Positions 1 through 64,000 of a DNA stretch of 64,000 nucleotides are shown here, one piece after another. Made by a program: the position numbers and the translations under genes. The notes under the pieces were generated by a model. It was not told where the DNA came from and searched no databases. It saw only the letters and a list, made by a program, of their open reading frames with translations. This DNA is from Methanosarcina sp. KYL-1 (GTDB lineage: Archaea > Halobacteriota > Methanosarcinia > Methanosarcinales > Methanosarcinaceae), in the NCBI RefSeq assembly GCF_024372725.1, contig NZ_VOUA01000002.1, positions 62,001-126,000 of the forward strand, in the 5' to 3' direction. How positions within the stretch are numbered: position 1 is the first letter of the stretch; every line of letters starts with the position of its first letter.

Positions 1-1
1 G

Positions 2-628
2 ATGTTCAGCCGTGAAGAAGAAACCGGTCACTTCGCTACGCCCCGGGAATCTTCCATTGACTTTTATCTGGGATATGTCATGGCTGTGGTCATGGCCGTG
101 GCTTTTGTAGCGCTCGGCAAACTGATTATGTACGGTTCAGGCCAGGAGCTTGTCACCGGAGGCACCGGCTTTAGCCAGCAGCTGGTCAGTCTGTACTCGG
201 CCAACATTGGTGAATGGTCAAAGCCCCTTATTTTGACTGCTGCCTTTTCCACCATGTTCAGCACCACCATGACCTGCATCGATGGTTATCCGCGCTCGCT
301 GGCAGCGAGCTGTACGTTGCTCAGCGACAGCTTTGCCAGGCGCTTCAAGCAGATCTTCCAGCTCAGTATTGTGTTGTCGGTGGTTGCAGCCTGCGTAATC
401 GTGCTGTACTTCGTCCAGAACCTGCTGCAACTGTTGAGCTTTGCCGCCATTATCAGCTTTGTCACCTCTCCGATTCTTGCCTACATCAACTACCGGGTGA
501 TGAACGGCAGCAACGTGCCGGTCGAAGAACGTCCAGGGCCTTTTCTTAAGTTGTTGAGCCTGGGAGGGTTGCTGTTTTTCCTGCTGATGACCGCCGGATT
601 TGTCTACGTGACATTTATCCGGGTCTGA
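2..628 (+). CDS. NRAMP-family divalent metal transporter, C-terminal part
   Basis: This is the C-terminal 208 residues of a proton-coupled Mn2+/Fe2+-type transporter of the inner membrane; the 5' end lies outside the window. About five hydrophobic helices are visible, with the pattern of late NRAMP helices (a TAAFSTMFSTTMT segment followed by DGYPRSL, then two or three helices to the C-terminus). The assignment rests on overall similarity, because the metal-binding motif of the first helix is not in view. Arginine is coded mainly by CGT, CGC and CGG with little AGG, and CTG leucine is frequent. This differs from the methanogen genes further right and suggests acquisition from a bacterium. It lies just outside the tRNA-bounded island. 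Confidence 0.7.
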   Translation: MFSREEETGHFATPRESSIDFYLGYVMAVVMAVAFVALGKLIMYGSGQELVTGGTGFSQQLVSLYSANIGEWSKPLILTAAFSTMFSTTMTCIDGYPRSLAASCTLLSDSFARRFKQIFQLSIVLSVVAACVIVLYFVQNLLQLLSFAAIISFVTSPILAYINYRVMNGSNVPVEERPGPFLKLLSLGGLLFFLLMTAGFVYVTFIRV

Positions 629-745
629 AGGCAGCCAGATGCTTCAAAGAGGTGAAAGCAAGTACGTGAGTAGAAAGAATCCGTGACTCCTACCCCAATT
701 GTAGAATCAAATTTAATTTTAAGACACCCTCTTAGATATACAATA

Positions 746-790
746 TGGGCCCGCTGAGATTCAAACTCAGGACCTCATCCGTGCGAATGT
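746..790 (-). repeat. Decayed tRNA 3' half, candidate attachment site (distal)
   Basis: On the minus strand these 45 bases repeat the anticodon loop to 3' end of the tRNA-Val gene at 3982-4055, in the same orientation, with about five mismatches. The T arm and the 3' acceptor strand are nearly intact, but there is no 5' half. This is the arrangement left when an element integrates into the 3' end of a tRNA gene: the element restores the tRNA at one end and the displaced original 3' half decays at the other. Confidence 0.6.
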
Positions 791-879
791 TTCTTATGAT
801 GTCGAAAATACGTTTGTAAACTTGTATGTATAATTATATACTACATTTTATTTATATACTATATATTATATGGACAGTC

Positions 880-1239
880 ATGCTGCTTAAATTAGGTTGG
901 GAGAGTGATAAGACGGCTGAGAAAAAACCTATCATCAGAGTGTATTTCGCCAAAATCAAGGAAGCATTTTATGACCTCTCTGAAGAGGAAAAGTCTGAGT
1001 TCATGCGTAAGGATCGCGAGCAAATGGACGAGCTAGGCATGAAACTCCTGATGACGATTGACTGCCGCTGGTCTAATGAAGAGTGGGATTTTATCGGGGT
1101 CGAGGAATGGCCAGGTATAGAAGCTCTTGAAGAGCGTGCCAGATTCGAAAAAGAAGAACTGGAAGCATTCAGGTATGCCGAATCGAAGACTTATCTGGGT
1201 ACCGGTACTTTTGGAATTGGTGAATATGGCAAGGAATGA
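880..1239 (+). CDS. Hypothetical protein, island gene
   Basis: I do not recognise this 119-residue protein. It is acidic and soluble, without a signal or membrane segment, and its strand-helix alternation could fit a dimeric alpha/beta-barrel fold. The frame is open from 826, but the first residues there would be a hydrophobic stretch translated from an AT-rich promoter-like sequence, so I prefer the ATG at 880. No clear ribosome binding site is seen. It is the first gene inside the tRNA-bounded island and stands alone, about 190 bases before the next gene. Confidence 0.5.
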   Translation: MLLKLGWESDKTAEKKPIIRVYFAKIKEAFYDLSEEEKSEFMRKDREQMDELGMKLLMTIDCRWSNEEWDFIGVEEWPGIEALEERARFEKEELEAFRYAESKTYLGTGTFGIGEYGKE

Positions 1240-1426
1240 AACCTGAGGAATATCACAACGCAAAGATGCAATAGTCACAGGGTTAGGGTTACTGATCATG
1301 ACTCTGGCCTATTTCGTCGCTGATTTTTTTGCTTTCCAGATCCCTTGAATCACGTTTTCATTTCCTCCATGTGAGAAGAAATCATATAATACAGCAACAC
1401 TATCTCTAAATAATGGAATACCAGGA

Positions 1427-1945
1427 ATGGAATACCAGGACGAAGAGTTTGAAGCCGAAACCTTTAAAGATATTGATCTTACAGACGTATCTTTCAAAAA
1501 TTCAAGGTTTATTGATTGTGATTTTGAAAACTGCAACTTATCAAATGTCGATCTGGATAACACAAAATTTCAGGATATAAGATTCAAGAGCTGCAAAATC
1601 CTGGGATTGGATTTTTCAAAATGTAATGACTTTATACTCGCTTTTGGATTTGAAGATTCTTTTCTTTCCCTGTCAGTATTTTCTAACAAGAATTTAGAAA
1701 ATACGGATTTTACCAATTGCCAGATCTATGACTGTGATTTTGTGAATACTAATCTCAAAAATGCGAATTTTGAAAATTCCGATCTTAAGAACAGTCTCTT
1801 TCAAAATTCGAACCTTAGCTTTACATCATTCAAGAATGCAAAAAATTATGATATAAACCCAAATAACAATTTTCTAAAAAAGACAATATTTTCTATCCCT
1901 GAAGTTATCTCCCTTTTAAATATCTATGACATTGTACTGGAATAA
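1427..1945 (+). CDS. Pentapeptide-repeat protein
   Basis: This 172-residue protein is built almost entirely of tandem pentapeptides with the centre residue F or L, in the A(D/N)LXX style (for example DFENC, NLSNV, DLDNT, DFTNC, NLKNA, NFENS, DLKNS). Such repeats fold into a right-handed quadrilateral beta-helix. Some relatives (Qnr, MfpA) protect DNA gyrase by mimicking DNA, but most have no known role and I infer none here. The start is duplicated: a 14-bp unit beginning ATGGAATACC occurs at 1413 and again at 1427, and only the second copy is in frame. AT content is higher than in the chromosomal genes, in keeping with an island gene. Confidence 0.75.
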   Translation: MEYQDEEFEAETFKDIDLTDVSFKNSRFIDCDFENCNLSNVDLDNTKFQDIRFKSCKILGLDFSKCNDFILAFGFEDSFLSLSVFSNKNLENTDFTNCQIYDCDFVNTNLKNANFENSDLKNSLFQNSNLSFTSFKNAKNYDINPNNNFLKKTIFSIPEVISLLNIYDIVLE

Positions 1946-2070
1946 ACCATTGTTTTAGAGGCTTCTGGTGAAGATTTACTAAAAGAGATTACTTCAATGC
2001 TCGAATAAAATTCTTTGAAAACAATATAGTATATAAATGCCAAGGGTTAGAAATCAAAATATGTGATTAA

Positions 2071-2418
2071 ATGGTAATTATTAGCCTCTTAACTGCATTG
2101 ATTTTAACAATATTAATAGAAGAGACTGTTACTTTTCTTCTCGGGTACAGAAATAAAAACACATTCTTAGTAGTCTCTTTAGTCAACGTAATAACAAATC
2201 CAATTGCAAATTACATTGTAATGGCAAACAATATTTTCAATATCATAAAGCCCAATATTTCACTGGTAATCATTCTTGAGGTCTTGATTGTTTGCATTGA
2301 GTGGAAAATACTGGAATACGCTCTTCCAGGTCAGGAAAAACAATCCTATTTATTCCTTTCAATAATAATGAACCTCGCTTCTTTTTTAACAGGAATAATT
2401 TTATTCGGCCTGCCATAG
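2071..2418 (+). CDS. Small integral membrane protein, island gene
   Basis: This 115-residue protein has three hydrophobic segments (about residues 3-24, 31-52 and 62-80) and a fourth near the C-terminus (94-114). The second segment holds a VNVITNPIANY stretch, and an acidic EE pair sits in the first. I do not recognise the family. It ends 31 bases before the MFS permease gene, which is followed 28 bases later by another small membrane protein, so the three may form one transcript. A partner role with the permease is only inference. Confidence 0.55.
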   Translation: MVIISLLTALILTILIEETVTFLLGYRNKNTFLVVSLVNVITNPIANYIVMANNIFNIIKPNISLVIILEVLIVCIEWKILEYALPGQEKQSYLFLSIIMNLASFLTGIILFGLP

Positions 2419-2449
2419 GCATATATATCAAAATCAAGCAAAATAGCTT

Positions 2450-3490
2450 ATGCCCTCTGATTTTACAAAAAATCTCACAGTTTACGGGTTATCTCACGCA
2501 GCAATTGATGCAAGTTGTGCTGCAGTGGCATTTTCATTATTATCTTCAAAATCAATAACTGATGAATACTTTATCCAGCTAGTCGTCATGTATAATGTTA
2601 TTGCTTTCGGCTCCCAGACTTTAGTCGGCCTTCTGGTAGATAAGTATAGATGTCCAAAACTCTCAGCAATTTCCGGTTCTACTATAACAGCATCAGCAAT
2701 ACCTGTCTCTTTTCTATCGCCCCTGTATGCAATAATCCTTGCAGGCATCGGAAATGCCCTATTTCATGTCGGCGGCGGGACAATAAGTCTTAACCTGACA
2801 AAAAATAAGGCAGCATCACCAGGGATATTTGTAGCTCCCGGAGCATTGGGACTTTTAATAGGAACGCTTTACGGAAAAAGCGGATCCTTTACAGCCTGGC
2901 CGTTGCTGATAATAATCGCTATTCTCTGTGCCCTCATGTATTATACGAAATATCCGGAAATAAATTACAACACAGACGAGAAAATAAACACAAATTATTT
3001 TGAATCAATCATACTCTTGCTTCTAATGACAATCGTAGCAAGATCAGTAATCGGCTCAGTAGTCGTTTTGCCCTGGAAATCCGACATCTTTCTATTAGTA
3101 ACACTAACCTCAGGTATAGTCCTGGGAAAAGCTTTCGGTGGAATTGTAGGAGATAAATACGGCTGGCAAAAGGTAGGAGTCATATCTCTTTTAATATCTG
3201 CTCCACTACTCGCATTTGGAGCACCAATACCGGAGGCAGCAATACTCGGAATTTTCCTCTTCAATTTTACAATGCCGATTACTCTGGTAGCAATCTCAAA
3301 TACACTTCCAGGAAGACCAGGCTTCTCATTTGGCTTGACGACACTGGCATTAATAATCGGAGTTCTCCCAACATACGCAGGCGCAGGCAGTTTCCTGTCA
3401 CAAAGTCCTTCAGTATTCGCGATAATCATCAGTTCAGCAATAGTCCTGTATTATGCACTATCTTTATATGGCAGAAAAATAAATGCCTAA
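2450..3490 (+). CDS. MFS-type permease
   Basis: This 346-residue polytopic protein has about ten to eleven membrane segments and the two-halves layout of the major facilitator superfamily. The loop after the second helix reads LVGLLVDKYR, the usual MFS G-x-x-x-D-R/K-x-G/R-type motif, and GGIVGDKYG sits at the equivalent place in the second half. A glycine-rich GNALFHVGGG segment resembles drug/fosmidomycin-type exporters, but the substrate cannot be read from sequence. It is somewhat shorter than typical 12-helix MFS proteins (about 400 residues). Neighbours are two small membrane proteins on the same strand. Confidence 0.75.
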   Translation: MPSDFTKNLTVYGLSHAAIDASCAAVAFSLLSSKSITDEYFIQLVVMYNVIAFGSQTLVGLLVDKYRCPKLSAISGSTITASAIPVSFLSPLYAIILAGIGNALFHVGGGTISLNLTKNKAASPGIFVAPGALGLLIGTLYGKSGSFTAWPLLIIIAILCALMYYTKYPEINYNTDEKINTNYFESIILLLLMTIVARSVIGSVVVLPWKSDIFLLVTLTSGIVLGKAFGGIVGDKYGWQKVGVISLLISAPLLAFGAPIPEAAILGIFLFNFTMPITLVAISNTLPGRPGFSFGLTTLALIIGVLPTYAGAGSFLSQSPSVFAIIISSAIVLYYALSLYGRKINA

Positions 3491-3518
3491 AAAATAAACG
3501 AAAGTTGAAGGTAAAAAT

Positions 3519-3737
3519 ATGAAAAAAGCAAATCTTATCATAATATCATTGTGCCTAAGCGTATCCATTTTACCATCAGTCGTTCGTGCAGATGTGGTTT
3601 CTCCAGGGGCTACTGCTGCCTTCCTATTGATTATTATAGCACCCATAATTGGAATAATTGCCCTAATTGCCTGGCTGGTGATTAGAAAAATTAAAAAAGA
3701 TTCTGATTCTGAAAGAGAGCCAGAAATCAGATCCTAA
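3519..3737 (+). CDS. Small membrane protein with N-terminal signal-like helix
   Basis: This 72-residue protein starts with a Lys-containing N-terminus and a hydrophobic helix ending near SVVRA, followed by a short loop and a second long hydrophobic helix (about 33-56), then a basic and acidic tail. It could be a cleaved, secreted and anchored protein or a two-helix membrane protein. It follows the MFS gene by 28 bases and is the last gene of the island before the tRNA. No family recognised. Confidence 0.5.
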   Translation: MKKANLIIISLCLSVSILPSVVRADVVSPGATAAFLLIIIAPIIGIIALIAWLVIRKIKKDSDSEREPEIRS

Positions 3738-3981
3738 TGCTACAGAAAAAATTTTTCAAGGATACTGGTTATATTCAGAGGAATAATAGTTCGAATTGTA
3801 ATTATACTTCTTGTTTTAGTATCAAGAATATTTTATCTGAGTTATATTTCCTTCTGAGCCTACTGGAAAATTAATTCCTGTTTTAAAAAGATCAGGTCGT
3901 GTCCCTTGAAGCAAGAATCGAAGCATTAGAAAAAGAAGTCTATAAAACCTCTATATCCGAAAAGAAAGAAGATATAAGAAG

Positions 3982-4055
3982 TGGGCCCGCTGAGATTCGA
4001 ACTCAGGACCTCCGCCGTGTGAAGGCGACGTCATAACCGTCTAGACCACGAGCCC
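3982..4055 (-). tRNA. tRNA-Val (anticodon CAC)
   Basis: A full cloverleaf is visible on the minus strand: acceptor GGGCTCG pairs with CGGGCCC (with a T-G pair), the anticodon loop TTCACAC carries CAC between five-pair stems, and the T arm CTGAG-TTCGAAT-CTCAG is perfect. The discriminator is A and CCA is not encoded. Its 3' half is repeated at 746-790, making this the likely integration site of the island to its left. Confidence 0.95.
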
Positions 4056-4320
4056 ATGGTGTATAAGGGAACCCCTAAGGGTTGAGCAACCATACAATAT
4101 AACTTCTTACGTATAAGCTTATCGCTTGCAGGTCAAGTTCGGGTTTCCCGGGCCGGATATGCTGCCATTTCATCTCTGCTTTTCTTGATAAGTTTTTCCG
4201 GTTTTCTGGTTTCTATGGCTTTTCTGGTTTTTCCGGTTAAAGGGGAAATTCGTTTCTCAGCCGATAAAGTAAAGAAGTAATAATGTAAAAGATCATAAAA
4301 ATAATTTAAAACTGGTTTAC

Positions 4321-5085
4321 ATGATCGAAATCCTGAAAATCCTCTTTGCAATGCCCTTTTTGCTTTACTCCTGCTACTCCGACCTCAAGGCCCGCAGGGT
4401 TTCAAACAGGGTCTGGAAGTACATGCTTGCCTCTGGCTCTGTCTTTATACTCTACGAGCTTTTTACCGGTGGGCTTCCCTATCTCAAGGCCCTCCTCTTT
4501 TCGGGGGTGGTCGTTTTTGTCTCAGTCTATATCCTCTTCCAGCTTGGGGCTTTCGGAGGAGGGGATGCAAAAGGGCTGATCGTGCTTTCCCTCATCTTTC
4601 CCCTCTATCCGGTTTTCCGCCTGGGAGAAGAGTTCTATCCCCTGCTCGGGCTTCCTCCAATAGGGCTTTTCACGTTCACGGTTTTTGGAAATGCCCTTCT
4701 CCTTACCGTCCTGGTCCCGCTCGGGATGTTCTGCTACAATCTCCTGCATTTCTCTCCTGAGATGCTCAAAAAACCCCTTTACATGTTCATAGGGTACAGG
4801 ACCGAGGTATCTTCCCTGAAATATAAGGAACATCTGGGCCTGATGGAGAAATTCGAGCTAACCGAGGAGGGAACAATAAAGAGGAGCTTTGCCCGGACAG
4901 GGCTTGACTTCAATGCAAACCTGAAGCCCGAACTTGAAGAATACGCAAAAAAAGGGTTGATAGGAAAGGAAGTCTGGGTAACTCCAGGCCTTCCGTTCAT
5001 GCTTTCAATTACTGCAGGCTTTGTTGCAGCAGTAGTTTTCGGGGATTTGCTCTTTTACATGGTAATGTACTTTATGATATACTGA
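4321..5085 (+). CDS. A24-family prepilin/preflagellin signal peptidase
   Basis: This membrane aspartic peptidase cleaves class III signal peptides of archaeal pilins or archaellins. Both catalytic aspartates are visible: one in YSDLKARRVSN near residue 20 and one in the GxGD-type motif GGGDAKG near residue 80. About six membrane helices are present, with a soluble 70-residue insert (about residues 155-225) before the last two. The length of 254 residues fits FlaK/PibD/EppA-like enzymes; which substrate class it serves is not clear. The stop codon is embedded in the first unit of a 17-bp tandem repeat. Confidence 0.85.
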   Translation: MIEILKILFAMPFLLYSCYSDLKARRVSNRVWKYMLASGSVFILYELFTGGLPYLKALLFSGVVVFVSVYILFQLGAFGGGDAKGLIVLSLIFPLYPVFRLGEEFYPLLGLPPIGLFTFTVFGNALLLTVLVPLGMFCYNLLHFSPEMLKKPLYMFIGYRTEVSSLKYKEHLGLMEKFELTEEGTIKRSFARTGLDFNANLKPELEEYAKKGLIGKEVWVTPGLPFMLSITAGFVAAVVFGDLLFYMVMYFMIY

Positions 5086-5278
5086 AATTCATAGTGCACT
5101 GAAGTTCATAGTGCACTGAAGTTCATAGTGCACTGAAATTCATAGTGCACTGAAGTTCATAGTGCACTGAAGTTCATAGTGCACTGAAGTTCATAGTGCA
5201 CTGAAGTTCATAGTGCACTGAAGTTCATAGTGCACTGAAGTTCATAGTGCACTGAAGTTCATAGTGCACTGAAATCCC
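5082..5278 (+). repeat. Tandem repeat, 17 bp x 11
   Basis: Eleven near-perfect head-to-tail copies of CTGAAGTTCATAGTGCA (variants carry ATTC for GTTC) run from 5082 to 5268, plus a partial copy. Each unit holds the palindrome GTGCAC across the junction. The first unit contains the stop codon of the A24 peptidase gene. Confidence 0.95.
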
Positions 5279-5304
5279 TTTTTAACTTTAATTTTCCACT
5301 CATT

Positions 5305-5892
5305 TTACCTTTTTTGCACAACAAGGAGCCCATAAAGGATTGTTTCTGCAATTGGGGGGTTTTCCGGGGTTCCTTTTGCGATCCTTTCTTCGGGGTAGCC
5401 CAGGTTTTCGCAGGTGTAGAGTTCTGCCTCAAGGCCCAGTTCCTTCAGGACTTCTGCAACTTCGCGGGAACCGAACTTTTCGTCCGGGAGGAGGAAGATG
5501 TTCCTGCCGTTCTTCAGTTCCTGGATCAGTTCGGCTTTTGCGGGCCCGAAGTCCCGGCCATGGGCCGTGATCGCCGTGAGGTTTGTCAGGTTCACTCTCG
5601 TGCGGGCACAGGCTACCTGCATTGATGAGATCCCCGGGATCACGGTATCCTTTTCCCCGGCAAATTTCCCGAGCCCGGAGAACATGGGGTCTCCCGTGGA
5701 GAGGATGACGGCGTCTGCGGGCAGGAGGTGGAGGGACTTGTAGTCCTTGATCGTGCTTGTCTTGCAGGTGATGTATTTCTGTGCAAGTTCAATAGCCCTC
5801 TTTGCGCCGTAAACGATCGACGCATTTTGAATCGCCTCGATCCCTTCTTCCGTGAGCATGCCGGGCCCGACCCCGACTCCTACCACTATCAT
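5305..5892 (-). CDS. cbiE: Cobalt-precorrin-7 C5-methyltransferase
   Basis: CbiE methylates C5 of the corrin ring with S-adenosylmethionine in anaerobic cobalamin synthesis. The N-terminal VGVGPG motif is the SAM-site loop of the tetrapyrrole methylase family, followed by LSTGDPMFSGLG and PGISSMQVACAR, both characteristic of CbiE. With the ATG at 5892 the protein has 195 residues, the usual size. An upstream ATG at 5943 would add a Lys-rich, low-complexity leader and has no spaced ribosome binding site. The gene is separate from CbiT, which is fused to CbiE in some species. It follows cbiD closely on the same strand; the product feeds the corrinoid proteins of the methylamine system. Confidence 0.88.
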   Translation of the reverse strand: MIVVGVGVGPGMLTEEGIEAIQNASIVYGAKRAIELAQKYITCKTSTIKDYKSLHLLPADAVILSTGDPMFSGLGKFAGEKDTVIPGISSMQVACARTRVNLTNLTAITAHGRDFGPAKAELIQELKNGRNIFLLPDEKFGSREVAEVLKELGLEAELYTCENLGYPEERIAKGTPENPPIAETILYGLLVVQKR

Positions 5893-5946
5893 GGTTTTCT
5901 TCCCCTTTCGTCCTTTGCCTTTTTCGTCCTTTACCTTTTTCATCCT

Positions 5947-6960
5947 TTAATTTTTGCTGTCCATAAGGACTGATCCGTCCCTTTCGATGACCACTATCCT
6001 TGCGCCATTCCCTTTTTCGACCGCCATTTCGAAGGCTTCTTTAAGGCGCTCGTGCTCAGGGGCTTTTTCAAGCATCTCCACGACCGTTGCGTACCCGCTT
6101 CCTTCCAGCATTTCGGGGTTGCCCCATTTCAGGACAAGGCCGGGAAGCCCGCAGATTACGATGTCCCCCGAGGCGGATTCAAGCCCTTCCGAGATCCTGC
6201 TGCCGACCATTACCACGGTGTAGTCCGGGAAAAGCATGTGGGAATAGCGCATCCCTATGCGCCCTGTGGTCAGGACCACTTTGTCGGTGCAGCGGATCAG
6301 GTCCCCTTTCATCTCGCCCAGGTGGTCGTTCCAGGGCTCAACAAAGCCAGTGCTCCCGAGAACGGAAATCCCGCCTTCGACCCCGATCCTGCTGTTTAAG
6401 GTCTCTTTTCCGATCCTTTCACCTTCGGGAATGGAGATTGTAACCTCGGCTCCCCGCAGGCCCAGTTCTTCTACGGCTTCCTGCACCGCGGCTTTGATCT
6501 GCTCCATGGGTTTGGGGTTGATGGCAGGCTGGCCTCTTGGGACCTGAAGCCCGTCCCTTCTTACCACACCTATCCCTTTGCCTCCGAGGATGCGGACCCC
6601 GTCTGCTTCCCGGGCTTCGCCCACAAACTCGAGTCCCCGGGTGATGTCGGATTCATGGTCGTTCTGGACCTTTTTCACGACTGCACGCCCTTCGGAGGCC
6701 TCGCTGACTTCCAGGTAGGCCCTGAGCCCCACAGGAGTCGGGACGGATACGCGGTCAATTTTCTTATTGAGCGCGAGGACCGCGGCCTTTGCTGCGGCAC
6801 TGGCTGTGGTCCCGGTGGTGTACCCTCGCTTCAGGACTGAGCCGTCGCTCAGGACCACAATCATCCCGGAAGCCACTTTCGTTTCAAGTTCTTCCCTGGA
6901 AAGCCCGGCGCGGGCAATCCATTCCTCCGGGATTTCGAAATTGTTAACGGGATCTATCAT
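5947..6960 (-). CDS. cbiD: Cobalt-precorrin-5B C1-methyltransferase
   Basis: CbiD adds the C1 methyl group during ring contraction in the anaerobic cobalamin route. The 337-residue protein carries the hallmark [16 protein letters not shown] segment near residues 45-60 and later GSTGFVEPW and TTGRIGM. Upstream on the minus strand a TATA-like CATTTATAATAAA (around 6976-6992) sits about 25 bases before the start, and no Shine-Dalgarno is seen, so the transcript may be leaderless. cbiE follows within 55 bases, consistent with one operon. Confidence 0.92.
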
Positions 6961-7602
6961 GGAAGAATACTCGGAGGTTTTTTATTATAAATGTATTGAC
7001 GTGGAAATCGAAAATGCTGTGTTCAGTTGCAGCATAGCGGGTCCGAAAAGATGACGATAAGTCATAATTCGAAAATTGCATGTGAAAGCTCTAACTGAAT
7101 ACGTCAACAAGTGGTAGAAGAGCAGTAGGGTTGAGAAGAGTAGAGTTGAGAAGAGTAGAGTTGAGAAGAGTAGTAGAAAAGTGTTGGCATCATCCCAGAG
7201 GTTTTGGGGGGTTTCATTCGTTTTTCTGGAAGTTGGGGTTGTTTTTGGGGGGTTGGGGTTAGAGAATGGTGGGGGAACCATCCTATGTTGGGGGGTTGGT
7301 GTGTGAAAAATAGCCTTATGGAATGATGCCTATCCAGATGCCAGTACTCTGCCTGACACCCGCTAATACATTTCAGTTATATTATATAAATGTTTAGGAT
7401 GCAGGGCTCCTGTTTCCTACAGGGAAATCTATTGACATGCTTAGGGACCAATTGTCTATATATTTCCTATGTCTTGCCCGGATGGCAGTGGTTTCTGGCC
7501 GAATCTCCAGAAAGTCCTGGTAAAAAACTTTCTGTTTTTCTGAGTTTGGGAGGGAAAAATTCGGGAAGGGAAAATCTCCAGTTTCTCCCTCCTCGGCGGA
7601 CT
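6961..7602. other. Intergenic region, G-rich, no gene seen
   Basis: No convincing reading frame. It holds three 15-bp copies of GTTGAGAAGAGTAGA (7130-7173) and, at 7206-7295, six runs of four to six G on the plus strand within 90 bases. A TATA-like TTATATTATATAAATG lies at about 7376-7391 on the plus strand, with no plausible gene behind it. Confidence 0.7.
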
Positions 7603-9798
7603 TTACTGGATCCTTGCAAACATACGGTCCAGCTCCCCTTTCGTAAAGGAAATGACCGTTGGCCTCCCGTGGGGGCAGGAGTAAGGGTTTTCTGCCTGTT
7701 TCAACTGCTCGATAAGTTCTTCCATCTGCCTTATGTTGCAGGCTGCCCCTCCTTTGATTGCCGCCCTGCAGGCCATGGTCTTGCAGACCCTTTCCGAAAC
7801 CCCCGTGTCCTTTTTGACCTTGCCTCCTGCGAGGAGGTCGGATATGACGTCATGGATAATGTCCGGGTCTTCCAGCCGCCCGAATACTTCCGGAACAAAG
7901 GTGACCACGTAGGTGTTGTCCCCGAACTCCGAGATCCCGAAACCGTATTCCTCCAGGTAGGGGATGTATTCTTCCATGAGAACCTTTTCTTTGGGGGTAA
8001 GGTCTATCGTGACCGGGGTAATGAGCTCCTGCACCCTGGACTTTTTCAGCCTCAGGACCTGCTCATAAAGGATGCGTTCGTGGGCTGCGTGCTGGTCGAT
8101 AATCACAAGGTCTTCTCCCTTTTCGGCAAGAATGTACATTTTCGAGACCTGTCCTATGATCCGCAGGCCTTCGAGGGGGTCGGTGTTTGCCTTTTTCACG
8201 GGCTTTTTCTTTTGAGTCTCCCCGGTTTCCGTATCACCGGCTCCTCTATTTCCGACTCTTTCATTTCCGACTCTTTCATTTCCGACTCTTTCATTTCCTA
8301 CTTCTACATCCCCTGCTCCTGCATCTCCAGCTTCTTTTTTCCCTGCCCCTTCTGCCCCTTCCTTTTCATTTTTCTTTTCTTCCCCCTGCCCGTTTTCCTT
8401 CCGGGCTTCAGGGGCTTTGCTTTCCCCCCCCATATCCAGGAGGCGCTCCGACCTTTTCAGCCTCCTTTCGGTGTCTTTTACGGGGTAGCTGTAGGTCTCA
8501 CGGCTGTAAGTTTCGGGTTTTTCCCTGAAGAGTTTGCTCCCGCTGTCCGAAATCCCTGCTTTCTCCGGAAACTCCACGCCCTTTTTTTCTGCCTTTTTCT
8601 CTTCTACCCTTTTCTCTTCTACCCTTTTCTCTTCTACCCTTTTCTCTTCTACCCTTTTCTCTTCTACCCTTTTCTCTTCTGCCTGCTTTTCGGGCTCTTC
8701 TTTAGCTCCCGGAATTTGTGGCTTTTCTGCGGCAGCCGGGGCTTCAAAGGTTTTCTGGAAGGTCCTGCCCTCTTTTTCCCTGATCTCGGGGGCAAGCCCG
8801 TGTTCCGATAGGGATTTTTCCACGGCCCGGGTGACGGCATCTCCCAGTTCCTTTTCCCGGCTGAAGCGGACCTCGGCTTTTCTGGGGTGCACATTTACGT
8901 CTACCTCCTGCGGGTCGAGGGTGAGGGAGAGCACGGCCACAGGATAACGGTCTTTTGGGATTTTCGTGTAGTATCCCAGGCGGACGGCAGCGTTGACGGC
9001 TTTTGAGGTTACGGGACGGGTGTTTACGAAAAGGAAAAGCTGGTCGCTCCCCCCCCGGGTTAGTTCGGGCTTTGAGACGTAGCCCCGGAGCTCAAAGTCT
9101 TCCTCCCGGAATTCCAGGGGGAGCATGGACCTGGCAGTTTCGGGGCCGAGCAGGTTTACGACACTGTTGAAGAGGTCATCCGAACCGGAGTTCCGGAGGA
9201 CCGGCTTTCCTTCGCTGAGCAGGGCAAAGGAGATCCCCGGGTTTGCCAGGGCGAGCCTGGTGACGAGGTCCGTGATATGGGCAAGTTCGGTGCGGTCGCT
9301 TTTCAGGTACTTGCGCCGGGCAGGGGTGTTGAAGAAGAGGTCTTTTACATGCACTGAGGTCCCCGGGGCTGTCCCGGCATCCGAGCTTTCCTGCACCTTA
9401 CCCCCATGGATGACTATCCTGGTGCCTGCAAGTTCTTCCGGGGGCCGGGTCAGGATTTCCACCTTTGCAATGGCGGTGATGGATGCCAGGGCTTCTCCCC
9501 GGAACCCCATGGTGGTCATGGTGTCCAGGTCTTCGATTTTCGTAAGCTTGCTTGTTGCGTGTTTTTCATATGCGAGGAGGGCATCTGCCCGGCTCATCCC
9601 GCAGCCGTTGTCCCTGACCAGGATGGACTGCTTTCCCCCTTTTTCGACCTCGATCCTTATTTCCGTGGCTCCCGCATCGATTGCGTTGTCCACCAGTTCC
9701 TTTACAACGGACGAGGGGCGTTCGATCACCTCCCCGGCTGCGATCTTGTTTATGGTGTCCTTATCAAGGATCCGGATTTTGTTTCCCTGCCCTTCCAT
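7603..9798 (-). CDS. mutL: DNA mismatch repair protein MutL
   Basis: MutL couples mismatch recognition by MutS to strand incision. Residues 1 to about 330 form the GHKL ATPase (IAAGEVIERP, ELVDNAIDAGA, DNGCGM, TMGFRGEAL). The C-terminal domain holds the endonuclease metal motif DQHAAHERILYE (about residue 567), plus ACRAA and CPHGRP, so this is a nicking MutL as in bacteria lacking MutH. The linker between (about 345-540) is unusually charged and repetitive: EEKRV five times and NERVG three times, coded by 15-bp tandem repeats (8601-8690 and about 8250-8295). At 731 residues it is longer than most MutL proteins because of this linker. It lies 129 bases downstream of mutS. Bacterial-type mutSL in Methanosarcina is generally viewed as acquired from bacteria. 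Confidence 0.95.
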   Translation of the reverse strand: MEGQGNKIRILDKDTINKIAAGEVIERPSSVVKELVDNAIDAGATEIRIEVEKGGKQSILVRDNGCGMSRADALLAYEKHATSKLTKIEDLDTMTTMGFRGEALASITAIAKVEILTRPPEELAGTRIVIHGGKVQESSDAGTAPGTSVHVKDLFFNTPARRKYLKSDRTELAHITDLVTRLALANPGISFALLSEGKPVLRNSGSDDLFNSVVNLLGPETARSMLPLEFREEDFELRGYVSKPELTRGGSDQLFLFVNTRPVTSKAVNAAVRLGYYTKIPKDRYPVAVLSLTLDPQEVDVNVHPRKAEVRFSREKELGDAVTRAVEKSLSEHGLAPEIREKEGRTFQKTFEAPAAAEKPQIPGAKEEPEKQAEEKRVEEKRVEEKRVEEKRVEEKRVEEKKAEKKGVEFPEKAGISDSGSKLFREKPETYSRETYSYPVKDTERRLKRSERLLDMGGESKAPEARKENGQGEEKKNEKEGAEGAGKKEAGDAGAGDVEVGNERVGNERVGNERVGNRGAGDTETGETQKKKPVKKANTDPLEGLRIIGQVSKMYILAEKGEDLVIIDQHAAHERILYEQVLRLKKSRVQELITPVTIDLTPKEKVLMEEYIPYLEEYGFGISEFGDNTYVVTFVPEVFGRLEDPDIIHDVISDLLAGGKVKKDTGVSERVCKTMACRAAIKGGAACNIRQMEELIEQLKQAENPYSCPHGRPTVISFTKGELDRMFARIQ

Positions 9799-9832
9799 GC
9801 CTCTATCTCCTTTTTTCCAGTTTCTTCTTTTT

Positions 9833-9942
9833 CCCGATTCGTGGTCTTGAAGCTTAACCCAACATTTTCCCGATTCATGATCTTGAAGCTTTATCCAAGC
9901 ATTTTTCCCGATTCGTGGTCTTGAAGCTTAACCCAGCATCTT
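9833..9942. repeat. Imperfect tandem repeat, 36-38 bp x 3, between mutS and mutL
   Basis: Three copies of a unit starting CCCGATTCRTGRTCTTGAAG begin at 9833, 9869 and 9907. The third copy includes the mutS stop codon, so the other two look like duplications of the mutS 3' end and carry the same stop-like TTAA context. Confidence 0.85.
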
Positions 9943-12666
9943 TTTCAGTTCGTGAAGCTTGTTCAGGGCTTCAAGGGGTGTCATCTCGTCCACGTTCAGC
10001 CTCTTCAGGGCGACTTCCACGGGGCTTTGCCTGTTTGCCTGCGCCTGGGACCCTCCGCCTCCGCTGCCGGGGTCAAAAAGCATCATCTGGGTGTAGCGTG
10101 TGGCTGCCTTGCCTTTTTTCCTTTTCCCGTTTTCCCCTTCTTCGGCTTCTTCCAGCAGGTTTTCCCGTTCCAGTTCCTTCAGGATCTCGTTTGCCCTGTC
10201 TATCACCTTTTCCGGGACCCCGGCAAGCCTTGCCACATGGATCCCGTAACTCCGGTCCGTTGCCCCAGGCACGATTTTTCTCAGGAAGACCAGTTCGTGG
10301 CCTTCTTCTTTCACTGCGATGTGGTAGTTTTTGACCCGCTTTAACTTTTCCTCAAGGGCTGTCAACTGGTGGTAGTGCGTGGCAAAAAGGGCCCTTACCC
10401 CGACCTTTCCCCGGTTGTGCAGGTACTCAACCACGGCTTTTGCAATGCTGTACCCGTCGTAGGTGCTTGTCCCTCTCCCGATTTCGTCCAGGAGGACCAG
10501 GCTTTTGGGGCTTGCGTTGTTAAGGATGTTTGCAAGCTCCACCATCTCCACCATGAAAGTGCTCTGCCCGGATGCCAGGTCGTCAAAAGCTCCTATCCTC
10601 GTAAAGACCTGGTCCACGACCCCTATCGAGGCATGGGACGCCGGGACAAAGGAGCCGGCCTGGGCCATGATCGCAATCAGGGCTGTCTGGCGCATGTAGG
10701 TGGACTTTCCTGCCATGTTGGGGCCCGTTACCAGCAAAAACTGCTTTTCCTTGCAGTCCATTTCAGTATCGTTCGGGACAAAACCCCCGGGCACGGTGTT
10801 TTCGACCACCGGGTGCCTCCCGTCCCTTATCAGGATTTTGCAGTCTTCGGTTAGCTGGGGGCGGACGTAGTTGTTGTTTTCGGCAGCCTCCGCCAGGTTT
10901 GCGAGCACGTCCAGGGTCCCGATCCTTTCTGCGGTTTTCTGGAGCTCTTTTGAACAGGCTGCCAGGGTCCGGGTGATTTCCGTGAAAATTTCGTATTCCA
11001 GGGCCACGGCTTTTTCATTGGCTGTCAGGATCAGGCTTTCCTTTTCCTTGAGTTCCGGCGTAAAGAAACGCTCGGCGTTGGCCATGGTCTGTTTCCTGAT
11101 GTAGTCATCGGGTACCTGGGCGTTGTTAGCGTTGGTAACTTCTATGTAGTAACCAAAGACCCTGTTGTACCCCACTTTCAGGGACTTGATTCCGCTCCTG
11201 TCCCTCTCTTTTTGCTGGAATGCGGCAATCCACTGCTTGCTGTTGCTTGCAATGTCCCGCAGTTCGTCCAGTTCTGCACTGTACCCCTGCTTTATCATCC
11301 CCCCTTCCCTGACTGAAACCGGGGGCTCTTCTCCAATTGCGTTTTCTATCAGGTCCACCAGGGTCTCAAGTTCGGAAAAAGCAGCAAGTTCCTCTGCGCA
11401 CTCTTCCAGGAGCCCGGCTCCTGCCTTTTCCCGCAGGCAGTCCCGGATAGGGGGGACAGCAGCCAGGGACTTTTTAAGGGCGACCAGGTCCCTTGCGTTG
11501 GAATTCCCGTACACGACCCTGCCGACCAGGCGTTCGATGTCCCTTACGTCGGATAGCCAGTCCCGGAGGTCGTAGCGGAGCAGGGCGTCTCCTGCCAGTT
11601 CTTCCACCGCGTCCAGCCGGAGGTTGGCCTTTTCTACGGAGAGGAGGGGTTTTAAGAGCCACTTTTTCAGGGTCCTGCTTCCCATCGGGGTCCTTGTGCT
11701 GTTTAAGATGCGAAAAAGGGAGTTTTCGTCCCCGTCGTCCCGGACGTTCTTTGCGATTTCCAGGTTCCGCAGGGTTACCGAATCAAGGATCATGAACTCG
11801 GAGTTCGAGTAAGTCCGAAGAGTATTGATATGGGCAAGGTCCCGCATCTGGGTGGTCTTTGCATACTCCAGGGCAGCCCAGGCGGAATACACGGCAAGCT
11901 CCATGCCCTCACACCCCATTCCTTCCAGGGTTGCGACCTTGAAGTGGGTTTTTAGCTTTTCTCCGGCTTCCGCAAGTTCGGAAAGTCCGGGGGCAAACTC
12001 CTGGACGATGGTCTGCTCCCTCAGCCGGGCCAAAAGTCTGGAGTTCCCGTAAAGGGAAGGCGGGAGGATGCATTCAGCAGGGTGCATGCGGGCAATTTCG
12101 CTCAGGAGCTTTTCAAAACTGTCCGAGTCCCGGAACTGCGTGGTAAGAAACTCTCCTGTGGAGATGTCCAGGAAAGAGACCCCGAATTCCATTTCCTTTT
12201 CCTTCTCCTTTTCTTTCTCCTTTTCTTCTCCCTTTCCGGTTTTTCCTGCTTTCCCGGCTTCCCTTCCGGCCACGGCCATCAGGTAGTTGTTCGAGGCGTC
12301 CGAAAACATGGAAGAGTCGATGGCTGTCCCCGGGGTCACCACCCGGACAACGCCCCTTTTTACGACGCCTTTTGCCTGCTTCGGGTCTTCCAGTTGTTCG
12401 CAGATGGCCACTTTATACCCTTTGTTGATAAGCCTGGGCAGGTAGGTGTCAATAGCATGATAGGGGATTCCTGCAAGCGGCATCCTCTCCCCCGCCCTGT
12501 CCTTTCCCCGTGCGGTCAGGGTGATTTCAAGTTCCTTTGCAATGGTTTTTGCGTCTTCCCCGAAGGACTCGTAGAAGTCACCCATCCTGAAGAAGATGAG
12601 GGCATCGGGGTATGTCTCCTTGGCTTCGTAGTACTGGCGCATTGCAGGGGTCATCTGGTCATTCAT
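9928..12666 (-). CDS. mutS: DNA mismatch repair protein MutS
   Basis: MutS binds mismatches and signals to MutL. The N-terminal mismatch-recognition motif is visible (FRMGDFYESF, with the F-x-E of the bacterial MutS1 type). The ATPase has Walker A GPNMAGKST and Walker B LVLLDEIGRGTSTYDG. It has 912 residues with the full clamp and core domains. Two low-complexity insertions are seen: a (KE)n stretch around residues 150-160 and a Gly/Lys-rich stretch close to the C-terminus. It is followed on the same strand by mutL, presumably as one transcript. Confidence 0.96.
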   Translation of the reverse strand: MNDQMTPAMRQYYEAKETYPDALIFFRMGDFYESFGEDAKTIAKELEITLTARGKDRAGERMPLAGIPYHAIDTYLPRLINKGYKVAICEQLEDPKQAKGVVKRGVVRVVTPGTAIDSSMFSDASNNYLMAVAGREAGKAGKTGKGEEKEKEKEKEKEMEFGVSFLDISTGEFLTTQFRDSDSFEKLLSEIARMHPAECILPPSLYGNSRLLARLREQTIVQEFAPGLSELAEAGEKLKTHFKVATLEGMGCEGMELAVYSAWAALEYAKTTQMRDLAHINTLRTYSNSEFMILDSVTLRNLEIAKNVRDDGDENSLFRILNSTRTPMGSRTLKKWLLKPLLSVEKANLRLDAVEELAGDALLRYDLRDWLSDVRDIERLVGRVVYGNSNARDLVALKKSLAAVPPIRDCLREKAGAGLLEECAEELAAFSELETLVDLIENAIGEEPPVSVREGGMIKQGYSAELDELRDIASNSKQWIAAFQQKERDRSGIKSLKVGYNRVFGYYIEVTNANNAQVPDDYIRKQTMANAERFFTPELKEKESLILTANEKAVALEYEIFTEITRTLAACSKELQKTAERIGTLDVLANLAEAAENNNYVRPQLTEDCKILIRDGRHPVVENTVPGGFVPNDTEMDCKEKQFLLVTGPNMAGKSTYMRQTALIAIMAQAGSFVPASHASIGVVDQVFTRIGAFDDLASGQSTFMVEMVELANILNNASPKSLVLLDEIGRGTSTYDGYSIAKAVVEYLHNRGKVGVRALFATHYHQLTALEEKLKRVKNYHIAVKEEGHELVFLRKIVPGATDRSYGIHVARLAGVPEKVIDRANEILKELERENLLEEAEEGENGKRKKGKAATRYTQMMLFDPGSGGGGSQAQANRQSPVEVALKRLNVDEMTPLEALNKLHELKKMLG

Positions 12667-12728
12667 TTTTATTCCACTGAAGCTGTTAAATTGGTTTGGT
12701 GTAATAGTGTAAAATAGAAAGCAGGGTG

Positions 12729-12780
12729 CAGTTAATCTGGCAAATTAGTTCGGGTCAGTTAATCTGGTAAATTAGTTCGG
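12729..12780. repeat. Direct repeat, 25 bp x 2, upstream of mutS
   Basis: Two copies of a 25-base sequence beginning CAGTTAATCTGG and ending TTAGTTCGG are separated by two bases and differ at one position. They lie 60-115 bases upstream of the mutS start and could be a regulatory site or a chance duplication. Confidence 0.75.
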
Positions 12781-12894
12781 CTCAAATTAGCTTAAGCCTG
12801 TTGCCGCATCCCAGCAGGCTGATTGCCATTGCCGGGTCACTGCAGCTTGAATTTTATACCTTTTGAATGCTATGCCTTTATGTGAATCATGCTT

Positions 12895-12906
12895 CTTATA
12901 TATAAT
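12895..12906 (+). promoter_or_regulatory. TATA box for the small zinc-ribbon gene
   Basis: TATATATAATTT lies about 25 bases before the expected transcript start near 12930, which itself is just ahead of AAAGGAGG (12934-12941). It leaves room for only a very short leader and so supports translation start close to 12950. Confidence 0.55.
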
Positions 12907-12949
12907 TTAACAATTCGGCATTGTAAACCTATCAAAGGAGGAAACTATT

Positions 12950-13192
12950 CTGAGCCGGGAGAAATTGATCGAGGTTTGCCCTGTCTGCGGGAATGCGGAC
13001 CTGTATTATGAGGTAGGAGGGTATGCAGGGGCGGTCTATCACTGTAAGGAATGCGGTTATGTGGGGGCCTTCGTTGTCGAAGGCAATGAGGAAATGGTTG
13101 AGAAAATCAGGGAGAAGTATAAGAGGGAAAAGGGGAAGGAACGTGAAAAGGGAAAGGAGCATGAAAATGGGAAGGAAGAGGAAGAAAAGTAA
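12950..13192 (+). CDS. Small zinc-ribbon protein with charged tail, apparent CTG start
   Basis: This protein of about 80 residues has two Cys pairs, CPVCG and CKECG, forming a zinc ribbon in residues 8-40, and a Lys/Glu-rich low-complexity tail made of EKGKE-type repeats. Function unknown; such ribbons may bind nucleic acid or protein. The first standard start in frame is TTG at 12965, 23 bases from the strong AAAGGAGG. The codon at ideal spacing (8 bases) is CTG at 12950, reading CTG-AGC-CGG, a single-base variant of ATG-AGC-CGG. I therefore place the start there. Confidence 0.65.
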   Translation: MSREKLIEVCPVCGNADLYYEVGGYAGAVYHCKECGYVGAFVVEGNEEMVEKIREKYKREKGKEREKGKEHENGKEEEEK

Positions 13193-13440
13193 GTCAGCAA
13201 AATAATTTGCAGGTCTGCAAATATGAGATTCCTGACTTAATGGCTTTTCAAAATCTTGCAAGTAATGTTTTGCAAGTGCCCTTCCTAAAAAATTCTGCGT
13301 ATTTTTTCTTTGTTACCCGATTCTTGATCGTCTATACTCTGATTATATCAAGTTAAATTCAGTATCTGATTTGAGAACCTCATTCGGAACTAATAATTTC
13401 ATGGAATAATTATTTAACTGTTCCTGTCCTTTAAGGCATC

Positions 13441-13566
13441 ATGAGCACTATTACAAGTTCCTCTATTCTATTCATCTCGGGTGGGCATCTTCTTTTATTT
13501 TTGTTATTTTTTGTACTCTGCATCTTTTTCATTTTTTACTTATTTTACAGGAAAAAGAGAAAGTGA
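13441..13566 (+). CDS. Small single-pass membrane protein (41 aa)
   Basis: ATG to TGA encodes 41 residues: a short polar N-terminus, one long hydrophobic helix (about residues 16-35) rich in Leu and Phe, and a basic C-terminal RKKRK. This is the charge pattern of a single-span membrane protein with the C-terminus inside. There is no strong ribosome binding site and no family is recognised. A MITE begins 38 bases downstream. Confidence 0.4.
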   Translation: MSTITSSSILFISGGHLLLFLLFFVLCIFFIFYLFYRKKRK

Positions 13567-13604
13567 TATTTGCGAAATACATCTGTAATCTTTTTTATCT
13601 TTTT

Positions 13605-13719
13605 AGGACTTACGCAGTTGAGGGATGAAATCAAGCACATGCGACCTTGTAAATAGTATTGTGATTTATACAGTTAAGTGTTTTCCACTTTTGTTTTTCA
13701 GTTCAACTGCTTAAGTCCT
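13605..13719. mobile_element. MITE, 115 bp, with terminal inverted repeats and 8-bp target duplication
   Basis: The ends AGGACTTACGCAGTTGA and, inverted, AGGACTTAAGCAGTTGA match at 16 of 17 positions. The element is flanked on both sides by ATCTTTTT (13597-13604 and 13720-13727), a perfect 8-bp target-site duplication. It has no coding capacity and would need a transposase in trans. Confidence 0.85.
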
Positions 13720-14073
13720 ATCTTTTTTTTCAAAGCTACAAGGTTTTTGAATTAGTTTTTAGAGAACCGGGACTCTCACCGCCTGCTGAGTGGAGGCTTT
13801 TTCCGATAAATTGCATGAAAAGATGAAAGAATAACCGAAACGTCCATGAGAGCCGGCTGTTTTATTTACATCACTATCTTTTGATAATTTTTTATATATT
13901 TTCATAAAAAATTAACACAATGTTGATACTTTTTTACATCCCTGCGTAAAAAATTAACTGGCACTCTCATAAAAGCTAAGGTTTTTAAATGAAGCATCTC
14001 TTACTTGCAATTATTCGGAAGTTAATTTCCACCATACAGCAAATCCTGAAAAACCTCAATAAATGTGATACGC

Positions 14074-14469
14074 ATGAAACTTCGGATAGTAAGTTCTAAA
14101 GATGAAATCGAAACGTTAAAAGAAAGTGAAGAATTAATTCACCTGGCATTCAGGCCTTCCAACAAAGATTTATTCAAACTTGTTATGAGATGCCCGGATG
14201 TAAAAGCGATCCATATCCCTGCTTCATACAAGAATACCATTTCTAGCTCTGCCCAGATGTACCTCTCAATGCAGGGCATTGCCTTACTTGAAGGCGATGT
14301 ATGGGGCCACAGGAAAGACATCAGTGAATATTCAGAAATTTCTCCGCGCGTCTTTGACCGCATAAAGGAACTAAAGTCAGAAGGGCTTTTTGATCAGGGA
14401 ATTGTTGAAAGGGTTGTGGGAGAAACCAGGCTCAGCTCTGACTTCATAACTTTTATCATGTCTCTCTGA
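14074..14469 (+). CDS. DUF1699-family protein
   Basis: This 131-residue soluble protein (KLRIVSSKDEIETL at the start, LAFRPSNKDLFKL, FVM/VKAIHIPASYK in the middle) belongs by recollection to the DUF1699 family, found almost only in Methanosarcinales and of unknown function. The ATG at 14074 is preferred over a GTG nine bases upstream. It is monocistronic, with a tRNA-Pro gene on the opposite strand about 220 bases downstream. Confidence 0.65.
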   Translation: MKLRIVSSKDEIETLKESEELIHLAFRPSNKDLFKLVMRCPDVKAIHIPASYKNTISSSAQMYLSMQGIALLEGDVWGHRKDISEYSEISPRVFDRIKELKSEGLFDQGIVERVVGETRLSSDFITFIMSL

Positions 14470-14688
14470 TTTTTATAAAAAGCCTCATATTGGCCGATCA
14501 AATCCTGGTCGGCTTTCACTTTCTTTTTTCTGGTCCCGTTCTTCTTTTTTCCGGTGCTGTTCCGGGCTTCCTGAAAACAATACTATTAAGTCCGGTCTTA
14601 TAACATTCAATTCTTAAAAACAGAACTTGAGTACAGAAACACAAAAGTCAGAACTCTCTGTGAGAAAACAATTAGAAAATAAAGAGTT

Positions 14689-14766
14689 TGGTGGGGCCGC
14701 TGAGATTCGAACTCAAGTCGCAAGACCCCCAGCCTTGCAGGATGGACCAAGCTACCCTACGGCCCC
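14689..14766 (-). tRNA. tRNA-Pro (anticodon GGG)
   Basis: The minus strand folds as a tRNA: acceptor GGGGCCG/CGGCCCC, anticodon loop CTGGGGG with GGG, and T arm TTGAG-TTCGAAT-CTCAG with one G-T pair. The 3' ACCA is encoded (14689-14692). Confidence 0.93.
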
Positions 14767-14910
14767 GCAGAGTAGGTTACTTTTTCAATGGCAACTTTAG
14801 CTTACTTGCCATCGTAAACTATTGTAATCAAATATGTTGTATAAATGTATATCGGTAGAAAACTCCCCTGGCAATCTTTGAGTTATTTTTTATAAACTCC
14901 TGATTCTGCC

Positions 14911-15528
14911 TTACTGGTCCGTAGAATCGTGTTCAGAAGGGTTACTCAGGATGCTTTTTGCCCGCAGTACCCGCTGGACGATGGTAATATGGGATATCAC
15001 GGCTATCAGCGCAATAGCCCCTCCAAGCAGGCCTGCAAGGGCTCCGAAAGCCAGGATAAGCATCCTTTCCGTGCGCTCGGCAATGCCAACGGAGAGCTTC
15101 CGGCAGCCTGCGGACTCTGCACGGGCGCGGGTGTAACTTACAAGGAAAGAGCCTATCAGGGCAAAGCCTGCCCAGAGCCAGCCTTCAATCCCCAGGATGG
15201 GGGGAAGGGCGAGTTTTCCATTTACAGCCCCGGCTATGATCCCGAGGAACATCAACCCGTCGGAGTAGCGGTCGCAGACTGAGTCCAGCACCCCTCCAAA
15301 GGGTGTGATGATGCCCTTTGCTCTTGCGACTCCCCCGTCCAGCATGTCAAAGACTCCACTGAAGAGGATCAGGAGCCCTCCTTCAAAAGGCCTGCCCAGG
15401 GCAAATGCCGCCCCTGCAACCACACTTACCGCAAAACCCAGGAGGGTAAGGGTGTTTGGGGAAAGGGGGACCTTGCGGGCAAGGGGAGTTATTCTCTCTC
15501 TTACGCTGGTTTTCAGCTCATTGAGTAT
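14911..15528 (-). CDS. CDP-alcohol phosphatidyltransferase (archaeal lipid head-group synthesis)
   Basis: This integral membrane enzyme transfers an alcohol phosphate to a CDP-activated archaeal lipid; archaetidylinositol-phosphate synthase is the most likely activity. The family signature D-x2-DG-x2-AR-x8-G-x3-D-x3-D is complete (FDMLDGGVARA, then GGVLDSVCDRYSD). Five or six membrane helices are seen. GTG at 15429 would cut off the conserved N-terminus. The frame is open to a stop at 15558, and the stretch LNELKTSVRERITPLARK just upstream looks like genuine protein. No ATG, GTG or TTG opens it; the codon at correct spacing from AAGGAAGGG is ATA at 15528, which I take as the start. Confidence 0.75.
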   Translation of the reverse strand: MLNELKTSVRERITPLARKVPLSPNTLTLLGFAVSVVAGAAFALGRPFEGGLLILFSGVFDMLDGGVARAKGIITPFGGVLDSVCDRYSDGLMFLGIIAGAVNGKLALPPILGIEGWLWAGFALIGSFLVSYTRARAESAGCRKLSVGIAERTERMLILAFGALAGLLGGAIALIAVISHITIVQRVLRAKSILSNPSEHDSTDQ

Positions 15529-15738
15529 TTCAATCCCTTCCTTGAATCTCGAATGTCAATATGGATATTGAATCCTGAATGTCTATATGGATATTGAATT
15601 ACTAATACTGAACATTGCATTTTCGGATATTTGCCTTTGCCTTCCCTGGAAGATTGGTTGTGGCCGCAAGGCCTTTAAATAATTCATGGCGGGATTCCGA
15701 TAAACTTTTGAAGGGAGAATTTGTCTGAGAAGTAGATA

Positions 15739-15871
15739 CTTAAATTCTGACATTCTTAAGTTCTGAAGTCTTGATATTCTTAAGTTCTGAAGTCTTGATA
15801 TTCTTAAGTTCTGAAGTCTTGATATTCTTAAGTTCTGAAGTCTTGATATTCTAAAGTTCTGAATTCCTGAT
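15739..15871. repeat. Tandem repeat, 24 bp x 5
   Basis: Five copies of a 24-bp unit starting ATTCTTAAGTTCTGAAG begin at 15752, 15776, 15800, 15824 and 15848 (the last degenerate), with a partial unit before. They fill the space just upstream of the HdrD-like gene, whose ATG is at 15885. Confidence 0.9.
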
Positions 15872-15884
15872 ATGGAGTTAAAAA

Positions 15885-17033
15885 ATGGATATAGTAAATG
15901 AGCACAGGGAAAAGTGCACACAATGCGGGCAGTGCCTGGAAGTATGCCCGCGCTATGAAGATCTCGGTTTAATTGAAAGCTTATACGGGTACCTTGAGGG
16001 GAAATCGGAAATCGAGCCTGATGCCCTGTTCCGCTGCCTGACCTGCGGACTGTGCGCCGGGGCCTGCCCTGAGGAACTGGGCATCAAGATGCTAATCTCT
16101 CCTGCCCGGCAGAAATGGGTGGGGGAAAAGGGGCTTTCCGACAGGCAGACAATGGTTGACCCTGATGCTGAGAATAATATCTTTAAAAAGATTGCCGAAA
16201 TGGGGGAAGTCTCCTCATACAGGGACGGCCCTGGTTCTGTAGTCTATTTCCCGGGCTGTGCCGGGACTTACATCAACACAAACATGGCAAAGGCGACAGT
16301 TGCATTGCTGAATAAAGCCGGGGTCGATTATACGGTCCTGAGCGGGCTTGACTACTGCTGCGGGGCCGTATCCGCAGGGGCAGGAAACCCGGGCCCGATC
16401 CTCAGGCACGGACAGAAGAACATCGGAGAAGTCCGGAAGAGAGGGGCAAAAGTCCTGATAACGGCCTGTCCCGGCTGCTTCAAGGCTTTTAAGGACATCT
16501 ATCCGAAAATGTTCGGGAACCTGGATTTCGAGGTCCTGCAGGTCTCCCAGTACCTGGAGCGCCTGATTGAAGAAGGCAAACTTGCCCCAAAAACAGCTCT
16601 CATAAACAGGGTCTTTTATCACGACCCCTGCCATCTGACGCGAGGGATGGGGGTGTACCGGGAAGCAAGAAATGTACTGGAAAAAATCCCGGGCACGGAA
16701 CTTGCCAACAGGACCCCTGAAAACTCGGCCTGCTGCGGGTTCGGGGGTGGGGTCAGGGTCAACTATCCCTCCGAGTCCCTGTCCGTAGCTTCGGACCGTT
16801 ACAGGGCTGCGGAAAAACTGGGCTGCGAAGTAATCATTACAAACTGCGGCGGCTGCATGCAGAACCTTGTCGAAGCCGGAAAAGATGAGAAAATCGAGGT
16901 CTTTGACCTTGCCGAATACCTTGCCAGGGCTTTCGGAATAAATGTCGAGCGGGATGACCGGAAAATGCTGGAACAGGTCAACAGGGTTTATAGGCTCTGT
17001 ATTTCGGGTTATGAAAGGGTTGATTCCCCGTGA
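15885..17033 (+). CDS. hdrD2: HdrD-like iron-sulfur protein
   Basis: This 382-residue protein has the plan of the catalytic HdrD subunit of heterodisulfide reductase. Two 4Fe-4S ferredoxin motifs come first (CTQCGQCLEVCP at about 11-22 and CLTCGLCAGACP at about 51-62), then two cysteine-rich CCG domains (DYCCGAVSAG and CCGFGGGV, each with a downstream Cys motif such as NCGGC). In Methanosarcina HdrDE reduces CoM-S-S-CoB using methanophenazine. This copy has no membrane partner gene here. A paralog next to methylamine genes is called hdrD2 in M. acetivorans as I recall; the symbol is tentative. Other members of the family are GlcF-like oxidoreductase subunits. SD GGAG precedes the ATG. Confidence 0.8.
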   Translation: MDIVNEHREKCTQCGQCLEVCPRYEDLGLIESLYGYLEGKSEIEPDALFRCLTCGLCAGACPEELGIKMLISPARQKWVGEKGLSDRQTMVDPDAENNIFKKIAEMGEVSSYRDGPGSVVYFPGCAGTYINTNMAKATVALLNKAGVDYTVLSGLDYCCGAVSAGAGNPGPILRHGQKNIGEVRKRGAKVLITACPGCFKAFKDIYPKMFGNLDFEVLQVSQYLERLIEEGKLAPKTALINRVFYHDPCHLTRGMGVYREARNVLEKIPGTELANRTPENSACCGFGGGVRVNYPSESLSVASDRYRAAEKLGCEVIITNCGGCMQNLVEAGKDEKIEVFDLAEYLARAFGINVERDDRKMLEQVNRVYRLCISGYERVDSP

Positions 17034-17138
17034 ATTTTTTCCTGTAAGCTCTTTCCCTTGAACTATGTGCCCTGGATCGTAAAAGGGCGTAACAGGATGT
17101 AAAAGGACAACCTTTGTTCAGCCAGGGTTCTATATTGA

Positions 17139-17236
17139 ATCTCTTTTACATCTCTTTTACACCTCTGGACCTTTCAGAGGATATCGGATCTCTTTTACGC
17201 CTCTTTACACCTCTGGATATTTCGGAGGTTGTCCGG
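17139..17236. repeat. Direct repeat of a hairpin unit, 49 bp x 2
   Basis: Two adjoining units (17139-17187 and 17188-17236) each read ATCTCTTTTAC, then a pyrimidine-rich stretch, then a hairpin such as CCTCTG-GACCTTT-CAGAGG. The second hairpin keeps pairing with changed bases (CCTC and GAGG). They lie between the HdrD-like gene and the methylamine operon promoter and may act in termination. Confidence 0.65.
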
Positions 17237-17655
17237 TTCCCGGCCCAGGGATCCTATATATATTCTTTTTGTTTTTTTTGATTATAGAGGGTCTTTGCAG
17301 GTCATGAACCTCCTGAAAGAAGATTTTCGAAGCACTGGAAAAAATAACCCTCTCTTTTTTAAGCTTCAAAATGGAACTATGGGTGTAAAATCAAAGTCGG
17401 GAGAGCGATGTTCTGTAAGGGACTGAAAAAGGAACTGAAAAGAAATGAAATCTTCCTGATCCATATCTTCCTGCGGTTTTTAAAAAAGAATATTTTCCCC
17501 TTTTCCTGTTTTTCTTCCCCTAAAGTTCTATTTTAATAGCTTGTATTTATATTTTCTGTTTTGTCTCCCCGGTTTTTCCTCAAACGACTTTCTATAAATC
17601 CTTATTACCAAAAACTATTTATAGAACCCCTATTTTCGTCGTCTCCTTTTCAAAA

Positions 17656-17667
17656 AAATATTTATAC
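17656..17667 (+). promoter_or_regulatory. TATA box of the mtbC-mttB-mttC operon
   Basis: AAATATTTATAC preceded by a purine-rich AAAA tract is the best archaeal TATA/BRE match upstream of mtbC. It predicts transcription from about 17690, giving a leader of roughly 340 bases. Confidence 0.55.
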
Positions 17668-17689
17668 CAGAAAAATGAACTCTAGTTTG

Positions 17690-18032
17690 GAGACATCTGT
17701 GTAATTGAGTTGAATTCCGGGAATAAAAATGGCACTTTACGAAATTCCCTCAACTCCGAAACTCGTGAACCCCATATCCGATGATCATGGTCCTCATTCA
17801 TGGTGATCATGGACTCCCACCCATGGTGATCATGCGCTGATCATGAGTTGTCCTCATGTCCTCGTAGCTCCCACTAATGAGACACATGAGTTTGTAACCC
17901 TCTTGGTCATTGATAATCGTGATATTTGTGAGACGCATTAGCTTATGCTCTCTTCCATCATGGTGAATCGTGATGATCATGGGTTTTGGGAAGTCTCCTG
18001 ATATTTGTTAAAAATAAAACGGAGGATGCATT
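17690..18032 (+). promoter_or_regulatory. Long 5' untranslated leader of mtbC with repeated TGATCA palindromes
   Basis: There is no reading frame of interest. The palindrome TGATCA occurs five times (17782, 17804, 17827, 17838, 17974), mostly within ATGGTGATCATG-like contexts, along with related CATGAG/CTCATG elements that can pair with one another. Long leaders are known for methyltransferase genes of Methanosarcina; control by this leader is inference. Confidence 0.5.
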
Positions 18033-18674
18033 ATTAGCAACGAAGAATTGCTTCAGGAACTTGCAAGCGCTGTAGTCTCTTGCAAGAAGGATACGGTGCT
18101 CGCTGCCGTGGAGAAGGCAAAAGGGGTACTTGATCCCTCCGAAATCATTGAAAAAGGACTTGCAGCAGGTATGAATGAAGTGGGCGTTCTCTTCGAGAGA
18201 GGCAAACTTTTCTTACCCCACGTGATGATGGCTGCTGACGCAATGACTGCCGGAGTTGCAGCCCTGGATGACCTCATGCCTGAAGGCTCTGCCAGCTCGA
18301 AAATGGGCGTTATTGTGAACGGTACCGTGGAAGGCGATGTCCATGACATCGGGAAATCCATCGTATCCACCATGCTCCAGTCCGCTGGTTTTGAAGTATA
18401 TGACATCGGCCGTGATGTCCCGATCAAGAACTTTGTCGAAAAGGCAAAGGAAGTCAACGCTAACATGATCGGGCTTTCCGCTCTTATGACCACCACCCTG
18501 CCCGGCCAGAGGGACGTTATCGAACTCCTGAAGGAAGAGGGGCTCAGGGAAAAGGTAAAGGTCATGATCGGAGGCGCTCCGGCTACCCAGGCCTGGGCTG
18601 ACAAAATCGGTGCAGACTGCTATGCTGAAAACGCAAGCGAAGCTGTTACCAAAGCAAAAGAACTGCTCTTGTAA
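18033..18674 (+). CDS. mtbC: Dimethylamine corrinoid protein MtbC, apparent ATT start
   Basis: MtbC carries the methyl group from dimethylamine (MtbB) to the methylcobalamin:CoM methyltransferase MtbA. The N-terminal helical cap runs to about residue 90. The cobalamin domain has [13 protein letters not shown] with D-x-H-x-x-G giving the lower-axial histidine, then SALMTTT and [16 protein letters not shown]. Identification as MtbC rather than MttC rests on gene order and overall sequence. The first standard start, TTG at 18048, would delete residues and lies far from GGAGG (18021-18025). At 7-base spacing is ATT-AGC at 18033, a one-base variant of ATG-AGC, taken as start; this gives 213 residues. 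mttB follows after 26 bases. Confidence 0.88.
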
Positions 18675-18700
18675 ATTATTCTTTTTCGGAGGTTACAAAA

Positions 18701-20188
18701 ATGGCAAAATGTAATGCAAATGCAGGATTCAACGCACTTAACGGTGTGGAATTAAACCTTTTTACGAATGACGAACTTAAGGCAATTCACTACGCCTCTA
18801 TGGAAGTTCTGATGGACCCCGGTGTCCAGGTCTCTGACCCGGAAGCCAGGCAGATCTTCAAGGAAAATGGCTGTGAAGTTGACGAGAAGACTCAAATTGT
18901 AAAGATCCCTGAATATCTCGTAAGGAGAGCCCTTCAGCTCGCTCCCTCCAGGTTTGTCCTCTGGGGCCGCGACAAGAAGTACAACACCGTACAGGAGTCC
19001 GGCGGTAAGGTTCACTGGACCTGCTTCGGTACCGGTGTCAAGATGTGCAAGTTCCAGGACGGCAAGTACGTAACCGTTGACTCCGTGGAACAGGACATCG
19101 CAGACATCGCAAAGCTTTGTGACTGGGCAGAAAACATCGACTACTTCTCCCTCCCGGTGTCCGCAAGGGACATTGCAGGCCAGGGTGCCCAGGACGTCCA
19201 CGAGACCTTTACTCCTCTTACCAACACTGCAAAACACTTCCACCACATTGACCCCGTCGGCGAAAACGTCGAATACTACTGGGACATCGCAAAAGCCTAC
19301 TACGGCGGCGACGAAGAAGAAGCCAGGAAGAAGCCTATCTTCTCCATGCTCCTCTGCCCGACCAGCCCGCTCGAGCTCAGTGTCAACGCTTGCCAGGTCA
19401 TCATTAAGGGTGCCCGCCTCGGTATCCCCGTAAACGTCCTGAGTATGGCAATGTCCGGTGGATCCTCTCCTGTATACCTTGCAGGAACCCTTGTGACCCA
19501 CAATGCCGAAGTCCTCTCCGGTATCACCCTCGCCCAGCTCACAGTACCCGGAACCAAAGTCTGGTACGGAAGTTCCACCACCACCTTCGACCTGAAGAAG
19601 GGTACTGCGCCCGTCGGATCTCCCGAACTCGGCCTGATCAGCGCATCCGTCGCAAAGCTCGCCCAGTTCTATGGCCTCCCCGCATTCGTGGCAGGCACCT
19701 AGTCTGATGCAAAGGTCCCGGACGACCAGGCTGGACACGAGAAGACCATGACCTGCCTCCTTCCCGCCCTCGCAGGGGCAAACACCCTCTACGGCGCCGG
19801 GATGCTTGAGCTTGGTATGACCTTCTCCATGGAACAGCTCGTTATTGACAACGATATCATCAAGATGACCAAGAAGGCTCTGCAGGGAGTCCCTGTCAAT
19901 GAGGAAACCCTCGCAGTCGAGTCTATCCAGAAAGTCGGCATCGGAAACAACTTCCTCGCTCTCAAACAGACCAGGCAGCTTGTGAACTACCCCTCCGACC
20001 CCATGCTCATCGACAGGCGCATGTTCGGTGACTGGGCAGCAGCCGGCGCAAAGGACCTTGCAACCGCTGCACACGAAAAGGTCGTAGACGTTCTCAAGAA
20101 CCACGTAGTTAAACCAATCGATGCAGACATCCTCAAGGACATGAAGGCAGTTGTCGACAGAGCTGACAAAGCCTTCAGAGGCATGTAA
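18701..20188 (+). CDS. mttB: Trimethylamine methyltransferase MttB with pyrrolysine
   Basis: MttB demethylates trimethylamine and methylates the Co(I) corrinoid of MttC. The reading frame is interrupted at 19700-19702 by TAG, codon 334, within VAGT-TAG-SDAKVPD, and continues without other stops to TAA at 20186-20188. The total of 495 codons is the usual MttB length. In this family the amber is decoded as pyrrolysine, whose imine ring binds the substrate amine. Annotation that stops at 19702 would wrongly give a truncated protein plus a second fragment. SD GGAGG lies ahead of the ATG. mttC follows after 32 bases. Confidence 0.97.
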
Positions 20189-20220
20189 TTACAATATCAG
20201 GATATTCAGGAGATCTAAAA

Positions 20221-20871
20221 ATGGCAAGCACAGAAGCAATCATTGCAAAAGCAAAAGACGCAATCACTGATTTTGACGAAGACCTCGCAGCAGAAGTCGC
20301 AGAAGAAGCTCTTGCAGCAGGAATTGACCCTGTAGAACTCATTGAGAAGGGCTTTACCGCAGGCATGCTGGAAGTAGGGGAACAGTTCGAACAGGGCACC
20401 CTTTTCCTCCCCCACGTTCTTGCAGCTGCAGAAGCAATGAACGCAGGCATTGAAGTCATCAAGCCGGAAATGGAGAAGCGCAAATCCCAGACCAAGAGCC
20501 TTGGAACCGTTGTCATCGGAACCATCGAAGGTGACATCCACTCCATCGGAAAGGACATCGTTGCCTCCATGCTCAACATCGCAGGCTTCAAAGTTGTGGA
20601 CCTCGGAAGGGACGTCCCCATCGCTGCCTTTGTTGAAAAGGTAAAGGAACTCAAACCCCAGATTGTTGCATCCTCTGCCCTTATGACCACCACCATGGTC
20701 AACCAGATCCAGATCGAAGAACAGCTCAAGGAAGCAGGTGTCCGCGACCAGGTTAAGACCATGGTCGGAGGCGCCCCTGTAACCCAGGACTGGGCAGACA
20801 AGATCGGCGCAGACATCTACGGTGAAAGCGCCACCGATGCCGTTAGCAAGGTTAAAGCAGCCTTACTCTAA
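20221..20871 (+). CDS. mttC: Trimethylamine corrinoid protein MttC
   Basis: This 216-residue corrinoid protein is the methyl acceptor of MttB. It has a four-helix cap followed by the cobalamin domain with GTIEGDIHSIGKD (axial His), ASSALMTTTMV and [18 protein letters not shown]. It is a paralog of MtbC in the same operon but clearly diverged. A 9-bp perfect hairpin begins 15 bases after the stop. Confidence 0.94.
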   Translation: MASTEAIIAKAKDAITDFDEDLAAEVAEEALAAGIDPVELIEKGFTAGMLEVGEQFEQGTLFLPHVLAAAEAMNAGIEVIKPEMEKRKSQTKSLGTVVIGTIEGDIHSIGKDIVASMLNIAGFKVVDLGRDVPIAAFVEKVKELKPQIVASSALMTTTMVNQIQIEEQLKEAGVRDQVKTMVGGAPVTQDWADKIGADIYGESATDAVSKVKAALL

Positions 20872-20885
20872 AACGGCACTCAACG

Positions 20886-20917
20886 CAGAAAATGTGTTCT
20901 TTTGAATGCATTTTCTG
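20886..20917 (+). terminator. Hairpin after mttC
   Basis: CAGAAAATG (20886-20894) pairs perfectly with CATTTTCTG (20909-20917) around a 14-base loop, with T-rich sequence behind. It could end or process the mtbC-mttB-mttC transcript. Confidence 0.5.
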
Positions 20918-21015
20918 TGTAAATCTTTATTTTGTGCAGTTTTCGCGGAACCGCCAGCTGTGGATATAGACAATTAACTCTTGCAGGTCATACCCAACTT
21001 TACGGGAATTTCCTT

Positions 21016-21305
21016 AAAACGGCTGTATAAAACAACTCTTCAAAATGGCAAAAAACGGTTGTTAATACGGCTATTAAAAAACTGCAATTTAAACACGGCA
21101 ATTGAAAAACAGTTGTTGAAAATGGCTTTAAGGTTAAAATGGCAACTAAACGATCGTTAAAAACGGCAACTGAATGACGATTGTTAAAAAACGGCTTTAA
21201 GGTTCAAAACGGCAACTAAAAACGATTGTTAAAAATGGCAACTAAAAACGATTGTTAAAAACGGCAATTGAAAAAACGATTGTTAAAAATTGCAGTTTGA
21301 AAAAC
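21016..21305. repeat. Degenerate tandem repeats between mttC and mttP
   Basis: About 290 bases consist of short alternating blocks: AAAACGGCAACT or AAAATGGCAACT, then AAAAACGATTGTT or AACAGTTGTT, repeated ten or more times with drift, plus two GGCTTTAAGGTT copies. No reading frame of value. The region separates the corrinoid/MttB operon from mttP. Confidence 0.8.
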
Positions 21306-21443
21306 GGAAAGCAATTCCCGGAGATATGATATCCACTGGAGAGGGTTCCCAGGCTGCATTTTCCGGCTGCGGAATATGGGCAGGTCCCTATCGCTGCCCT
21401 GAAGGGAGTTCTGCAGACGCCAGGAAAAATGGAGGGAGTTTTT

Positions 21444-22490
21444 GTGGATTTGAAAAGCTTAAAAAAACAGGAAAGCAAGAGAAAGATCAGTAAAGGGTAT
21501 ATGTGGGCCCTTTTCTGTGCTGTGTTCTGGGGTATCTGGTATCTTCCAGGGACCGTTGTGTGGGTGCTGAACCCGTTTGATGAAATGTACGGCGCTATTG
21601 CCGAAACCGGCGGAGACGGCACAGCTCTTATTGTAACTGCCGTGCTGATTACGGCCTTTAATGCACTTACTGTCATGCTAGCGCTTATGCTCTGGAACGG
21701 AGTACTTGGCAAATACGGGGAACTTGTCCGGACAATGAAAGAATTCCACCCGTGTTCCAAGTGGTTCTTCCTTGCCTCGATTTTCGGAGGCCCGATGGCA
21801 ATTCTCGGTTCATTTATTGCTATGGGCTTTATCGGCGGAGCATTCGCAGCTGTTGCGGCTCTCCTTTACCCTGTGGTGGGCTCGATTCTTGCCTATTACT
21901 GGTACGGGGAAAAGATCTCCAAGAGAGCGGCAATCGGCATCGGTGTCATCATTGTAGGAGGCGTCACGATCTTCGGAGGCGGGCTTCTGACCGAGCTTTC
22001 CTCAGGCAATGTCCAGTGGATCGGATACCTTGGAGGTTTGATGGCTGCTGCCGGCTGGGGCATTGAAGGTGCAATCGCAGGAAAAGGTCTCGACATTTCC
22101 GAGCCCGATGTGGGGCTGACCCTCAGGTTCGTCGGAGAAAACATCATCTGGTGGATCATTATTGTCCCTATACTCGCAGTTTTCGGCTACCCGATGTATT
22201 CCTTTGCACTCCAGGCCTTTGAACCCATGACCCTGCTGGTCCTGATCTTCGCAGGGATTACCTTTGGTTTCTGTTATGTCTGCTGGTACAAGTCCTTCCC
22301 GCTTATCGGGGTTGGAAGAGGCCAGGGTATCGGAAACCTCTACGGGCTGTTTGCTATCATCTTCATTTTCCTCTTCTTCGGAGATGTCCCGCAGTGGACT
22401 ATCCTTGTCGGAGGCACTCTCTGTGTTATTGGCAGTTTCGTTATGTTTACGGAAGATACAAGTGAACTTGAAACTCTGAGAGGTGAGTGA
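21444..22490 (+). CDS. mttP: Trimethylamine permease MttP
   Basis: This protein of about 348 residues has roughly ten membrane helices and the two-part layout of EamA/DMT-type transporters. It corresponds by position and sequence to MttP, the putative trimethylamine transporter of Methanosarcina. A GTG at 21444 lies 7 bases after GGAGG and is preferred to the ATG at 21429, which itself overlaps the ribosome binding site. Transport of trimethylamine is inferred from gene context in the family. Its end nearly touches the next small gene. Confidence 0.85.
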   Translation: MDLKSLKKQESKRKISKGYMWALFCAVFWGIWYLPGTVVWVLNPFDEMYGAIAETGGDGTALIVTAVLITAFNALTVMLALMLWNGVLGKYGELVRTMKEFHPCSKWFFLASIFGGPMAILGSFIAMGFIGGAFAAVAALLYPVVGSILAYYWYGEKISKRAAIGIGVIIVGGVTIFGGGLLTELSSGNVQWIGYLGGLMAAAGWGIEGAIAGKGLDISEPDVGLTLRFVGENIIWWIIIVPILAVFGYPMYSFALQAFEPMTLLVLIFAGITFGFCYVCWYKSFPLIGVGRGQGIGNLYGLFAIIFIFLFFGDVPQWTILVGGTLCVIGSFVMFTEDTSELETLRGE

Positions 22491-22491
22491 A

Positions 22492-22788
22492 GTGAGCGGA
22501 AACCGTCCTATTAAATTCAGGATTCTGGAAATCTTGCTGGATGGAAAAGAACGATGGAACTATGAGGTCGTTTCAAAGATCCAGGAAGAGTACGGCATGA
22601 GGAGCAATTTTCACAGGGACAGCATCAACTTCGACATCCTTGAACTGGCATCCGGAGGGATGCTGAAGGACGTGGAGCAGAAAGTCGACGAGGATGGGAT
22701 CTACAAAAAAGGTTTCCTCCTGCACAAATACGTGATCACCGACTTCGGGAAAGCCCGCGGCTCTGATGCCTGCCTGAGATATGTGTAA
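22492..22788 (+). CDS. Winged-helix-like small protein between mttP and mtbB
   Basis: This 98-residue protein starts at GTG 22492, one base after the mttP stop (an earlier in-frame GTG at 22483 overlaps mttP). The layout IKFRILEILLDGKERWNYEVVSK, then a second helix pair and a strand hairpin ending HKYVITDFGKA, resembles PadR-type winged-helix regulators. No close functional relative is known to me. Translational coupling to mttP suggests a role in methylamine gene control or in the transporter, but that is inference. Confidence 0.7.
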   Translation: MSGNRPIKFRILEILLDGKERWNYEVVSKIQEEYGMRSNFHRDSINFDILELASGGMLKDVEQKVDEDGIYKKGFLLHKYVITDFGKARGSDACLRYV

Positions 22789-22808
22789 TCTTTAACGGAG
22801 GTTAAATC

Positions 22809-22958
22809 ATGACACAAACAGCAGCGGCTCTGGAAGCTTACAATGCGTACTGGGCAAACTCCTTCATTCCTGCCGGGGACGTTATGTGGATGGTCCTCAT
22901 CCTGGTCCTGGCGGTAATAGCCCTCTGGCAGGCAAGGACCTTCGTCTCGAAGTTCTGA
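22809..22958 (+). CDS. Small single-pass membrane protein in the methylamine operon (49 aa)
   Basis: ATG at 22809 follows CGGAGGTTAAATC, a strong ribosome binding site. The 49-residue product has a polar N-terminus with YNAYWANSF and a single membrane helix from about residue 26 to 43 (MWMVLILVLAVIALW), with a short basic tail. It sits between the winged-helix gene and mtbB with short gaps. It may assist MttP or another membrane component. No known family. Confidence 0.7.
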   Translation: MTQTAAALEAYNAYWANSFIPAGDVMWMVLILVLAVIALWQARTFVSKF

Positions 22959-23022
22959 ACCCCTATACACAGCTTTCCATATCTGATCTTTCCATATCTA
23001 ATAATTCACAAAGGTGTAAAAA

Positions 23023-24426
23023 ATGGCAACTGAATATGCTTTGAGGATGGGAGACGGTAAACGTATCTTCCTTACCAAAGAAAAGATTGTTGAGGAAATC
23101 GAGGCAGGTATGGCTAACGCCGCCGACCTCGGCGAGATTCCTGACCTCAGCGCTGATGAACTTGACAAGCTCGTGGAAATCCTGACTATGCCCGGAAAGG
23201 CAGTCAGTGTCGAGCAGGGCATGGAAGTCCCTGTAACCCACGACATCGGTACACTCAGGCTTGACGGGGACCAGGGCAACAGCGGTGTGGGCATTCCCTC
23301 CAGCCGCCTTGTCGGCTGCATGATGCACGAGCGGGCCTTTGGCGCAGACACCATGGAACTCGGACACATCGACTACAGCTACAAGCCTGTAAAGCCGGTT
23401 GTTGCAAACGAGTGCCAGGCAATGGAAGTCTGCCAGCAGAACATGGTCATCCCTCTCTTCTACGGGGCAATGCCGAACATGGGGCTCTACTACACCCCCG
23501 ACGGACCCTTTGAGAACCCGGGAGACCTTATGAAGGCCTTCAAGATCCAGGAAGCCTGGGACTCTATGGAACACGCCGCAGAGCACCTCTCCAGGGACAC
23601 CGTATGGGTTATGCAGAAGCTCTTTGCCTCCGGGGCAGACGGTGTGAACTTTGACACCACCGGAGCAGCCGGGGACGCAGACATGTACGGCACCCTCCAC
23701 GCAATCGAGGCTCTCAGGAAGGAATTCCCGAACATGTACATCGAAGCCGGAATGGCCGGGGAATGTGTGCTCGGTATGCACGGCAACCTGCAGTACGACG
23801 GTACAACCCTCGCAGGCCTCTGGCCGCACCAGCAGGCACCCCTGATCGCAAAGGCAGGCGCAAACGTCTTCGGTCCAGTGTGCAACACCAACACCAGCAA
23901 GACTTCCCCCTGGAACCTTGCCAGGGCTGTCACCTTCATGAAGGCAGCTGTTGAAGCCTCCACTATCCCCTGTCACGTTGACATGGGTATGGGTGTAGGC
24001 GGAATCCCGATGCTCGAGACCCCACCCATCGACGCCGTTACCAGAGCCAGCAAGGCAATGGTCGAGATTGCCGGCGTCGACGGCATATAGATCGGGGTCG
24101 GCGACCCAATGGGTATGCCGATTTCCCACATCATGGCCTCCGGTATGACCGGTATCAGGGCCGCAGGTGACCTCGTTGCAAGGATGGAATTCTCAAAGAA
24201 CATGAGGATCGGAGAAGCCAAGGAGTACGTCGCAAAGAAGCTCGGAGTCGAAACCATGGACCTCTCGGACGAGCACGTCATGCGTGAACTCCGTGAAGAG
24301 CTTGACATCGGCGTCATCACCTCCGTGCCCGGCGCAGCCAAAGGCATTGCAGCAAAGATGAACATCGAGAAGCTTCTCGACGTCAAGATCAACTCCTGCG
24401 ATCTCTTCAGAAGACAGACCCAGTAA
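23023..24426 (+). CDS. mtbB: Dimethylamine methyltransferase MtbB with pyrrolysine
   Basis: MtbB transfers a methyl group from dimethylamine to the corrinoid of MtbC. The frame is read through TAG at 24088-24090, codon 356, in GVDGI-TAG-IGVGDP, and ends at TAA 24424-24426. The total is 467 residues, the usual MtbB length, with the pyrrolysine at the usual place. Without readthrough the C-terminal quarter ([16 protein letters not shown] onward) would be lost. A hairpin follows the stop. It lies 64 bases after the small membrane protein gene, with no promoter of its own evident in the gap. Confidence 0.97.
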
Positions 24427-24432
24427 GTGAGC

Positions 24433-24452
24433 ATTCGGGCTGCTGCCCGAAT
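24433..24452 (+). terminator. Hairpin after mtbB
   Basis: ATTCGGGC pairs with GCCCGAAT around a TGCT loop, six bases downstream of the mtbB stop codon. The U-tract is weak, but the stem is perfect. Confidence 0.5.
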
Positions 24453-25257
24453 TCGCTTCCTTTCCGGAAGGCAGCAGGGATAAACAGGTACGGGCCTGTC
24501 TAAAAACGGTCGGCTTAAAAACGGTTAATAAAGCCGAAGGCGGGCCCGGAAATTTCCTCCTTTGTGCTAGCGGTTTTCTCTGCTGCCTATCCTTTTTATC
24601 CCAGTGATTTTTTTCGTAATTTTGTATGATTTTGCACCAGGCAAGGTTGTTTCTCGTTGACCTTTGAATTTCATGTTTTCAAGTTTCGGATGTCTGTATC
24701 CTTTACTTCTCTCTTTTTAACTGTCTAATTGTATGATTTCCTTCATCTGTTCTTATCTATTACCCCTCTAAATAGTTGTTTTCAATTAACTTGTTCTTTC
24801 AATTCTCTTCTTTTTTTCCGTAATCGTTTTTGTGCAAAAATTATATATACTTGCAAGTACTTGTAATTATTAGTAAAGCAAGTTTGCTTGATTTGCCCAG
24901 TAAAGTGCCATTTTAAATCTCCGGAATTGTGCGGATTCCCGAAGCAATTTGCCTTTGAACCTCCATTCAATTTCTTTCCTTTTTTCTTTTTTCTTTTCTT
25001 TCTTGAGTTTACTTTTCTTTTTTCTTATTCCCTGCTCCGGGTAACATCGAAAATGGGTGCCGTTTTTTATTCCCAGCCCAAAGTTTATTACCGGATATGC
25101 ATAATTAAGGTGCGAGAAACCCTACAAGAATAAAAACGTTAAGAGTCCCGGGCATACTTTCGCGGCGGGAAAGCTTTCCGAATCCTGTCTTTCCGGCTCC
25201 GGGCTGGTTTTCATATTTCCTTATTACCCTTCGTATCAGAAATTTTGGTGACTAAAA
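24453..25257. other. Intergenic region upstream of lysK
   Basis: No gene is seen. It is pyrimidine-rich, with a long CTTTTTTC-type stretch around 24975-25030. A TATA-like TTATATATAC at about 24840-24849 is followed by a CTTGCAAGTACTTG inverted motif. Either this or a TATA-like site nearer 25090 could drive lysK. Confidence 0.5.
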
Positions 25258-26871
25258 ATGGCTGACATCATCCACTGGGCAGACGTCATAGCAGAAGACA
25301 CGTTACAAAAGAGCAGCAAGCACCTTGTTGCCACAGGGATAACTCCCTCGGGGCACATCCATATCGGCAACATGCGAGAAGTTGTGACCGCAGACGCCGC
25401 GTTTCGGGCTCTCCTGGACAGGGGGGCGGATGCCGAGCTGATCTACATCGCCGATACCTACGACCCCCTGCGCAAGGTCTATCCTTTCCTCCCTGAAAGT
25501 TATGCGGAGCATGTGGGAAAACCCCTCTCCGAGGTCCCCTGTCCCTGCGGGGAGTGCGCAAACTACTCCGAACATTTCCTGAAGCCTTTCCTGGCTGCCT
25601 TAAAGCGCCTGGGCATCAACCCGAAGGTCTACAGGGCCGACGAGATGTATAAGGAAGGGCTGTACACCGAAGCCATCAAGACGGCGCTCCAGAAGCGCGA
25701 CGAGATCGCAAAGATCCTCGAAGAGGTTTCCGGAAAGACCGTGGTTGAGGAATGGAGCCCCTTTAACCCCATCTGCAATGAGTGCGGCAGGCTCACTACC
25801 ACAAAGGTGACCGGGTTTGACCTTGAGGCCGAAACCGTGAACTATGTCTGTGCCTGCGGGCATTCCGGGACAGTTCCCATGAGAGGCGGGGGCAAGCTCA
25901 CCTGGCGCGTGGACTGGCCTGCCCGCTGGGGAATCCTGGGCGTGTCCATCGAGCCCTTCGGAAAAGACCATGCATCCAGGGGCGGCTCTTACGATACCGG
26001 CAAGCGGATAGTAGAAGAGGTCTACGGCAACCATGCCCCAAACCCCATTGTCTATGAATGGATCATGCTCGGAAAACAGGGGGCAATGTCCTCATCCACA
26101 GGGGTCGTGGTCTCGATTTCCGACATGCTTGAAGTGGTGCCTCCCGAGGTCTTGCGCTACCTGATCATCCGGACAAAACCCGAAAAGCACATCCAGTTCG
26201 ATCCGGGGCAGCCCCTCCTGACCCTTGTGGACGAATACGAACGGCTCAGGGCAAAGTTCCGGGAAAACGACCCGACTCTCGGGGAGTTTGAAAAGAGGAT
26301 CTACGAACTCTCCAGGGCTACGGGCATCTGCCAGTCCGAAATCCCTTTCAAGCAGATGGTCACAATCTTCCAGGTTGCCAGGGGCGATTTCGAACAGGTC
26401 CTGAAAATCGTGGAGCGCTCGGGCTTTTCTACGGAAAATGAAACGTGCATCAGGGAACTGGCAGACAACGTCTCGAAATGGCTCGAGCTCTATGCCCCCC
26501 CATTTGCCAAGTTCAGCGTAAAGGATAATGTGCCAGTGCAGGTCGCCACCCTTTCTGAACTCCAGAAAGCCTTCCTTGGAGCTTTTTCCGCTCTCATCGA
26601 GGCAGGCGGGAAGCTTACTGGGGAGGACTACCACATGCTTGTGTATTCCGCAAAGGAACAGGGCTCCGAGTTGAACCTCGGAATGGAAAAATTAATGGGA
26701 GCCCCTGTCTTGCAGGCAGACCCAAAAGAACTTTTCAAAGCCATCTACACCGCAATCCTCGGGCAGAGTTCGGGCCCGAAGGCCGGCTGGTTCCTCTCTT
26801 CCTTTGAAAAGGAGTTCCTGGTACAGCGCTTCAGGGAGGCTTCCGTCTATACTCCTGAAAAACGCAGCTGA
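25258..26871 (+). CDS. lysK: Lysyl-tRNA synthetase, class I
   Basis: This enzyme attaches lysine to tRNA-Lys and is of the archaeal class I type, unrelated in fold to the class II enzyme. The HIGH-type motif is SGHIHIGN (about residue 31), and the KMSKS equivalent is MSSSTG (about 279). A CNECG plus CACG pair of zinc-type motifs lies near 175-200. The 537 residues fit the family. Methanosarcina has both LysRS classes, and in M. barkeri the class I gene also lies near methylamine genes; the two enzymes together were reported to charge tRNA-Pyl in vitro, although PylS is the main route. Confidence 0.93.
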
Positions 26872-26879
26872 GGATTAAA

Positions 26880-27551
26880 GTGGAAATGAGCAAGAGTGCG
26901 GAACCTTCGGGAGAAAAACCCAATGAGCATTTCCTTGCCTGGGATAAGGAGTATGCTCACCTGAAGTGGGGTGGGCCGGCTTCGGTAAAGGGGGTCCGGG
27001 CTTACCTTCCTCCCGGCTCCCGGGTCCTGGACGCAGGCTGCGGGAACGGGAGGTACCTGGGAGAACTTGCAGGGCACTACGCTGCCGTAGGAGCAGACGT
27101 CTCCTTAACCGCCCTGCGCAGTTCAAGGGTGCAGCTTTCCCGGAGCGGTAGGGCTGCAGAACACCTTGGGGCAAGCGTACACCTCCTGCCTTTCAAAGCC
27201 GGGTCCTTTGACGGCATTCTCTGCTATGGGGTGCTCCAGCACCTCTTCGGCGAAGAACGGGCAGCCACCATCCGGGAGTTCCGAAGGGTGCTCCGGGTGG
27301 GGGGCCTGGTTTTTTTCGAGGCCTTCGGCTGTGAAGACATGCGCTATGGAGGAGAACCCGCAGGCCCGGGGGAAGATCACACTTTTGTCCGGCAAAACGG
27401 GATAATCTACCACTATTTTACGGAAGAAGAAGTGAGGGCACTTTTTGAAGGCTTTGAAGTCCTCGAAATGGAAAGTGTAAAAAGAGAAAAAATATTCAGA
27501 GGGGAGACCTACCGGAGGCATATGGTCCGGGGAGTTTTCAGGCGGCTTTAA
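26880..27551 (+). CDS. SAM-dependent methyltransferase, class I
   Basis: This protein of about 224 residues has the Rossmann methyltransferase motifs: VLDAGCGNGRYLGEL (motif I, near residue 50), FDGILCYGVLQHL (motif IV region) and an FRRVLRVGGLVFFE strand. It is close to the Methyltransf_11 type, including tRNA-modifying Trm9-like enzymes (DxGCGxGR), but the substrate cannot be told. The start is GTG 26880, or ATG 26886. It follows lysK by eight bases, so the two are probably cotranscribed; a tRNA-related role is possible. Confidence 0.75.
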   Translation: MEMSKSAEPSGEKPNEHFLAWDKEYAHLKWGGPASVKGVRAYLPPGSRVLDAGCGNGRYLGELAGHYAAVGADVSLTALRSSRVQLSRSGRAAEHLGASVHLLPFKAGSFDGILCYGVLQHLFGEERAATIREFRRVLRVGGLVFFEAFGCEDMRYGGEPAGPGEDHTFVRQNGIIYHYFTEEEVRALFEGFEVLEMESVKREKIFRGETYRRHMVRGVFRRL

Positions 27552-27570
27552 CTCAGGAAAGCTTATCCCA

Positions 27571-27588
27571 TGGAGGCTTTAACCTCCA
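27571..27588 (+). terminator. Hairpin after the methyltransferase gene
   Basis: TGGAGG pairs with CCTCCA around CTTTAA, followed by CTTTTCG and a T-rich tract. It is placed 20 bases after the stop codon. Confidence 0.5.
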
Positions 27589-27600
27589 CTTTTCGATGGC

Positions 27601-27671
27601 CTTTACTTTACTACTTACTTTACTACTTACTTTACTACTTACTTTACTACTTATTTTACTACTTACTTTGC
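27601..27671. repeat. Tandem repeat, 12 bp x about 5
   Basis: CTTTACTACTTA is repeated head-to-tail about five times with small changes (one TTTTACTACTTA). It lies between the methyltransferase gene and the convergent BofA-like gene. Confidence 0.85.
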
Positions 27672-27758
27672 ACTCTTCTCTACAACCTATTTTGCAATCT
27701 CTTATTCTTTCTCTCTTTTTCTCTCTTTTTCTCTAATTCCTGCACCTCTGCAGCCTGC

Positions 27759-28016
27759 TTAAACGAAAGCGATGCCAAAGTAGTTCAGCGCGATTACAAG
27801 GAGCGCACCGACAACGCCTCCTATTGCACAGACCAGGATTACAAGCCAGGTAATTGCGATTTCAATTCCAAGCAGGAATTTTGCGATAATGAGGATTACT
27901 ATCCCGAGGACCGCATTTATTGCCAGGTTGGTGGCGGTTTTGAGAGCTTTGTAAAGCAAGTAGGCAACTACGACTGCCAGTATAAGCGTTGTTATTTCAG
28001 CAATTCCTACTACCAT
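27759..28016 (-). CDS. BofA-family small membrane protein
   Basis: This 85-residue protein is almost entirely hydrophobic, with two or three membrane helices and the central NLAINAVLGIVILIIAKFLLGIEI segment typical of the pro-sigmaK processing inhibitor (BofA) family. In Bacillus, BofA restrains an intramembrane protease; archaea have no sigmaK, and the archaeal role is unknown. It is monocistronic on the minus strand, with no partner protease in the window. Confidence 0.7.
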   Translation of the reverse strand: MVVGIAEITTLILAVVVAYLLYKALKTATNLAINAVLGIVILIIAKFLLGIEIAITWLVILVCAIGGVVGALLVIALNYFGIAFV

Positions 28017-28177
28017 AGGCTATACTATGAAATCCAATTATTTAATAATTATCAATGAGTGACCTCAGTTTCATTATCTATTTTCCTTATCTGTTTTCCC
28101 GTCCCTCATTCTGACCTTATTCAGTTATGTTTGCTGTTTTTGTGGGAATATGCTGAAATTTGTCGCTAAGCGTGGTC

Positions 28178-28741
28178 TTAGAGTGATTCTAGAAATTTAA
28201 TAAGAACTGCCTTAAGTTCTTCTTTGTCCGAGTAGGCCTTCACCTGCAGGCCGGGGTCAGGGTTTCCAAGCACCATGGCCGAAACCGTTGCTTCAGACTC
28301 GTGCAGGCAGAGTACGGGGATTTTCCGGACAAGGGCGCGGCATATCTCGTAGCCTACCCCGATGGAAGGCACCGTAACCTCCGCTACAAGGGCTTCGCTT
28401 TCGGAAAGTAGCCCCATGTCCCTGGCGTAAATCTCCCCTTCGGTCATTACCGACTCCACTTTTTCCAGTTCAGGGTCTGCCACGTGCCAGCTTACGACTT
28501 CTGCCCCGGCTTCTTCAAGGGTGTCGTACATAAAACGGTATGCTTGAAGGAGCTGCCTCCCTCCCCGGATTGAACCCGAAAGGAATATTTTAGGAGCCTG
28601 TCGGCCCGGACTCCTTTCGTTTCCCATATTTTCCTCCCGCCTTTTTTCCATCCTTTCCTCTTGCTTTTTTTCCATCCTTTCCTCCTGCTTTTTTCCAGCC
28701 CTTATCCAAATCCTTTGCCCGTCTTTTTGCTCTTTTTTCAC
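28178..28741 (-). CDS. Nucleoside 2-deoxyribosyltransferase/DNPH1-like hydrolase
   Basis: The core (from about residue 50) resembles 2'-deoxynucleoside 5'-monophosphate N-glycosidase (Rcl/DNPH1): [17 protein letters not shown]-type [25 protein letters not shown] with the catalytic Glu, and a SAM motif near the end. It would cleave the base from deoxynucleotides. The first 45 residues are a charged low-complexity leader with a KKQEERME repeat, coded by tandem DNA repeats. The ATG overlaps the stop of the upstream U32 gene by four bases, which supports this start and coupling, although the functional start could be the Met before GNERS. Confidence 0.72.
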
Positions 28742-31362
28742 TGCACGCCCCTGAAATAGTGTCCCGTTGTAAAGCCTTTGCCAAGCCCTTCACATTTTCT
28801 CGGGACAGGTTTTCCTTCAAGGCAGCTGTCAATTGCTTTCCTGTATGCCCGGGTTATTTTCCGGACTTCTTCAGGGCTTTCCATCCCCAGGGTTTCTATC
28901 CTGAGGCTTGAGACGCCGCTTTCCAGGAAGTCGGGGACGTACTCGAGCATGCAGAGGGCTTTTGAGTTCAGGAGGTGCGTCCTGCACCGGAAGTCCATGA
29001 GCAGGGGAAACTCGTAGTTTTTCTCGTCTACCAGTGTGAACTTTCCTGACCTGCAGGGGGCGCTGCACCGACCTTTGCTTCCTCCGAGAAGCCCTCCTGC
29101 CAGGCAGTGTTCGGACTCCATCAGTTCCAGGCGGCCGTGGACGATGCACTCTGCCGGGCCGTGGGCGGCAACGCTTTTGATTTCTTCGAGGGTCAGTTCC
29201 GGGGACAGCACAACTGTCTCAGCCCCTTCCCCGATAAAGAGCGAAAAGGCATAGCTGTTAAAAGTGTTAAGGGGACTGTCTGCGATACAGGGAACCTTTT
29301 TTGCCCTCGCAAGCCCGAATACCCCCGGGTTTGATGCAAGTACCCCGTCAGCCCCCAGTTTCCCTGCACAGGAGAGGATTTCCTCCACCCTTTCCATCTC
29401 GGAATCTTTCACAATCTTCGGGGTGATGAAATAGATCTTCCTGCCTGCAACCCGGGCTTTCAGGACTGCGCTTTCGAAAAGCGTTTCAGGCTCCTTTTCG
29501 GGTTCATGTCCCTGCCCTGTATCTTTTTCTTTTTCTTCTTTTCCTGCCCTCTCCGGGCTTCTAAAGAGCCCTTCTCCGAAGTATATCCTGTCGGCCCCTC
29601 CGGAAAGGGCAGCTTCCAGAGCTTCCGCCGAGTATACGGAAACCGAAAGCATAGGCTTTGATTTCCTTTCGTCCTCGGGTTTTTCTCTTGTTCCTTCTTC
29701 AGGGCTTTCTTCCGGTCTTTTTTCTTCTTCAGGTCCCGTTTTTATTTCGGTTTTTATCCCGGGTTTTATTTCGGGCTCTGGAAGCCGGAGTTCCGGAAGA
29801 GGCTTTCGCTTCCACCTGGAAATCCTCAGGTTTTCAAGTTCTGCGACTGCTCTTGTTCTCAGCTCATTCAGCTGCCCGACGGGGATAAAAACGTCCCCTT
29901 CAACATCCAGACTGATTTCCCGTGCCTCAAAAAGCGTTGTCCCGAGTTTGGAAAGCTGTTGTTCGATCCGGGCTGTTGAGGTAGGCTGCTTTTCTGCTTT
30001 TTCAACCAGGTATTCGGACTCTACGGCTGCGGAGTTTGAATCTTCGTCCTTTATCTCGAGTTTTACAGGGTGCCCGGGGGAGGCAGAGGCGCTGATGGAG
30101 ACCTGGATTTTCGGCCTCAGATCCCCTGATTCGCTTTCCTTTTTCAGGGATTCCATGAGCATTTTGTCGTGGGTCCTGTACACCAGGCTTCCGGTGGGTG
30201 CCCTCGAATCGAAGGGGATTTCCACAAGTTCCCCCCTGTTCGCATGATAAGTTGGGCCGCGTTCGGTGTACATGGCTTGCACGATCTTTCCCTTGTCTTC
30301 GGGCCGGGTCTCGGCGTTTTCTATCATTATGCCGTCTCCAGGCCGGAGGGCGCCTGAAAGCTTTATGCGGACACGCTTTGTGCGCCTGTCGTATCCTGCA
30401 ACCGTCCCCACAGGAATCCCGCGGTTGTGTGGGTTTTCCCGGCTCATGAGCTCTCCCCTGGGGTTTTTGAAAAAGTAGCCTGTCGTAAAGCCCCGGTTGA
30501 AAAGCTGGGCCAGGGTTTCTTTCTCTTCATCGGAAATGAAAAATCCTGCCGGGTTTTCAAGGTACCTTTCAATCAGGCGGCGGTAGGTCCGGACAACCCC
30601 TGCCACGTACTCGGGCCTTTTCATCCTGCCCTCTATTTTGAAGGAATCGATTCCTGCTTCGATAAGGGCCCCGAGGCCTGAAGAGGTGTTGAGGTCTTTC
30701 GGGCTTAAGAGGTAGCTGCCTTCGGTTTTGACCTGCTTCCCGTCACAAAGAAGCCTGTATCTTTTCCTGCACGGCTGGGCGCAGTAGCCCCGGTTTCCGC
30801 TCCTGCCCCCTATCAGGCTGCTAAGGAGGCACTGGCCCGAATATGAAATGCAAAGAGCCCCGTGGACGAAGGTTTCCAGTTCAGCCCCGGTTTTTTCTTT
30901 TATGCTTTTGATGTCTTCAAGGGAACATTCCCGCGAGAGCACGACCCTTCCGATTCCAACCTCTTTTACAAAGGCGATGCCTGCACTGTTGTGCAAAGTC
31001 ATCTGGGTGCTCGCGTGCAGGGGGAGGTCGGGCAGGTTTTTTCCCGCAAGAGACACGAGCCCCGGGTCCTGTATAATAATCGCATCGGTCCCCATTTCCC
31101 TCAGACGGGAAAGCAGCTTTAAGGCGCTTTCCATTTCCTCGTCCTTGAGCAGGGTGTTTACCGTAACGTATACCTTCACTCCTCTCAGGTGGGCGTAGTC
31201 AATGGCTTCTTCAAGTTCTTTTTCAGAAAAGTTGGATGCATACCCCCGGGCACTGAAAGCCCTGGCTCCCAGGTACACGGCATCCGCCCCGTTCTCCACG
31301 GCTGCCTTCAGGGCTTCCATGCTGCCGGCCGGGGCAAGCAGTTCCGGTTTTGCAGGCTTCAT
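28738..31362 (-). CDS. U32-family peptidase-like protein, two U32 modules
   Basis: The 874-residue protein begins with a full U32 module ([29 protein letters not shown]) including the cysteine cluster [11 protein letters not shown]...CAQPCRKRY, followed by the collagenase-like beta domain (to about 520). A low-complexity Glu/Lys/Pro linker leads to a second U32-like half ([23 protein letters not shown]) with its own Cys set ([13 protein letters not shown]). Bacterial relatives (RlhA, TrhP) hydroxylate RNA bases rather than cleave proteins, and the cysteines are consistent with that; the role here is not established. The DNPH1-like gene overlaps its end. Confidence 0.8.
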
Positions 31363-31565
31363 CAGATTGGATTACAGAGCCTGCTCTTTATTAAGCTTTG
31401 GCATCCGCAGCTCCGGGCGGAAGCTGAAAGACATCTGTAAAAATAGGAATAAAACCGGGCAGGAAGTGCTCCAGTCTGCAGGGTTTTGTTTCCCTGCAAA
31501 AATAACAAACGACTGTGAATGGACTGAAACGTTTCCTGGCCGGCCGGGTAAGGACGTTGAAGGTT

Positions 31566-31967
31566 TTATTCTTTCGGCCCGATTACCCAGGTCACACTTC
31601 TGTCGGTTTTCTTGTCTTTTGTGGTTTCACAGAGCATCTTTCCTTCGTGCATGTGGCATTCGCAGGAATAGCTGACCTTGTCCATCTTCCCCATATATTT
31701 GAAATGAAGCTTGCAGTACCCCTCGGAACACCCTATCCCGTACTTTATCCAGCCTTCAATGTCCGCTCCGCCTTCGCAACTTCCGTCACATGCGATGAGT
31801 TCAAAGGCCTCTTCTTCGTAAGAGCCGACTTTTTCAGGAGCTGTTTGGCCTTTTTTGTATTTCCCTTTCTCAATTTTCTGGGCTTGGAGGACCAGATCCT
31901 CGGCAGTATTGTTCAGGATCTTCAGCTGCAAACCCTCAAAGTACTCCATGGTTTCCTTTTCTGACAT
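31566..31967 (-). CDS. Cys-rich hypothetical protein
   Basis: This 133-residue soluble protein has no signal peptide and is mostly beta by eye, with seven or eight cysteines (CDGSC, CSEGYC, CECHMHEGKMLC) that could bind metal or form disulfides. The pattern of an opening LKILNNTAEDLVL strand followed by a G-x-Y-x3-P stretch and a GG-x-IEG-x-IKYGIG stretch faintly recalls aegerolysin-type beta-sandwiches, but I cannot assign it. It is monocistronic. Confidence 0.6.
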   Translation of the reverse strand: MSEKETMEYFEGLQLKILNNTAEDLVLQAQKIEKGKYKKGQTAPEKVGSYEEEAFELIACDGSCEGGADIEGWIKYGIGCSEGYCKLHFKYMGKMDKVSYSCECHMHEGKMLCETTKDKKTDRSVTWVIGPKE

Positions 31968-32212
31968 CTTCGATACCCCGATAATAAATCCATATAAGAA
32001 TCCAGACTAATAGATTGTTTCTAATAAATAAAAAAGTATCTGAAAAAATATGAAATGTTTTTATAAAAAATAAGTAAAAATGTTATTTTTATAAAAGTTA
32101 AGCATGACGTTTATTCTTAGTTATGGTATTTAATTCTTAATTTGATATAATTATTATAATAATCTCGTGAAAAAATAAATAAGATGTAACATAAAGTAAA
32201 AGGTCCCACTGC

Positions 32213-32500
32213 TCAGTCCGTGCAGATGCAGGGCTTTTGCCTGCAGGTGGGGCAGACACCAGGGTACTTTTCCAGGAACGCTGCTTCGAGGTCCACGCCG
32301 TAGAGGTTTGCAAGAGCCCCTACCCAGGCAAAGCAGTCGGCAAGTTCTTCTTTTATATTTTCCGGCTCTTCCCTGCGGATTGCCTCGGCAAGCTCCCCTA
32401 TTTCTTCAACAAGCCAGAGCATGGTGGCAGTGCCTCCTCTCCTCCGGTCGTTGTGGGCGTAGAGTTCGTACATTAATTTCTGGAATTCTGCAATCTCCAC
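32213..32500 (-). CDS. MazG-like nucleotide pyrophosphohydrolase with Cys-rich tail
   Basis: This 95-residue all-helical protein carries the MazG metal-binding pattern: EEIGELAEA (E-x2-E) and EELADCFAW (E-x2-D). Such enzymes hydrolyse non-canonical NTPs. The C-terminus adds CPTCRQKPCIC, a possible zinc knuckle that typical MazG proteins lack. It lies 33 bases downstream of hisF. HisE has a related fold, but the hisE signature is not seen. Confidence 0.75.
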   Translation of the reverse strand: MEIAEFQKLMYELYAHNDRRRGGTATMLWLVEEIGELAEAIRREEPENIKEELADCFAWVGALANLYGVDLEAAFLEKYPGVCPTCRQKPCICTD

Positions 32501-32533
32501 TGCTGATATCCCCTTTACTGCCGATCTCCCTTT

Positions 32534-33355
32534 TCAGAGCCTGACGGGGATCTCTTTTTCCCGGAGGTATTCTTTTACGTCCTTTATGGTATATTCCCTG
32601 AAGTGGAAGATGCTGGCTGCAAGGGCGGCGTCGGCCTTTCCTTCGGAGAAGCCTTCGTAGATGTGCTGGGGGTTTCCTACACCACCCGAGGCGATAATGG
32701 GGACATCAAGTTCTTCGGAGAGTTTCCGGGTGATGGGCAGGTCATATCCCTCGTAGGTCCCGTCCCGGTCCATGCTTGTGAGCAGGATTTCTCCTGACCC
32801 CAGTTCCTCGGCCTTTCTGGCCCACTGGACGGCATCGATCCCGGTGCCTTCCCTGCCTCCGTAGATTACCACTTCATACCAGGCAGGAGTCCCGTCTTCA
32901 AGTTCAAGGACGGTCTTGTCGGGGTTGTTTTCCACGTCCGTATTTCTGCGGCAGTCAATGGCAGTGACTATGCATTGGGCCCCGAAGATGTCGGAAGCCT
33001 CTTTGATGAAACCGGGGTTCTTGACCGCGGAGGTGTTGACAGACACTTTATCTGCCCCGGCCCTGAGGATCTGCCGGATGGCATCAATGGACCCTATCCC
33101 TCCTCCTACGGTGAGGGGAATGAAGACTTCGTCTGCAGTCCGTTCAATCACATCGATCATGGTTTCCCTGCCGTGGGCGGATGCTGTGATATCCAGGAAA
33201 ACAAGTTCATCCGCGCCTTCTTCGTTATAGCGCTTTGCAAGTTCCACAGGGTCTCCGGCCTCTTTCAGGCCCACGAATTCCACACCCTTAACAACCGAAC
33301 CGCCGGCCTTGTCAAGGGTCACGTCAAGGCATGGTATGATTCTTTTGGTGAGCAT
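32534..33355 (-). CDS. hisF: Imidazole glycerol phosphate synthase, cyclase subunit
   Basis: HisF combines ammonia from HisH with PRFAR to give imidazole glycerol phosphate and AICAR, in histidine synthesis. The (beta/alpha)8 barrel is complete, with 273 residues, the catalytic aspartates in CLDV (near residue 11) and AIDCRR (near 130), and both phosphate-binding loops (VGGGIG, ASGGVG). hisH is not adjacent. The MazG-like gene follows. Confidence 0.96.
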
Positions 33356-33430
33356 CTAAAGGGATAATGAATTTAACTTTTATTAAAAGCTTATTGAAAT
33401 TTGAGCCCCTCCCTTGAAGAACGAATTTTA

Positions 33431-33475
33431 AGAAACAGAATTTGAAGAAACAGAATTTGAAGAAACAGAGTTTGA
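33431..33475. repeat. Tandem repeat, 15 bp x 3
   Basis: Three copies of AGAAACAGAATTTGA (the third with GAGTTTGA) lie between hisF and the DUF151 gene, with degenerate partial units on both sides. Confidence 0.85.
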
Positions 33476-33581
33476 AGTAGCAGATTTCTGCCGTGAATTC
33501 AGGTGCCGCAGATTCTGAAATCTAAACTGAAAATGGAAGCGGAAAATCAGTTTTCGTTCTTTAATGGAAGTTTTCAGGGAT

Positions 33582-34040
33582 TTATCCGAAAATGCTCATT
33601 ACTCTGGCTCCTTCGAGGCGAGACATTTCTATTTCGGAGTCCTCAAGCACTTTTTTTCTGATTTTTATGGGGGCTTCCGTCCTGAGGGCAATGGCTATGC
33701 AGTCACTCGGCCTTGCGTCAAACTGCATGAGGTTGTGTCCTTTTCTTACCAGGAGGCGGGCATAATATACTTTGTCGATTTTGTCGTCAATCATTACCCC
33801 TTCGATTTTTATTTCGAGGCGGTCGAAGATATTGATCAAAAGGTCATGGGCCATGGGGCGGGGGGGGGAAATATTTTTAAGTACATTCCCGATTGAGAGT
33901 GCTTCCAGATGCCCTATGTATATTGGAAGCATGCTGCCACTTTCGTTTTCCAGGAGCACTACAGGAGTAGGATCAGTGAGGGCATCAATGATATAGACAT
34001 CTTTTACGCGAATTTCTTCAAAATCCTCGTACATGTCCAT
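33582..34040 (-). CDS. DUF151 bifunctional-nuclease-domain protein
   Basis: This 152-residue protein matches the DUF151/BFN domain over its whole length: VVLLENESGSMLPIYIG, HDLLINIFDRLE, and the conserved DARPSDCIAIALR. Plant BFN proteins have RNase and DNase activity; the function in archaea is not established. It is soluble and monocistronic on the minus strand. The start ATG lies next to an AT-rich promoter-like sequence. Confidence 0.85.
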   Translation of the reverse strand: MDMYEDFEEIRVKDVYIIDALTDPTPVVLLENESGSMLPIYIGHLEALSIGNVLKNISPPRPMAHDLLINIFDRLEIKIEGVMIDDKIDKVYYARLLVRKGHNLMQFDARPSDCIAIALRTEAPIKIRKKVLEDSEIEMSRLEGARVMSIFG

Positions 34041-34304
34041 AGCTAGTAGTATATTTCGATTGTATTAATACTTATTTAATTCTTTTTGATATTTATTAAA
34101 ATAATTATGATTTTTCCGATATTATTTCTTACTTTTTGCGAATGCTTGATTATTTATGCTGAAAAATTATTATGCTTGTTATTCTAGTTGCACATTTGAA
34201 CCGTGCTGCATCATATTTAAGATATTTGATTTCTGCCGCATTTATCGCCACGGCAACTATATTCGCTTTTTCTCTTTTCCCGGAGATCCCTATTTTTTAA
34301 ACTT

Positions 34305-35039
34305 TCACCGCGGTTTAAATCCGTATTCTCCTATCAAAGGCACAAAAACGACTCCGCCCCTGTTTTCTTTTTTGATTTTTCCTTTTTTGTCTTTTTTTAC
34401 CAGGATAAGTTCCTGGAAGTAGTCCCCAACGGGGATTATCATGATCCCCCCGGGTTTCAACTGCTCAACCAGGGGTTCGGGGATTTCGGGGGCTGCACAG
34501 GTCACCACGATCCTATCATAGGGGGCATACTTCGAATAGCCTATTGACCCGTCTTCAAGCAGCACGGTAATGTTTTTGTAGCCGGTTTTTCTCAGGTTAT
34601 CTTTTGCGAAGCAGACCAGGGACTCAATACGCTCCACTGTATATACATGTCCGCTTTTTCCTATCAGTTCTGCCATGACTGCGGCGTTGTACCCTGACCC
34701 TGCTCCTATCTCCAGGACTTTCAGCCCTTCCGAAAGTTCAAGGAGTTCGCACATGATTGCAACCATATGGGGGGCGGAGATGGTCTGCCCGCAGCCGATG
34801 TCCAGAGGCGTGTCCGCATAGGCTGCACTGCGCGCATATTCAGGGACAAAGCTGTGCCTGGGGACCCGTAGCATGGCCTGGCGGACTTTTTTGCCCACTC
34901 CCAGAGTTTCAAGCCCCTGCACAAGCCTCAGACGCCTATTTATGAATTCGATCTCTTCTTCTTCCTTTTCGGTGCTTTCCTCACCACGGTCCTCTTCGGG
35001 TATCACGCCTATCTGCCCTTTCTCCTTTCTTCCTGGCAA
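34305..35039 (-). CDS. pcm: Protein-L-isoaspartate O-methyltransferase
   Basis: Pcm methylates isoaspartyl residues in damaged proteins with SAM as donor. Motifs are [11 protein letters not shown] (substrate side), [18 protein letters not shown] (SAM motif I) and [12 protein letters not shown]. It has 244 residues, including an acidic N-terminal extension of about 30 residues. This start overlaps the zinc-ribbon gene upstream by 59 bases; a later in-frame GTG near 35007 would shorten the overlap and is possible. Confidence 0.9.
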
Positions 35040-35616
35040 AAATGCGTTTTACGTATTTGGCAAGCACAACGTCGCCTTTCCTGGACCTGAAAAGTCCGTC
35101 TCTTACTTTGATTTTATTGATGATGAGCGGGATATTTCCGACCTTTTCTTCTTCTCCTACCGTGAACTCGTAGTCTCCGGGAACGCGCTTTTCCAGGACT
35201 TCGGTTTTTTCGGTCCCGGACTGTGCGGAAAACTTCACCACTACTTCATCGATGGCCCTGCCCCAGATTGTACTGATTTCGGTTGCAATGGCTGACTGGA
35301 CCCTTTTTTCTCCCGCTTCGATGGAAGTGATAATGACGGGACATACCATGCCTGTTTCCTCGTCATCCACAATTATATCGTCGTCCACATAAAGGACAAT
35401 CTCGGGGTCGAGTTCGGTTTTGCAGGTGACTGAAAGGTCTCTCCTGCTGACGATGACTTTCACATTGACCGGTTTTGGTACTTCTATTTTTGCAGCATGT
35501 ACCTGCCCGCAGACCTGGCAGCGGACCACCGGGCTCTGGCCCATTTTCAAAACCTCATGCGGGACTTCTGTTTTCGGGGAACATGAGGGGCATTCAACTT
35601 CTATTTCTCTTATCAT
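34981..35616 (-). CDS. HVO_0476-type zinc-finger protein
   Basis: This 211-residue protein begins with a zinc ribbon (CPSCSP and CQVCGQ, about 9-39), followed by a beta-rich domain and a basic C-terminal tail ending with [16 protein letters not shown]. It belongs to an archaeal family first numbered in Haloferax, without a known role. It overlaps pcm and lies 67 bases downstream of its paralog at 35684-36178, so the three genes probably form an operon. Confidence 0.75.
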
Positions 35617-35683
35617 AATCTAATCAGTACATGCATTCAAAATACTAAATACTTAACTTCTCCGGTGGTGTTTTTCCGGAAGT

Positions 35684-36178
35684 TTAGCTGTCCTGCCCCA
35701 GTTTGAACCCTTTTTCCTGGCTTGAAACCCCTATGAAAGGTTTTGGGGCTGCCAGGTTCATGGGATGTTTTTGCCTTACCTTTCTTTTTTTTGCAAAGGT
35801 GATCTCATCAAGGGGCCTTGCCCAGATAGTGTCGAGTTCCTCTGCCCGGGCCGAAGGCACGCACCTGACTCCTACCTGCAGGGAAGTTATGACATAAGGG
35901 TTGTCAGTGCTGGCTTTTCCTGCGTCCAGGACGATTTCTTCGTCTAAGGAAAGGACTTCTCCGGCATCAATATTTACCCAGCGGCTGAAGGGGCGCTCGA
36001 TCCTATTTACATAGACCCTTACGCTCACATTCTCATGTGTTTCCAAATGCGGGGCAACGTATACGAGCCCACATTCCAGGCAGTGGACGAGGGGGCTTTT
36101 TCCCAGTTTAATGATTTCGTGAGGGACTTTTTCCCCGGGGGAACATGAGGGGCATTCGATTCTGGTATCCTGCGTCAT
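35684..36178 (-). CDS. Second HVO_0476-type zinc-finger protein (paralog)
   Basis: This 164-residue protein shares the N-terminal CPSCSPGEKVPHEI...CLECG ribbon and the following strands with its neighbour (both have the PHE motif and a [20 protein letters not shown] segment). It lacks the extended C-terminal half. It looks like a tandem gene duplication with later divergence. Function unknown. Confidence 0.72.
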   Translation of the reverse strand: MTQDTRIECPSCSPGEKVPHEIIKLGKSPLVHCLECGLVYVAPHLETHENVSVRVYVNRIERPFSRWVNIDAGEVLSLDEEIVLDAGKASTDNPYVITSLQVGVRCVPSARAEELDTIWARPLDEITFAKKRKVRQKHPMNLAAPKPFIGVSSQEKGFKLGQDS

Positions 36179-36336
36179 GGCAAATCAATACCTGGATCTT
36201 ATTTATTTATATTTATACGTTCCGTAAAGCTTTTTAAATAATACTAGGAATAATACTTCCTCTTTCCGATTGATTCTCCTGTTATCAAAAGTTTTATTAT
36301 AAGGAAGTGCATAGTTTAACATCTCATTATTGAGAC

Positions 36337-36381
36337 GCATCTCAAAATTAAGGTAAAGGCGCATCTCTAAATTAAGGTAAA
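36337..36381 (+). promoter_or_regulatory. Tandem 21-bp repeat upstream of rbkR, candidate operator
   Basis: Two copies of a 21-base sequence starting GCATCTC and ending TTAAGGTAAA (36337-36357 and 36361-36381) differ at one position, with a 24-base period. They lie directly ahead of the RbkR start. RbkR is known to bind DNA sites near riboflavin genes, so autoregulation through this repeat is plausible. Confidence 0.5.
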
Positions 36382-36386
36382 AAAGG

Positions 36387-37073
36387 GTGCCGACAGTGCC
36401 GGACATCGAATACCTGAAGAAACTTGCCCTCATGGGGGCAGTGAATAAAACCATCAAGATCTCTTCGAGTGAGTTTCAAAAGCATACGGGGGCCAGCTCC
36501 AAAACCGCAGCAAGAAAATTAAAACAGCTGGAGGAGGAGCGGCTGATCGAAAGGACGATTGTCCCCGGTGGCCAGTTGATAAAAATGACAGAAAAAGGGC
36601 TTGAAATCCTCAAAAATGAGTATGCCGAATACAGTCAGATCTTTTCCCCCGAACCCGAGACCTTCGAGCTTGAGGGGGTTGTGCTTACGGGCCTGGGTGA
36701 AGGGCAGTACTATATAAATATTCCGGGTTACAGGAAGCAGTTTGAAGAAATGCTGAATTTTGTGCCTTTCCCGGGCACCCTGAACTTGCAGCTTACTGAG
36801 AACAGTTCTGCACTTAGGGGAAGGTTAAGGGAAATGCCTGCCGTCCGCATCCACGGATTCAGTGACGGAGAACGCACTTACGGGGGAGGGAAATGCTATC
36901 CCGTAAGAGTCGGCGGCATAGAGGCTGCGGTAGTGGTCCCCGAGAGGACGCACTATCCGGAAGATTTGATTGAAATAATAGCTCCGATAAAGCTCAGGGA
37001 CGCCCTGGGTTTAAAAGACGGAGACCGGACTGCAATACAGGTGCAAAAAAAGGATATGGAGGGCCAGGAATGA
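36387..37073 (+). CDS. rbkR: Bifunctional riboflavin regulator / CTP-dependent riboflavin kinase
   Basis: The N-terminal 85 residues form a winged helix (SSSEFQKHTGASSKTAARKLKQL), and residues about 90-225 form the archaeal DUF120 riboflavin kinase that makes FMN using CTP. Kinase motifs visible are GLGEGQYYI, PFPGTLNL and YPEDLIEIIAP, ending KDGD. The start is GTG 36387 or, nine bases on, GTG 36396. The stop overlaps the ATG of ribB by four bases, so both are translated together. This pairing with a riboflavin gene supports the dual role known for RbkR. Confidence 0.9.
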   Translation: MPTVPDIEYLKKLALMGAVNKTIKISSSEFQKHTGASSKTAARKLKQLEEERLIERTIVPGGQLIKMTEKGLEILKNEYAEYSQIFSPEPETFELEGVVLTGLGEGQYYINIPGYRKQFEEMLNFVPFPGTLNLQLTENSSALRGRLREMPAVRIHGFSDGERTYGGGKCYPVRVGGIEAAVVVPERTHYPEDLIEIIAPIKLRDALGLKDGDRTAIQVQKKDMEGQE

Positions 37074-37813
37074 GCGAAACTGCGATTTACGACTGCCTGC
37101 GTTACGAGAACGAAAATATCAACAGAGCTCTTGAGGCCTTAAAGGCCGGAAAAATGATCCAGATCTATGATTCGGATTCCAGAGAAGGGGAAACCGATCT
37201 GGTGATCCCTGCAAAGGCGGTCAGCTACAGGGACGTTCAGTGGATGCGAAAAGACGCCGGAGGCCTGATCTGTGTGGCCGTGGACCCTGTTGCATCAAGG
37301 CAGCTCGGGCTGCCCTTTATGGCAGAACTTGTCCGGGAAGCCGGCAAAGCCAGCGAAGCCCTCAGGGAAGTCGTGGAAAAGACAGGAGACCTCCAGTACG
37401 ATTCCCATTCTTCTTTTTCCATCTGGGTAAACCACAGGGAAACCAGGACAGGGATCCCTGACAATGAACGGGCTCTTACCATCCGGAAAATAGGGGAAAT
37501 TGCAGAGAAGTCCCTTTCAGGGACAGGAGTACGTTTCGGGGACGAGTTCCGCACTCCCGGACATGTGGCGCTCCTCAGGGCTGCCGACGGGCTTCTGGAC
37601 GAACGCAGGGGCCAGACCGAACTTTCCGTTGCCCTTGCCAGGATGGCCGGGGTCACGCCGGTGATGGTTGTCTGCGAAATGCTGGATGATGAAAACGGAA
37701 AAGCCCTTTCCAAAACAGATGCAAGGGAATACGGCGAAGAACGCGGACTTGTCTTCCTTGAAGGGCAGGAAATAGTGGACGCCTACATGCTGTGGGCAGG
37801 CTCGGAGTGCTGA
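37070..37813 (+). CDS. ribB: 3,4-dihydroxy-2-butanone 4-phosphate synthase
   Basis: RibB converts ribulose 5-phosphate to the four-carbon unit of riboflavin. The 247-residue protein has the metal and substrate loop DSREGETDLVIPA (near residue 38), RKDAGGLICVAV, TPGHVALLRA-type PGHVALLRAADG and TPVMVVCEML. It is a stand-alone RibB without a GTP cyclohydrolase II domain. It is coupled to rbkR by an ATGA overlap. Confidence 0.95.
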   Translation: MSETAIYDCLRYENENINRALEALKAGKMIQIYDSDSREGETDLVIPAKAVSYRDVQWMRKDAGGLICVAVDPVASRQLGLPFMAELVREAGKASEALREVVEKTGDLQYDSHSSFSIWVNHRETRTGIPDNERALTIRKIGEIAEKSLSGTGVRFGDEFRTPGHVALLRAADGLLDERRGQTELSVALARMAGVTPVMVVCEMLDDENGKALSKTDAREYGEERGLVFLEGQEIVDAYMLWAGSEC

Positions 37814-38090
37814 AGTTCCCCACCCTTCCACTTTCTCTTTTCTTTTCCTTCTCTTCACTTCTGTCAGGCTTATTTCCTTTTTTAGTCTGTTCACCCTTTC
37901 TTTTTCCTCGATCCTTCTATTTACAAGCGGTAAGCGTATCATGATATAAGGTGAAAAGTAGTATATTATAAGGATAAATATAAGGGTAAATTCTGGCTGA
38001 AGGGTAAATTGGAGCTGCTTGGGGCTTCTTTCCGTTTCTCCGTTCGGTATCCCGGCTCCGGGCAGCTTTGAACCCAGGAGGTCCCGGTCT

Positions 38091-38987
38091 ATGCTGAGCA
38101 GGTTCAAAAAAATCCAGCAGGTTCTTCTCTATGTGCTCTTCCTGAACCTTGCCGTAGCCTTTGCCAAAATCGCCTACGGGACTTTTACCAGCACCCTGAG
38201 CATGACCGCGGACGGCTATCATTCCCTTTTTGACGGAATTTCCAACATTGTGGGGATGGTAGGGATCTTTATTGCTTCCAGGCCACCGGACAGGGAACAC
38301 CCTTACGGGCACCAGAAATACGAAACCTTTGCCGCGATTTTCATAGCGCTTCTCCTTATCTTCGTAGGCTTTGAGATTTTTCAAAGTGCGCTCGAAAGGT
38401 TTCTTGTCCGGAACGTGCCCGAAGTCACTTCCCTGAGCTTTCTTGTGATGCTCGGGACCATGGGCATCAACTACCTTGTCACGCGCTACGAGTTGAGACA
38501 GGGCATATCCCTCAAAAGCCAGGTCCTGATTGCAGATTCAATGCATACGAGAAGTGATATCTACGTCTCCCTCTCGGTCATAATAAGCCTGGCCGCCTCA
38601 AAGCTCGGTTTTCCCCTCCTGGACCCTGTTGTGGCTCTCCTGATCTCTCTTGTGATTCTCAGGGCCGGATACCGGATAATAAGGCAGAGTTCCGAAACCC
38701 TCCTTGATATGTCCAGGCTAGACGAGGACGAGGTCTGCGAGCTGGTGCTGGGGGTGGAAGGGGTGCTGGGCTGCCACAAGGTCCGGACCAGGGGAAGTAT
38801 AGGGGATATCCGGATTGACATGCACCTGCTCCTCCGGCCTGACATGCCGATTGAAGAGGCCCATCTCATTTCCCACAACGTCAGCAAACTCCTGAAAGCT
38901 GAGTACGAGGGGGTTTCCGAGGTTATTGTCCATATCGAGCCTGCCACTCCTCTACCCCAAGAATCAAATAGCAAAAAAACGAGTTAA
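38091..38987 (+). CDS. Cation diffusion facilitator (CDF) metal exporter
   Basis: This 298-residue membrane antiporter exports Zn2+, Fe2+, Mn2+ or similar. Six membrane helices carry the two metal-site motifs [12 protein letters not shown] (helix 2) and [12 protein letters not shown] (helix 5). The C-terminal soluble domain (from about residue 205) is the ferredoxin-like metal-sensing fold. The start is fixed by AGGAGG at 38075 with ATG at 38091; the frame is open further upstream, but that part is not protein-like. aroC follows five bases after the stop. Confidence 0.9.
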
Positions 38988-38992
38988 GATGC

Positions 38993-40090
38993 ATGGCTGG
39001 AAACGTTTTCGGGCAGATGTTTCGAATCACCACCTGGGGCGAGTCCCACGGGAGGGCTGTCGGAGTCGTGGTAGACGGTTTGCCGGCAGGCCTTCCATTC
39101 TCCGAAGCTGACATCCAGAAGGAGCTTGACCGGAGGCGCCCGGGGCAGAGCGAGGTCTCCACCCCGAGGCAGGAAAAAGACAGCGTTGAGGTCCTCTCAG
39201 GGGTTTTTGAGGGCATGAGCACAGGCACTCCCATTTCCATGCTGGTCTGGAATGCGGACGCCCGCTCCACGGCCTACGACGCTATTAAAAACACCCCCCG
39301 CCCCGGGCATGCAGATTTTTCCTACATGGCCCGTTACGGGGTCCGGGACCACAGGGGAGGAGGCAGGTCTTCGGCCCGCGAGACCATAGGCAGGGTCGCA
39401 GGCGGGGCTCTTGCCAAACTTCTGCTTTCCCGTTTCGGGGTCCGGGTTGTCGGGCACGTACAGGAGCTCGGCGGGGTCCGGGCAAAGCCCCTTTCCTTTG
39501 AAGAAATCCTCCAGAATGTGGAAAAAACACCCGTGCGCTGTGCCGACCCGGAAGCTGCGGAAAAAATGCTTGAAAAAGTTGCGAGCCTGCGGCAGGAAGG
39601 CGACAGTGTGGGAGGCATAGTCGAAGTCATTGCAAGAGGCGTGCCGGCAGGCCTCGGAGAACCGGTCTTCGACCGCCTGGACGCTGACCTTGCAAAGGCA
39701 CTTATGAGCATCCCTGCAGTAAAGGGCTTTGAGCTCGGAGCCGGGTTTGAGGCTGCCCGCCTGCGGGGAAGCGAGATGAATGACCCCTTCTGTATGGAAG
39801 AAGGTCATGTAACCTGCATGAGCAACAATGCCGGCGGGGTCCTCGGGGGAATTTCCTCGGGCCTGGACATAGTCTGCAGGGCAGCCGTAAAGCCCACCCC
39901 TTCCATAGGAAAGCCCCAGCGGACAGTTGACCTTTCATCCGGGGAGGATACCGAGATCGAAATCAAAGGACGGCATGACCCTACCATTCCCCCTCGAATG
40001 GTGCCTGTGGCCGAAGCCATGGTTGCCCTGGTGCTCGCCGACCACATGCTCAGGAGCGGTTTTATCAATCCCCGGACCCTGCTGGAATAA
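38993..40090 (+). CDS. aroC: Chorismate synthase
   Basis: AroC eliminates phosphate from EPSP to give chorismate, using reduced FMN. The 365-residue protein has the family signatures [14 protein letters not shown] near the start, RPGHADFSY, the [10 protein letters not shown] segment and [17 protein letters not shown] towards the end. The FMN cofactor depends on the riboflavin genes just upstream, although the link may be chance. It runs on the same strand as the CDF gene with only a short gap. Confidence 0.96.
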
Positions 40091-40459
40091 TGGGTTGTGG
40101 TGGCTGTATAATCCCTTCCTTTTTTCCATATTCTTTTTAAGCCACTTTTTCCAATCTTTTTCTGCTGCTTTTTTCAGCTTTTTTTCTTACTTTTTTCAGC
40201 TTTCATTTTCATCCGCCTTTTCTTCAATATTTTTTCCGGGAATTTGAAATGAAAGAATATTAATAGGATTTCTTACTCTGTATATTTTACGAGCAGTAAA
40301 ATATTTCTAATGATTTTTTACGGGTGTCCGCCCGAAATGGCAGAATATTAATATGACTTTATTAATATGACCTCTCAGGTATACTTCAAACTCTGAATTT
40401 AGTACGAGTGATTACGATCTACAGTTACAGTTTTCGAAAATTACGATTACCACTACCTT
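40091..40459. other. Intergenic region with the ahbD promoter
   Basis: The first half is a T-rich stretch that could terminate aroC transcripts. The second half has TATA-like TATATTTTAC (around 40278) and AGAATATTAATATGAC repeated as ATTAATATGAC (40347-40371), possibly the promoter of the heme gene run. There is no ribosome binding site ahead of ahbD. Confidence 0.4.
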
Positions 40460-41527
40460 ATGATTACCATGACAAAAGCACCAAGGCTTATTGCATGGGA
40501 ACTGACTGCAGGCTGCAACCTGAACTGCGTGCACTGCAGGGGAGCTTCCACCTCCTCGGTTCCCAGGGGCGAACTAACAACCGAAGAAGCGAAACATTTC
40601 ATCGATGAGGTTGCAGAACTTGGAAAGCCCATTCTTATCCTGAGTGGAGGCGAGCCTCTCACCAGGCCGGATGTCTTTGAAATTGCCCGTTACGGTACGG
40701 ATTCAGGCTTCAGGGTGGTGCTTGCCACAAACGGCACTCTCCTTACCCCGGAAGTTGTGGAGAAACTCAGGGAGGCCGGGGTCCAGAGGCTCAGCATCAG
40801 CCTTGACGGGGCTACGGAAAAGACCCATGACGAGTTCAGGGGCATGCCCGGGGCTTTTGAAAGGACGCTTGCAGGCATAGAAATCCTGAGAAAAGCGGAT
40901 TTTCCCTTCCAGATCAACACGACCATCTCAAAGCGCAACCTTGAGGAAATCCCCCGGACCTTTGAGCTGGCAAAGGAACTGGGGGCTGTGGCATATCACG
41001 TCTTTTTCCTGGTGCCAACCGGCCGGGGAACCGAGTCGGATGAGGTTTCCCCCGCGGATTACGAGCGGGTCCTGCACTGGTTCTATGATATGCAGAAAGA
41101 ATCGGAAATCCAGCTGAAAGCCACCTGCGCCCCCCACTATTTCAGGATCATGCGCCAGAGGGCAAAGAAAGAGGGAATCGAGATATCGGTTAAGACCCAC
41201 GGGTACGAGGCTATGACAAAGGGCTGCCTGGGTGGCACTGGCTTTTGTTTCGTGTCTAGCGTGGGAGAGGTCTATCCCTGCGGTTACCTGCCTGTGCTTG
41301 CCGGAAACATCAGGGAACAGCCTTTCCGGGAGGTCTGGGAAGATTCCGAGGTCTTCAGGAAACTCAGGGACCCTGAAGAGCTTAAGGGAAAGTGCGGGAT
41401 ATGTGAATACAAAAAGGTCTGTGCGGGCTGCAGGGCAAGGGCGTATGCAGCTACTGGCGACTATCTTGAAGAAGAGCCTTACTGCATCTACAGGCCGAAG
41501 AAAAATGTAAGTGATCAGGATGATTGA
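40460..41527 (+). CDS. ahbD: Radical SAM heme synthase AhbD
   Basis: AhbD converts Fe-coproporphyrin III to heme b by oxidative decarboxylation of two propionates, the last step of the siroheme-dependent heme route. The radical SAM cluster motif CNLNCVHC lies near residue 18. The C-terminal region has a SPASM-like cysteine set ([34 protein letters not shown]) for a second cluster. 355 residues; the start may be the ATG at 40469. The related AhbC has a shorter C-terminal Cys set, which argues for AhbD. Its end overlaps the next gene, a siroheme decarboxylase subunit. Confidence 0.85.
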
Positions 41528-42068
41528 ACTTGATAAAGGCAAAGGTCCGCTCTTGAATGCGGAATCGGGTTTTACTTCTCATATGCAGCCCTCTGACGGG
41601 GAAGACCCTGTCCCCGAACTTGACGAAACCGACAAGAAACTCCTTAACCTGATCCAGCAGGAAGTGCCACTTGAAGTCGAGCCTTTCGAAAAACTCGGGG
41701 AAATGCTTGGCCTTTCCGAAACCGAGGTTCTCGAGAGGCTGCAGGAACTCAACAGGAAAGGGGCAATGAGGCGGATAGGGCCCGTCCTCAGTACCAAAAA
41801 TATGGGAGGAGTGGGCACTCTCGTGGCCCTTAAAGTCCCCGTGGCCCGGATTGAGGAAGTTGCAAATCTCATTAATGAGTACCCCGAGGTCTCCCATAAC
41901 TACCTCAGGAGCGCTGCAAAGTACAACCTCTGGTTTACGCTTTCGGCACAGAGCAGGGAAAGGCTCGAAGAGATTATTGCGGAAATCCGGGACAAAACCG
42001 GCTGTCCTCTGCTCGACCTGCCCACGAAACGCCTTTTTAAGATCAGGGTAAAGTTCGATATCAGATGA
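41520..42068 (+). CDS. ahbA: Siroheme decarboxylase subunit (AhbA/AhbB family)
   Basis: Together with its partner this protein removes two acetate carboxyls of siroheme to give 12,18-didecarboxysiroheme. It has an Lrp/AsnC-type winged helix ([34 protein letters not shown]) and a C-terminal alpha/beta domain with [19 protein letters not shown], typical of the NirD/L and Ahb family. A leader of some 35 residues precedes the core, so an ATG at 41584 or nearby is possible. Which of the two subunits is alpha cannot be decided here; the symbol follows gene order. Confidence 0.82.
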
Positions 42069-42092
42069 AAATTCGATATCAGGTGAAAAAAA

Positions 42093-42551
42093 ATGGATGA
42101 AACGGATGTAGAACTGTTAAAGCTCGTCCAGGACGGAATCCCTCTTACCCATTCCCCTTTCAGGGGCTTTGCAGCCAGGCTCGGGATCAGTGAACAGGAA
42201 GTTGTGGACAGGCTCAAAAAGCTCCAGAAGGCCGGGAAGATCCGGCGTTTCGCAGCTTCCATCGGGCACAGGGCAATAGGGATCACTGCCAATGCCATGT
42301 GCGTCTGGAACGTTCCCGACGAGCGGATCGAAGAGGTCGGGCAGATTATGGCGGAATTTCCTGAAGTTACCCACTGCTACGAACGCCCCCGCTACCCTGA
42401 CTGGCCTTACAATTTGTTCACCATGGTCCATTCCTACACTCCCGAGGACTGTGAAAAGGTGGCTGCCCGGATTTCCGAGGCTGCCCGGATAAATGATTAC
42501 ACGCTGTTTTTCAGTGAGAGGGAATTTAAGAAAACCGGGGTCAGGCTTTAA
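42093..42551 (+). CDS. ahbB: Siroheme decarboxylase subunit (partner)
   Basis: This 152-residue paralog of the preceding gene has the same AsnC-like helix-turn-helix (MDETDVELLKLVQDG, ISEQEVVDRLKKL) and a C-terminal domain with ANAMCVWNVPDERIEE, CYERPRYPDWPYNLFTMVH, motifs seen in the second subunit of Ahb and Nir complexes. It starts 24 bases after the first subunit, suggesting cotranslation of a heterodimer. The same caution about a/b naming applies. Confidence 0.82.
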   Translation: MDETDVELLKLVQDGIPLTHSPFRGFAARLGISEQEVVDRLKKLQKAGKIRRFAASIGHRAIGITANAMCVWNVPDERIEEVGQIMAEFPEVTHCYERPRYPDWPYNLFTMVHSYTPEDCEKVAARISEAARINDYTLFFSEREFKKTGVRL

Positions 42552-42672
42552 AAGGCCTGGCTTTCAGGGTTATTCTGGCTTAATGGTGCTTTACTGATAC
42601 TTTAGCAATGCTTTACCGATGCTTACTGTTTATTCCGTAAATTATATCCGTACAGTTCGAGGTGCTTCTAAG

Positions 42673-43383
42673 ATGGTCGGGACAAACACTTTTCTTCCCC
42701 TTATGCTTGACCTCTCGGGCCGGAAGGTCGTTATCTTCGGAGGCGGTCTTGTTGGCGAGCGAAAAGCCGAGCTTTTTTCCAGCTGCGCAGACACCATGGT
42801 CGTGAGCCTGGACTTTTCCGAAAAATTACAGGAATTTGAGGCCTCCGGGAAACTCCGGCTGGTCCGGCTGGACCTTTCGGAAGCAGAGGATTCCGTACTC
42901 AGGGGACTTATTTCGGGGGCCTTTCTGGTAATCCCTGCAACCAGCAGCTCCTCGCTTAACCGGAAAATCACCGCTATCGCCGGGGAAAGCGATATTTTGA
43001 TTAATCAGGTGGACACTTTAGGTAGTGTTGTCGTCCCGTCAGTCATAAAAAGAGGGGACCTTGTAATCGGGATATCCACCCTGGGGAGGAGCCCGGCAGT
43101 CTCGAAATATACCCGAAGGCGGATAGAAAAAACCGTTACTCAGGATTATTCCGATATGATTTGCCTCCAGGACGAACTCAGGAACTACCTCAAGCAGCAT
43201 GTAGGGGACCAGAGAAAGAGGAAAGCAATCCTCTGGGAAGTCCTTGAAAATGAAACTGTCTGGAGCGGGTTTTCGGAGTCGTATGATAAAGCGGCTGAAT
43301 ATGCGTATGCAGTGGTTTCGGATTATCTCAAAAGTCATCCCGATGAAGCCCATCCCGGCAAAGATGTTCAGGATATGGAATAA
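42673..43383 (+). CDS. sirC: Precorrin-2 dehydrogenase (siroheme synthase-like)
   Basis: This enzyme oxidises precorrin-2 to sirohydrochlorin with NAD+, a branch point for siroheme, heme and cobalamin. The Rossmann loop VVIFGGGLVGERKA is near residue 20, followed by LVIPATSSSSLNRKI and STLGRSPAVSKYTRRRIE, both typical of the Met8/CysG-B family. With ATG at 42673 the protein has 236 residues; the open frame upstream is unlikely to be translated. Whether it also inserts iron is unknown. Confidence 0.85.
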   Translation: MVGTNTFLPLMLDLSGRKVVIFGGGLVGERKAELFSSCADTMVVSLDFSEKLQEFEASGKLRLVRLDLSEAEDSVLRGLISGAFLVIPATSSSSLNRKITAIAGESDILINQVDTLGSVVVPSVIKRGDLVIGISTLGRSPAVSKYTRRRIEKTVTQDYSDMICLQDELRNYLKQHVGDQRKRKAILWEVLENETVWSGFSESYDKAAEYAYAVVSDYLKSHPDEAHPGKDVQDME

Positions 43384-43418
43384 TCCTTAAGTGCAAACCC
43401 AAATCTGGATAATTTCGG

Positions 43419-43540
43419 ACTCTATACTGACTGATCTATCTCGAACTTTATACTGACTGATCTATCTTGAACTCAATACTGACCAATCTATCTCAAACTC
43501 TACTGACCGATCTATCTCAAACTCTACTGACCAATCTCAA
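43419..43540. repeat. Tandem repeat, 24-26 bp x 5, upstream of hemA
   Basis: Units of the form ACTCTATACTGACTGATCTA begin at 43419, 43445, 43471, 43497 and 43521, drifting in length and sequence. They follow the sirC-like gene by 36 bases. Confidence 0.85.
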
Positions 43541-43577
43541 TAAGTTCTAATAGCAAATCCAGGCCTGAAAAGCGTTC

Positions 43578-43709
43578 TTTTGCATGGGGTCCTTTGCATG
43601 GAGTCTTTTGCATGGAGTCTTTTGCGATGCAGGTTCATTCCCTGGCATGAAAAACAGGCTGGTGATTTCTGGACAAAGTTTAATTTGCCTGGACAAAATT
43701 TAATTTGCA
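43578..43709. repeat. Two further short repeat families in the hemA leader
   Basis: TTTTGCATGGAGTC-type units occur three times at 43578-43626, and a 20-base unit starting TGGACAAARTTTAATTTGC occurs twice at about 43671-43709. The open frame that crosses this stretch into hemA is not considered coding. Confidence 0.75.
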
Positions 43710-43741
43710 AATCCCTATATTCATCTATTCGGAGGCTCTCT

Positions 43742-45028
43742 GTGACAGAAATCTCAAGTATGGTTATATCCCATAAAAAAGCAAAGGTTGAGGAAATGGA
43801 GTCCGCATGGCACGGGGACCTTGACGGTTTGCTCCATAACCTGTACAACCACGAATATGTGTATGAGTGCGTCGTCTTAAAAACCTGCAACAGGGTTGAA
43901 ATCTATGCGGTTTCTCCCAAAGGCAGCAGTGTGCTTTTCTCTTTTGCAAAGGAAATGGGGGCTTCCACCCATATCGTTGAATTCTACGGGCATGACGAGT
44001 CTCTCGAACACCTGCTCAGGCTCTCCGGGGGCCTCGAGTCCATGATTGTGGGCGAGGACCAGATCCTGGGCCAGATTAAGGAACTCTATGCCCATGCCAA
44101 GAAGCTGGGCACAACCGGAAAGGTCCTAGATACGGCTTTTGACAAGGCTATCCAAGTTGGAAAAAGGATCAGGAACGAGACCAGGATCAACAAAGGTTCG
44201 GTTTCCATTGGCTCTGCAGCCGTGGACCTCGCAGAGGACATCTTCGGGGGGCTCGGAGGGAAAATCGTGCTTGTGATAGGGGCAGGGGAAATAGGGGTCC
44301 TGGTCGCAAAAGCCCTGGCCGAAAAGGACATTGAAGGCATTTACATCGCGAACCGCACTTTCAAGAAAGCTGAAGAAATCGCCTACGAACTGGGCGGGCA
44401 CGCAGTCAAGCTCGATGATGTAAGAACTTACCTCAAGGATGCTGATGTGGTAATCAGCGGCACGGGAGCTCCCCACTACATCCTTACCCGGGAAATGGTC
44501 GAAGAGGCCATCCAGGGCAGGGGCCGCAAACTCCTGCTTATAGATATCGCAAATCCCAGGGACATCGAGGAGTCCGTAGTGGAACTTGAGGATGTCGAGC
44601 TCTGCAATATCGATAACCTAAGGGTCATCAGCGAAAAGACCCTGAAGATGAGAAAAGAAGAAGCCAAAAAGGCCGAAGCCATTATCCAGGAAGAAATCAG
44701 GCTCCTGAACCTCCAGTACAAGCGCCAGAAAGCCGACCGCCTGATCTCCGAGCTTTACCGGCAGGTTTATGATGTTCGGGTAAGGGAGAGGGAAAAAGCT
44801 GTCAACAGGCTCTGTGCCTATCACACCATAGGGGATATCGAAACCCAGGTCCTTGACGACCTTACCCATTCCATAGTCAATAAAATCCTGGCTGAACCCA
44901 CCAAGGTTCTCAGGCAGGCTGCAGAACTCGGAAACGAAGAGTTCCTTGATATTGTTTCCAGGGTATTCTGCCTGGAGAAAGACAAACCAAGGTTTGAGGC
45001 CACAAAACCCGGCTGCAGGAAAGATTAA
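43742..45028 (+). CDS. hemA: Glutamyl-tRNA reductase
   Basis: HemA reduces the glutamate of Glu-tRNA to glutamate-1-semialdehyde with NADPH, the first step of tetrapyrrole synthesis in this group. The catalytic Cys is in [11 protein letters not shown] (near residue 45), the NADPH loop is [17 protein letters not shown], and the C-terminal helical dimerisation domain is complete. The start is GTG at 43742, six bases after GGAGG (43731-43735), giving 428 residues; a longer frame from 43580 crosses repeats and is rejected. hemB follows after 31 bases. Confidence 0.95.
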
Positions 45029-45059
45029 AAAAGCAGTTCCAAATTACAGGAGTGATCAC

Positions 45060-46034
45060 ATGTTTCCAGATATCAGGTTGAGACGGTTGAGAAAAGGAAA
45101 GATCAGGGACCTTGTGAGAGAGACCACCCTCTCCGTGGACGACCTGGTCCAGCCAATCTTTGTGAATGAGAACATTGACTCCCCGGTTGAAATTTCGTCC
45201 ATGCCGGGGGTTTACAGCTTTCCCCTCTCAGGGGTTGCAAAAGAGGCAAAAGAGATTGCAGCACTCGGAATCCCTGCCGTAATCCTCTTCGGGGTGCCGG
45301 CCCACAAGGACGCCGAGGGGAGTTCCTCCTGCGGTGAAAACGACGTGGTCCAGGAAGCCGTCCGGAGGATCAAGGCCGAACTGGGAGACGAACTCGTTGT
45401 GATTACGGACATCTGCATGTGCGAGTATACGGACCACGGGCACTGCGGGATCGTAGACTTCGAAAAAGAAGAGGTCTTAAACGACCCGACTCTCGAAGTC
45501 CTGGGGAAAATCGCGGTCAGCCATGCAAATGCAGGGGCTGACATGGTGGCTCCGTCCGGGATGATGGACGGGATGGTAGGAGCAATCAGGCAGGCCCTGG
45601 ACTTCAACGGGTTTGAGAATGTCCCGATTATGTCCTATGCCGCAAAGTTCCACTCCTCCTTCTACGGGCCTTTCAGGGAAGCTGCCGAATCCGGATACTC
45701 CTTCGGGGACCGCTCCAGCTACCAGATGGACCCTGCAAACAGCAACGAGGCAATCCGGGAAACGTCTCTCGATATTGCCGAAGGCGCAGACATTGTCATG
45801 GTAAAGCCGGCTCTCCCCTACCTGGACATCATCTACAGGGTAAAGACCGAGTTCGGGATGCCCACAGCTGCATACAACGTGAGCGGGGAGTACGCCATGC
45901 TCAAGGCAGCGGGAGCAAAAGGCTGGCTTGATGAGAAAAAGACCATGTACGAATCCCTCCTCTCCATCAAGAGGGCGGGTGCGGACATCATCATAACCTA
46001 CTTTGCAAAAGACGTTGCCCGCATGTTGAAGTAA
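45060..46034 (+). CDS. hemB: Delta-aminolevulinate dehydratase (porphobilinogen synthase)
   Basis: HemB condenses two 5-aminolevulinate molecules to porphobilinogen. The zinc-type cysteine cluster [12 protein letters not shown] is present (near residue 120), and both Schiff-base lysines are visible in [14 protein letters not shown] and [10 protein letters not shown]. The start at 45060 follows CAGGAGTGATCAC and gives 324 residues, the family size. Confidence 0.96.
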
Positions 46035-46309
46035 GCGCTCTGTATGGCGCTTTTAAGGCGTGATGTTTCGGGGTTTATCCGTTTTTCCGGATCTATCCCG
46101 TTTTTACCTTTCCTTTCTTAATTCTGTTTTACACCCGCTGTTATTTATGCCGGGTTCCGGCAATAACTGCTTAATAGGGGAAAGCGCTGTTATACTGATA
46201 AGAATACAGGAATTTACATAAATTTACGCAAAAATCCTCAAATGATTATAAGTCGATTACAGGTTGATTACAAATCGATTCTTTTTCAGTCCTATCCGGT
46301 GAGATTTCC

Positions 46310-47572
46310 ATGACACTTGAAAAATCCAGACAAATGTATGAGAAGGCAAAGACCCTGATCCCGGGCGGGGTCAGCAGTCCCGTACGCGCAATCAAGCCCT
46401 ATCCTTTCTACACGTCCTCGGCTGACGGCTCGAAGATAAAGGACCTTGACGGGAACGAGTACATAGACTACTGCTTGGCCTACGGTCCCGAGATCCTTGG
46501 GCACAACCATCCCGTAATAAAGGATGCTATCAGGGCCCAGCTCGACAAAGGCTGGCTCTACGGCACTCCTACTGAACTTGAGGTTACCCTTGCAGAAAAG
46601 GTTGCCAGCTACTACCCGAGCATTGACATGCTCCGTTTTGTCTCCACGGGCACGGAAGCCACCATGAGTGCACTTCGCCTGGCCCGCGGCTTTACAGGGA
46701 AGAAAAAATTCGTCAAGATCGAAGGTGGTTTCCACGGAGCCCACGACGCGGTGCTTGTTAAAGCCGGTTCAGGGGCCACCACCCTGGGAGAGCCGGATTC
46801 TCTGGGCATCCCTGCCGACTTCACTAAATACACGCTGCAGGCCCCCTACAACGACATCGAGGCCATGGCCGAACTTGTGGAATCTAACAGGGACGACCTT
46901 GCTGCAGTAATCATCGAGCCCGTTCTGGGGAATGTTGGCCCCGTGCTCCCGAAGCCCGGCTACCTGGAGGAGCTCAGGAAACTTACCCGGGAAAACGATG
47001 TGCTCCTTATTTTTGATGAAGTCATAACCGGCTTCAGGCTTGCCATGGGCGGGGCCCAGGAATACTTCGGGGTCGTGCCCGACATGACAACTCTAGGAAA
47101 GATCGTGGGTGGAGGGCTGCCCATAGGGGTCTTTGGAGGGCGCAAGGAAATCATGGAAATGATCGCACCTTCCGGGCCTGTCTACCAGGCCGGGACTTTC
47201 AGCGGAAGCCCCTGTTCCGTGGCTGCGGGCATTGCCATGCTTGACTACCTGAAGCAGGAAAACGTCCATGAAAAACTGAACACAACCGGGGACTATCTCA
47301 GAAATGCGCTTTCCGAGATCGTTTCGGACGAAGGCCTTGATTACACGGTCTGCGGAATTGCTTCCATGTTCAAGATTTTCTTCGGGGCTGAACCTTACAA
47401 TTACCAGGACGTCCTGAAATGCGACAAGGAAGGCTACCTGGCTTTCTTCCACAGAATGCTCGCAAGCGGGATTTTCCTGCCCCCCTCCCAGTTTGAGACC
47501 AACTTTGTCTCGGCAGCCCACAGTGAAGAAGACATTGAAAGGACCCTTGAGGCCTATAAGGAAAACCTTTGA
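46310..47572 (+). CDS. hemL: Glutamate-1-semialdehyde 2,1-aminomutase
   Basis: HemL converts glutamate-1-semialdehyde, the product of HemA, into 5-aminolevulinate using pyridoxal phosphate. The PLP lysine lies in [14 protein letters not shown] (near residue 263), and [13 protein letters not shown] is the PLP aspartate strand. The protein has 420 residues, the normal size. A 275-base gap separates it from hemB and includes two GATTACAAATCGATT-like repeats and AT-rich promoter-like sequence. Confidence 0.96.
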
Positions 47573-47660
47573 GTTTTAAACTTCTTAGTTTTTAACCTCT
47601 GAGTTTGCTAATCGCTATACCTGACTCTGAACCACCTGTGAAAACGTTTGAGGATCCATC

Positions 47661-48611
47661 ATGATAATAGGCACCCGGGGCAGCCAGCTTGCGCTTGCCC
47701 AGACGGAAAATGTTGCCAGACTCCTGAAAGAGCGCGGGGTCGAGACCAGCCAGAAGATCATAAAAACCAGCGGAGACCGGTTTACGGACCGCCCCCTGCA
47801 CGCCGTTTCCGGGGTCGGGGCTTTTGTCCGCGAGCTTGACGACGTGATGCTTGCAGAGGAAATCGATATCGCAGTCCACTCCATGAAGGACATGCCCACG
47901 GTCCGCCCCTCCGAGCTTCCCACGGTCGCCGTGCTGGAGAGGGATACTCCCTTTGACATCCTGCTCACATATGACGGGACAACTCTGGACGAGCTGCCCG
48001 AACAATCAATTATCGGCACCAGTTCCCTCCGGAGGGCTGCCCAGATCCGGCGCTACAGGCCTGACCTGGTTGTACAGGAGCTCAGGGGCAATATCGACAC
48101 AAGGCTCAGGAAGCTTAAGGAAGGGCAGTACGACGGCATCCTGCTCGCAAAGGCAGGGCTCGAACGCATGGGCTGGGAGCTTGAAGGAGAAATCCTTTCC
48201 CCTGACTTTTTCTGCCCTTCTCCTAACCAGGGCACGGTTGCAGTGGTCACCCGGGCAGGTACGGATGCGGAAGCCGCGGTTTCCGGGCTCGACCATACAC
48301 AGTCGAGGATCGTAACCGAAATCGAGAGGATCCTGATTTCCGAGCTCGGGGGAGGCTGTACAACTCCTATTGGCTCTTATGCCGAATTTTCTCAGGACGG
48401 AAACGAACTCCATGTGCGGGCCGAGGTCCTTTCCCTGGACGGGAGGGAAGCTATCAGGGTCGATGAGTTCATCCCGATGCTGGGTTGTATTGAAAAGGCT
48501 GCGGAACTCGGGCACAGGCTCGTGGAAATGGGCGGCAGGGAACTTGCCGATGAGGCTCTCCGGCAGCTTTCCGGAGAATCGTGCGCTTCAGGGGATTCAT
48601 ACGACTATTGA
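47661..48611 (+). CDS. hemC: Hydroxymethylbilane synthase (porphobilinogen deaminase)
   Basis: HemC polymerises four porphobilinogens into hydroxymethylbilane. The N-terminal IGTRGSQLALAQ and the dipyrromethane cofactor cysteine in GGGCTTPIGSYA are clear. It has 316 residues. Uroporphyrinogen III synthase and the SUMT methylase, needed between this step and precorrin-2, are not in the window. pyrD follows after 35 bases. Confidence 0.96.
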   Translation: MIIGTRGSQLALAQTENVARLLKERGVETSQKIIKTSGDRFTDRPLHAVSGVGAFVRELDDVMLAEEIDIAVHSMKDMPTVRPSELPTVAVLERDTPFDILLTYDGTTLDELPEQSIIGTSSLRRAAQIRRYRPDLVVQELRGNIDTRLRKLKEGQYDGILLAKAGLERMGWELEGEILSPDFFCPSPNQGTVAVVTRAGTDAEAAVSGLDHTQSRIVTEIERILISELGGGCTTPIGSYAEFSQDGNELHVRAEVLSLDGREAIRVDEFIPMLGCIEKAAELGHRLVEMGGRELADEALRQLSGESCASGDSYDY

Positions 48612-48646
48612 TACAGCCTGCCTGAAGGCAGGAAACGGGGTTATGC

Positions 48647-49552
48647 ATGTATACTCTCACAGGACTTGAACTGAAAAATCCAACTCTCCTTGCAGCTGGC
48701 GTGCTTGGTACCACAGGGGCTTCCCTGTGCCGGGTTGCGCGGGAAGGCGGGGCTGGCGCCGTCGTGACCAAGTCAATCGGCCCTGTTCCCAAGACCGGGC
48801 ACCCTAACCCTAGCATGGTCCGGCTTGACTGCGGTTTTTTAAACGCTATGGGGCTTCCTAATCCGTCATATCCCGCTTTTCTCCAGGAACTGGAGCTTGC
48901 CAAAAAAGATGCCGGGGTCCCGGTAATTGCAAGCATTTTCGGAGGGAACCCGGGGGAGTTTGCGGAAGTTGCCGAAGGGCTCCTCCCGGAAAAGCCCGAT
49001 GCCTTCGAACTCAACGTTAGCTGCCCTCATGCGGAAGGGTACGGGGCTGCCGTGGGTTCAAACCCCTGCCTGGTAGAAGCGGTCACTGCAGCCGTAAAAG
49101 ATGTGGTAGATGTCCCTGTCTGGGTCAAGCTGACCCCAAATGTCTCTGACATTACGGCCATAGGAAATGCTGCAGAAGCCGGGGGTGCGGATGCGGTTGT
49201 GGCGATAAACACCGTAAAGGGAATGGCAATTGACATCGAGTCAGGATACCCTGTCCTCGGGAACCGGTCAGGCGGGCTTTCCGGAAAGGCGGTCAAGCCC
49301 GTTGCCGTCAAATGCGTATACGACCTCTACACTGCCCTCGAGATCCCCGTAATCGGGGTAGGAGGCGTGTCCTCCTGGGAAGATGCGGTGGAGATGATGA
49401 TGGCAGGAGCCGCGGCTGTCCAGGTGGGATCTGCCGTGTACGACCGGATGGATGTGTTTTCCGAAATAGGTGCAGGGATTGAGGCTTTCCTGCAGAGGAA
49501 AGGCTATTCGGATGTAAAGAAAATTATAGGGCTTGCCCACGAGATGGTCTGA
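48647..49552 (+). CDS. pyrD: Dihydroorotate dehydrogenase, class 1B catalytic subunit
   Basis: PyrD oxidises dihydroorotate to orotate in pyrimidine synthesis; the class 1B form hands electrons through PyrK to NAD+. The catalytic Cys lies in [13 protein letters not shown], with [14 protein letters not shown] and [18 protein letters not shown] (FMN phosphate) further on. It has 301 residues. The stop overlaps the pyrK ATG by one base. Confidence 0.95.
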
Positions 49553-50352
49553 TGCTTCCTCTTAATGTTATGACGCTTCCTCTTAATGTTAGCATAGAAC
49601 GCATAGTCGAAGAGTCCCCTCTGGTCAGGACTTTTTTCTTCAGCCACAGCTTTGAGAACATGGAACCCGGCCAGTTCGTAATGGTCTGGATACGGGGTGT
49701 TGACGAAGTCCCCATGGGCCTTTCCAGGAAAAATTCGATCACGGTCCAGAAGGTAGGGGAGGCAACCTCAAAACTCTTTGAGCTGAAGGAAGGGGATTCT
49801 TTCGGGCTTCGGGGTCCTTTCGGAAAGGGCTTTTCTTTGCCTGCGGCAGGGGAAAAGGTCCTGGTCATTGCCGGTGGGGTCGGAGCAGCCCCCCTTTCTC
49901 CCTACGCGGAGGCAGCCGGGGATGCCGGGGCAGACGTGCAAACAGTTCTCGGGGCCCGGAGCGCCGGAGATTTGCTTTTTGAAGATCGCTTTTCAGCCGT
50001 CGGAGCGCTTGATGTGAGCACCGATGACGGGTCGAAGGGGACAAAAGGATTCGTAACCGATGTCCTGAGAAAGCTTGATGTTTCGGCTTTTGACAGGATT
50101 GCTGTCTGCGGCCCGGAGATTATGATGGTTTCCGTCTTCAGGCTCCTGCAGGAAAAAGATGTGCTTGAAAAGGCTGAGTTCAGCCTTCACCGCTATTTCA
50201 AATGCGGTATCGGTGTCTGCGGGGCCTGCTGCATTGACCCCTCGGGGCTCAGGGTCTGCAAGGACGGCCCCGTGTTTTCCGGAGTGCAGCTCCTGGGTTC
50301 GGAGTTAGGGAAATACGCACGGGACGCCAGCGGGCGAAGAGTTAAAATTTAA
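49552..50352 (+). CDS. pyrK: Dihydroorotate dehydrogenase electron-transfer subunit
   Basis: PyrK carries FAD and a 2Fe-2S cluster and passes electrons from PyrD to NAD+. The N-terminal ferredoxin-reductase barrel holds PMGLSRKNS-type FAD contacts; the NAD domain starts [15 protein letters not shown]; the cluster cysteines are C-x4-C-x2-C plus a later Cys in [10 protein letters not shown]...RVCKDGP. An 18-base duplication at the very start repeats LPLNV, so either the ATG at 49552 or the one at 49570 may be used. Confidence 0.93.
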
Positions 50353-50434
50353 GTTCCCATATATGTTTTAAAAAAATGAAACAGAATGCAGGGAATAAGA
50401 GCCCGGAAAAAGAAAAAATAGGAAGGTATGGGAT

Positions 50435-51169
50435 ATGATAGGCAGGTTCAGGTCAGGAGATGAGGTTTTCTATGGAGAAATCGACGATAATCGCGTGTAT
50501 CCAAAAAACGGGGTTCCGGGAGGCACTTTTGAGCTCTCGGAACTTCGGGTCCTTCCTCCTGCCTGCCCTTCCAAGATCGTCTGCGTCGGCCTGAACTATC
50601 GGGACCATGCAGAAGAGCTCTCCATGGAAGTCCCAAAAAACCCTATTCTTTTTTTAAAACCTCCTTCCGCGGTTATCGGGCAGGGGGACAAGATCATCTA
50701 TCCGGCCTGCAGTTCAAGGGTTGACTATGAGGCCGAACTTGCAGTCGTGATAGGGAAACGCTGCAAAAACATCGCGGCCTCCAGGGCCATGGACGTTATT
50801 GCGGGTTATACCTGCTTTAATGACGTGACTGCCCGTGACCTCCAGCAAAAGGACGGCCAGTGGACCCGGGCAAAAAGTTTCGATACTTTTGCAGCCTTCG
50901 GGCCTTATCTTGCCTCTACTGAAGAGCTGGATGTTTCGGATGCGAAAGTCTCCTGCAGGGTGAATGGGGAGATCCGGCAGGCGTCCAGTACTTCAAACCT
51001 TATTTTTGATATTCCTCATCTTATCGAATTCATTACCGAGATCATGACCCTTGAAGTGGGAGACGTGATCGCCACCGGGACGCCTCCCGGGGTTGGAGAA
51101 CTTCACCGGGGCGATTCGGTGGAAGTGGAGATACAGGGGATCGGAACACTGAGAAACGAGGTTGTCTGA
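50435..51169 (+). CDS. Fumarylacetoacetate hydrolase family protein
   Basis: This 244-residue protein has the FAH catalytic domain: VGLNYRDHAEEL, the metal ligands in DYEAELAVVIG (E-x-E) and FNDVTARDLQ, and TGTPPGVGEL near the end. Members hydrolyse or decarboxylate C-C bonds in small dicarbonyls (for example oxaloacetate tautomerase/decarboxylase types); the substrate here is unknown. It runs in the pyrD-pyrK direction, 82 bases downstream, and its stop overlaps the next ATG. Confidence 0.85.
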   Translation: MIGRFRSGDEVFYGEIDDNRVYPKNGVPGGTFELSELRVLPPACPSKIVCVGLNYRDHAEELSMEVPKNPILFLKPPSAVIGQGDKIIYPACSSRVDYEAELAVVIGKRCKNIAASRAMDVIAGYTCFNDVTARDLQQKDGQWTRAKSFDTFAAFGPYLASTEELDVSDAKVSCRVNGEIRQASSTSNLIFDIPHLIEFITEIMTLEVGDVIATGTPPGVGELHRGDSVEVEIQGIGTLRNEVV

Positions 51170-51474
51170 TGCTGCTTGAACAGATTGGAATGGAACTTGA
51201 CCTTGCAGAGCGCCACCTGATAGTGCTCAAAAAGGTGATCGAAGAAGGCCCGATCGGAATTTTGAAACTCGCCGAAGTTACAGGGATGCAGAACCACAAG
51301 GTGCGCTATTCCCTCCGGGTCCTTGAACAGGCAAACCTTATAAAGCCCTCTGCACAGGGTGCAGTGCCCGGAGATGCGGTCCCGAAGTTCCTGCGCGAGT
51401 TCGAGGAAGAACTTGAAAGAATCAATGAAAAAATCTCCCGGATCCGGGAAATCGAAGCTTCCATCCCTAAATAA
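51169..51474 (+). CDS. Winged-helix protein with C-terminal coiled coil
   Basis: The 101-residue protein has a helix-turn-helix core (HLIVLKKVIEEGPIGILKLAEVTG, HKVRYSLRVLEQANLI) and a charged helical C-terminal segment (FLREFEEELERINEKISRI) that should pair as a coiled coil. It is probably a DNA-binding regulator. It overlaps the FAH gene by one base, which suggests coupling. The target is unknown. Confidence 0.75.
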   Translation: MLLEQIGMELDLAERHLIVLKKVIEEGPIGILKLAEVTGMQNHKVRYSLRVLEQANLIKPSAQGAVPGDAVPKFLREFEEELERINEKISRIREIEASIPK

Positions 51475-51487
51475 AGATCCCGCGGAT

Positions 51488-51507
51488 TGAGAGCCCCTTC
51501 GTGAGGG
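51488..51507 (+). terminator. Terminator-like hairpin after the pyrD operon
   Basis: AGCCCC pairs with GGGGT around TTCGTGA, followed by pyrimidine-rich CTTCCTGCTTTTCGG. It lies 15-35 bases after the stop of the winged-helix gene. Confidence 0.5.
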
Positions 51508-51509
51508 GT

Positions 51510-51889
51510 CTTCCTGCTTTTCGGTTTTCGCTCTTTCCGCTTTACTCCGCTAGTTTTTCTTTTTTCAGCTTACTCTGATAGTTTTTCTTCTTTCAGCTTT
51601 ACTAGGTTTGCTTTTTTGACTCAATTTACTCTGTCAACTTTCGCTCTGCCAGCTTTTTTTCTTTCAGCTTTCACTCTGCCAGTTTCTCTTCTTTCAGCTT
51701 TGCGCTGCCATCTTTCATCCTTCCGGTTTTTTCAGGTGAGTTTTCCGGGTTTCGGTGACTTTTTATAATTCCTATTTCCATGTTTTACCGAACTTACCGG
51801 TTTGTCCAAGTCCGGCAGTTGTTCCCTCTCACTTGACTTCTCAGCTTTATCGAATCCAAATTCATTTTTTGTGATCTGGAGAATCTTCT
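51510..51889. other. Pyrimidine-rich intergenic region with degenerate repeats
   Basis: No gene is seen. Units such as TTTCTTCTTTCAGCTTT and ACTCTGCCAG recur several times between 51540 and 51720, most likely degenerate tandem repeats. The 3' part (TTTTTTATAATTCC around 51760) may hold the gltX promoter. Confidence 0.55.
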
Positions 51890-53605
51890 ATGACCTTAAG
51901 TCCTGAAGACCTTAAAACAATTGAAAAATACGCCCTTCAAAATGCTGTAAAATACGGGAAAGCCCCCCAGCCCAAAGCTGTGATGGGCAAGGTAATGGGG
52001 GAGTGCCCCCACCTGAGGCCCGACCCCAATGCCGTATCCTCGGCCCTTGAAGCTATCGTTTCCGAAATCGAAAAAGGGGACCCTGAAGCCTGGGAGTCCC
52101 GGCTTTCGGAAATAGCTCCCGAGCTTATAGAAGCCCTGAGCGTGAAGAAGGAGCCCGATAAAGGCTTGAAACCCCTGGAAGGGGCAGAACCCGGAAAAGT
52201 TGTCATGCGTTTTGCCCCGAACCCCAACGGGCCCGGGACCCTGGGGAGTGCCCGCGGGATGGTCGTCAATTCCGAGTACGTGAAGATCTATAATGGCAAA
52301 TTCATCCTGCGCTTTGACGACACCGACCCCGACATAAAGCGCCCCATGCTGGAAGCCTATGATTGGTACGTGGACGACTTCAAATGGCTCGGGGTTGTGC
52401 CTGACCAGGTTGTCTATGCTTCCGACCGCTTCCCGGTCTATTACGATTACGCGAAAAAGCTCATCGAGATGGGTAAAGCCTACGTCTGCTTCTGCAAGGG
52501 AGAAGATTTCAAGAGGTTCAAGGATGCCAAACAGCCCTGCCCGCACAGGGACACAAGCCCGGAAGAAAACCTCATGCACTGGGAAAAGATGCTTGCCGGG
52601 GAATATGAGGACCAGCAAGCCGTGCTCAGGATCAAGACCGATATCGAGCACAAGGACCCGGCACTGAGGGACTGGGGCGCTTTCAGGATAAGGAAGATGT
52701 CCCACCCCCGCCCGGAAATCGGGGACCGGTACATTGTCTGGCCCCTCCTGGACTTTGCAGGAGCCATTGAAGACCACGAACTCGGCATGACCCATATCAT
52801 CCGGGGCAAGGACCTGATGGACAGCGAAAAGCGCCAGGGTTACATCTACAAATACTTCGGCTGGACCTACCCCAAAACCACTCACTGGGGCAGGGTCAAG
52901 ATCCATGAGTTCGGGAAGTTCAGCACCAGCACCCTCAGAAAAGATATCGAGTCCGGGATATACTCAGGCTGGGACGATCCCCGCCTGCCCACCATCCGTG
53001 CAATCCGCCGCCGCGGGATCCGGGCCGAAGCCCTCAAAAAGTTCATGATTGAAATGGGGGTCGGGACCACTGACGTAAGCATCAGTATGGAGTCTTTATA
53101 TGCCGAAAACCGCAAAATAGTGGACCCGGTTGCAAACCGCTACTTCTTTGTCTGGGACCCGGTGGAACTGGAAATCGAAGGTGCAGAGCCAACCGTTGCA
53201 AAGCTCCCCCTCCACCCCACGGACCACGCCCGTGGAGTTCGGGAAATTGCAGTCGGAAATAAAGTCCTTGTCTGTAAGGAAGACGTTGAAAAACTGGAAG
53301 TTGGCTCCGTCCTCCGCTTAAAAGACCTCTGCAACGTCGAGATAACGTCCCTTTCCCCGCTGCAGGCAAAGCATTCCGAAACCTCCCTTGAAGCCCTCAA
53401 GAAAGCAAAGGGCAAGATCATCCACTGGGCACCCGTAGACGGCATCCCCGTAAAAGTGCGCGGCCCCGAAGGTGACATCGAAGGAATCGGAGAACGCGGG
53501 ATTGCAGCCGAGCTTGATAAAATAGTCCAGTTTGAGCGTTTCGGCTTCTGCAAGATCGACGCCGTGAGCGGGGAAGAAGTCGTGGCTTACTTCGCCCACA
53601 AATAA
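51890..53605 (+). CDS. gltX: Glutamyl-tRNA synthetase, archaeal type
   Basis: This 571-residue class I synthetase charges tRNA-Glu. In archaeal GluRS an N-terminal helical extension precedes the Rossmann fold; the HIGH equivalent is in FAPNPNGPGTLGSARG (about residue 108), and the KMSKS equivalent is FGKFSTSTLRKDI. The C-terminal beta-barrel anticodon domain is of the GlnRS-like type. The Glu-tRNA it makes is also the substrate of HemA encoded 7 kb upstream. The start ATG follows GGAGAATCTTCT. Confidence 0.94.
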   Translation: MTLSPEDLKTIEKYALQNAVKYGKAPQPKAVMGKVMGECPHLRPDPNAVSSALEAIVSEIEKGDPEAWESRLSEIAPELIEALSVKKEPDKGLKPLEGAEPGKVVMRFAPNPNGPGTLGSARGMVVNSEYVKIYNGKFILRFDDTDPDIKRPMLEAYDWYVDDFKWLGVVPDQVVYASDRFPVYYDYAKKLIEMGKAYVCFCKGEDFKRFKDAKQPCPHRDTSPEENLMHWEKMLAGEYEDQQAVLRIKTDIEHKDPALRDWGAFRIRKMSHPRPEIGDRYIVWPLLDFAGAIEDHELGMTHIIRGKDLMDSEKRQGYIYKYFGWTYPKTTHWGRVKIHEFGKFSTSTLRKDIESGIYSGWDDPRLPTIRAIRRRGIRAEALKKFMIEMGVGTTDVSISMESLYAENRKIVDPVANRYFFVWDPVELEIEGAEPTVAKLPLHPTDHARGVREIAVGNKVLVCKEDVEKLEVGSVLRLKDLCNVEITSLSPLQAKHSETSLEALKKAKGKIIHWAPVDGIPVKVRGPEGDIEGIGERGIAAELDKIVQFERFGFCKIDAVSGEEVVAYFAHK

Positions 53606-53640
53606 TTACGTTGTCTGCAAAACAAGAATGTTAAAAATTG

Positions 53641-53682
53641 GTGTCGGGATTTTGAATAGGTTTGTTCAAACCCCAGACACCT
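53641..53682 (+). terminator. Extended hairpin after gltX
   Basis: GGTGTC with GGG pairs to CCCC and GACACC across an internal stem GGTTTG-TTCAAACC, with T-rich sequence behind. It lies 36 bases after the gltX stop. Confidence 0.4.
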
Positions 53683-53820
53683 TTGATTTCCAAAACCTCC
53701 AGCTCTCTAGATGTTGTTTTTATATTTTTCAGCCGTATTGATTATTTCTCATTCCTGAATTCTTCTGGCTGACCTTTCTGCTGACTCTTCTTGCTTATTT
53801 TTCTTGTTTATTCTTCTTGC

Positions 53821-53919
53821 TTACTCTCCTTCCTCCATCCAGGGTGCATTTCCGTTCTTAGGTGGGATCGGTCCTGTAGGCCCGTCCGGTCCAGTATTCC
53901 CTGGATTTCCGTTGCCTCA
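53821..53919 (-). pseudogene. Collagen-like tail behind an in-frame TGA
   Basis: Directly in frame after the TGA of the secreted repeat protein lie 31 sense codons to TAA at 53821. They encode a Gly/Pro/Asn-rich stretch with GNPGNTGPDGPTGP and a terminal APWMEEGE. The composition matches a collagen-like tail and continues the G-N-x periodicity of the repeats. The TGA thus looks like a nonsense mutation, or a site of readthrough. Confidence 0.5.
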
Positions 53920-54303
53920 GGTTGATTTTGCTTCAATATTCGGCTTCGGATGGTCTCCTCCTTTGTACTGTTTGTACCCAACTTTTCCTTTCTCATCGTT
54001 TCCTTTGTTTCCAGCTGCCTTTGCTTCAATATTCGGCTTCGGGTGGTCTCCTCCTTTGTACTGTTTATCTCCCACTTTTCCTTTCTCATCGTTTCCTTTG
54101 TTTCCAGCTGCCTTTGCTTCAATATTCGGCTTCGGGTGGTCTCCTCCTTTGTACTGTTTGTACCCAACTTTTCCTTTCTCATCGTTTCCTTTGTTTCCTT
54201 TGTCCTTTTCTTCCATCAAATTCGCTGCTGCTGCCGCACTGACGCTCATCAGCATGGCAAAGACAACTAAAATGCACATTACCTGTTTTCTGGTTACTTT
54301 CAT
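53917..54303 (-). CDS. Secreted repeat protein, three 30-residue repeats
   Basis: The 128-residue protein has a Sec signal peptide (KVTRKQVMCILVVFAMLM, cleavage after SVSAAAA) and three nearly identical repeats of 30 residues of the form GNKGNDEKGKVGYKQYKGG followed by DHPKPNIEAKAA. The DNA repeats are 90 bp. It should be exported and very hydrophilic, with lysine and aspartate in balance. No family recognised. AT-rich promoter sequence (TATATAAT around 54320) lies upstream. In-frame sequence after the TGA encodes a collagen-like tail. Confidence 0.75.
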   Translation of the reverse strand: MKVTRKQVMCILVVFAMLMSVSAAAAANLMEEKDKGNKGNDEKGKVGYKQYKGGDHPKPNIEAKAAGNKGNDEKGKVGDKQYKGGDHPKPNIEAKAAGNKGNDEKGKVGYKQYKGGDHPKPNIEAKST

Positions 54304-55361
54304 CTCCCCGTCACTCCAATTATATATTTATTATGTATACCGTCAAAGAGTTTCCACTCTTTCAGTGAAGGTCGGAAAAAACAACAACTCCCATATATCT
54401 TTTATATCGAATTTTTTCTAAATTTTTATATTAGTGTATTTATATACACGATTCCTACTACAAATGACTCATTTTTATGCCTTTTGAATTTATGTTTCTG
54501 AAAAATCATACTAATTTCTTTATTGTTCACAATGTTAAATGTGATTTTTTTCTAATTCATAATAAAAGAAATTGGGGCTTTTTATTCATATTGGGTAGGC
54601 AATTTGGATTTATTTTAAAAAAATATCTGTAAATAGCTTAATTAGCGCTTAAAATTGAAATAAATTGATTAATTTTCTTTTAAATTAATAATAAGCTTTT
54701 TTCTGGTAATGGCTTTCTGCCAATGAAATGTTACTTTCTTTTCCTACTTAGTTCATATAATGTCCAGAAGATTCACGCTGTTAACGTGTGGCAGTGTGCG
54801 GGGATACTTTTCTTTTCCTTTTTCTTTCTTCTGCCGCGTTCCTAATTTTGCTTTTTCAGCATCATGAGGCCGGATTCTTATTTAATCATGGGTTAAATCT
54901 TTTCTTCTATCCTTCTATTCTTTTCTTCTGATGTTTTTCTCTTAACGGTTTCTGGTTTGCAAATTTCAGTTCCCAGCCACACTTCAAGTGCCGTGACCGA
55001 TATGTGCATCATTCAGAACCAGTATACTTCAATCTAATAGTTGGTTAAATTTATGTCAGGGTAGTTCGCAGGACTGAGTAGAGGGCTCGTTATCGAATCT
55101 TCTGGCTACGAAATATGCCATGAAGGTAAGGAGAGAACTCTATATTAGGAATAGCCGGACCGTTTTGCCCGGCTATAAAGCTTCGACTTCTGTGGAATCA
55201 ACCCTATGAGAGAGAAGAGATTAATAGAGTATTTTGCTCGTGGGTGATCTGATCGAAAGCTTCCTTCTTATTTTGATATTTTTTCTAAATATTTCAATTT
55301 TGACTATTTTTTCCAAAATATTTCAATTGTATGAGTATCTCAATTGTCACAATTTGTCCCT
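54304..55361. other. Long AT-rich intergenic region
   Basis: No credible gene on either strand over about 1.06 kb. It holds a perfect hairpin ATAGCCGG/CCGGCTAT (55151-55176). The part 55060-55240 has lower AT content and could be a decayed coding fragment or an untranslated RNA, but I could not support either. Confidence 0.5.
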
Positions 55362-56510
55362 TTATTTTTTCTTTCTCAGGAGATACGCTGCTCCTGCAGC
55401 AAGCACCGCAATCCCCAGCCCAGGTCCGGGAGCTCCGTTAGTTTCCCCTGCAGCCTCTTCCTCAGTAGCTTCCTCTTCTTCCCCTTCAGGTTCGGTCTCT
55501 GTTTCTGCCTCTTCAGCTTCTTCTTCAGTTGTTCCTTCTTCTACTCCTCCCTCTTCGGGGGTCTCCGTATCAAGCTCTTCCTCTCCCCTTGAGGCCAGGC
55601 CTTCCTCATAGGCTGTCGGGTCAAGCCTGCTTTCGAGGGCAGTAATAGCTGCAGGGACTTTAGGGTAAAGCGGGGATTGATCGTTTCCTCCTCCTTTCAC
55701 TTCATATGGGGAATCACATAGGCCATTGCTGTTTTCATCCGTACAGGTTTCGCTGTAACCGGTGTCTTCAAGGTCGGCCCAGAAGTTCCCGGCGATATAC
55801 GGGCCCCCGACAATGTTCTTTTTTGTTGTAAGGGCAATACTCCAGAAATTCTCCTGGTTTTCGGCATTTTCTTCGACGTTTTCAACGTTCTTGAAATAAT
55901 TGTCATAGATCTGGTTGCCTGTGCTTTCTGCCAGGGAGACCCCATACCCGTAGTTATAGGCGATGACATTTGTCTGTATGGTATTTTTCCCGGAAGCCTC
56001 AAGCCTGATCCCAATTTCGTTCAGGGACAGGACGTTATTACTCATGACATTCCTGCTCGAATTTTCCAGGTGAATCCCGTATTCGGAACCCGAAATTTCG
56101 TTGTTGTTTATATAGCAGTTGTCCGCCCCTTTCAGGTAAACTCCGGCTTTTTCAGAGCCTTCTATGCCAAACCCGCTGAAGGTCACCCTATCTGCCCCGA
56201 TTTCCACAGCATTTTCGGCCAGGTCAGCTGCCCTGATTATGGTGTCACCGGGTTTTCTTGAGTCGGACCAGATTTTCAGTTCCCTGTCAACTTTGAGGTT
56301 TACTTCGTATGTGCCAGGGTTCACTAAAATCGTATCCCTGGGATTTGCGGCGTTTACTGCCTCTTGGATTCCAGTGTAGTCCCCTTTCCCCTCAGGGTCT
56401 ACAACCAGGGTTTCGGCAGATGCCGTAGAACATGCGCCAACGACTGCCAGAATGGCTACAATCGCTATCATAAAGGCAAATAATGAGCTTATTTTGTTCT
56501 TTCTTTTCAT
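55362..56510 (-). CDS. NosD-like beta-helix surface protein with PGF-CTERM-like anchor
   Basis: The protein of about 382 residues starts with a signal peptide (from KRKNKISSLFAF, cleaved near STASA), then a right-handed parallel beta-helix of the NosD/CASH type (TILVNPGTYEVNLKV, NNNEISGSEYGIHLENSSRN, NVLSLNEIGIRLEASG). The C-terminal part is a Glu/Thr-rich spacer, probably a cell-wall stalk, ending in NGAPGPGLGIAVLAAGAAYLLRKKK-type hydrophobic helix plus basic tail. This resembles the PGF-CTERM signal processed by archaeosortase. Start ATG 56510 is preceded by GGGGGA; upstream in-frame ATGs are less likely. Confidence 0.8.
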   Translation of the reverse strand: MKRKNKISSLFAFMIAIVAILAVVGACSTASAETLVVDPEGKGDYTGIQEAVNAANPRDTILVNPGTYEVNLKVDRELKIWSDSRKPGDTIIRAADLAENAVEIGADRVTFSGFGIEGSEKAGVYLKGADNCYINNNEISGSEYGIHLENSSRNVMSNNVLSLNEIGIRLEASGKNTIQTNVIAYNYGYGVSLAESTGNQIYDNYFKNVENVEENAENQENFWSIALTTKKNIVGGPYIAGNFWADLEDTGYSETCTDENSNGLCDSPYEVKGGGNDQSPLYPKVPAAITALESRLDPTAYEEGLASRGEEELDTETPEEGGVEEGTTEEEAEEAETETEPEGEEEEATEEEAAGETNGAPGPGLGIAVLAAGAAYLLRKKK

Positions 56511-56825
56511 TTTCAGTTCCCCCATTCTCCCTGTTTTTATTCCCCCCGGGCGTTTCATCCTGCTCTTTACATTGAAAAAGCCTAAAGCATCCGATTATCC
56601 GATTGGTTTGCTTCCGGAGGGAATTCTATTGTAATTATCAGGAAGGTAATTTTATCCCGAAACCGATTATATTTTTGGAAACAGAGATTCTGAACAATTT
56701 TCCTTCGAAAGCGTAAGAATTAATTTTTTATATCTTCCTATAATTAGCCTTAAATATCAGTTACAAAACCTGAATTACTGCAAAATCTCAATCACCTTTG
56801 CGATTGTCTCGAAAGGAGGCTTAAT
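56511..56825. other. Divergent promoter region between the NosD-like gene and rpa
   Basis: The spacer is AT-rich. TTTTTTATATCTTCC near 56725-56740 is a plausible TATA element for the plus-strand RPA gene, followed by AAAGGAGGCTTAAT ahead of its ATG. No gene is seen. Confidence 0.45.
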
Positions 56826-58199
56826 ATGGATGAAAAAATTGCGCCCCATCTTGAAGAGCTAACCAGGGCGCTTGGAGACCTTGAAAAGAGTGGCATAAGG
56901 GCAGAGTTTGAAAAACTGCTCGCTTTTCGTGTACCGCCCGAAGTTGCAAAAGAGAGCATACTCCGCAAGTTCGGGGGAAAACAGCGGGTGCTGAAGGTAA
57001 AGGATCTTTCGGCTAACCTTAAGGGTTTTGAAATCACGGGCAGGGTCCTGGACATCGGGGAAAAGGCGATCCGCCCTCAGGAGGGGGCTCCTCAGGACAG
57101 GCCTTCCAGGCTCTACACCGGGGTCCTTGCAGACGAAACCGGGTCAGTTATGTTTTCTTCCTGGAAGGTACTGCACTGCTCGGTCGGAGACGCCATCAAT
57201 GTCAGGAATGCCTATACACGCCTCTGGCAGAACAGGGTCAAGCTCTCCATAGGGGAGCAGTCTACAGTGTCGAAAGTCCCGGATTCCGGTCTCCCCCCCA
57301 TTTCCGAAATTTCTAAGAGCCCAACAAAGAAACTGCTTGAGGTAGGGGCTGCGGATTTCTCGGTTGGCACAATAGCCTGTGTGCTCCAGCTCTCCCACAG
57401 GGAGGTAATGGTCCGGGGAAAACAGTCCAGAGTGATTTCCGGCGTGCTTGCAGACGAGACCGGCAGGCTGCCTTTTACGGCATGGACTGAGCTTCCGGGA
57501 GTAGACATAGGAAGTATTGTCCGGATCGAGGAGGCCCAGGTCCGGATGTTCCGGGGAATGCCTTCGGTCAATATCCTGAGCGGCACGAAGGTTTCTCCCG
57601 TCGGGGGAGAAGAGGCAAAAAAGCTTGCTTTTACTTTCGATTCCGTGAGAAAGGATCCCTCTCCCCTGAAAATTGAAGACATAGCGGCCAGGGACGGCAT
57701 GTTTGACATTGCAGCTGCCGGGAACGTGGTCTCGGTCCGGCCGGGTTCCGGGATCATCTCCCGCTGTCCGGAATGCGGAAGGGCTGTCCAGAAGGGGAGT
57801 TGCCGGGTGCACGGAAAGGTGGAAGGAATCAGGGACATGCGGATCAAGGCCGTACTTGACGACGGGACCGGGACGATGTCTGTGATGTTCTCCAGGGAGC
57901 TTGCGGAAATTATCTACGGAAAGACCCTGGAAGAAGCTGAAGAGCTCATGTTCTCGGACATCTCCAAAGACGCAGTTTACGAAGACCTGAGAAGAATCCT
58001 TACAGGCCGCTACCTTGCAGTCCGGGGGAATTCTTCATTGAACGAATACGGCATCTCTTTTGTGGCGGAAAGTGCCTGGGTACCCGAAGATGACCTAGCA
58101 GTCCGGGTCGTTGAACTACTGCACAGGCTCGGTTCCGATGAAACGGACGGGCAGGTACGGGAAATTGCAGGTTCCGAGGGAGGTGAGGGCTTTGCTTAA
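56826..58199 (+). CDS. rpa: Replication protein A (single-stranded DNA-binding), zinc-finger type
   Basis: The 457-residue protein has at least two OB folds (VLDIGEKAIRP...YTGVLADETGSVMFSSW and the second copy SGVLADETGRLPFTAW) and, from about residue 310, a third OB with a zinc finger CPECGRAVQKGSCRVHG. This architecture matches the multi-RPA set of Methanosarcina (RPA2/RPA3 type). It coats single-stranded DNA in replication and repair. The next gene overlaps its 3' end. Confidence 0.88.
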   Translation: MDEKIAPHLEELTRALGDLEKSGIRAEFEKLLAFRVPPEVAKESILRKFGGKQRVLKVKDLSANLKGFEITGRVLDIGEKAIRPQEGAPQDRPSRLYTGVLADETGSVMFSSWKVLHCSVGDAINVRNAYTRLWQNRVKLSIGEQSTVSKVPDSGLPPISEISKSPTKKLLEVGAADFSVGTIACVLQLSHREVMVRGKQSRVISGVLADETGRLPFTAWTELPGVDIGSIVRIEEAQVRMFRGMPSVNILSGTKVSPVGGEEAKKLAFTFDSVRKDPSPLKIEDIAARDGMFDIAAAGNVVSVRPGSGIISRCPECGRAVQKGSCRVHGKVEGIRDMRIKAVLDDGTGTMSVMFSRELAEIIYGKTLEEAEELMFSDISKDAVYEDLRRILTGRYLAVRGNSSLNEYGISFVAESAWVPEDDLAVRVVELLHRLGSDETDGQVREIAGSEGGEGFA

Positions 58200-59070
58200 G
58201 CGGGAAGTTGCAAAAAGGGTCTTTGCAAGGGAGTTTGAGGCCTGCAGGGAGCTTGAAAAGCCTTCCCCGGATGCGGCAGAAAAGGCTGCTTCTAAGGATT
58301 CCAAAACCCCAAACCTGCTTATCAGCCCCCTTGGCCTTATCTTCAACCGCGTCTTTGTGGTAGGTGTCATCACGGAACTTGACAGCGTAGGGACACAAAA
58401 CGAGATGTGGAAAGCCCGGATTGTTGACCCGACGGGGGCTTTTACGGTCTATGCAGGGCAGTACCAGCCCGAAGCTTCCATTTTCTTTTCTACGGTGGAG
58501 GTCCCGTCTTTCATTGCCCTTACGGGAAAAGCCCGCATCTACGAACCCGAACCCGGTTCGGTCTTTGTCTCGGTCAGGGCTGAAGAAGCGAATGTCGTGG
58601 ATGAGGAGATCCGTAACAGGTGGGTTGTCGATACCGCAGAGCAGACTGTTGAGAGGCTTGAGGCCTTCTACGATGCTCTCTCAAGCGGGTACCACGGGGA
58701 AGAATTACAAAAGTATCTGCTTGAAAGAGGTGTCTCCTCCGAGCTTGCTGAGGGGATTTCCATTGTCCTTGAGCGGGAACGTGCCCCCGGGGAATTTGCT
58801 AAATTGCTTCGTATTTCCGTAAAAGAAGGCCTCAAGGCACTGAATTTCGATGCAGGGGATTCTGCCGGGGCCGAAGTGGACCAGAAAGAGTTCGTACTGG
58901 AACTGCTGCGGGAGATGAATGCTTTCAAGGGAGTCGACTATGCGGCTTTTGTTGATGCCGCAGTTTCGAGGGGCATTCCGGAAGAAGTCGTGGAAGAGGT
59001 GGTGCGTTCGCTGCTTTCCAGTGGGCAGTGTTACGAGCCGAGGATAGGGATCATCCGGCTGGTCGGTTAA
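58192..59070 (+). CDS. RPA-associated OB-fold protein
   Basis: This 292-residue protein corresponds to the archaeal RPA-associated protein family (RPAP), which is encoded next to rpa. An OB-type domain (IFNRVFVVGVITELDSVG, ARIVDPTGAFTVYAG) is followed by helical segments. The start is probably TTG 58192, preceded by GGGAGGTGAGG and overlapping the rpa stop by eight bases; a GTG at 58183 is also in frame. Earlier in-frame starts sit inside rpa. It likely works in a complex with RPA. Confidence 0.82.
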   Translation: MLKREVAKRVFAREFEACRELEKPSPDAAEKAASKDSKTPNLLISPLGLIFNRVFVVGVITELDSVGTQNEMWKARIVDPTGAFTVYAGQYQPEASIFFSTVEVPSFIALTGKARIYEPEPGSVFVSVRAEEANVVDEEIRNRWVVDTAEQTVERLEAFYDALSSGYHGEELQKYLLERGVSSELAEGISIVLERERAPGEFAKLLRISVKEGLKALNFDAGDSAGAEVDQKEFVLELLREMNAFKGVDYAAFVDAAVSRGIPEEVVEEVVRSLLSSGQCYEPRIGIIRLVG

Positions 59071-59228
59071 CCATGCAGGGATAAATAAACGCGTGTACGT
59101 ATCAAAAAAATGGATCAGGCTGAGCCCCGAAAAAGGGTGATAATGCTTAAGTGTGATTAAGTTGATTGGTATTCTTTGTTGAAGTCTTATTATCTCACAT
59201 TTACTTTATTTATCTGGAGAAAATTAAC

Positions 59229-60800
59229 ATGAAAGTATTGGTCAGTGACTCACTTTCCTCCGAAGGTCTGGAAATTCTTAAGGAGCATTTCACGGTTGAC
59301 GTTTCGACCGGGCTTTCCGAGGACGAACTGGTGGAAAAGATCAGGGATTTCGACGCCCTTGTAATACGCAGCGGTACCCAGGTCACCCAGAGGGTTATCG
59401 AGGCAGCCGACAACCTGAAGATTGTAGGAAGGGCCGGGGTCGGAGTCGACAACGTCGATGTGGACGCAGCGACAAAGAAAGGGATCATTGTGGCCAATGC
59501 CCCCGAAGGCAACATGATTTCGGCGGCAGAACACACCATTGCCATGATAATGTCCATGTCCAGGAACATCCCCCAGGCCAACGCCTCCCTGAAAGCCAGG
59601 GAATGGAAGCGCAACAAGTTCATGGGTGTTGAGGTCAAGGGCAAGACCCTGGGAATCATAGGGCTTGGAAGGATCGGGTCCGAGGTCGCAAAGAGGGCCG
59701 CAGGGCTGGAAATGAACCTTATGGGGTATGACCCCTTCATTTCCGAGAAGCGGGCTGCAGAGCTAGGAGTCAAGCTCGGTACTGTAAACGAAATTGCCAA
59801 AGAGGCTGACTACATTACAGTGCATACTCCCCTTATCAAAGAGACCCGTAACATTCTTGATGATGAGCAGTTTGCCCTTATGAAGCCCGGGGTCAGGATC
59901 ATTAACTGTGCCCGCGGCGGAATCATCAGCGAAGAAGCCCTGACAAGAGCTCTGGAAAGCGGAAAGGTCGGAGGGGCTGCCCTTGACGTCTTTGTCGAAG
60001 AACCGCCTTTTGACAACCCTCTCCTGAAATTCGACAACGTCATCGTAACTCCTCACCTCGGTGCCTCCACACAGGAAGCCCAGGTCAACGTGGCAATCGA
60101 CATTGCAAACGAGGTCGTCTCGGTCCTTACGGGCGGGCCTGCCAAGAACGCAGTCAACATCCCCTCGGTAAAGCCCGAAGCCATGGCAGTCCTTGCCCCC
60201 TACATCCGGCTTGCGGAGATTATGGGTAAGATTGCAGGGCAGCTTGTAGACGAAAATTATGAAAAGGTTGAAATCGGGTACAACGGGGAGATCTCCGGAA
60301 AGGACACCCGTCCCCTTACCGTCTCTGCCCTGAAAGGCCTGCTGGAAATGGCCCTCGGTGCCGGGGTAAACTACGTCAACGCCCCTGCCCTCGCCAAGTC
60401 CAGGAAGGTCGCAGTCGTTGAAAGCAAGTCCGAGTCCTCGGAGGAGTATTCTTCTACCATCAGCATCAGGCTTTTCGGAGGAGAAAACACTAAACTGGTT
60501 GCCGGAACCGTTGTTGGGGACGAGCCCAAGATCGTTGCCGTGGACGAAGACCGTGTGGACATCTTCCCGGCAGGGCGCATGATCTTTGCCAAGCACATCA
60601 ACAGGCCTAATGTTATCGGCCCCTGCTGCATGACTCTGGGCAAGAACAACATCAACATCTCCGGCATGCAGGTAGGAAGGTCGGAAGTCGGAGGCGTCAC
60701 CCTGATGGCCCTTAACGTTGACTCCGACGTGCCCGATGCCATCCTCGAAGAGCTCAGGCAGGTGCCCGGAATCCTCAATGCCAAACTTGTCGTGCTCTGA
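59229..60800 (+). CDS. serA: D-3-phosphoglycerate dehydrogenase
   Basis: SerA starts serine synthesis by oxidising 3-phosphoglycerate with NAD+. The NAD loop GLGRIGSEVAKRA, NCARGGIISEEAL and the catalytic His strand TPHLGASTQEAQ are clear. The 523 residues include the intervening ASB domain and a C-terminal ACT domain for serine feedback (from about 450, ISGMQVGRSEVGG). The start is ATG 59229 after TCTGGAGAAAATTAAC; a longer frame from 59166 has no ribosome binding site. Confidence 0.94.
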   Translation: MKVLVSDSLSSEGLEILKEHFTVDVSTGLSEDELVEKIRDFDALVIRSGTQVTQRVIEAADNLKIVGRAGVGVDNVDVDAATKKGIIVANAPEGNMISAAEHTIAMIMSMSRNIPQANASLKAREWKRNKFMGVEVKGKTLGIIGLGRIGSEVAKRAAGLEMNLMGYDPFISEKRAAELGVKLGTVNEIAKEADYITVHTPLIKETRNILDDEQFALMKPGVRIINCARGGIISEEALTRALESGKVGGAALDVFVEEPPFDNPLLKFDNVIVTPHLGASTQEAQVNVAIDIANEVVSVLTGGPAKNAVNIPSVKPEAMAVLAPYIRLAEIMGKIAGQLVDENYEKVEIGYNGEISGKDTRPLTVSALKGLLEMALGAGVNYVNAPALAKSRKVAVVESKSESSEEYSSTISIRLFGGENTKLVAGTVVGDEPKIVAVDEDRVDIFPAGRMIFAKHINRPNVIGPCCMTLGKNNINISGMQVGRSEVGGVTLMALNVDSDVPDAILEELRQVPGILNAKLVVL

Positions 60801-60824
60801 GCCTTTTCCGGTTGAATTATCGAA

Positions 60825-60849
60825 AAGCAGGTTTTCAAGTAACCTGCTT
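60825..60849 (+). terminator. Terminator-like hairpin after serA
   Basis: AAGCAGGTT pairs perfectly with AACCTGCTT around TTCAAGT, 25 bases after the serA stop codon. Downstream sequence is only moderately T-rich. Confidence 0.55.
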
Positions 60850-61002
60850 ATCTAATTTGCAGAAATAGTTTACAGTAAGAAGTGCTCTGGTAAACGTTTT
60901 GTTCCCCCGCGGCTTCAGGGCTGTGGGGTGCCGTGTCCGGGGTACTTTTTTCCCTCTGCTCCTCTTCCTGAGTGGAGCTCAGGGGACCCGTCAATAGGCT
61001 CT

Positions 61003-61131
61003 CAGATCGTTATCTTTGAGATGTTATCTTTGAAATCGTTATCTCTAGATCGTCATCTCTAGATCGTTATCTCTAGATTATTATCTCTTAGATCATTATC
61101 TTTCAGATGTTATCTTTGAGATCGTTATATT
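61003..61131. repeat. Degenerate tandem repeat, ATCGTTATCTCTAG type
   Basis: Units of 14-18 bases such as AGATCGTTATCTCT and GATCGTCATCTCT repeat about eight times with drift between serA and the DUF2240 gene. Confidence 0.8.
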
Positions 61132-61178
61132 TCCTTAATATTCTCTTTCCCGGTTTAGTTGTTTTATGAGGGTAGTGG

Positions 61179-61703
61179 ATGGAAGAATTCAAACGTGTAG
61201 TTTCGGCTCCTTTTAAGAAAAACCTTGCAGCTTCCCTTTCGGAAAAGGATTTTGAGTTTTCCCTGGCTTTCGACCTGAAATGGTTCTCCCCGAAGGCCGC
61301 TTCGATGGTAAAGGACAGGGCCCTTGAGGCAGGCCTGCTTTCTCTCAAAAACGGGGTTCTTGTTCCCGGGTTTGATGTGGAAACTGTCCGGCTTCCCCAC
61401 GCGTTCAAACCTGCGGAGTCTTTTTTGGGGGACCTGGAACGCCGGAAAAGTTCCGGTGGCCCCTCGAGAAAGAGCCCTTCGGAAGAGATCTCCTTTGAAC
61501 AGGTCCTGGAATTCATTTCCGCAGATACGGGGGTTAATAAACAGACCCTGGCCTCGGAAATCAATTCCATGCAGGACCGGCTTTCTTACCTTGTGGATAT
61601 CAGGGTCGTAGCTCTTATCGTAGCCCGGATGTTCGGGTGTGATATCGATGCAATTTTCGAAAAGGTCGCAGGGGCGGTGCTTGGCTTTTCAGATTACGCA
61701 TAA
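61179..61703 (+). CDS. DUF2240 family protein
   Basis: The 174-residue protein belongs to the archaeal DUF2240 family as I recall it, with an N-terminal winged-helix-like part (LSEKDFEFSLAFDLKWFSPKAAS) and a C-terminal helical part (VLEFISADTGVNKQTLASEIN). Function unknown; in methanogens it is often found near ribosomal protein and RNA polymerase genes, as here. The ATG at 61179 has weak SD support. Confidence 0.7.
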   Translation: MEEFKRVVSAPFKKNLAASLSEKDFEFSLAFDLKWFSPKAASMVKDRALEAGLLSLKNGVLVPGFDVETVRLPHAFKPAESFLGDLERRKSSGGPSRKSPSEEISFEQVLEFISADTGVNKQTLASEINSMQDRLSYLVDIRVVALIVARMFGCDIDAIFEKVAGAVLGFSDYA

Positions 61704-61876
61704 TCTTTATGTACTAGAAATGTTATTCAGATCATACCAATTCCGACTAATCGCTTGATCTTTAATTTGCCGTTCCGGGCTTTCGGGCCTCCGGGCGGTA
61801 GTTACAGCAATGTTCGAACGCGGTACATTCAGTTCGCGTAAGTGGGATTTGCTAGAATCTTGCGGAGGAACATACA

Positions 61877-62257
61877 TTGGGTAAAAAATCACTGGTAAAA
61901 CTTACACGAAAAACAAATCCAAGAATCGTTTCCCTGATTCTTACCCTGAAAGAGAGGGCAAATGGCGACAGCGCCCCCATCTGGAAGGACATCGCGAAAC
62001 GCCTTGAAACGCCGACCAGGAATTATGCGGCCGTGAATCTGAGCAAGATCAACAGGCATACCGCCGAAAATGATGTCCTGCTTATCCCCGGAAAAGTTCT
62101 GGGTGCGGGCCTTCTGGACCACCCGGTGACTGTTGCGGCTGTAAACTTCAGCGAGTCTGCAGTAGACAAAATCACTGAAGCCGGTGGCGTGTGCCTGAGT
62201 ATCGAAGAGATCATGGAATCAAATCCGAAAGGGTCCGGTATCCGGATTTTCCTCTGA
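61877..62257 (+). CDS. rpl18e: Ribosomal protein L18e (eL18)
   Basis: Large-subunit protein of 126 residues of the archaeal/eukaryal type, beginning [14 protein letters not shown] and ending KGSGIRIFL. It starts at TTG 61877, nine bases after GCGGAGGA. First gene of a tight operon with L13, S9, RpoN, tRNA-Pro, RpoK and S2. Confidence 0.95.
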
Positions 62258-62267
62258 GGTGTAGAAG

Positions 62268-62690
62268 ATGACGGTTATCGATGCAAATGGGCTTATTCTG
62301 GGGCGTCTTGCAAGCGTGGTTGCTAAACAGCTGCTTTCCGGTGACGAAAATATCTTTATCGTGAATGCCGAAAAAGCCGTGATTTCAGGCTCAAGAGCAG
62401 CAACCCTCAAAGAGTACCGGGAAACCCGGGTGAGGGGTGCAACAGAGTTTGGGCCTTACTTCCCAAAGCGTCCGGAACGTATCCTGAAGAGGACGGTCCG
62501 TGGTATGCTGCCCTACAAGCGGGCAAGAGGCAAGGATGCAATGTCAAGGCTCAAAGTTTATGTGGGTATTCCCGCAGAGCTTAAGGGTGCCGATATGATC
62601 ACCCTTGATGACGCCGACATGAGGCACCTGAGTTCCAACCGTTACGTGGAACTTGGCGAAGTAAGTCAAAAGCTAGGTTCAAAGTTCTAA
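62268..62690 (+). CDS. rpl13: Ribosomal protein L13 (uL13)
   Basis: Large-subunit protein of 140 residues. The archaeal L13 signature is visible in [25 protein letters not shown]-type [10 protein letters not shown] and [21 protein letters not shown]. It lies ten bases after rpl18e and 13 before rps9. Confidence 0.96.
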
Positions 62691-62703
62691 TGGGTGAGTC
62701 TTC

Positions 62704-63108
62704 ATGGTCAAAGTAGTCAATTCATCTGGAAAGCACAAGACCGCAACTGCACGTGCAACAGTCAAGAAAGGATCCGGTAGGGTCAGGATCAACAAAATTC
62801 CTCTCGAGCTCTACGCTCCTGAGCTTGTAAAGCTTAAAATTTCCGAACCCCTCATTATTGCAGGGGATGAGATTGTTTCCGGGCTTGACATCAATGTGGA
62901 TGTCCGCGGAGGCGGAATCGTCGGGCAGGCTAATGCGGTTCGGACCGCAGTTGCAAGAGGTATCGTGGAATGGACCAACGATACTGCCCTCAGGGATAAC
63001 TATGCAACCTACGACCGCAGTTTACTTGTAAGCGATTCCAGGCAGAAAGAATCCAAGAACTTTGGTGGGCCTGGAGCAAGAGCTAAATACCAGAAGTCTT
63101 ACAGGTAA
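62704..63108 (+). CDS. rps9: Ribosomal protein S9 (uS9)
   Basis: Small-subunit protein of 134 residues with [24 protein letters not shown] at the N-terminus, [19 protein letters not shown] in the middle and the conserved C-terminal KYQKSYR, which reaches the decoding centre. Spaced eight bases ahead of rpoN. Confidence 0.97.
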
Positions 63109-63116
63109 GGACAACC

Positions 63117-63305
63117 ATGATCCCAGTCCGATGTTTCTCGTGTGGAAAGGTAATCTCTAACTATTGGGATGAGTACAAGAAGCGCGTCGACGATGGCGAA
63201 GATCGGGCGGTAGTGCTGGATGATCTCGGGATCACCCGCTACTGCTGCCGCAGGATGTTCTTAAGCCATGTTGAACTTGTTGACGTGCTTTCCCCGTACC
63301 AGTAA
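63117..63305 (+). CDS. rpoN: RNA polymerase subunit N (Rpo10)
   Basis: This 62-residue subunit has the zinc-binding CFSCG near the start and the CC pair in [18 protein letters not shown], the RPB10 signature. Its TAA stop ends at 63305, and the mature tRNA-Pro sequence begins at 63306, so the two abut without any spacer. Confidence 0.97.
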
Positions 63306-63380
63306 GGGACCGTAGGGTAGCCTGGCCCATCCTTCGGCGTTCGGGACGCCGGAACCTGAGTTCAAATCTCAGCGGTCCCA
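63306..63380 (+). tRNA. tRNA-Pro (anticodon CGG), inside the ribosomal operon
   Basis: The cloverleaf is complete: acceptor GGGACCG/CGGTCCC, anticodon loop TTCGGGA with CGG between CGGCG/CGCCG stems, and T arm CTGAG-TTCAAAT-CTCAG. CCA is not encoded. It sits between rpoN and rpoK on the same strand, so it is probably cut out of the operon transcript. Confidence 0.95.
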
Positions 63381-63491
63381 TTCCCTATTTTTTAGGGTGC
63401 TGGTTTTACGGCCTGTACTGAAACATCGAATTTATCATGCTTCTTGATTATCAGAATTCATCGGAGCGTTTTTAAGTCTCAGGGTGATCAG

Positions 63492-63674
63492 TTGGGCAAG
63501 GAAAAGTATACCCGGTTTGAGCGTGCACGAATTATCGGTGCAAGGTCATTGCAGATTGCGATGGGAGCTCCTGTCCTGGTCGAAGATGACGGGCGGCTGG
63601 ATCCTCTTGGCGTCGCAATTGAAGAGTTGAAAGCCGGAGTTATTCCTATCACAGTTAAACGGAAAGTCAATTGA
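63492..63674 (+). CDS. rpoK: RNA polymerase subunit K (Rpo6)
   Basis: RpoK is the omega/RPB6 counterpart that latches the large subunits. TTG at 63492 follows GGGTGATCAG and gives a 60-residue protein starting [26 protein letters not shown], the exact RPB6 core. Upstream extension in frame to 63444 crosses non-protein-like sequence and is not used. Confidence 0.94.
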
Positions 63675-63744
63675 AAACGTCATGGGATACATTTTCAGAT
63701 GCTGAATATGTTTTATTGTTGATTCTATATTATGAGGTGACTTT

Positions 63745-64000
63745 ATGGAGGAAATTGAGCAAACAGGGCAGGAGGAAACCGAAGCACAGCCTGTTCCTGA
63801 AGAGGAAGTCTTGGCTGAAGCAGAACCTGCACCTGAAAAGGAAGCAGCAAAAACCGAGGCCGTGCCTGTAGAAGCGCCCGCAGAGGAGGCAGCTTCTTCC
63901 CGGGAAGAATCTACTTCCCTTGTGTCCATTGATGAATACCTGGCTGCAGGTGTTCACATAGGGACTCAGCAGAAGACCCAGGATATGATGCGTTTCGTAT
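63745..64000 (+). CDS. rps2: Ribosomal protein S2 (uS2), 5' part
   Basis: ATG 63745 follows TATGAGGTGACTTT. The first 60 residues are an acidic, Ala/Glu/Pro-rich extension not found in most S2 proteins. The S2 core begins at [25 protein letters not shown], where the window ends. The operon order with rpoN and rpoK supports the call. Confidence 0.93.

Follow-up and report, generated by a model that had tools for sequence, protein, structure and literature searches.

An integrase-less cargo cassette beside tRNA-Val(CAC) in Methanosarcina, one unit of a genus-wide array and a probable derivative of an element with a suicidal integrase

The protein family PF16795 has been tied to suicidal integrases, and the Methanosarcinales are listed for the element pT26-2 (PMC8371274). 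That integrated elements of this type are excised by an intact integrase acting in trans has been published (PMC8371274), and tandem integration at a single site is known in archaea (PMC6563490; PMC8371274). The locus described here, which lies in a 64,000-nucleotide stretch of a Methanosarcina genome (hereafter the window), resembles pT26-2 and SSV in several respects: attP within the integrase gene, a tRNA target, an integrase split into int(N) and int(C) and, as reported, excision in trans by related intact integrases. It differs from them in that the island in the window and most of the related units are small tandem cargo cassettes at one tRNA gene, which have lost int(C) and the replication genes.

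The closest described arrangement is that of the Dehalococcoides ssrA islands: tandem units with exchangeable cargo and 3'-end repeats at one RNA gene, many of them devoid of integration genes (fifteen lack integration modules and were called possible cis-mobilizable elements; PMC3146451). Those islands are bacterial, have a serine recombinase module and 20-bp repeats, and recombinase splitting is not reported for them, whereas the integrase concerned here is an archaeal, suicidal tyrosine integrase. Integron arrays and CALINs likewise comprise small cargo units between repeated recombination sites, with no recombinase in the array and one privileged entry site, but neither IntI nor attC hairpins are known at the present locus, where the site is a 46-base tRNA half. 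Tycheposons, described in Prochlorococcus, encode their own tyrosine recombinase. Together with phage satellites they resemble our island as helper-dependent, tRNA-linked cargo elements (PMC11389934, for part of this likeness); they differ from it in that we saw no capsid or packaging evidence in the window island, among whose genes Pfam and NCBIfam profiles detected no packaging, capsid-remodelling or own recombinase gene. Suicidal integrases, CIME-like islands and tandem accretion are all of known kinds. Literature searches on this Methanosarcina locus, with partial coverage, returned nothing specific, and a genus-wide array of small exchangeable cassettes in archaea was not described in the part of the literature that was searchable.

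The intact tRNA-Val(CAC), which is the integration target, was located by ARAGORN at 3981..4055 on the minus strand; its 46-base 3' half, from the 3' end through the anticodon loop (3981..4026, listed on the plus strand), constitutes the recombination core. A displaced copy of this half at 745..790 (plus strand) forms the left boundary of the island and is identical to the core at 39/46 bases, compared to 28/46 for the second-best site in the 64-kb window and a maximum of 31 in 100 shuffles. A repeat finder paired 734-787 with 3970-4023 (85%). The displaced fragment has the orientation produced by integration into the 3' end of the tRNA gene, the island being bounded, as tRNA-integrated genomic islands are, by a direct repeat of the tRNA 3' end on the far side and by the intact tRNA on the other. 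The island is AT-rich, with a GC content of 36.1% versus 51.0% on its left and 50.3% for 4056-64000. A sequence-only reading of the window had called attention to the direct repeat, to its orientation and to the AT-rich DNA in between, all of which our analysis confirms. That the repeat arose by chance or by a plain partial duplication of the tRNA, with no link to mobile DNA, has nothing in its favour except the degeneracy of the copy; it is refuted by the margin over the shuffles, by the arrays present throughout the genus and by the integrase relic at the junction, and its probability is negligible.

The island carries five genes, all on the plus strand. They encode a soluble protein of family F14/F16 with no Pfam or NCBIfam family (about 877..1239), a pentapeptide-repeat protein (1427..1945; PF00805, E 6e-21), a hydrophobic 115-aa membrane protein with no family match (open frame 2071..2418), a 346-aa MFS-like permease (2450..3490) whose match to PF07690 is weak and sub-threshold (E 0.007), and a 72-aa protein with signal-like and transmembrane stretches (3519..3737), for which PF11346 (DUF3149) barely passes the cut-off (E 2.7e-5), its remaining profile matches being weak. 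The two window proteins tried against PADLOC families gave no match. These are the open frames of the earlier description, albeit with a permease that amounts to a sub-threshold match. Neither int(C) nor a replication gene occurs in the island, and the PF16795 catalytic domain, present in four intact relatives, is absent from it. The claim that the island has no integrase or replication gene is thus right as regards a working integrase and replication, but it missed an int(N) relic: an open frame (3888..4026, plus strand) reads into the core SGPAEIRTQDLRRV, and 23 of its codons (3905-3973) are 87% identical to int(N) residues 73-95 (E 1e-9). The island has kept this int(N) piece, both cores and the five cargo genes, and in structure it corresponds to a CIME, an att-bounded unit without integrase or transfer genes.

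The same genome has a second displaced tRNA fragment 4.1 kb beyond the left edge of the window, at C2:57896, and because of it the DNA left of 745 is read as a neighbouring cassette (C2:57896-62745). The part of this cassette that falls in the window (2..628, plus strand) encodes the C-terminal part of a 440-aa transporter-like protein, the full ORF being present in the genome; homologues exist in G003 and G044, and a Pfam search with the in-window part found no match. Over their first 616-638 bases, counted from the core, the two cassettes have 88% identity, and the soluble protein encoded at 877-1239 has a paralogue in the adjoining cassette as well as a relative in G015.

When 40 genomes were first searched with the tRNA plus flanking DNA, many extra partial matches came up that end at one position of the tRNA, and the DNA 3' of tRNA-Val(CAC) was read in 25 Methanosarcina loci. 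Displaced 3'-half fragments, 56 in total, were present in 20/25 loci, and each of them is oriented like the tRNA copy; the fragment at 745-790 shares its register and orientation with the 55 others (20 genomes). Core copies numbered 84 on one strand and 0 on the opposite strand, and the identity of the displaced copies stops between core positions 36 and 46. The fragments are spaced 0.9 to 29 kb apart (median 3.2 kb), and 51/56 units do not exceed 6.2 kb. A unit often comprises several genes, which may face either way, and the cargo pool includes restriction-modification, toxin-antitoxin, metabolic and surface genes. These sequences show cassettes stacked in one direction at the tRNA across the genus, and the window island is one unit of this array. 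The sequence-only reading had taken it for a small solitary island, overlooking the fragment at C2:57896 and the cassette in the left flank. Its expectation that the five genes would not be found at this place in other species was borne out, but the empty site it anticipated was not: no Methanosarcina locus examined has a pristine one. Cores farther from the tRNA were not significantly more decayed (Spearman 0.17, p 0.22), so that layering by age was rejected and a simple layered history is unsupported. Outside the genus, 15 genomes from ten other genera of the order gave only full tRNAs or short T-arm matches. A classical PF00589 integrase was sought within the arrays of 15 genomes and not found; the linked integrase is PF16795.

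Intact elements with such an integrase were found in 4/31 genomes of the genus, at tRNA-Val(CAC) in G019 (29.0 kb) and G043 (15.8 kb) and at another tRNA-Val gene in G009 (11.9 kb) and G023 (18.8 kb), and one end of each is occupied by the PF16795 integrase (E about 1e-37 to 1e-39). The three annotated elements encode primase-like replication proteins (NrS-1-like, AEP-TOTE and Prim-Pol/D5), the intact Methanosarcina parents differing from pT26-2 and SSV in the primases with which they replicate. When the elements were closed into virtual circles, int(N), the tRNA core and int(C) formed a single open frame of 420-437 codons in 4/4 cases (G019, G043, G009b, G023b); on the G019 circle it stays open only if the core is the tRNA-side allele (TGA to TGT, with compensatory T-stem changes). 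The single frame on the circle shows that the integrase gene contains attP and that integration splits it, leaving int(N) beside the tRNA and int(C) at the far fragment. With attP inside int, as read from the frame of the four relatives, and int(N) beside the restored tRNA, as seen in the relic at 3905-3973, the arrangement is of the SSV/pT26-2 suicidal type. Among named relatives the pT26-2 integrase comes closest (34% identity), and in it a tRNA-encoded GGIRTRDLR stretch occupies the same place, before the catalytic part. A conserved protein of about 97 aa at the tRNA end, without Pfam or NCBIfam family, was considered as an accessory gene and rejected: the rejoined frame identifies it as int(N).

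The genome of the window has no intact PF16795 integrase of this kind, and therefore no helper is there now. A search of IMG/VR with integrase peptide patterns for a free circular form found nothing, and plasmid and phage collections gave only pT26-2, SSV, Archaeoglobus relatives and similar elements. A second tRNA-Val gene (core ...GGATCCCCGCCGTGTAAAGGC; L095, L096) is a further target of the same element family and the site of the intact elements in G009 and G023; beside it, the genome of the window contains a weak int(N)-like match (C12:38431-38632, E 0.003). Candidate Res and Mod genes of a type III restriction-like kind, next to helicase-like genes, are present in the 29-kb element of G019 (L094 11068-20000, into L045).

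Traces of the split integrase recur along the arrays. To the left of many cores lies coding sequence for the end of the 97-aa protein, which reads into the core; on the right-hand side of many displaced cores, the encoded sequence is an N-terminal recombinase-like stretch. int(N) relics were detected in 49/83 tRNA-side (left) arms versus 0/131 controls, and int(C) relics in 20/59 far-side (right) arms versus 1/131 controls; one int(C) piece is in the neighbouring cassette of the genome analysed here (C2:58778-58918). Such relics of both ends would be expected if the cassettes were complete suicidal-integrase elements that integrated once, were trapped (suicidal integrases trap elements; PMC8371274), lost their integrase and replication genes in place and are now inherited vertically, a scenario with which the common gene order of close pairs such as G016/G022 also agrees. 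However, 39/59 right arms have no int(C) relic and several begin with cargo sequence directly at the core, which erosion in place could produce only by repeated deletions ending there.

The distribution of sister cassettes bears on the same point. In G003 an additional cassette of 2.6 kb that lacks int(C) (35796-38431) separates a restriction-modification cassette from the tRNA. G012 has this restriction-modification cassette directly beside the tRNA and is without the additional one, as resolved to the base: the left arms align, identity breaks within the core at 36-37, and the tRNA side realigns at once. G042 and G008 have in common a two-gene cassette without integrase gene that is identical at 2391/2403 positions from core to core (99.5%), whereas identity falls to 658/717 (91.8%; p 2e-27) over the 0.7 kb on its left and to 82% in the chromosomal flank; this cassette adjoins the tRNA in G008 and is followed by two more cassettes in G042. 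Furthermore, the acetyltransferase and YggS cassettes occur in G003/G008 in the order opposite to that in G009/G015, and a type I restriction-modification locus is part of a cassette in G003 and G012 but is situated beyond the cores in G000, G008 and G009. Occupied and empty pairs were thus seen for sister cassettes (G003/G012, G042/G008) and none was found for the window island, whose nearest signal of exchange is the pentapeptide gene (1427-1945), 93.3% identical in nucleotides to a gene of the G015 array versus 80.1% in the chromosomal flank. Taken together, these comparisons show that integrase-less cassettes related to the island have inserted precisely at the core and been exchanged between species, for which pure decay in place would be insufficient; with the exact exchange, the occupied and empty pair and the reversed order against it, we judge it unlikely. 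The sequence-only reading had left the choice between a decayed element, a satellite and a cargo cassette, and what stands is a cassette from a suicidal-integrase element of which only the int(N) end is left.

The main rival to mobilisation in trans is homologous recombination, which after an integrase-mediated arrival would move and swap the cassettes through their repeated cores and arms. The G042/G008 exchange fits it at least as well, because the stretch of identity reaches 12 bases or more beyond the left edge of the core and takes in the mutations of the left core, which an integrase crossover at the right end of the core would not carry. Mixed modules point the same way, namely a toxin-antitoxin pair found with two partners and the first 600 bases common to the window's own two cassettes. 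On the other hand, the cores are only 46 bases long and the arms have diverged, and in the G003/G012 pair a whole cassette was gained with a new core at the tRNA, for which homologous recombination alone needs a core-bearing circle. We regard it as unlikely.

Our favoured interpretation, which we consider likely, is that the island is a cargo cassette without integrase, that it belongs to the array downstream of tRNA-Val(CAC) and derives from an element with a suicidal integrase, and that such units are recombined in trans by the intact integrases of superinfecting relatives. The integrase of such a relative would recombine two adjacent cores and free a circle comprising the cargo and one core, which would then insert at the tRNA-Val gene of that cell or of a different one, reached perhaps by way of a virus, conjugation or natural uptake. 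The newest cassette would enter beside the tRNA, with an inner core as a possible occasional entry point. Through this mobilisation, methanogens of one genus would have a concrete route for sharing small sets of genes at one constant place in the chromosome. It is also relevant to a puzzle stated in the literature on archaea, namely how elements survive when integration destroys their integrase: derivatives of suicidal elements may endure as cargo that has no integrase but could still be mobilised by related intact ones. More tentatively, and with somewhat less than even confidence, the whole may be viewed as an integron-like system built on a tRNA gene, with tRNA-Val(CAC) as entry site, its 46-base 3' half as cassette site, and the integrases of superinfecting suicidal elements shuffling in trans a cargo pool common to the genus.

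Several further features of the arrays and of the window were recorded. In the arrays of G003 (35796) and G015 (36125) (L036/L037, L035), homologous cassettes meet the core about 50 bases apart in the same arm; the cassette junction is therefore not fixed, which may be a hint of how cargo is captured. In G012 and G003 (L041 4959-16640; L036/L037), a cassette close to the tRNA and bounded by cores contains an entire type I restriction-modification system along with a Schlafen AlbA_2 protein; in G000, G008 and G009 this system is situated in the chromosomal flank. The tRNA-adjoining cassette of G004 (L042 1262-5229) encodes a pentapeptide membrane protein and a KAP P-loop NTPase ending in pentapeptide repeats, a pair that resembles the QatA/PifA defence models. 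Finally, a 17-base unit (tgaagttcatagtgcac) is repeated head to tail about eleven times at 5085-5270 of the window, after an archaeal type IV leader peptidase gene (PF06847/PF01478).

Follow-up and report, generated by a model that had tools for sequence, protein, structure and literature searches.

Among bacterial genes, infC and pcnB carry a conserved AUU start codon behind a Shine-Dalgarno (SD) sequence, and the IF3 gene (infC) regulates itself through its AUU start. The likeness to the locus described here lies in mtbC, where AUU is likewise a conserved start behind an SD; infC-type self-regulation, however, involves a gene for a fidelity factor, whereas the genes of the present study are ordinary metabolic genes whose products were identified as a corrinoid protein, a CDP-alcohol transferase and a zinc-ribbon protein. 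In Methanosarcina mazei, the start of the same gene, mtbC (MM_1687), was shifted 138 nt, or 46 codons, upstream on the basis of Ribo-seq and of a reporter product that was ~4.8 kDa larger (PMC11549558). For M. mazei mtbC specifically, initiation has thereby been demonstrated 138 nt 5' of the formerly annotated start, and the section of that paper dealing with the gene names neither the codon as non-canonical nor its conservation. Within the same genus, CTG starts were assigned by Ribo-seq to 5 % of the unannotated small ORFs (sORFs) of M. mazei (PMC11456600), a case that resembles ours in its CTG starts and small proteins, although the authors warn that M. mazei Ribo-seq lacks codon resolution; unlike here, the passages on these sORFs do not mention AUU, AUA, AUC or ACG. 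For the orthologues of HVO_1510 in haloarchaea, peptides before the first canonical start led to CTG or slippage being suspected (PMC8305020), but the relevant passage presents this as a single case, which lies in another class, and does not settle the start. Chloroplast non-AUG starts are also evolutionarily conserved and there have an effect on expression, but they belong to the chloroplast translation system, and AUG, UUG, GUG and CUG were the codons compared in the part of the study relevant here (PMC9845219). No report naming AUU, AUA, AUC or ACG as an archaeal start codon was found in the part of the literature that was covered, and earlier reports may exist.

Our study examined a window of 64,000 nt from Methanosarcina sp. 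KYL-1 (the whole stretch of DNA analysed), in which a preliminary description had placed three genes at one-base variants of ATG, at 18033, 15528 and 12950. The three codons were found at these positions when the sequence was reread, and the observation of three non-AUG starts was confirmed: the position of the codons, their conservation, the onset of coding at them and the lack of other starts were all observed directly. We consider it highly probable that the three genes are translated from the near-cognate starts AUU, AUA and CUG. The preliminary description also attributed a strong SD to each gene, which is correct for mtbC (GGAGG) and the zinc-ribbon gene (AGGAGG), but not for the transferase, where the candidate stretch, AAGGAAGGG, is weak and offers a match of 4 nt.

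The gene for the dimethylamine corrinoid protein MtbC lies at 18033..18674 on the plus strand, directly 5' of mttB, and passes the MtbC family model NF041607 at 383 bits against a curated cut-off of 350. Its reading frame opens at 18018, with no ATG, GTG or TTG between there and the ATT start codon (18033..18035), which is followed by AGC and preceded, with a gap of 7 nt, by the SD at 18021..18025; a 5-nt SD match was found in 23/23 orthologues. All three genes were searched in all 30 genomes of the genus, and ATT was found at the mtbC start in 26/26 Methanosarcina orthologues (23/23 counted plus L118, L123 and L128), a count that omits four paralogues with ATG starts (L027, L028, L029 and L033), one fragment (L030) and two distant matches (L031 and L032). 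A canonical codon in frame and 5' of the ATT was seen in 1 of the 23. The next canonical codon 3' in the window is a TTG at codon +5 (18048..18050), and the first in-frame ATG is codon +46 (18171..18173), a position 138 nt 3' of the ATT that is shared by 22/23 orthologues and corresponds to where the M. mazei gene was formerly annotated to begin. With the first ATG at +46 in these 22 orthologues, the experimental M. mazei start would coincide with the ATT, and the published 138 nt fits this assignment as judged from orthologues in its relatives.

The second gene (14911..15528, minus strand) encodes a CDP-alcohol phosphatidyltransferase that passed PF01066 (53.9 bits against a cut-off of 22). 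Archaetidylinositol phosphate synthase is its nearest family, for which it scored 163.6 bits in NF040950 against a cut-off of 180, and PF01066 was the only model passed. Its start codon is ATA (15526..15528, minus strand), the weak SD-like stretch lies at 15535..15543 on the same strand, and a 4-nt match was present in 25/27 orthologues. The ATH class is kept across the genus, with ATA in 14, ATC in 12 and ATT in 1 of 27 orthologues, from which L061, L062 and L063, each either a fragment or a second member of the family, are omitted, and ATG occupies the homologous site in two other genera. A canonical codon in frame and 5' of the start occurred in a single orthologue of the 27, and in two genomes (L056 and L059) a TAA stands directly 5' of the ATC. 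The first canonical codon 3' is a GTG at 15423 in the window and is scattered from +11 to +79 across the 27 orthologues. The family search gave a match in 98 genomes, and in one tree of 71 of them the start codons were ATG in 29 (27 of g11 and 2 of g14), ATA in 22, ATC in 13 and ATT in 7. The tree holds 8 changes of the exact codon and 2 changes between ATG and non-ATG, which is no departure from chance, and avoidance of a third-base G was rejected on these counts. On the same tree, the transferase of the window's genome (L034) clusters with genus g5 (L192–L195) and not with its own genus, g1. Tandem repeats of 26 nt (2.2 copies, 15542–15599) lie immediately 5' of the transferase start and others of 24 nt (5.2 copies, 15748–15873) lie between divergent genes; a tRNA-Pro (GGG) gene is located at 14689–14766 on the minus strand.

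The third gene (12950..13192, plus strand) encodes, judging from its sequence, a small protein with two cysteine pairs (CPVCG and CKECG), for which profile searches returned no family above its cut-off. It begins with CTG-AGC (start codon 12950..12952), 8 nt behind the AGGAGG at 12936..12941, and its next canonical codon in the window is a TTG at 12965. The start was CTG in 24, ATG in 3 and TTG in 1 of 28 orthologues, 4 of which have an in-frame canonical codon 5' of it. In 21/28, the next canonical codon 3' is an ATG at +48, past both cysteine pairs. Beyond the genus, g4 and g5 have either CTG or TTG at the start and g9 has TTG (L092–L097, L101 and L102), and in the other genera the N-terminus differs or is longer.

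To locate the onset of coding, the synonymous share, defined as the fraction of codon differences that are synonymous, was compared between codons -5 to -1 and codons +1 to +5. It rose from 0.20 to 0.60 in mtbC, from 0.13 to 0.52 in the transferase and from 0.14 to 0.43 in the zinc-ribbon gene, and the test was calibrated on 38 ordinary genes with a canonical start and an SD, in which it rose from 0.08 to 0.35. The coding signature therefore begins at the odd codons, as the share jumps there just as it does at ordinary starts. In the genome of the window, 16/20 ordinary starts of the GAGG type have an SD gap of 6 to 9 nt, and the gaps of 7 and 8 nt at the two strong SDs therefore represent the usual spacing. 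Neither a canonical start 5' of the odd codon (exceptions in 1/23, 1/27 and 4/28 orthologues of mtbC, the transferase and the zinc-ribbon gene, respectively) nor a conserved one 3' of it was found. The column also behaves as a start codon in that ATG, TTG or ACG replace CTG, ATH and ATT in relatives, for instance ATG or TTG for CTG in 4/28 zinc-ribbon genes and ATG for ATH in 29/71 transferases. An automatic test for a near-cognate codon plus SD was not significant on its own, as it also picks out 202 of 26801 internal columns, or ~0.17 per search window of 23 columns.

How common such starts are was estimated in a survey of 203 kb, made up of the window and two more segments of its chromosome, which were compared with the regions syntenic to them in 9 to 12 genomes. 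Of 122 conserved ORF families, 7 were dropped for weak third-position bias. Among the 115 kept, the start column was canonical in 89, near-cognate codons only were seen in 4 and neither in 22. One near-cognate call, at 34153 of region B, was false, the likely start (ATG or GTG) lying downstream, and the transferase, which had fallen among the 22, was added by eye. This left 4 genuine cases, 21 families without an assigned start and 1 false call, and near-cognate starts accordingly amount to 4/93 resolved genes in the 203 kb, namely mtbC, the zinc-ribbon gene, the transferase and a gene for an MMPL/HAE3-like transporter. The last lies outside the window (G000:C2:202632, L268 position 18132) and has a conserved ATT start, with ATT in 28 and ATC in 1 of the 29 genes of the genus. 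In 21/29 the open frame extends no more than four codons 5' of the ATT, and a canonical codon lies 5' in 3/29. The synonymous share is 0.17 at +1 to +5 and 0.62 from +6 on, and because it climbs only from codon +6 the position of this start is less well defined.

Members of the three families were sought in 111 genomes of 14 genera, and the start regions of 20 zinc-ribbon genes, 20 transferases and 20 mtbC genes were examined, in addition to all 27 transferases of g11 and 22 mtbC copies from 11 genomes of g7. The 20 mtbC regions from other genera had ATT in 7 (L212–L217 and L223), ACG in 4 and ATG in 8, the remaining one being a paralogue (L231) with an ATG one codon earlier. In the four g5 genomes L212–L215, an ATG that overlaps the SD lies in frame, five codons 5' of the ATT, which weighs against the ATT start. 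In g7, 21 of the 22 mtbC copies start with ACG, a codon that genetic code 11 does not list as a start, and GGAGGTT precedes these copies. Against the ACG starts, seven of the 21 (L339, L340, L342, L344, L348, L351 and L352) have a frame that is open above the ACG and a canonical codon at least 12 codons 5' in it, L355 has three canonical codons upstream and the other 13 have none. The lone ATG-started copy (L346) comes from a genome that also carries two ACG copies. These ACG starts go beyond what the preliminary description had claimed. Its proposal of more frequent near-cognate initiation in this archaeon than has been assumed is backed by the 26, 27 and 28 orthologues, the fourth gene and the mtbC data from M. 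mazei. It had also called for the start codons of orthologues to be compared; the same codon class was kept at the same place in 26/26, 27/27 and 28/28 orthologues, and its other suggestion, that the bases are wrong, is refuted by this result.

Assembly errors that conceal true ATG starts have a negligible probability, as separate assemblies, several of them single-contig, share the codon class in 23/23, 27/27 and 28/28 orthologues. It is very unlikely that translation begins at a canonical codon further downstream, leaving the conserved stretch 5' of that codon untranslated. In mtbC, the TTG at +5 could serve in this way in 15/23 orthologues, the window included, in which it is the first canonical codon, but it is missing in the other 8 and none of the 13 genomes in the survey alignment has an SD 5' of it. 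In the other two genes the next candidate stands at +48 in most zinc-ribbon genes and varies in place between +11 and +79 in the transferases, and the stretch that would be skipped evolves like coding DNA. In the case of M. mazei mtbC, the larger reporter speaks against the ATG at +46 (PMC11549558). Alternatively, ribosomes might begin at an ATG that lies out of frame across the mtbC SD (GGAGGATG) and arrive in the mtbC frame by frameshifting, or terminate at the overlapping TAG and reinitiate at the ATT. Most mtbC genes of the genus do have ATG-CAN-NNT-TAG 5' of the start, and in many MMPL genes an ATG opens a frame that is closed by a TAA sharing bases with the ATT. However, the mini-ORF is missing at mtbC of L010, L018, L019, L223 and the g7 ACG copies, as well as at the MMPL loci L357, L369, L374, L382, L385 and L386, and its ATG leaves no room for an SD; since several lineages lack the ATG, coupling and frameshifting were rejected, and we regard this route as quite improbable. 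Editing of ACG to AUG occurs in plastids, and a similar conversion of the odd codons before translation would restore ordinary starts; a single conversion would, however, have to yield AUG from AUU, AUC, AUA, CUG and ACG, and to our knowledge no known base conversion does so, leaving RNA editing with a very remote chance. Editing was also considered as a rival explanation for the chloroplast starts (PMC9845219).

Near-cognate initiation might equally be real and serve no regulatory purpose, initiation being good enough and the codons drifting among tolerated triplets, a possibility to which we assign a little less than an even chance. The wandering third base of the transferase, with its chance-like ratio of codon changes, is consistent with drift, as is the operon context of mtbC, which does not separate ATT from ATG copies, since the ATG-started L033 also precedes mttB. 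Against drift, ATT is kept in 26/26 mtbC and 28/29 MMPL genes within the genus, although switches toward AUG are favoured in prokaryotes (PMC5622118). The control and induction of mtbC by trimethylamine sit at the transcript level (PMC11549558), which argues against a damping purpose.

Archaeal initiation has been described as depending on an SD helix that positions the codon and on aIF1, which opposes non-AUG codons (PMC6237735, PMC8211752). The SD helix would set the near-cognate codon in the P site, strongly in mtbC and the zinc-ribbon gene and weakly in the transferase, and initiator Met-tRNA with aIF2 would accept one mismatch at position 1 (CUG) or position 3 (AUU, AUA and AUC), so that the protein would begin with methionine. 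A mismatch at position 2 (ACG) may serve mtbC likewise in the sister genus, and the near-cognate state is probably old and maintained in the Methanosarcinaceae. Decoding as methionine and a role for aIF1 are what we infer from these arrangements, and for the purpose a lowered or aIF1-sensitive initiation rate seems most likely; lower or aIF1-dependent output is the putative purpose we favour, roughly in balance with mere tolerance. Damped or regulated expression is plausible as a candidate role, and the interpretation given in the preliminary description is partly supported. A broader proposal, that the Methanosarcinaceae employ much of the one-mismatch set (AUU, AUA, AUC, CUG and ACG) to start a few per cent of their genes, as a conserved translational control through aIF1 and start-codon stringency, is tentative and in our opinion somewhat doubtful.

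Several specific forms of control were rejected. SUI1 (aIF1) was found in 29/30 genomes of the genus, one copy each except for a weak second match in G008, and an infC-like control of aIF1 was discarded because its gene starts at ATG in the three loci read (L417, L419 and L420). A helper hairpin near the codon was not indicated by four 81-nt folds (z = 1.41, -1.68, -0.56 and -0.12), none of which was unusual. Operon stoichiometry, in which ATT would be confined to mtbC copies followed by the UAG-containing mttB, found no support because the ATG copy L033 in the same genome also precedes mttB and the g7 ACG copies do not.

Gene finders limited to ATG, GTG and TTG truncate or overlook such genes, and according to the published correction the old annotation of M. 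mazei mtbC was short by 46 residues (PMC11549558). Should near-cognate starts serve a few per cent of the genes throughout an archaeal family, archaeal start-codon stringency would become directly testable in genetically tractable methanogens, and natural ATT, ACG and ATG versions of one gene are on hand for comparison.

The surroundings of mtbC have features of their own. An Rfam scan of 17400–18100 gave nothing above threshold and one weak sub-threshold match. The leader (17729–18030) contains repeated GATCATG motifs with long inverted repeats, together with short ORFs that are kept in many genomes, one MAPKTLPL-like and ~248 nt before the ATT, the other MNPNQ-like and ~213 nt before it, which may be the two sORFs described in M. 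mazei. Downstream, mttB contains an in-frame TAG at 19700–19702, presumably its usual pyrrolysine codon.
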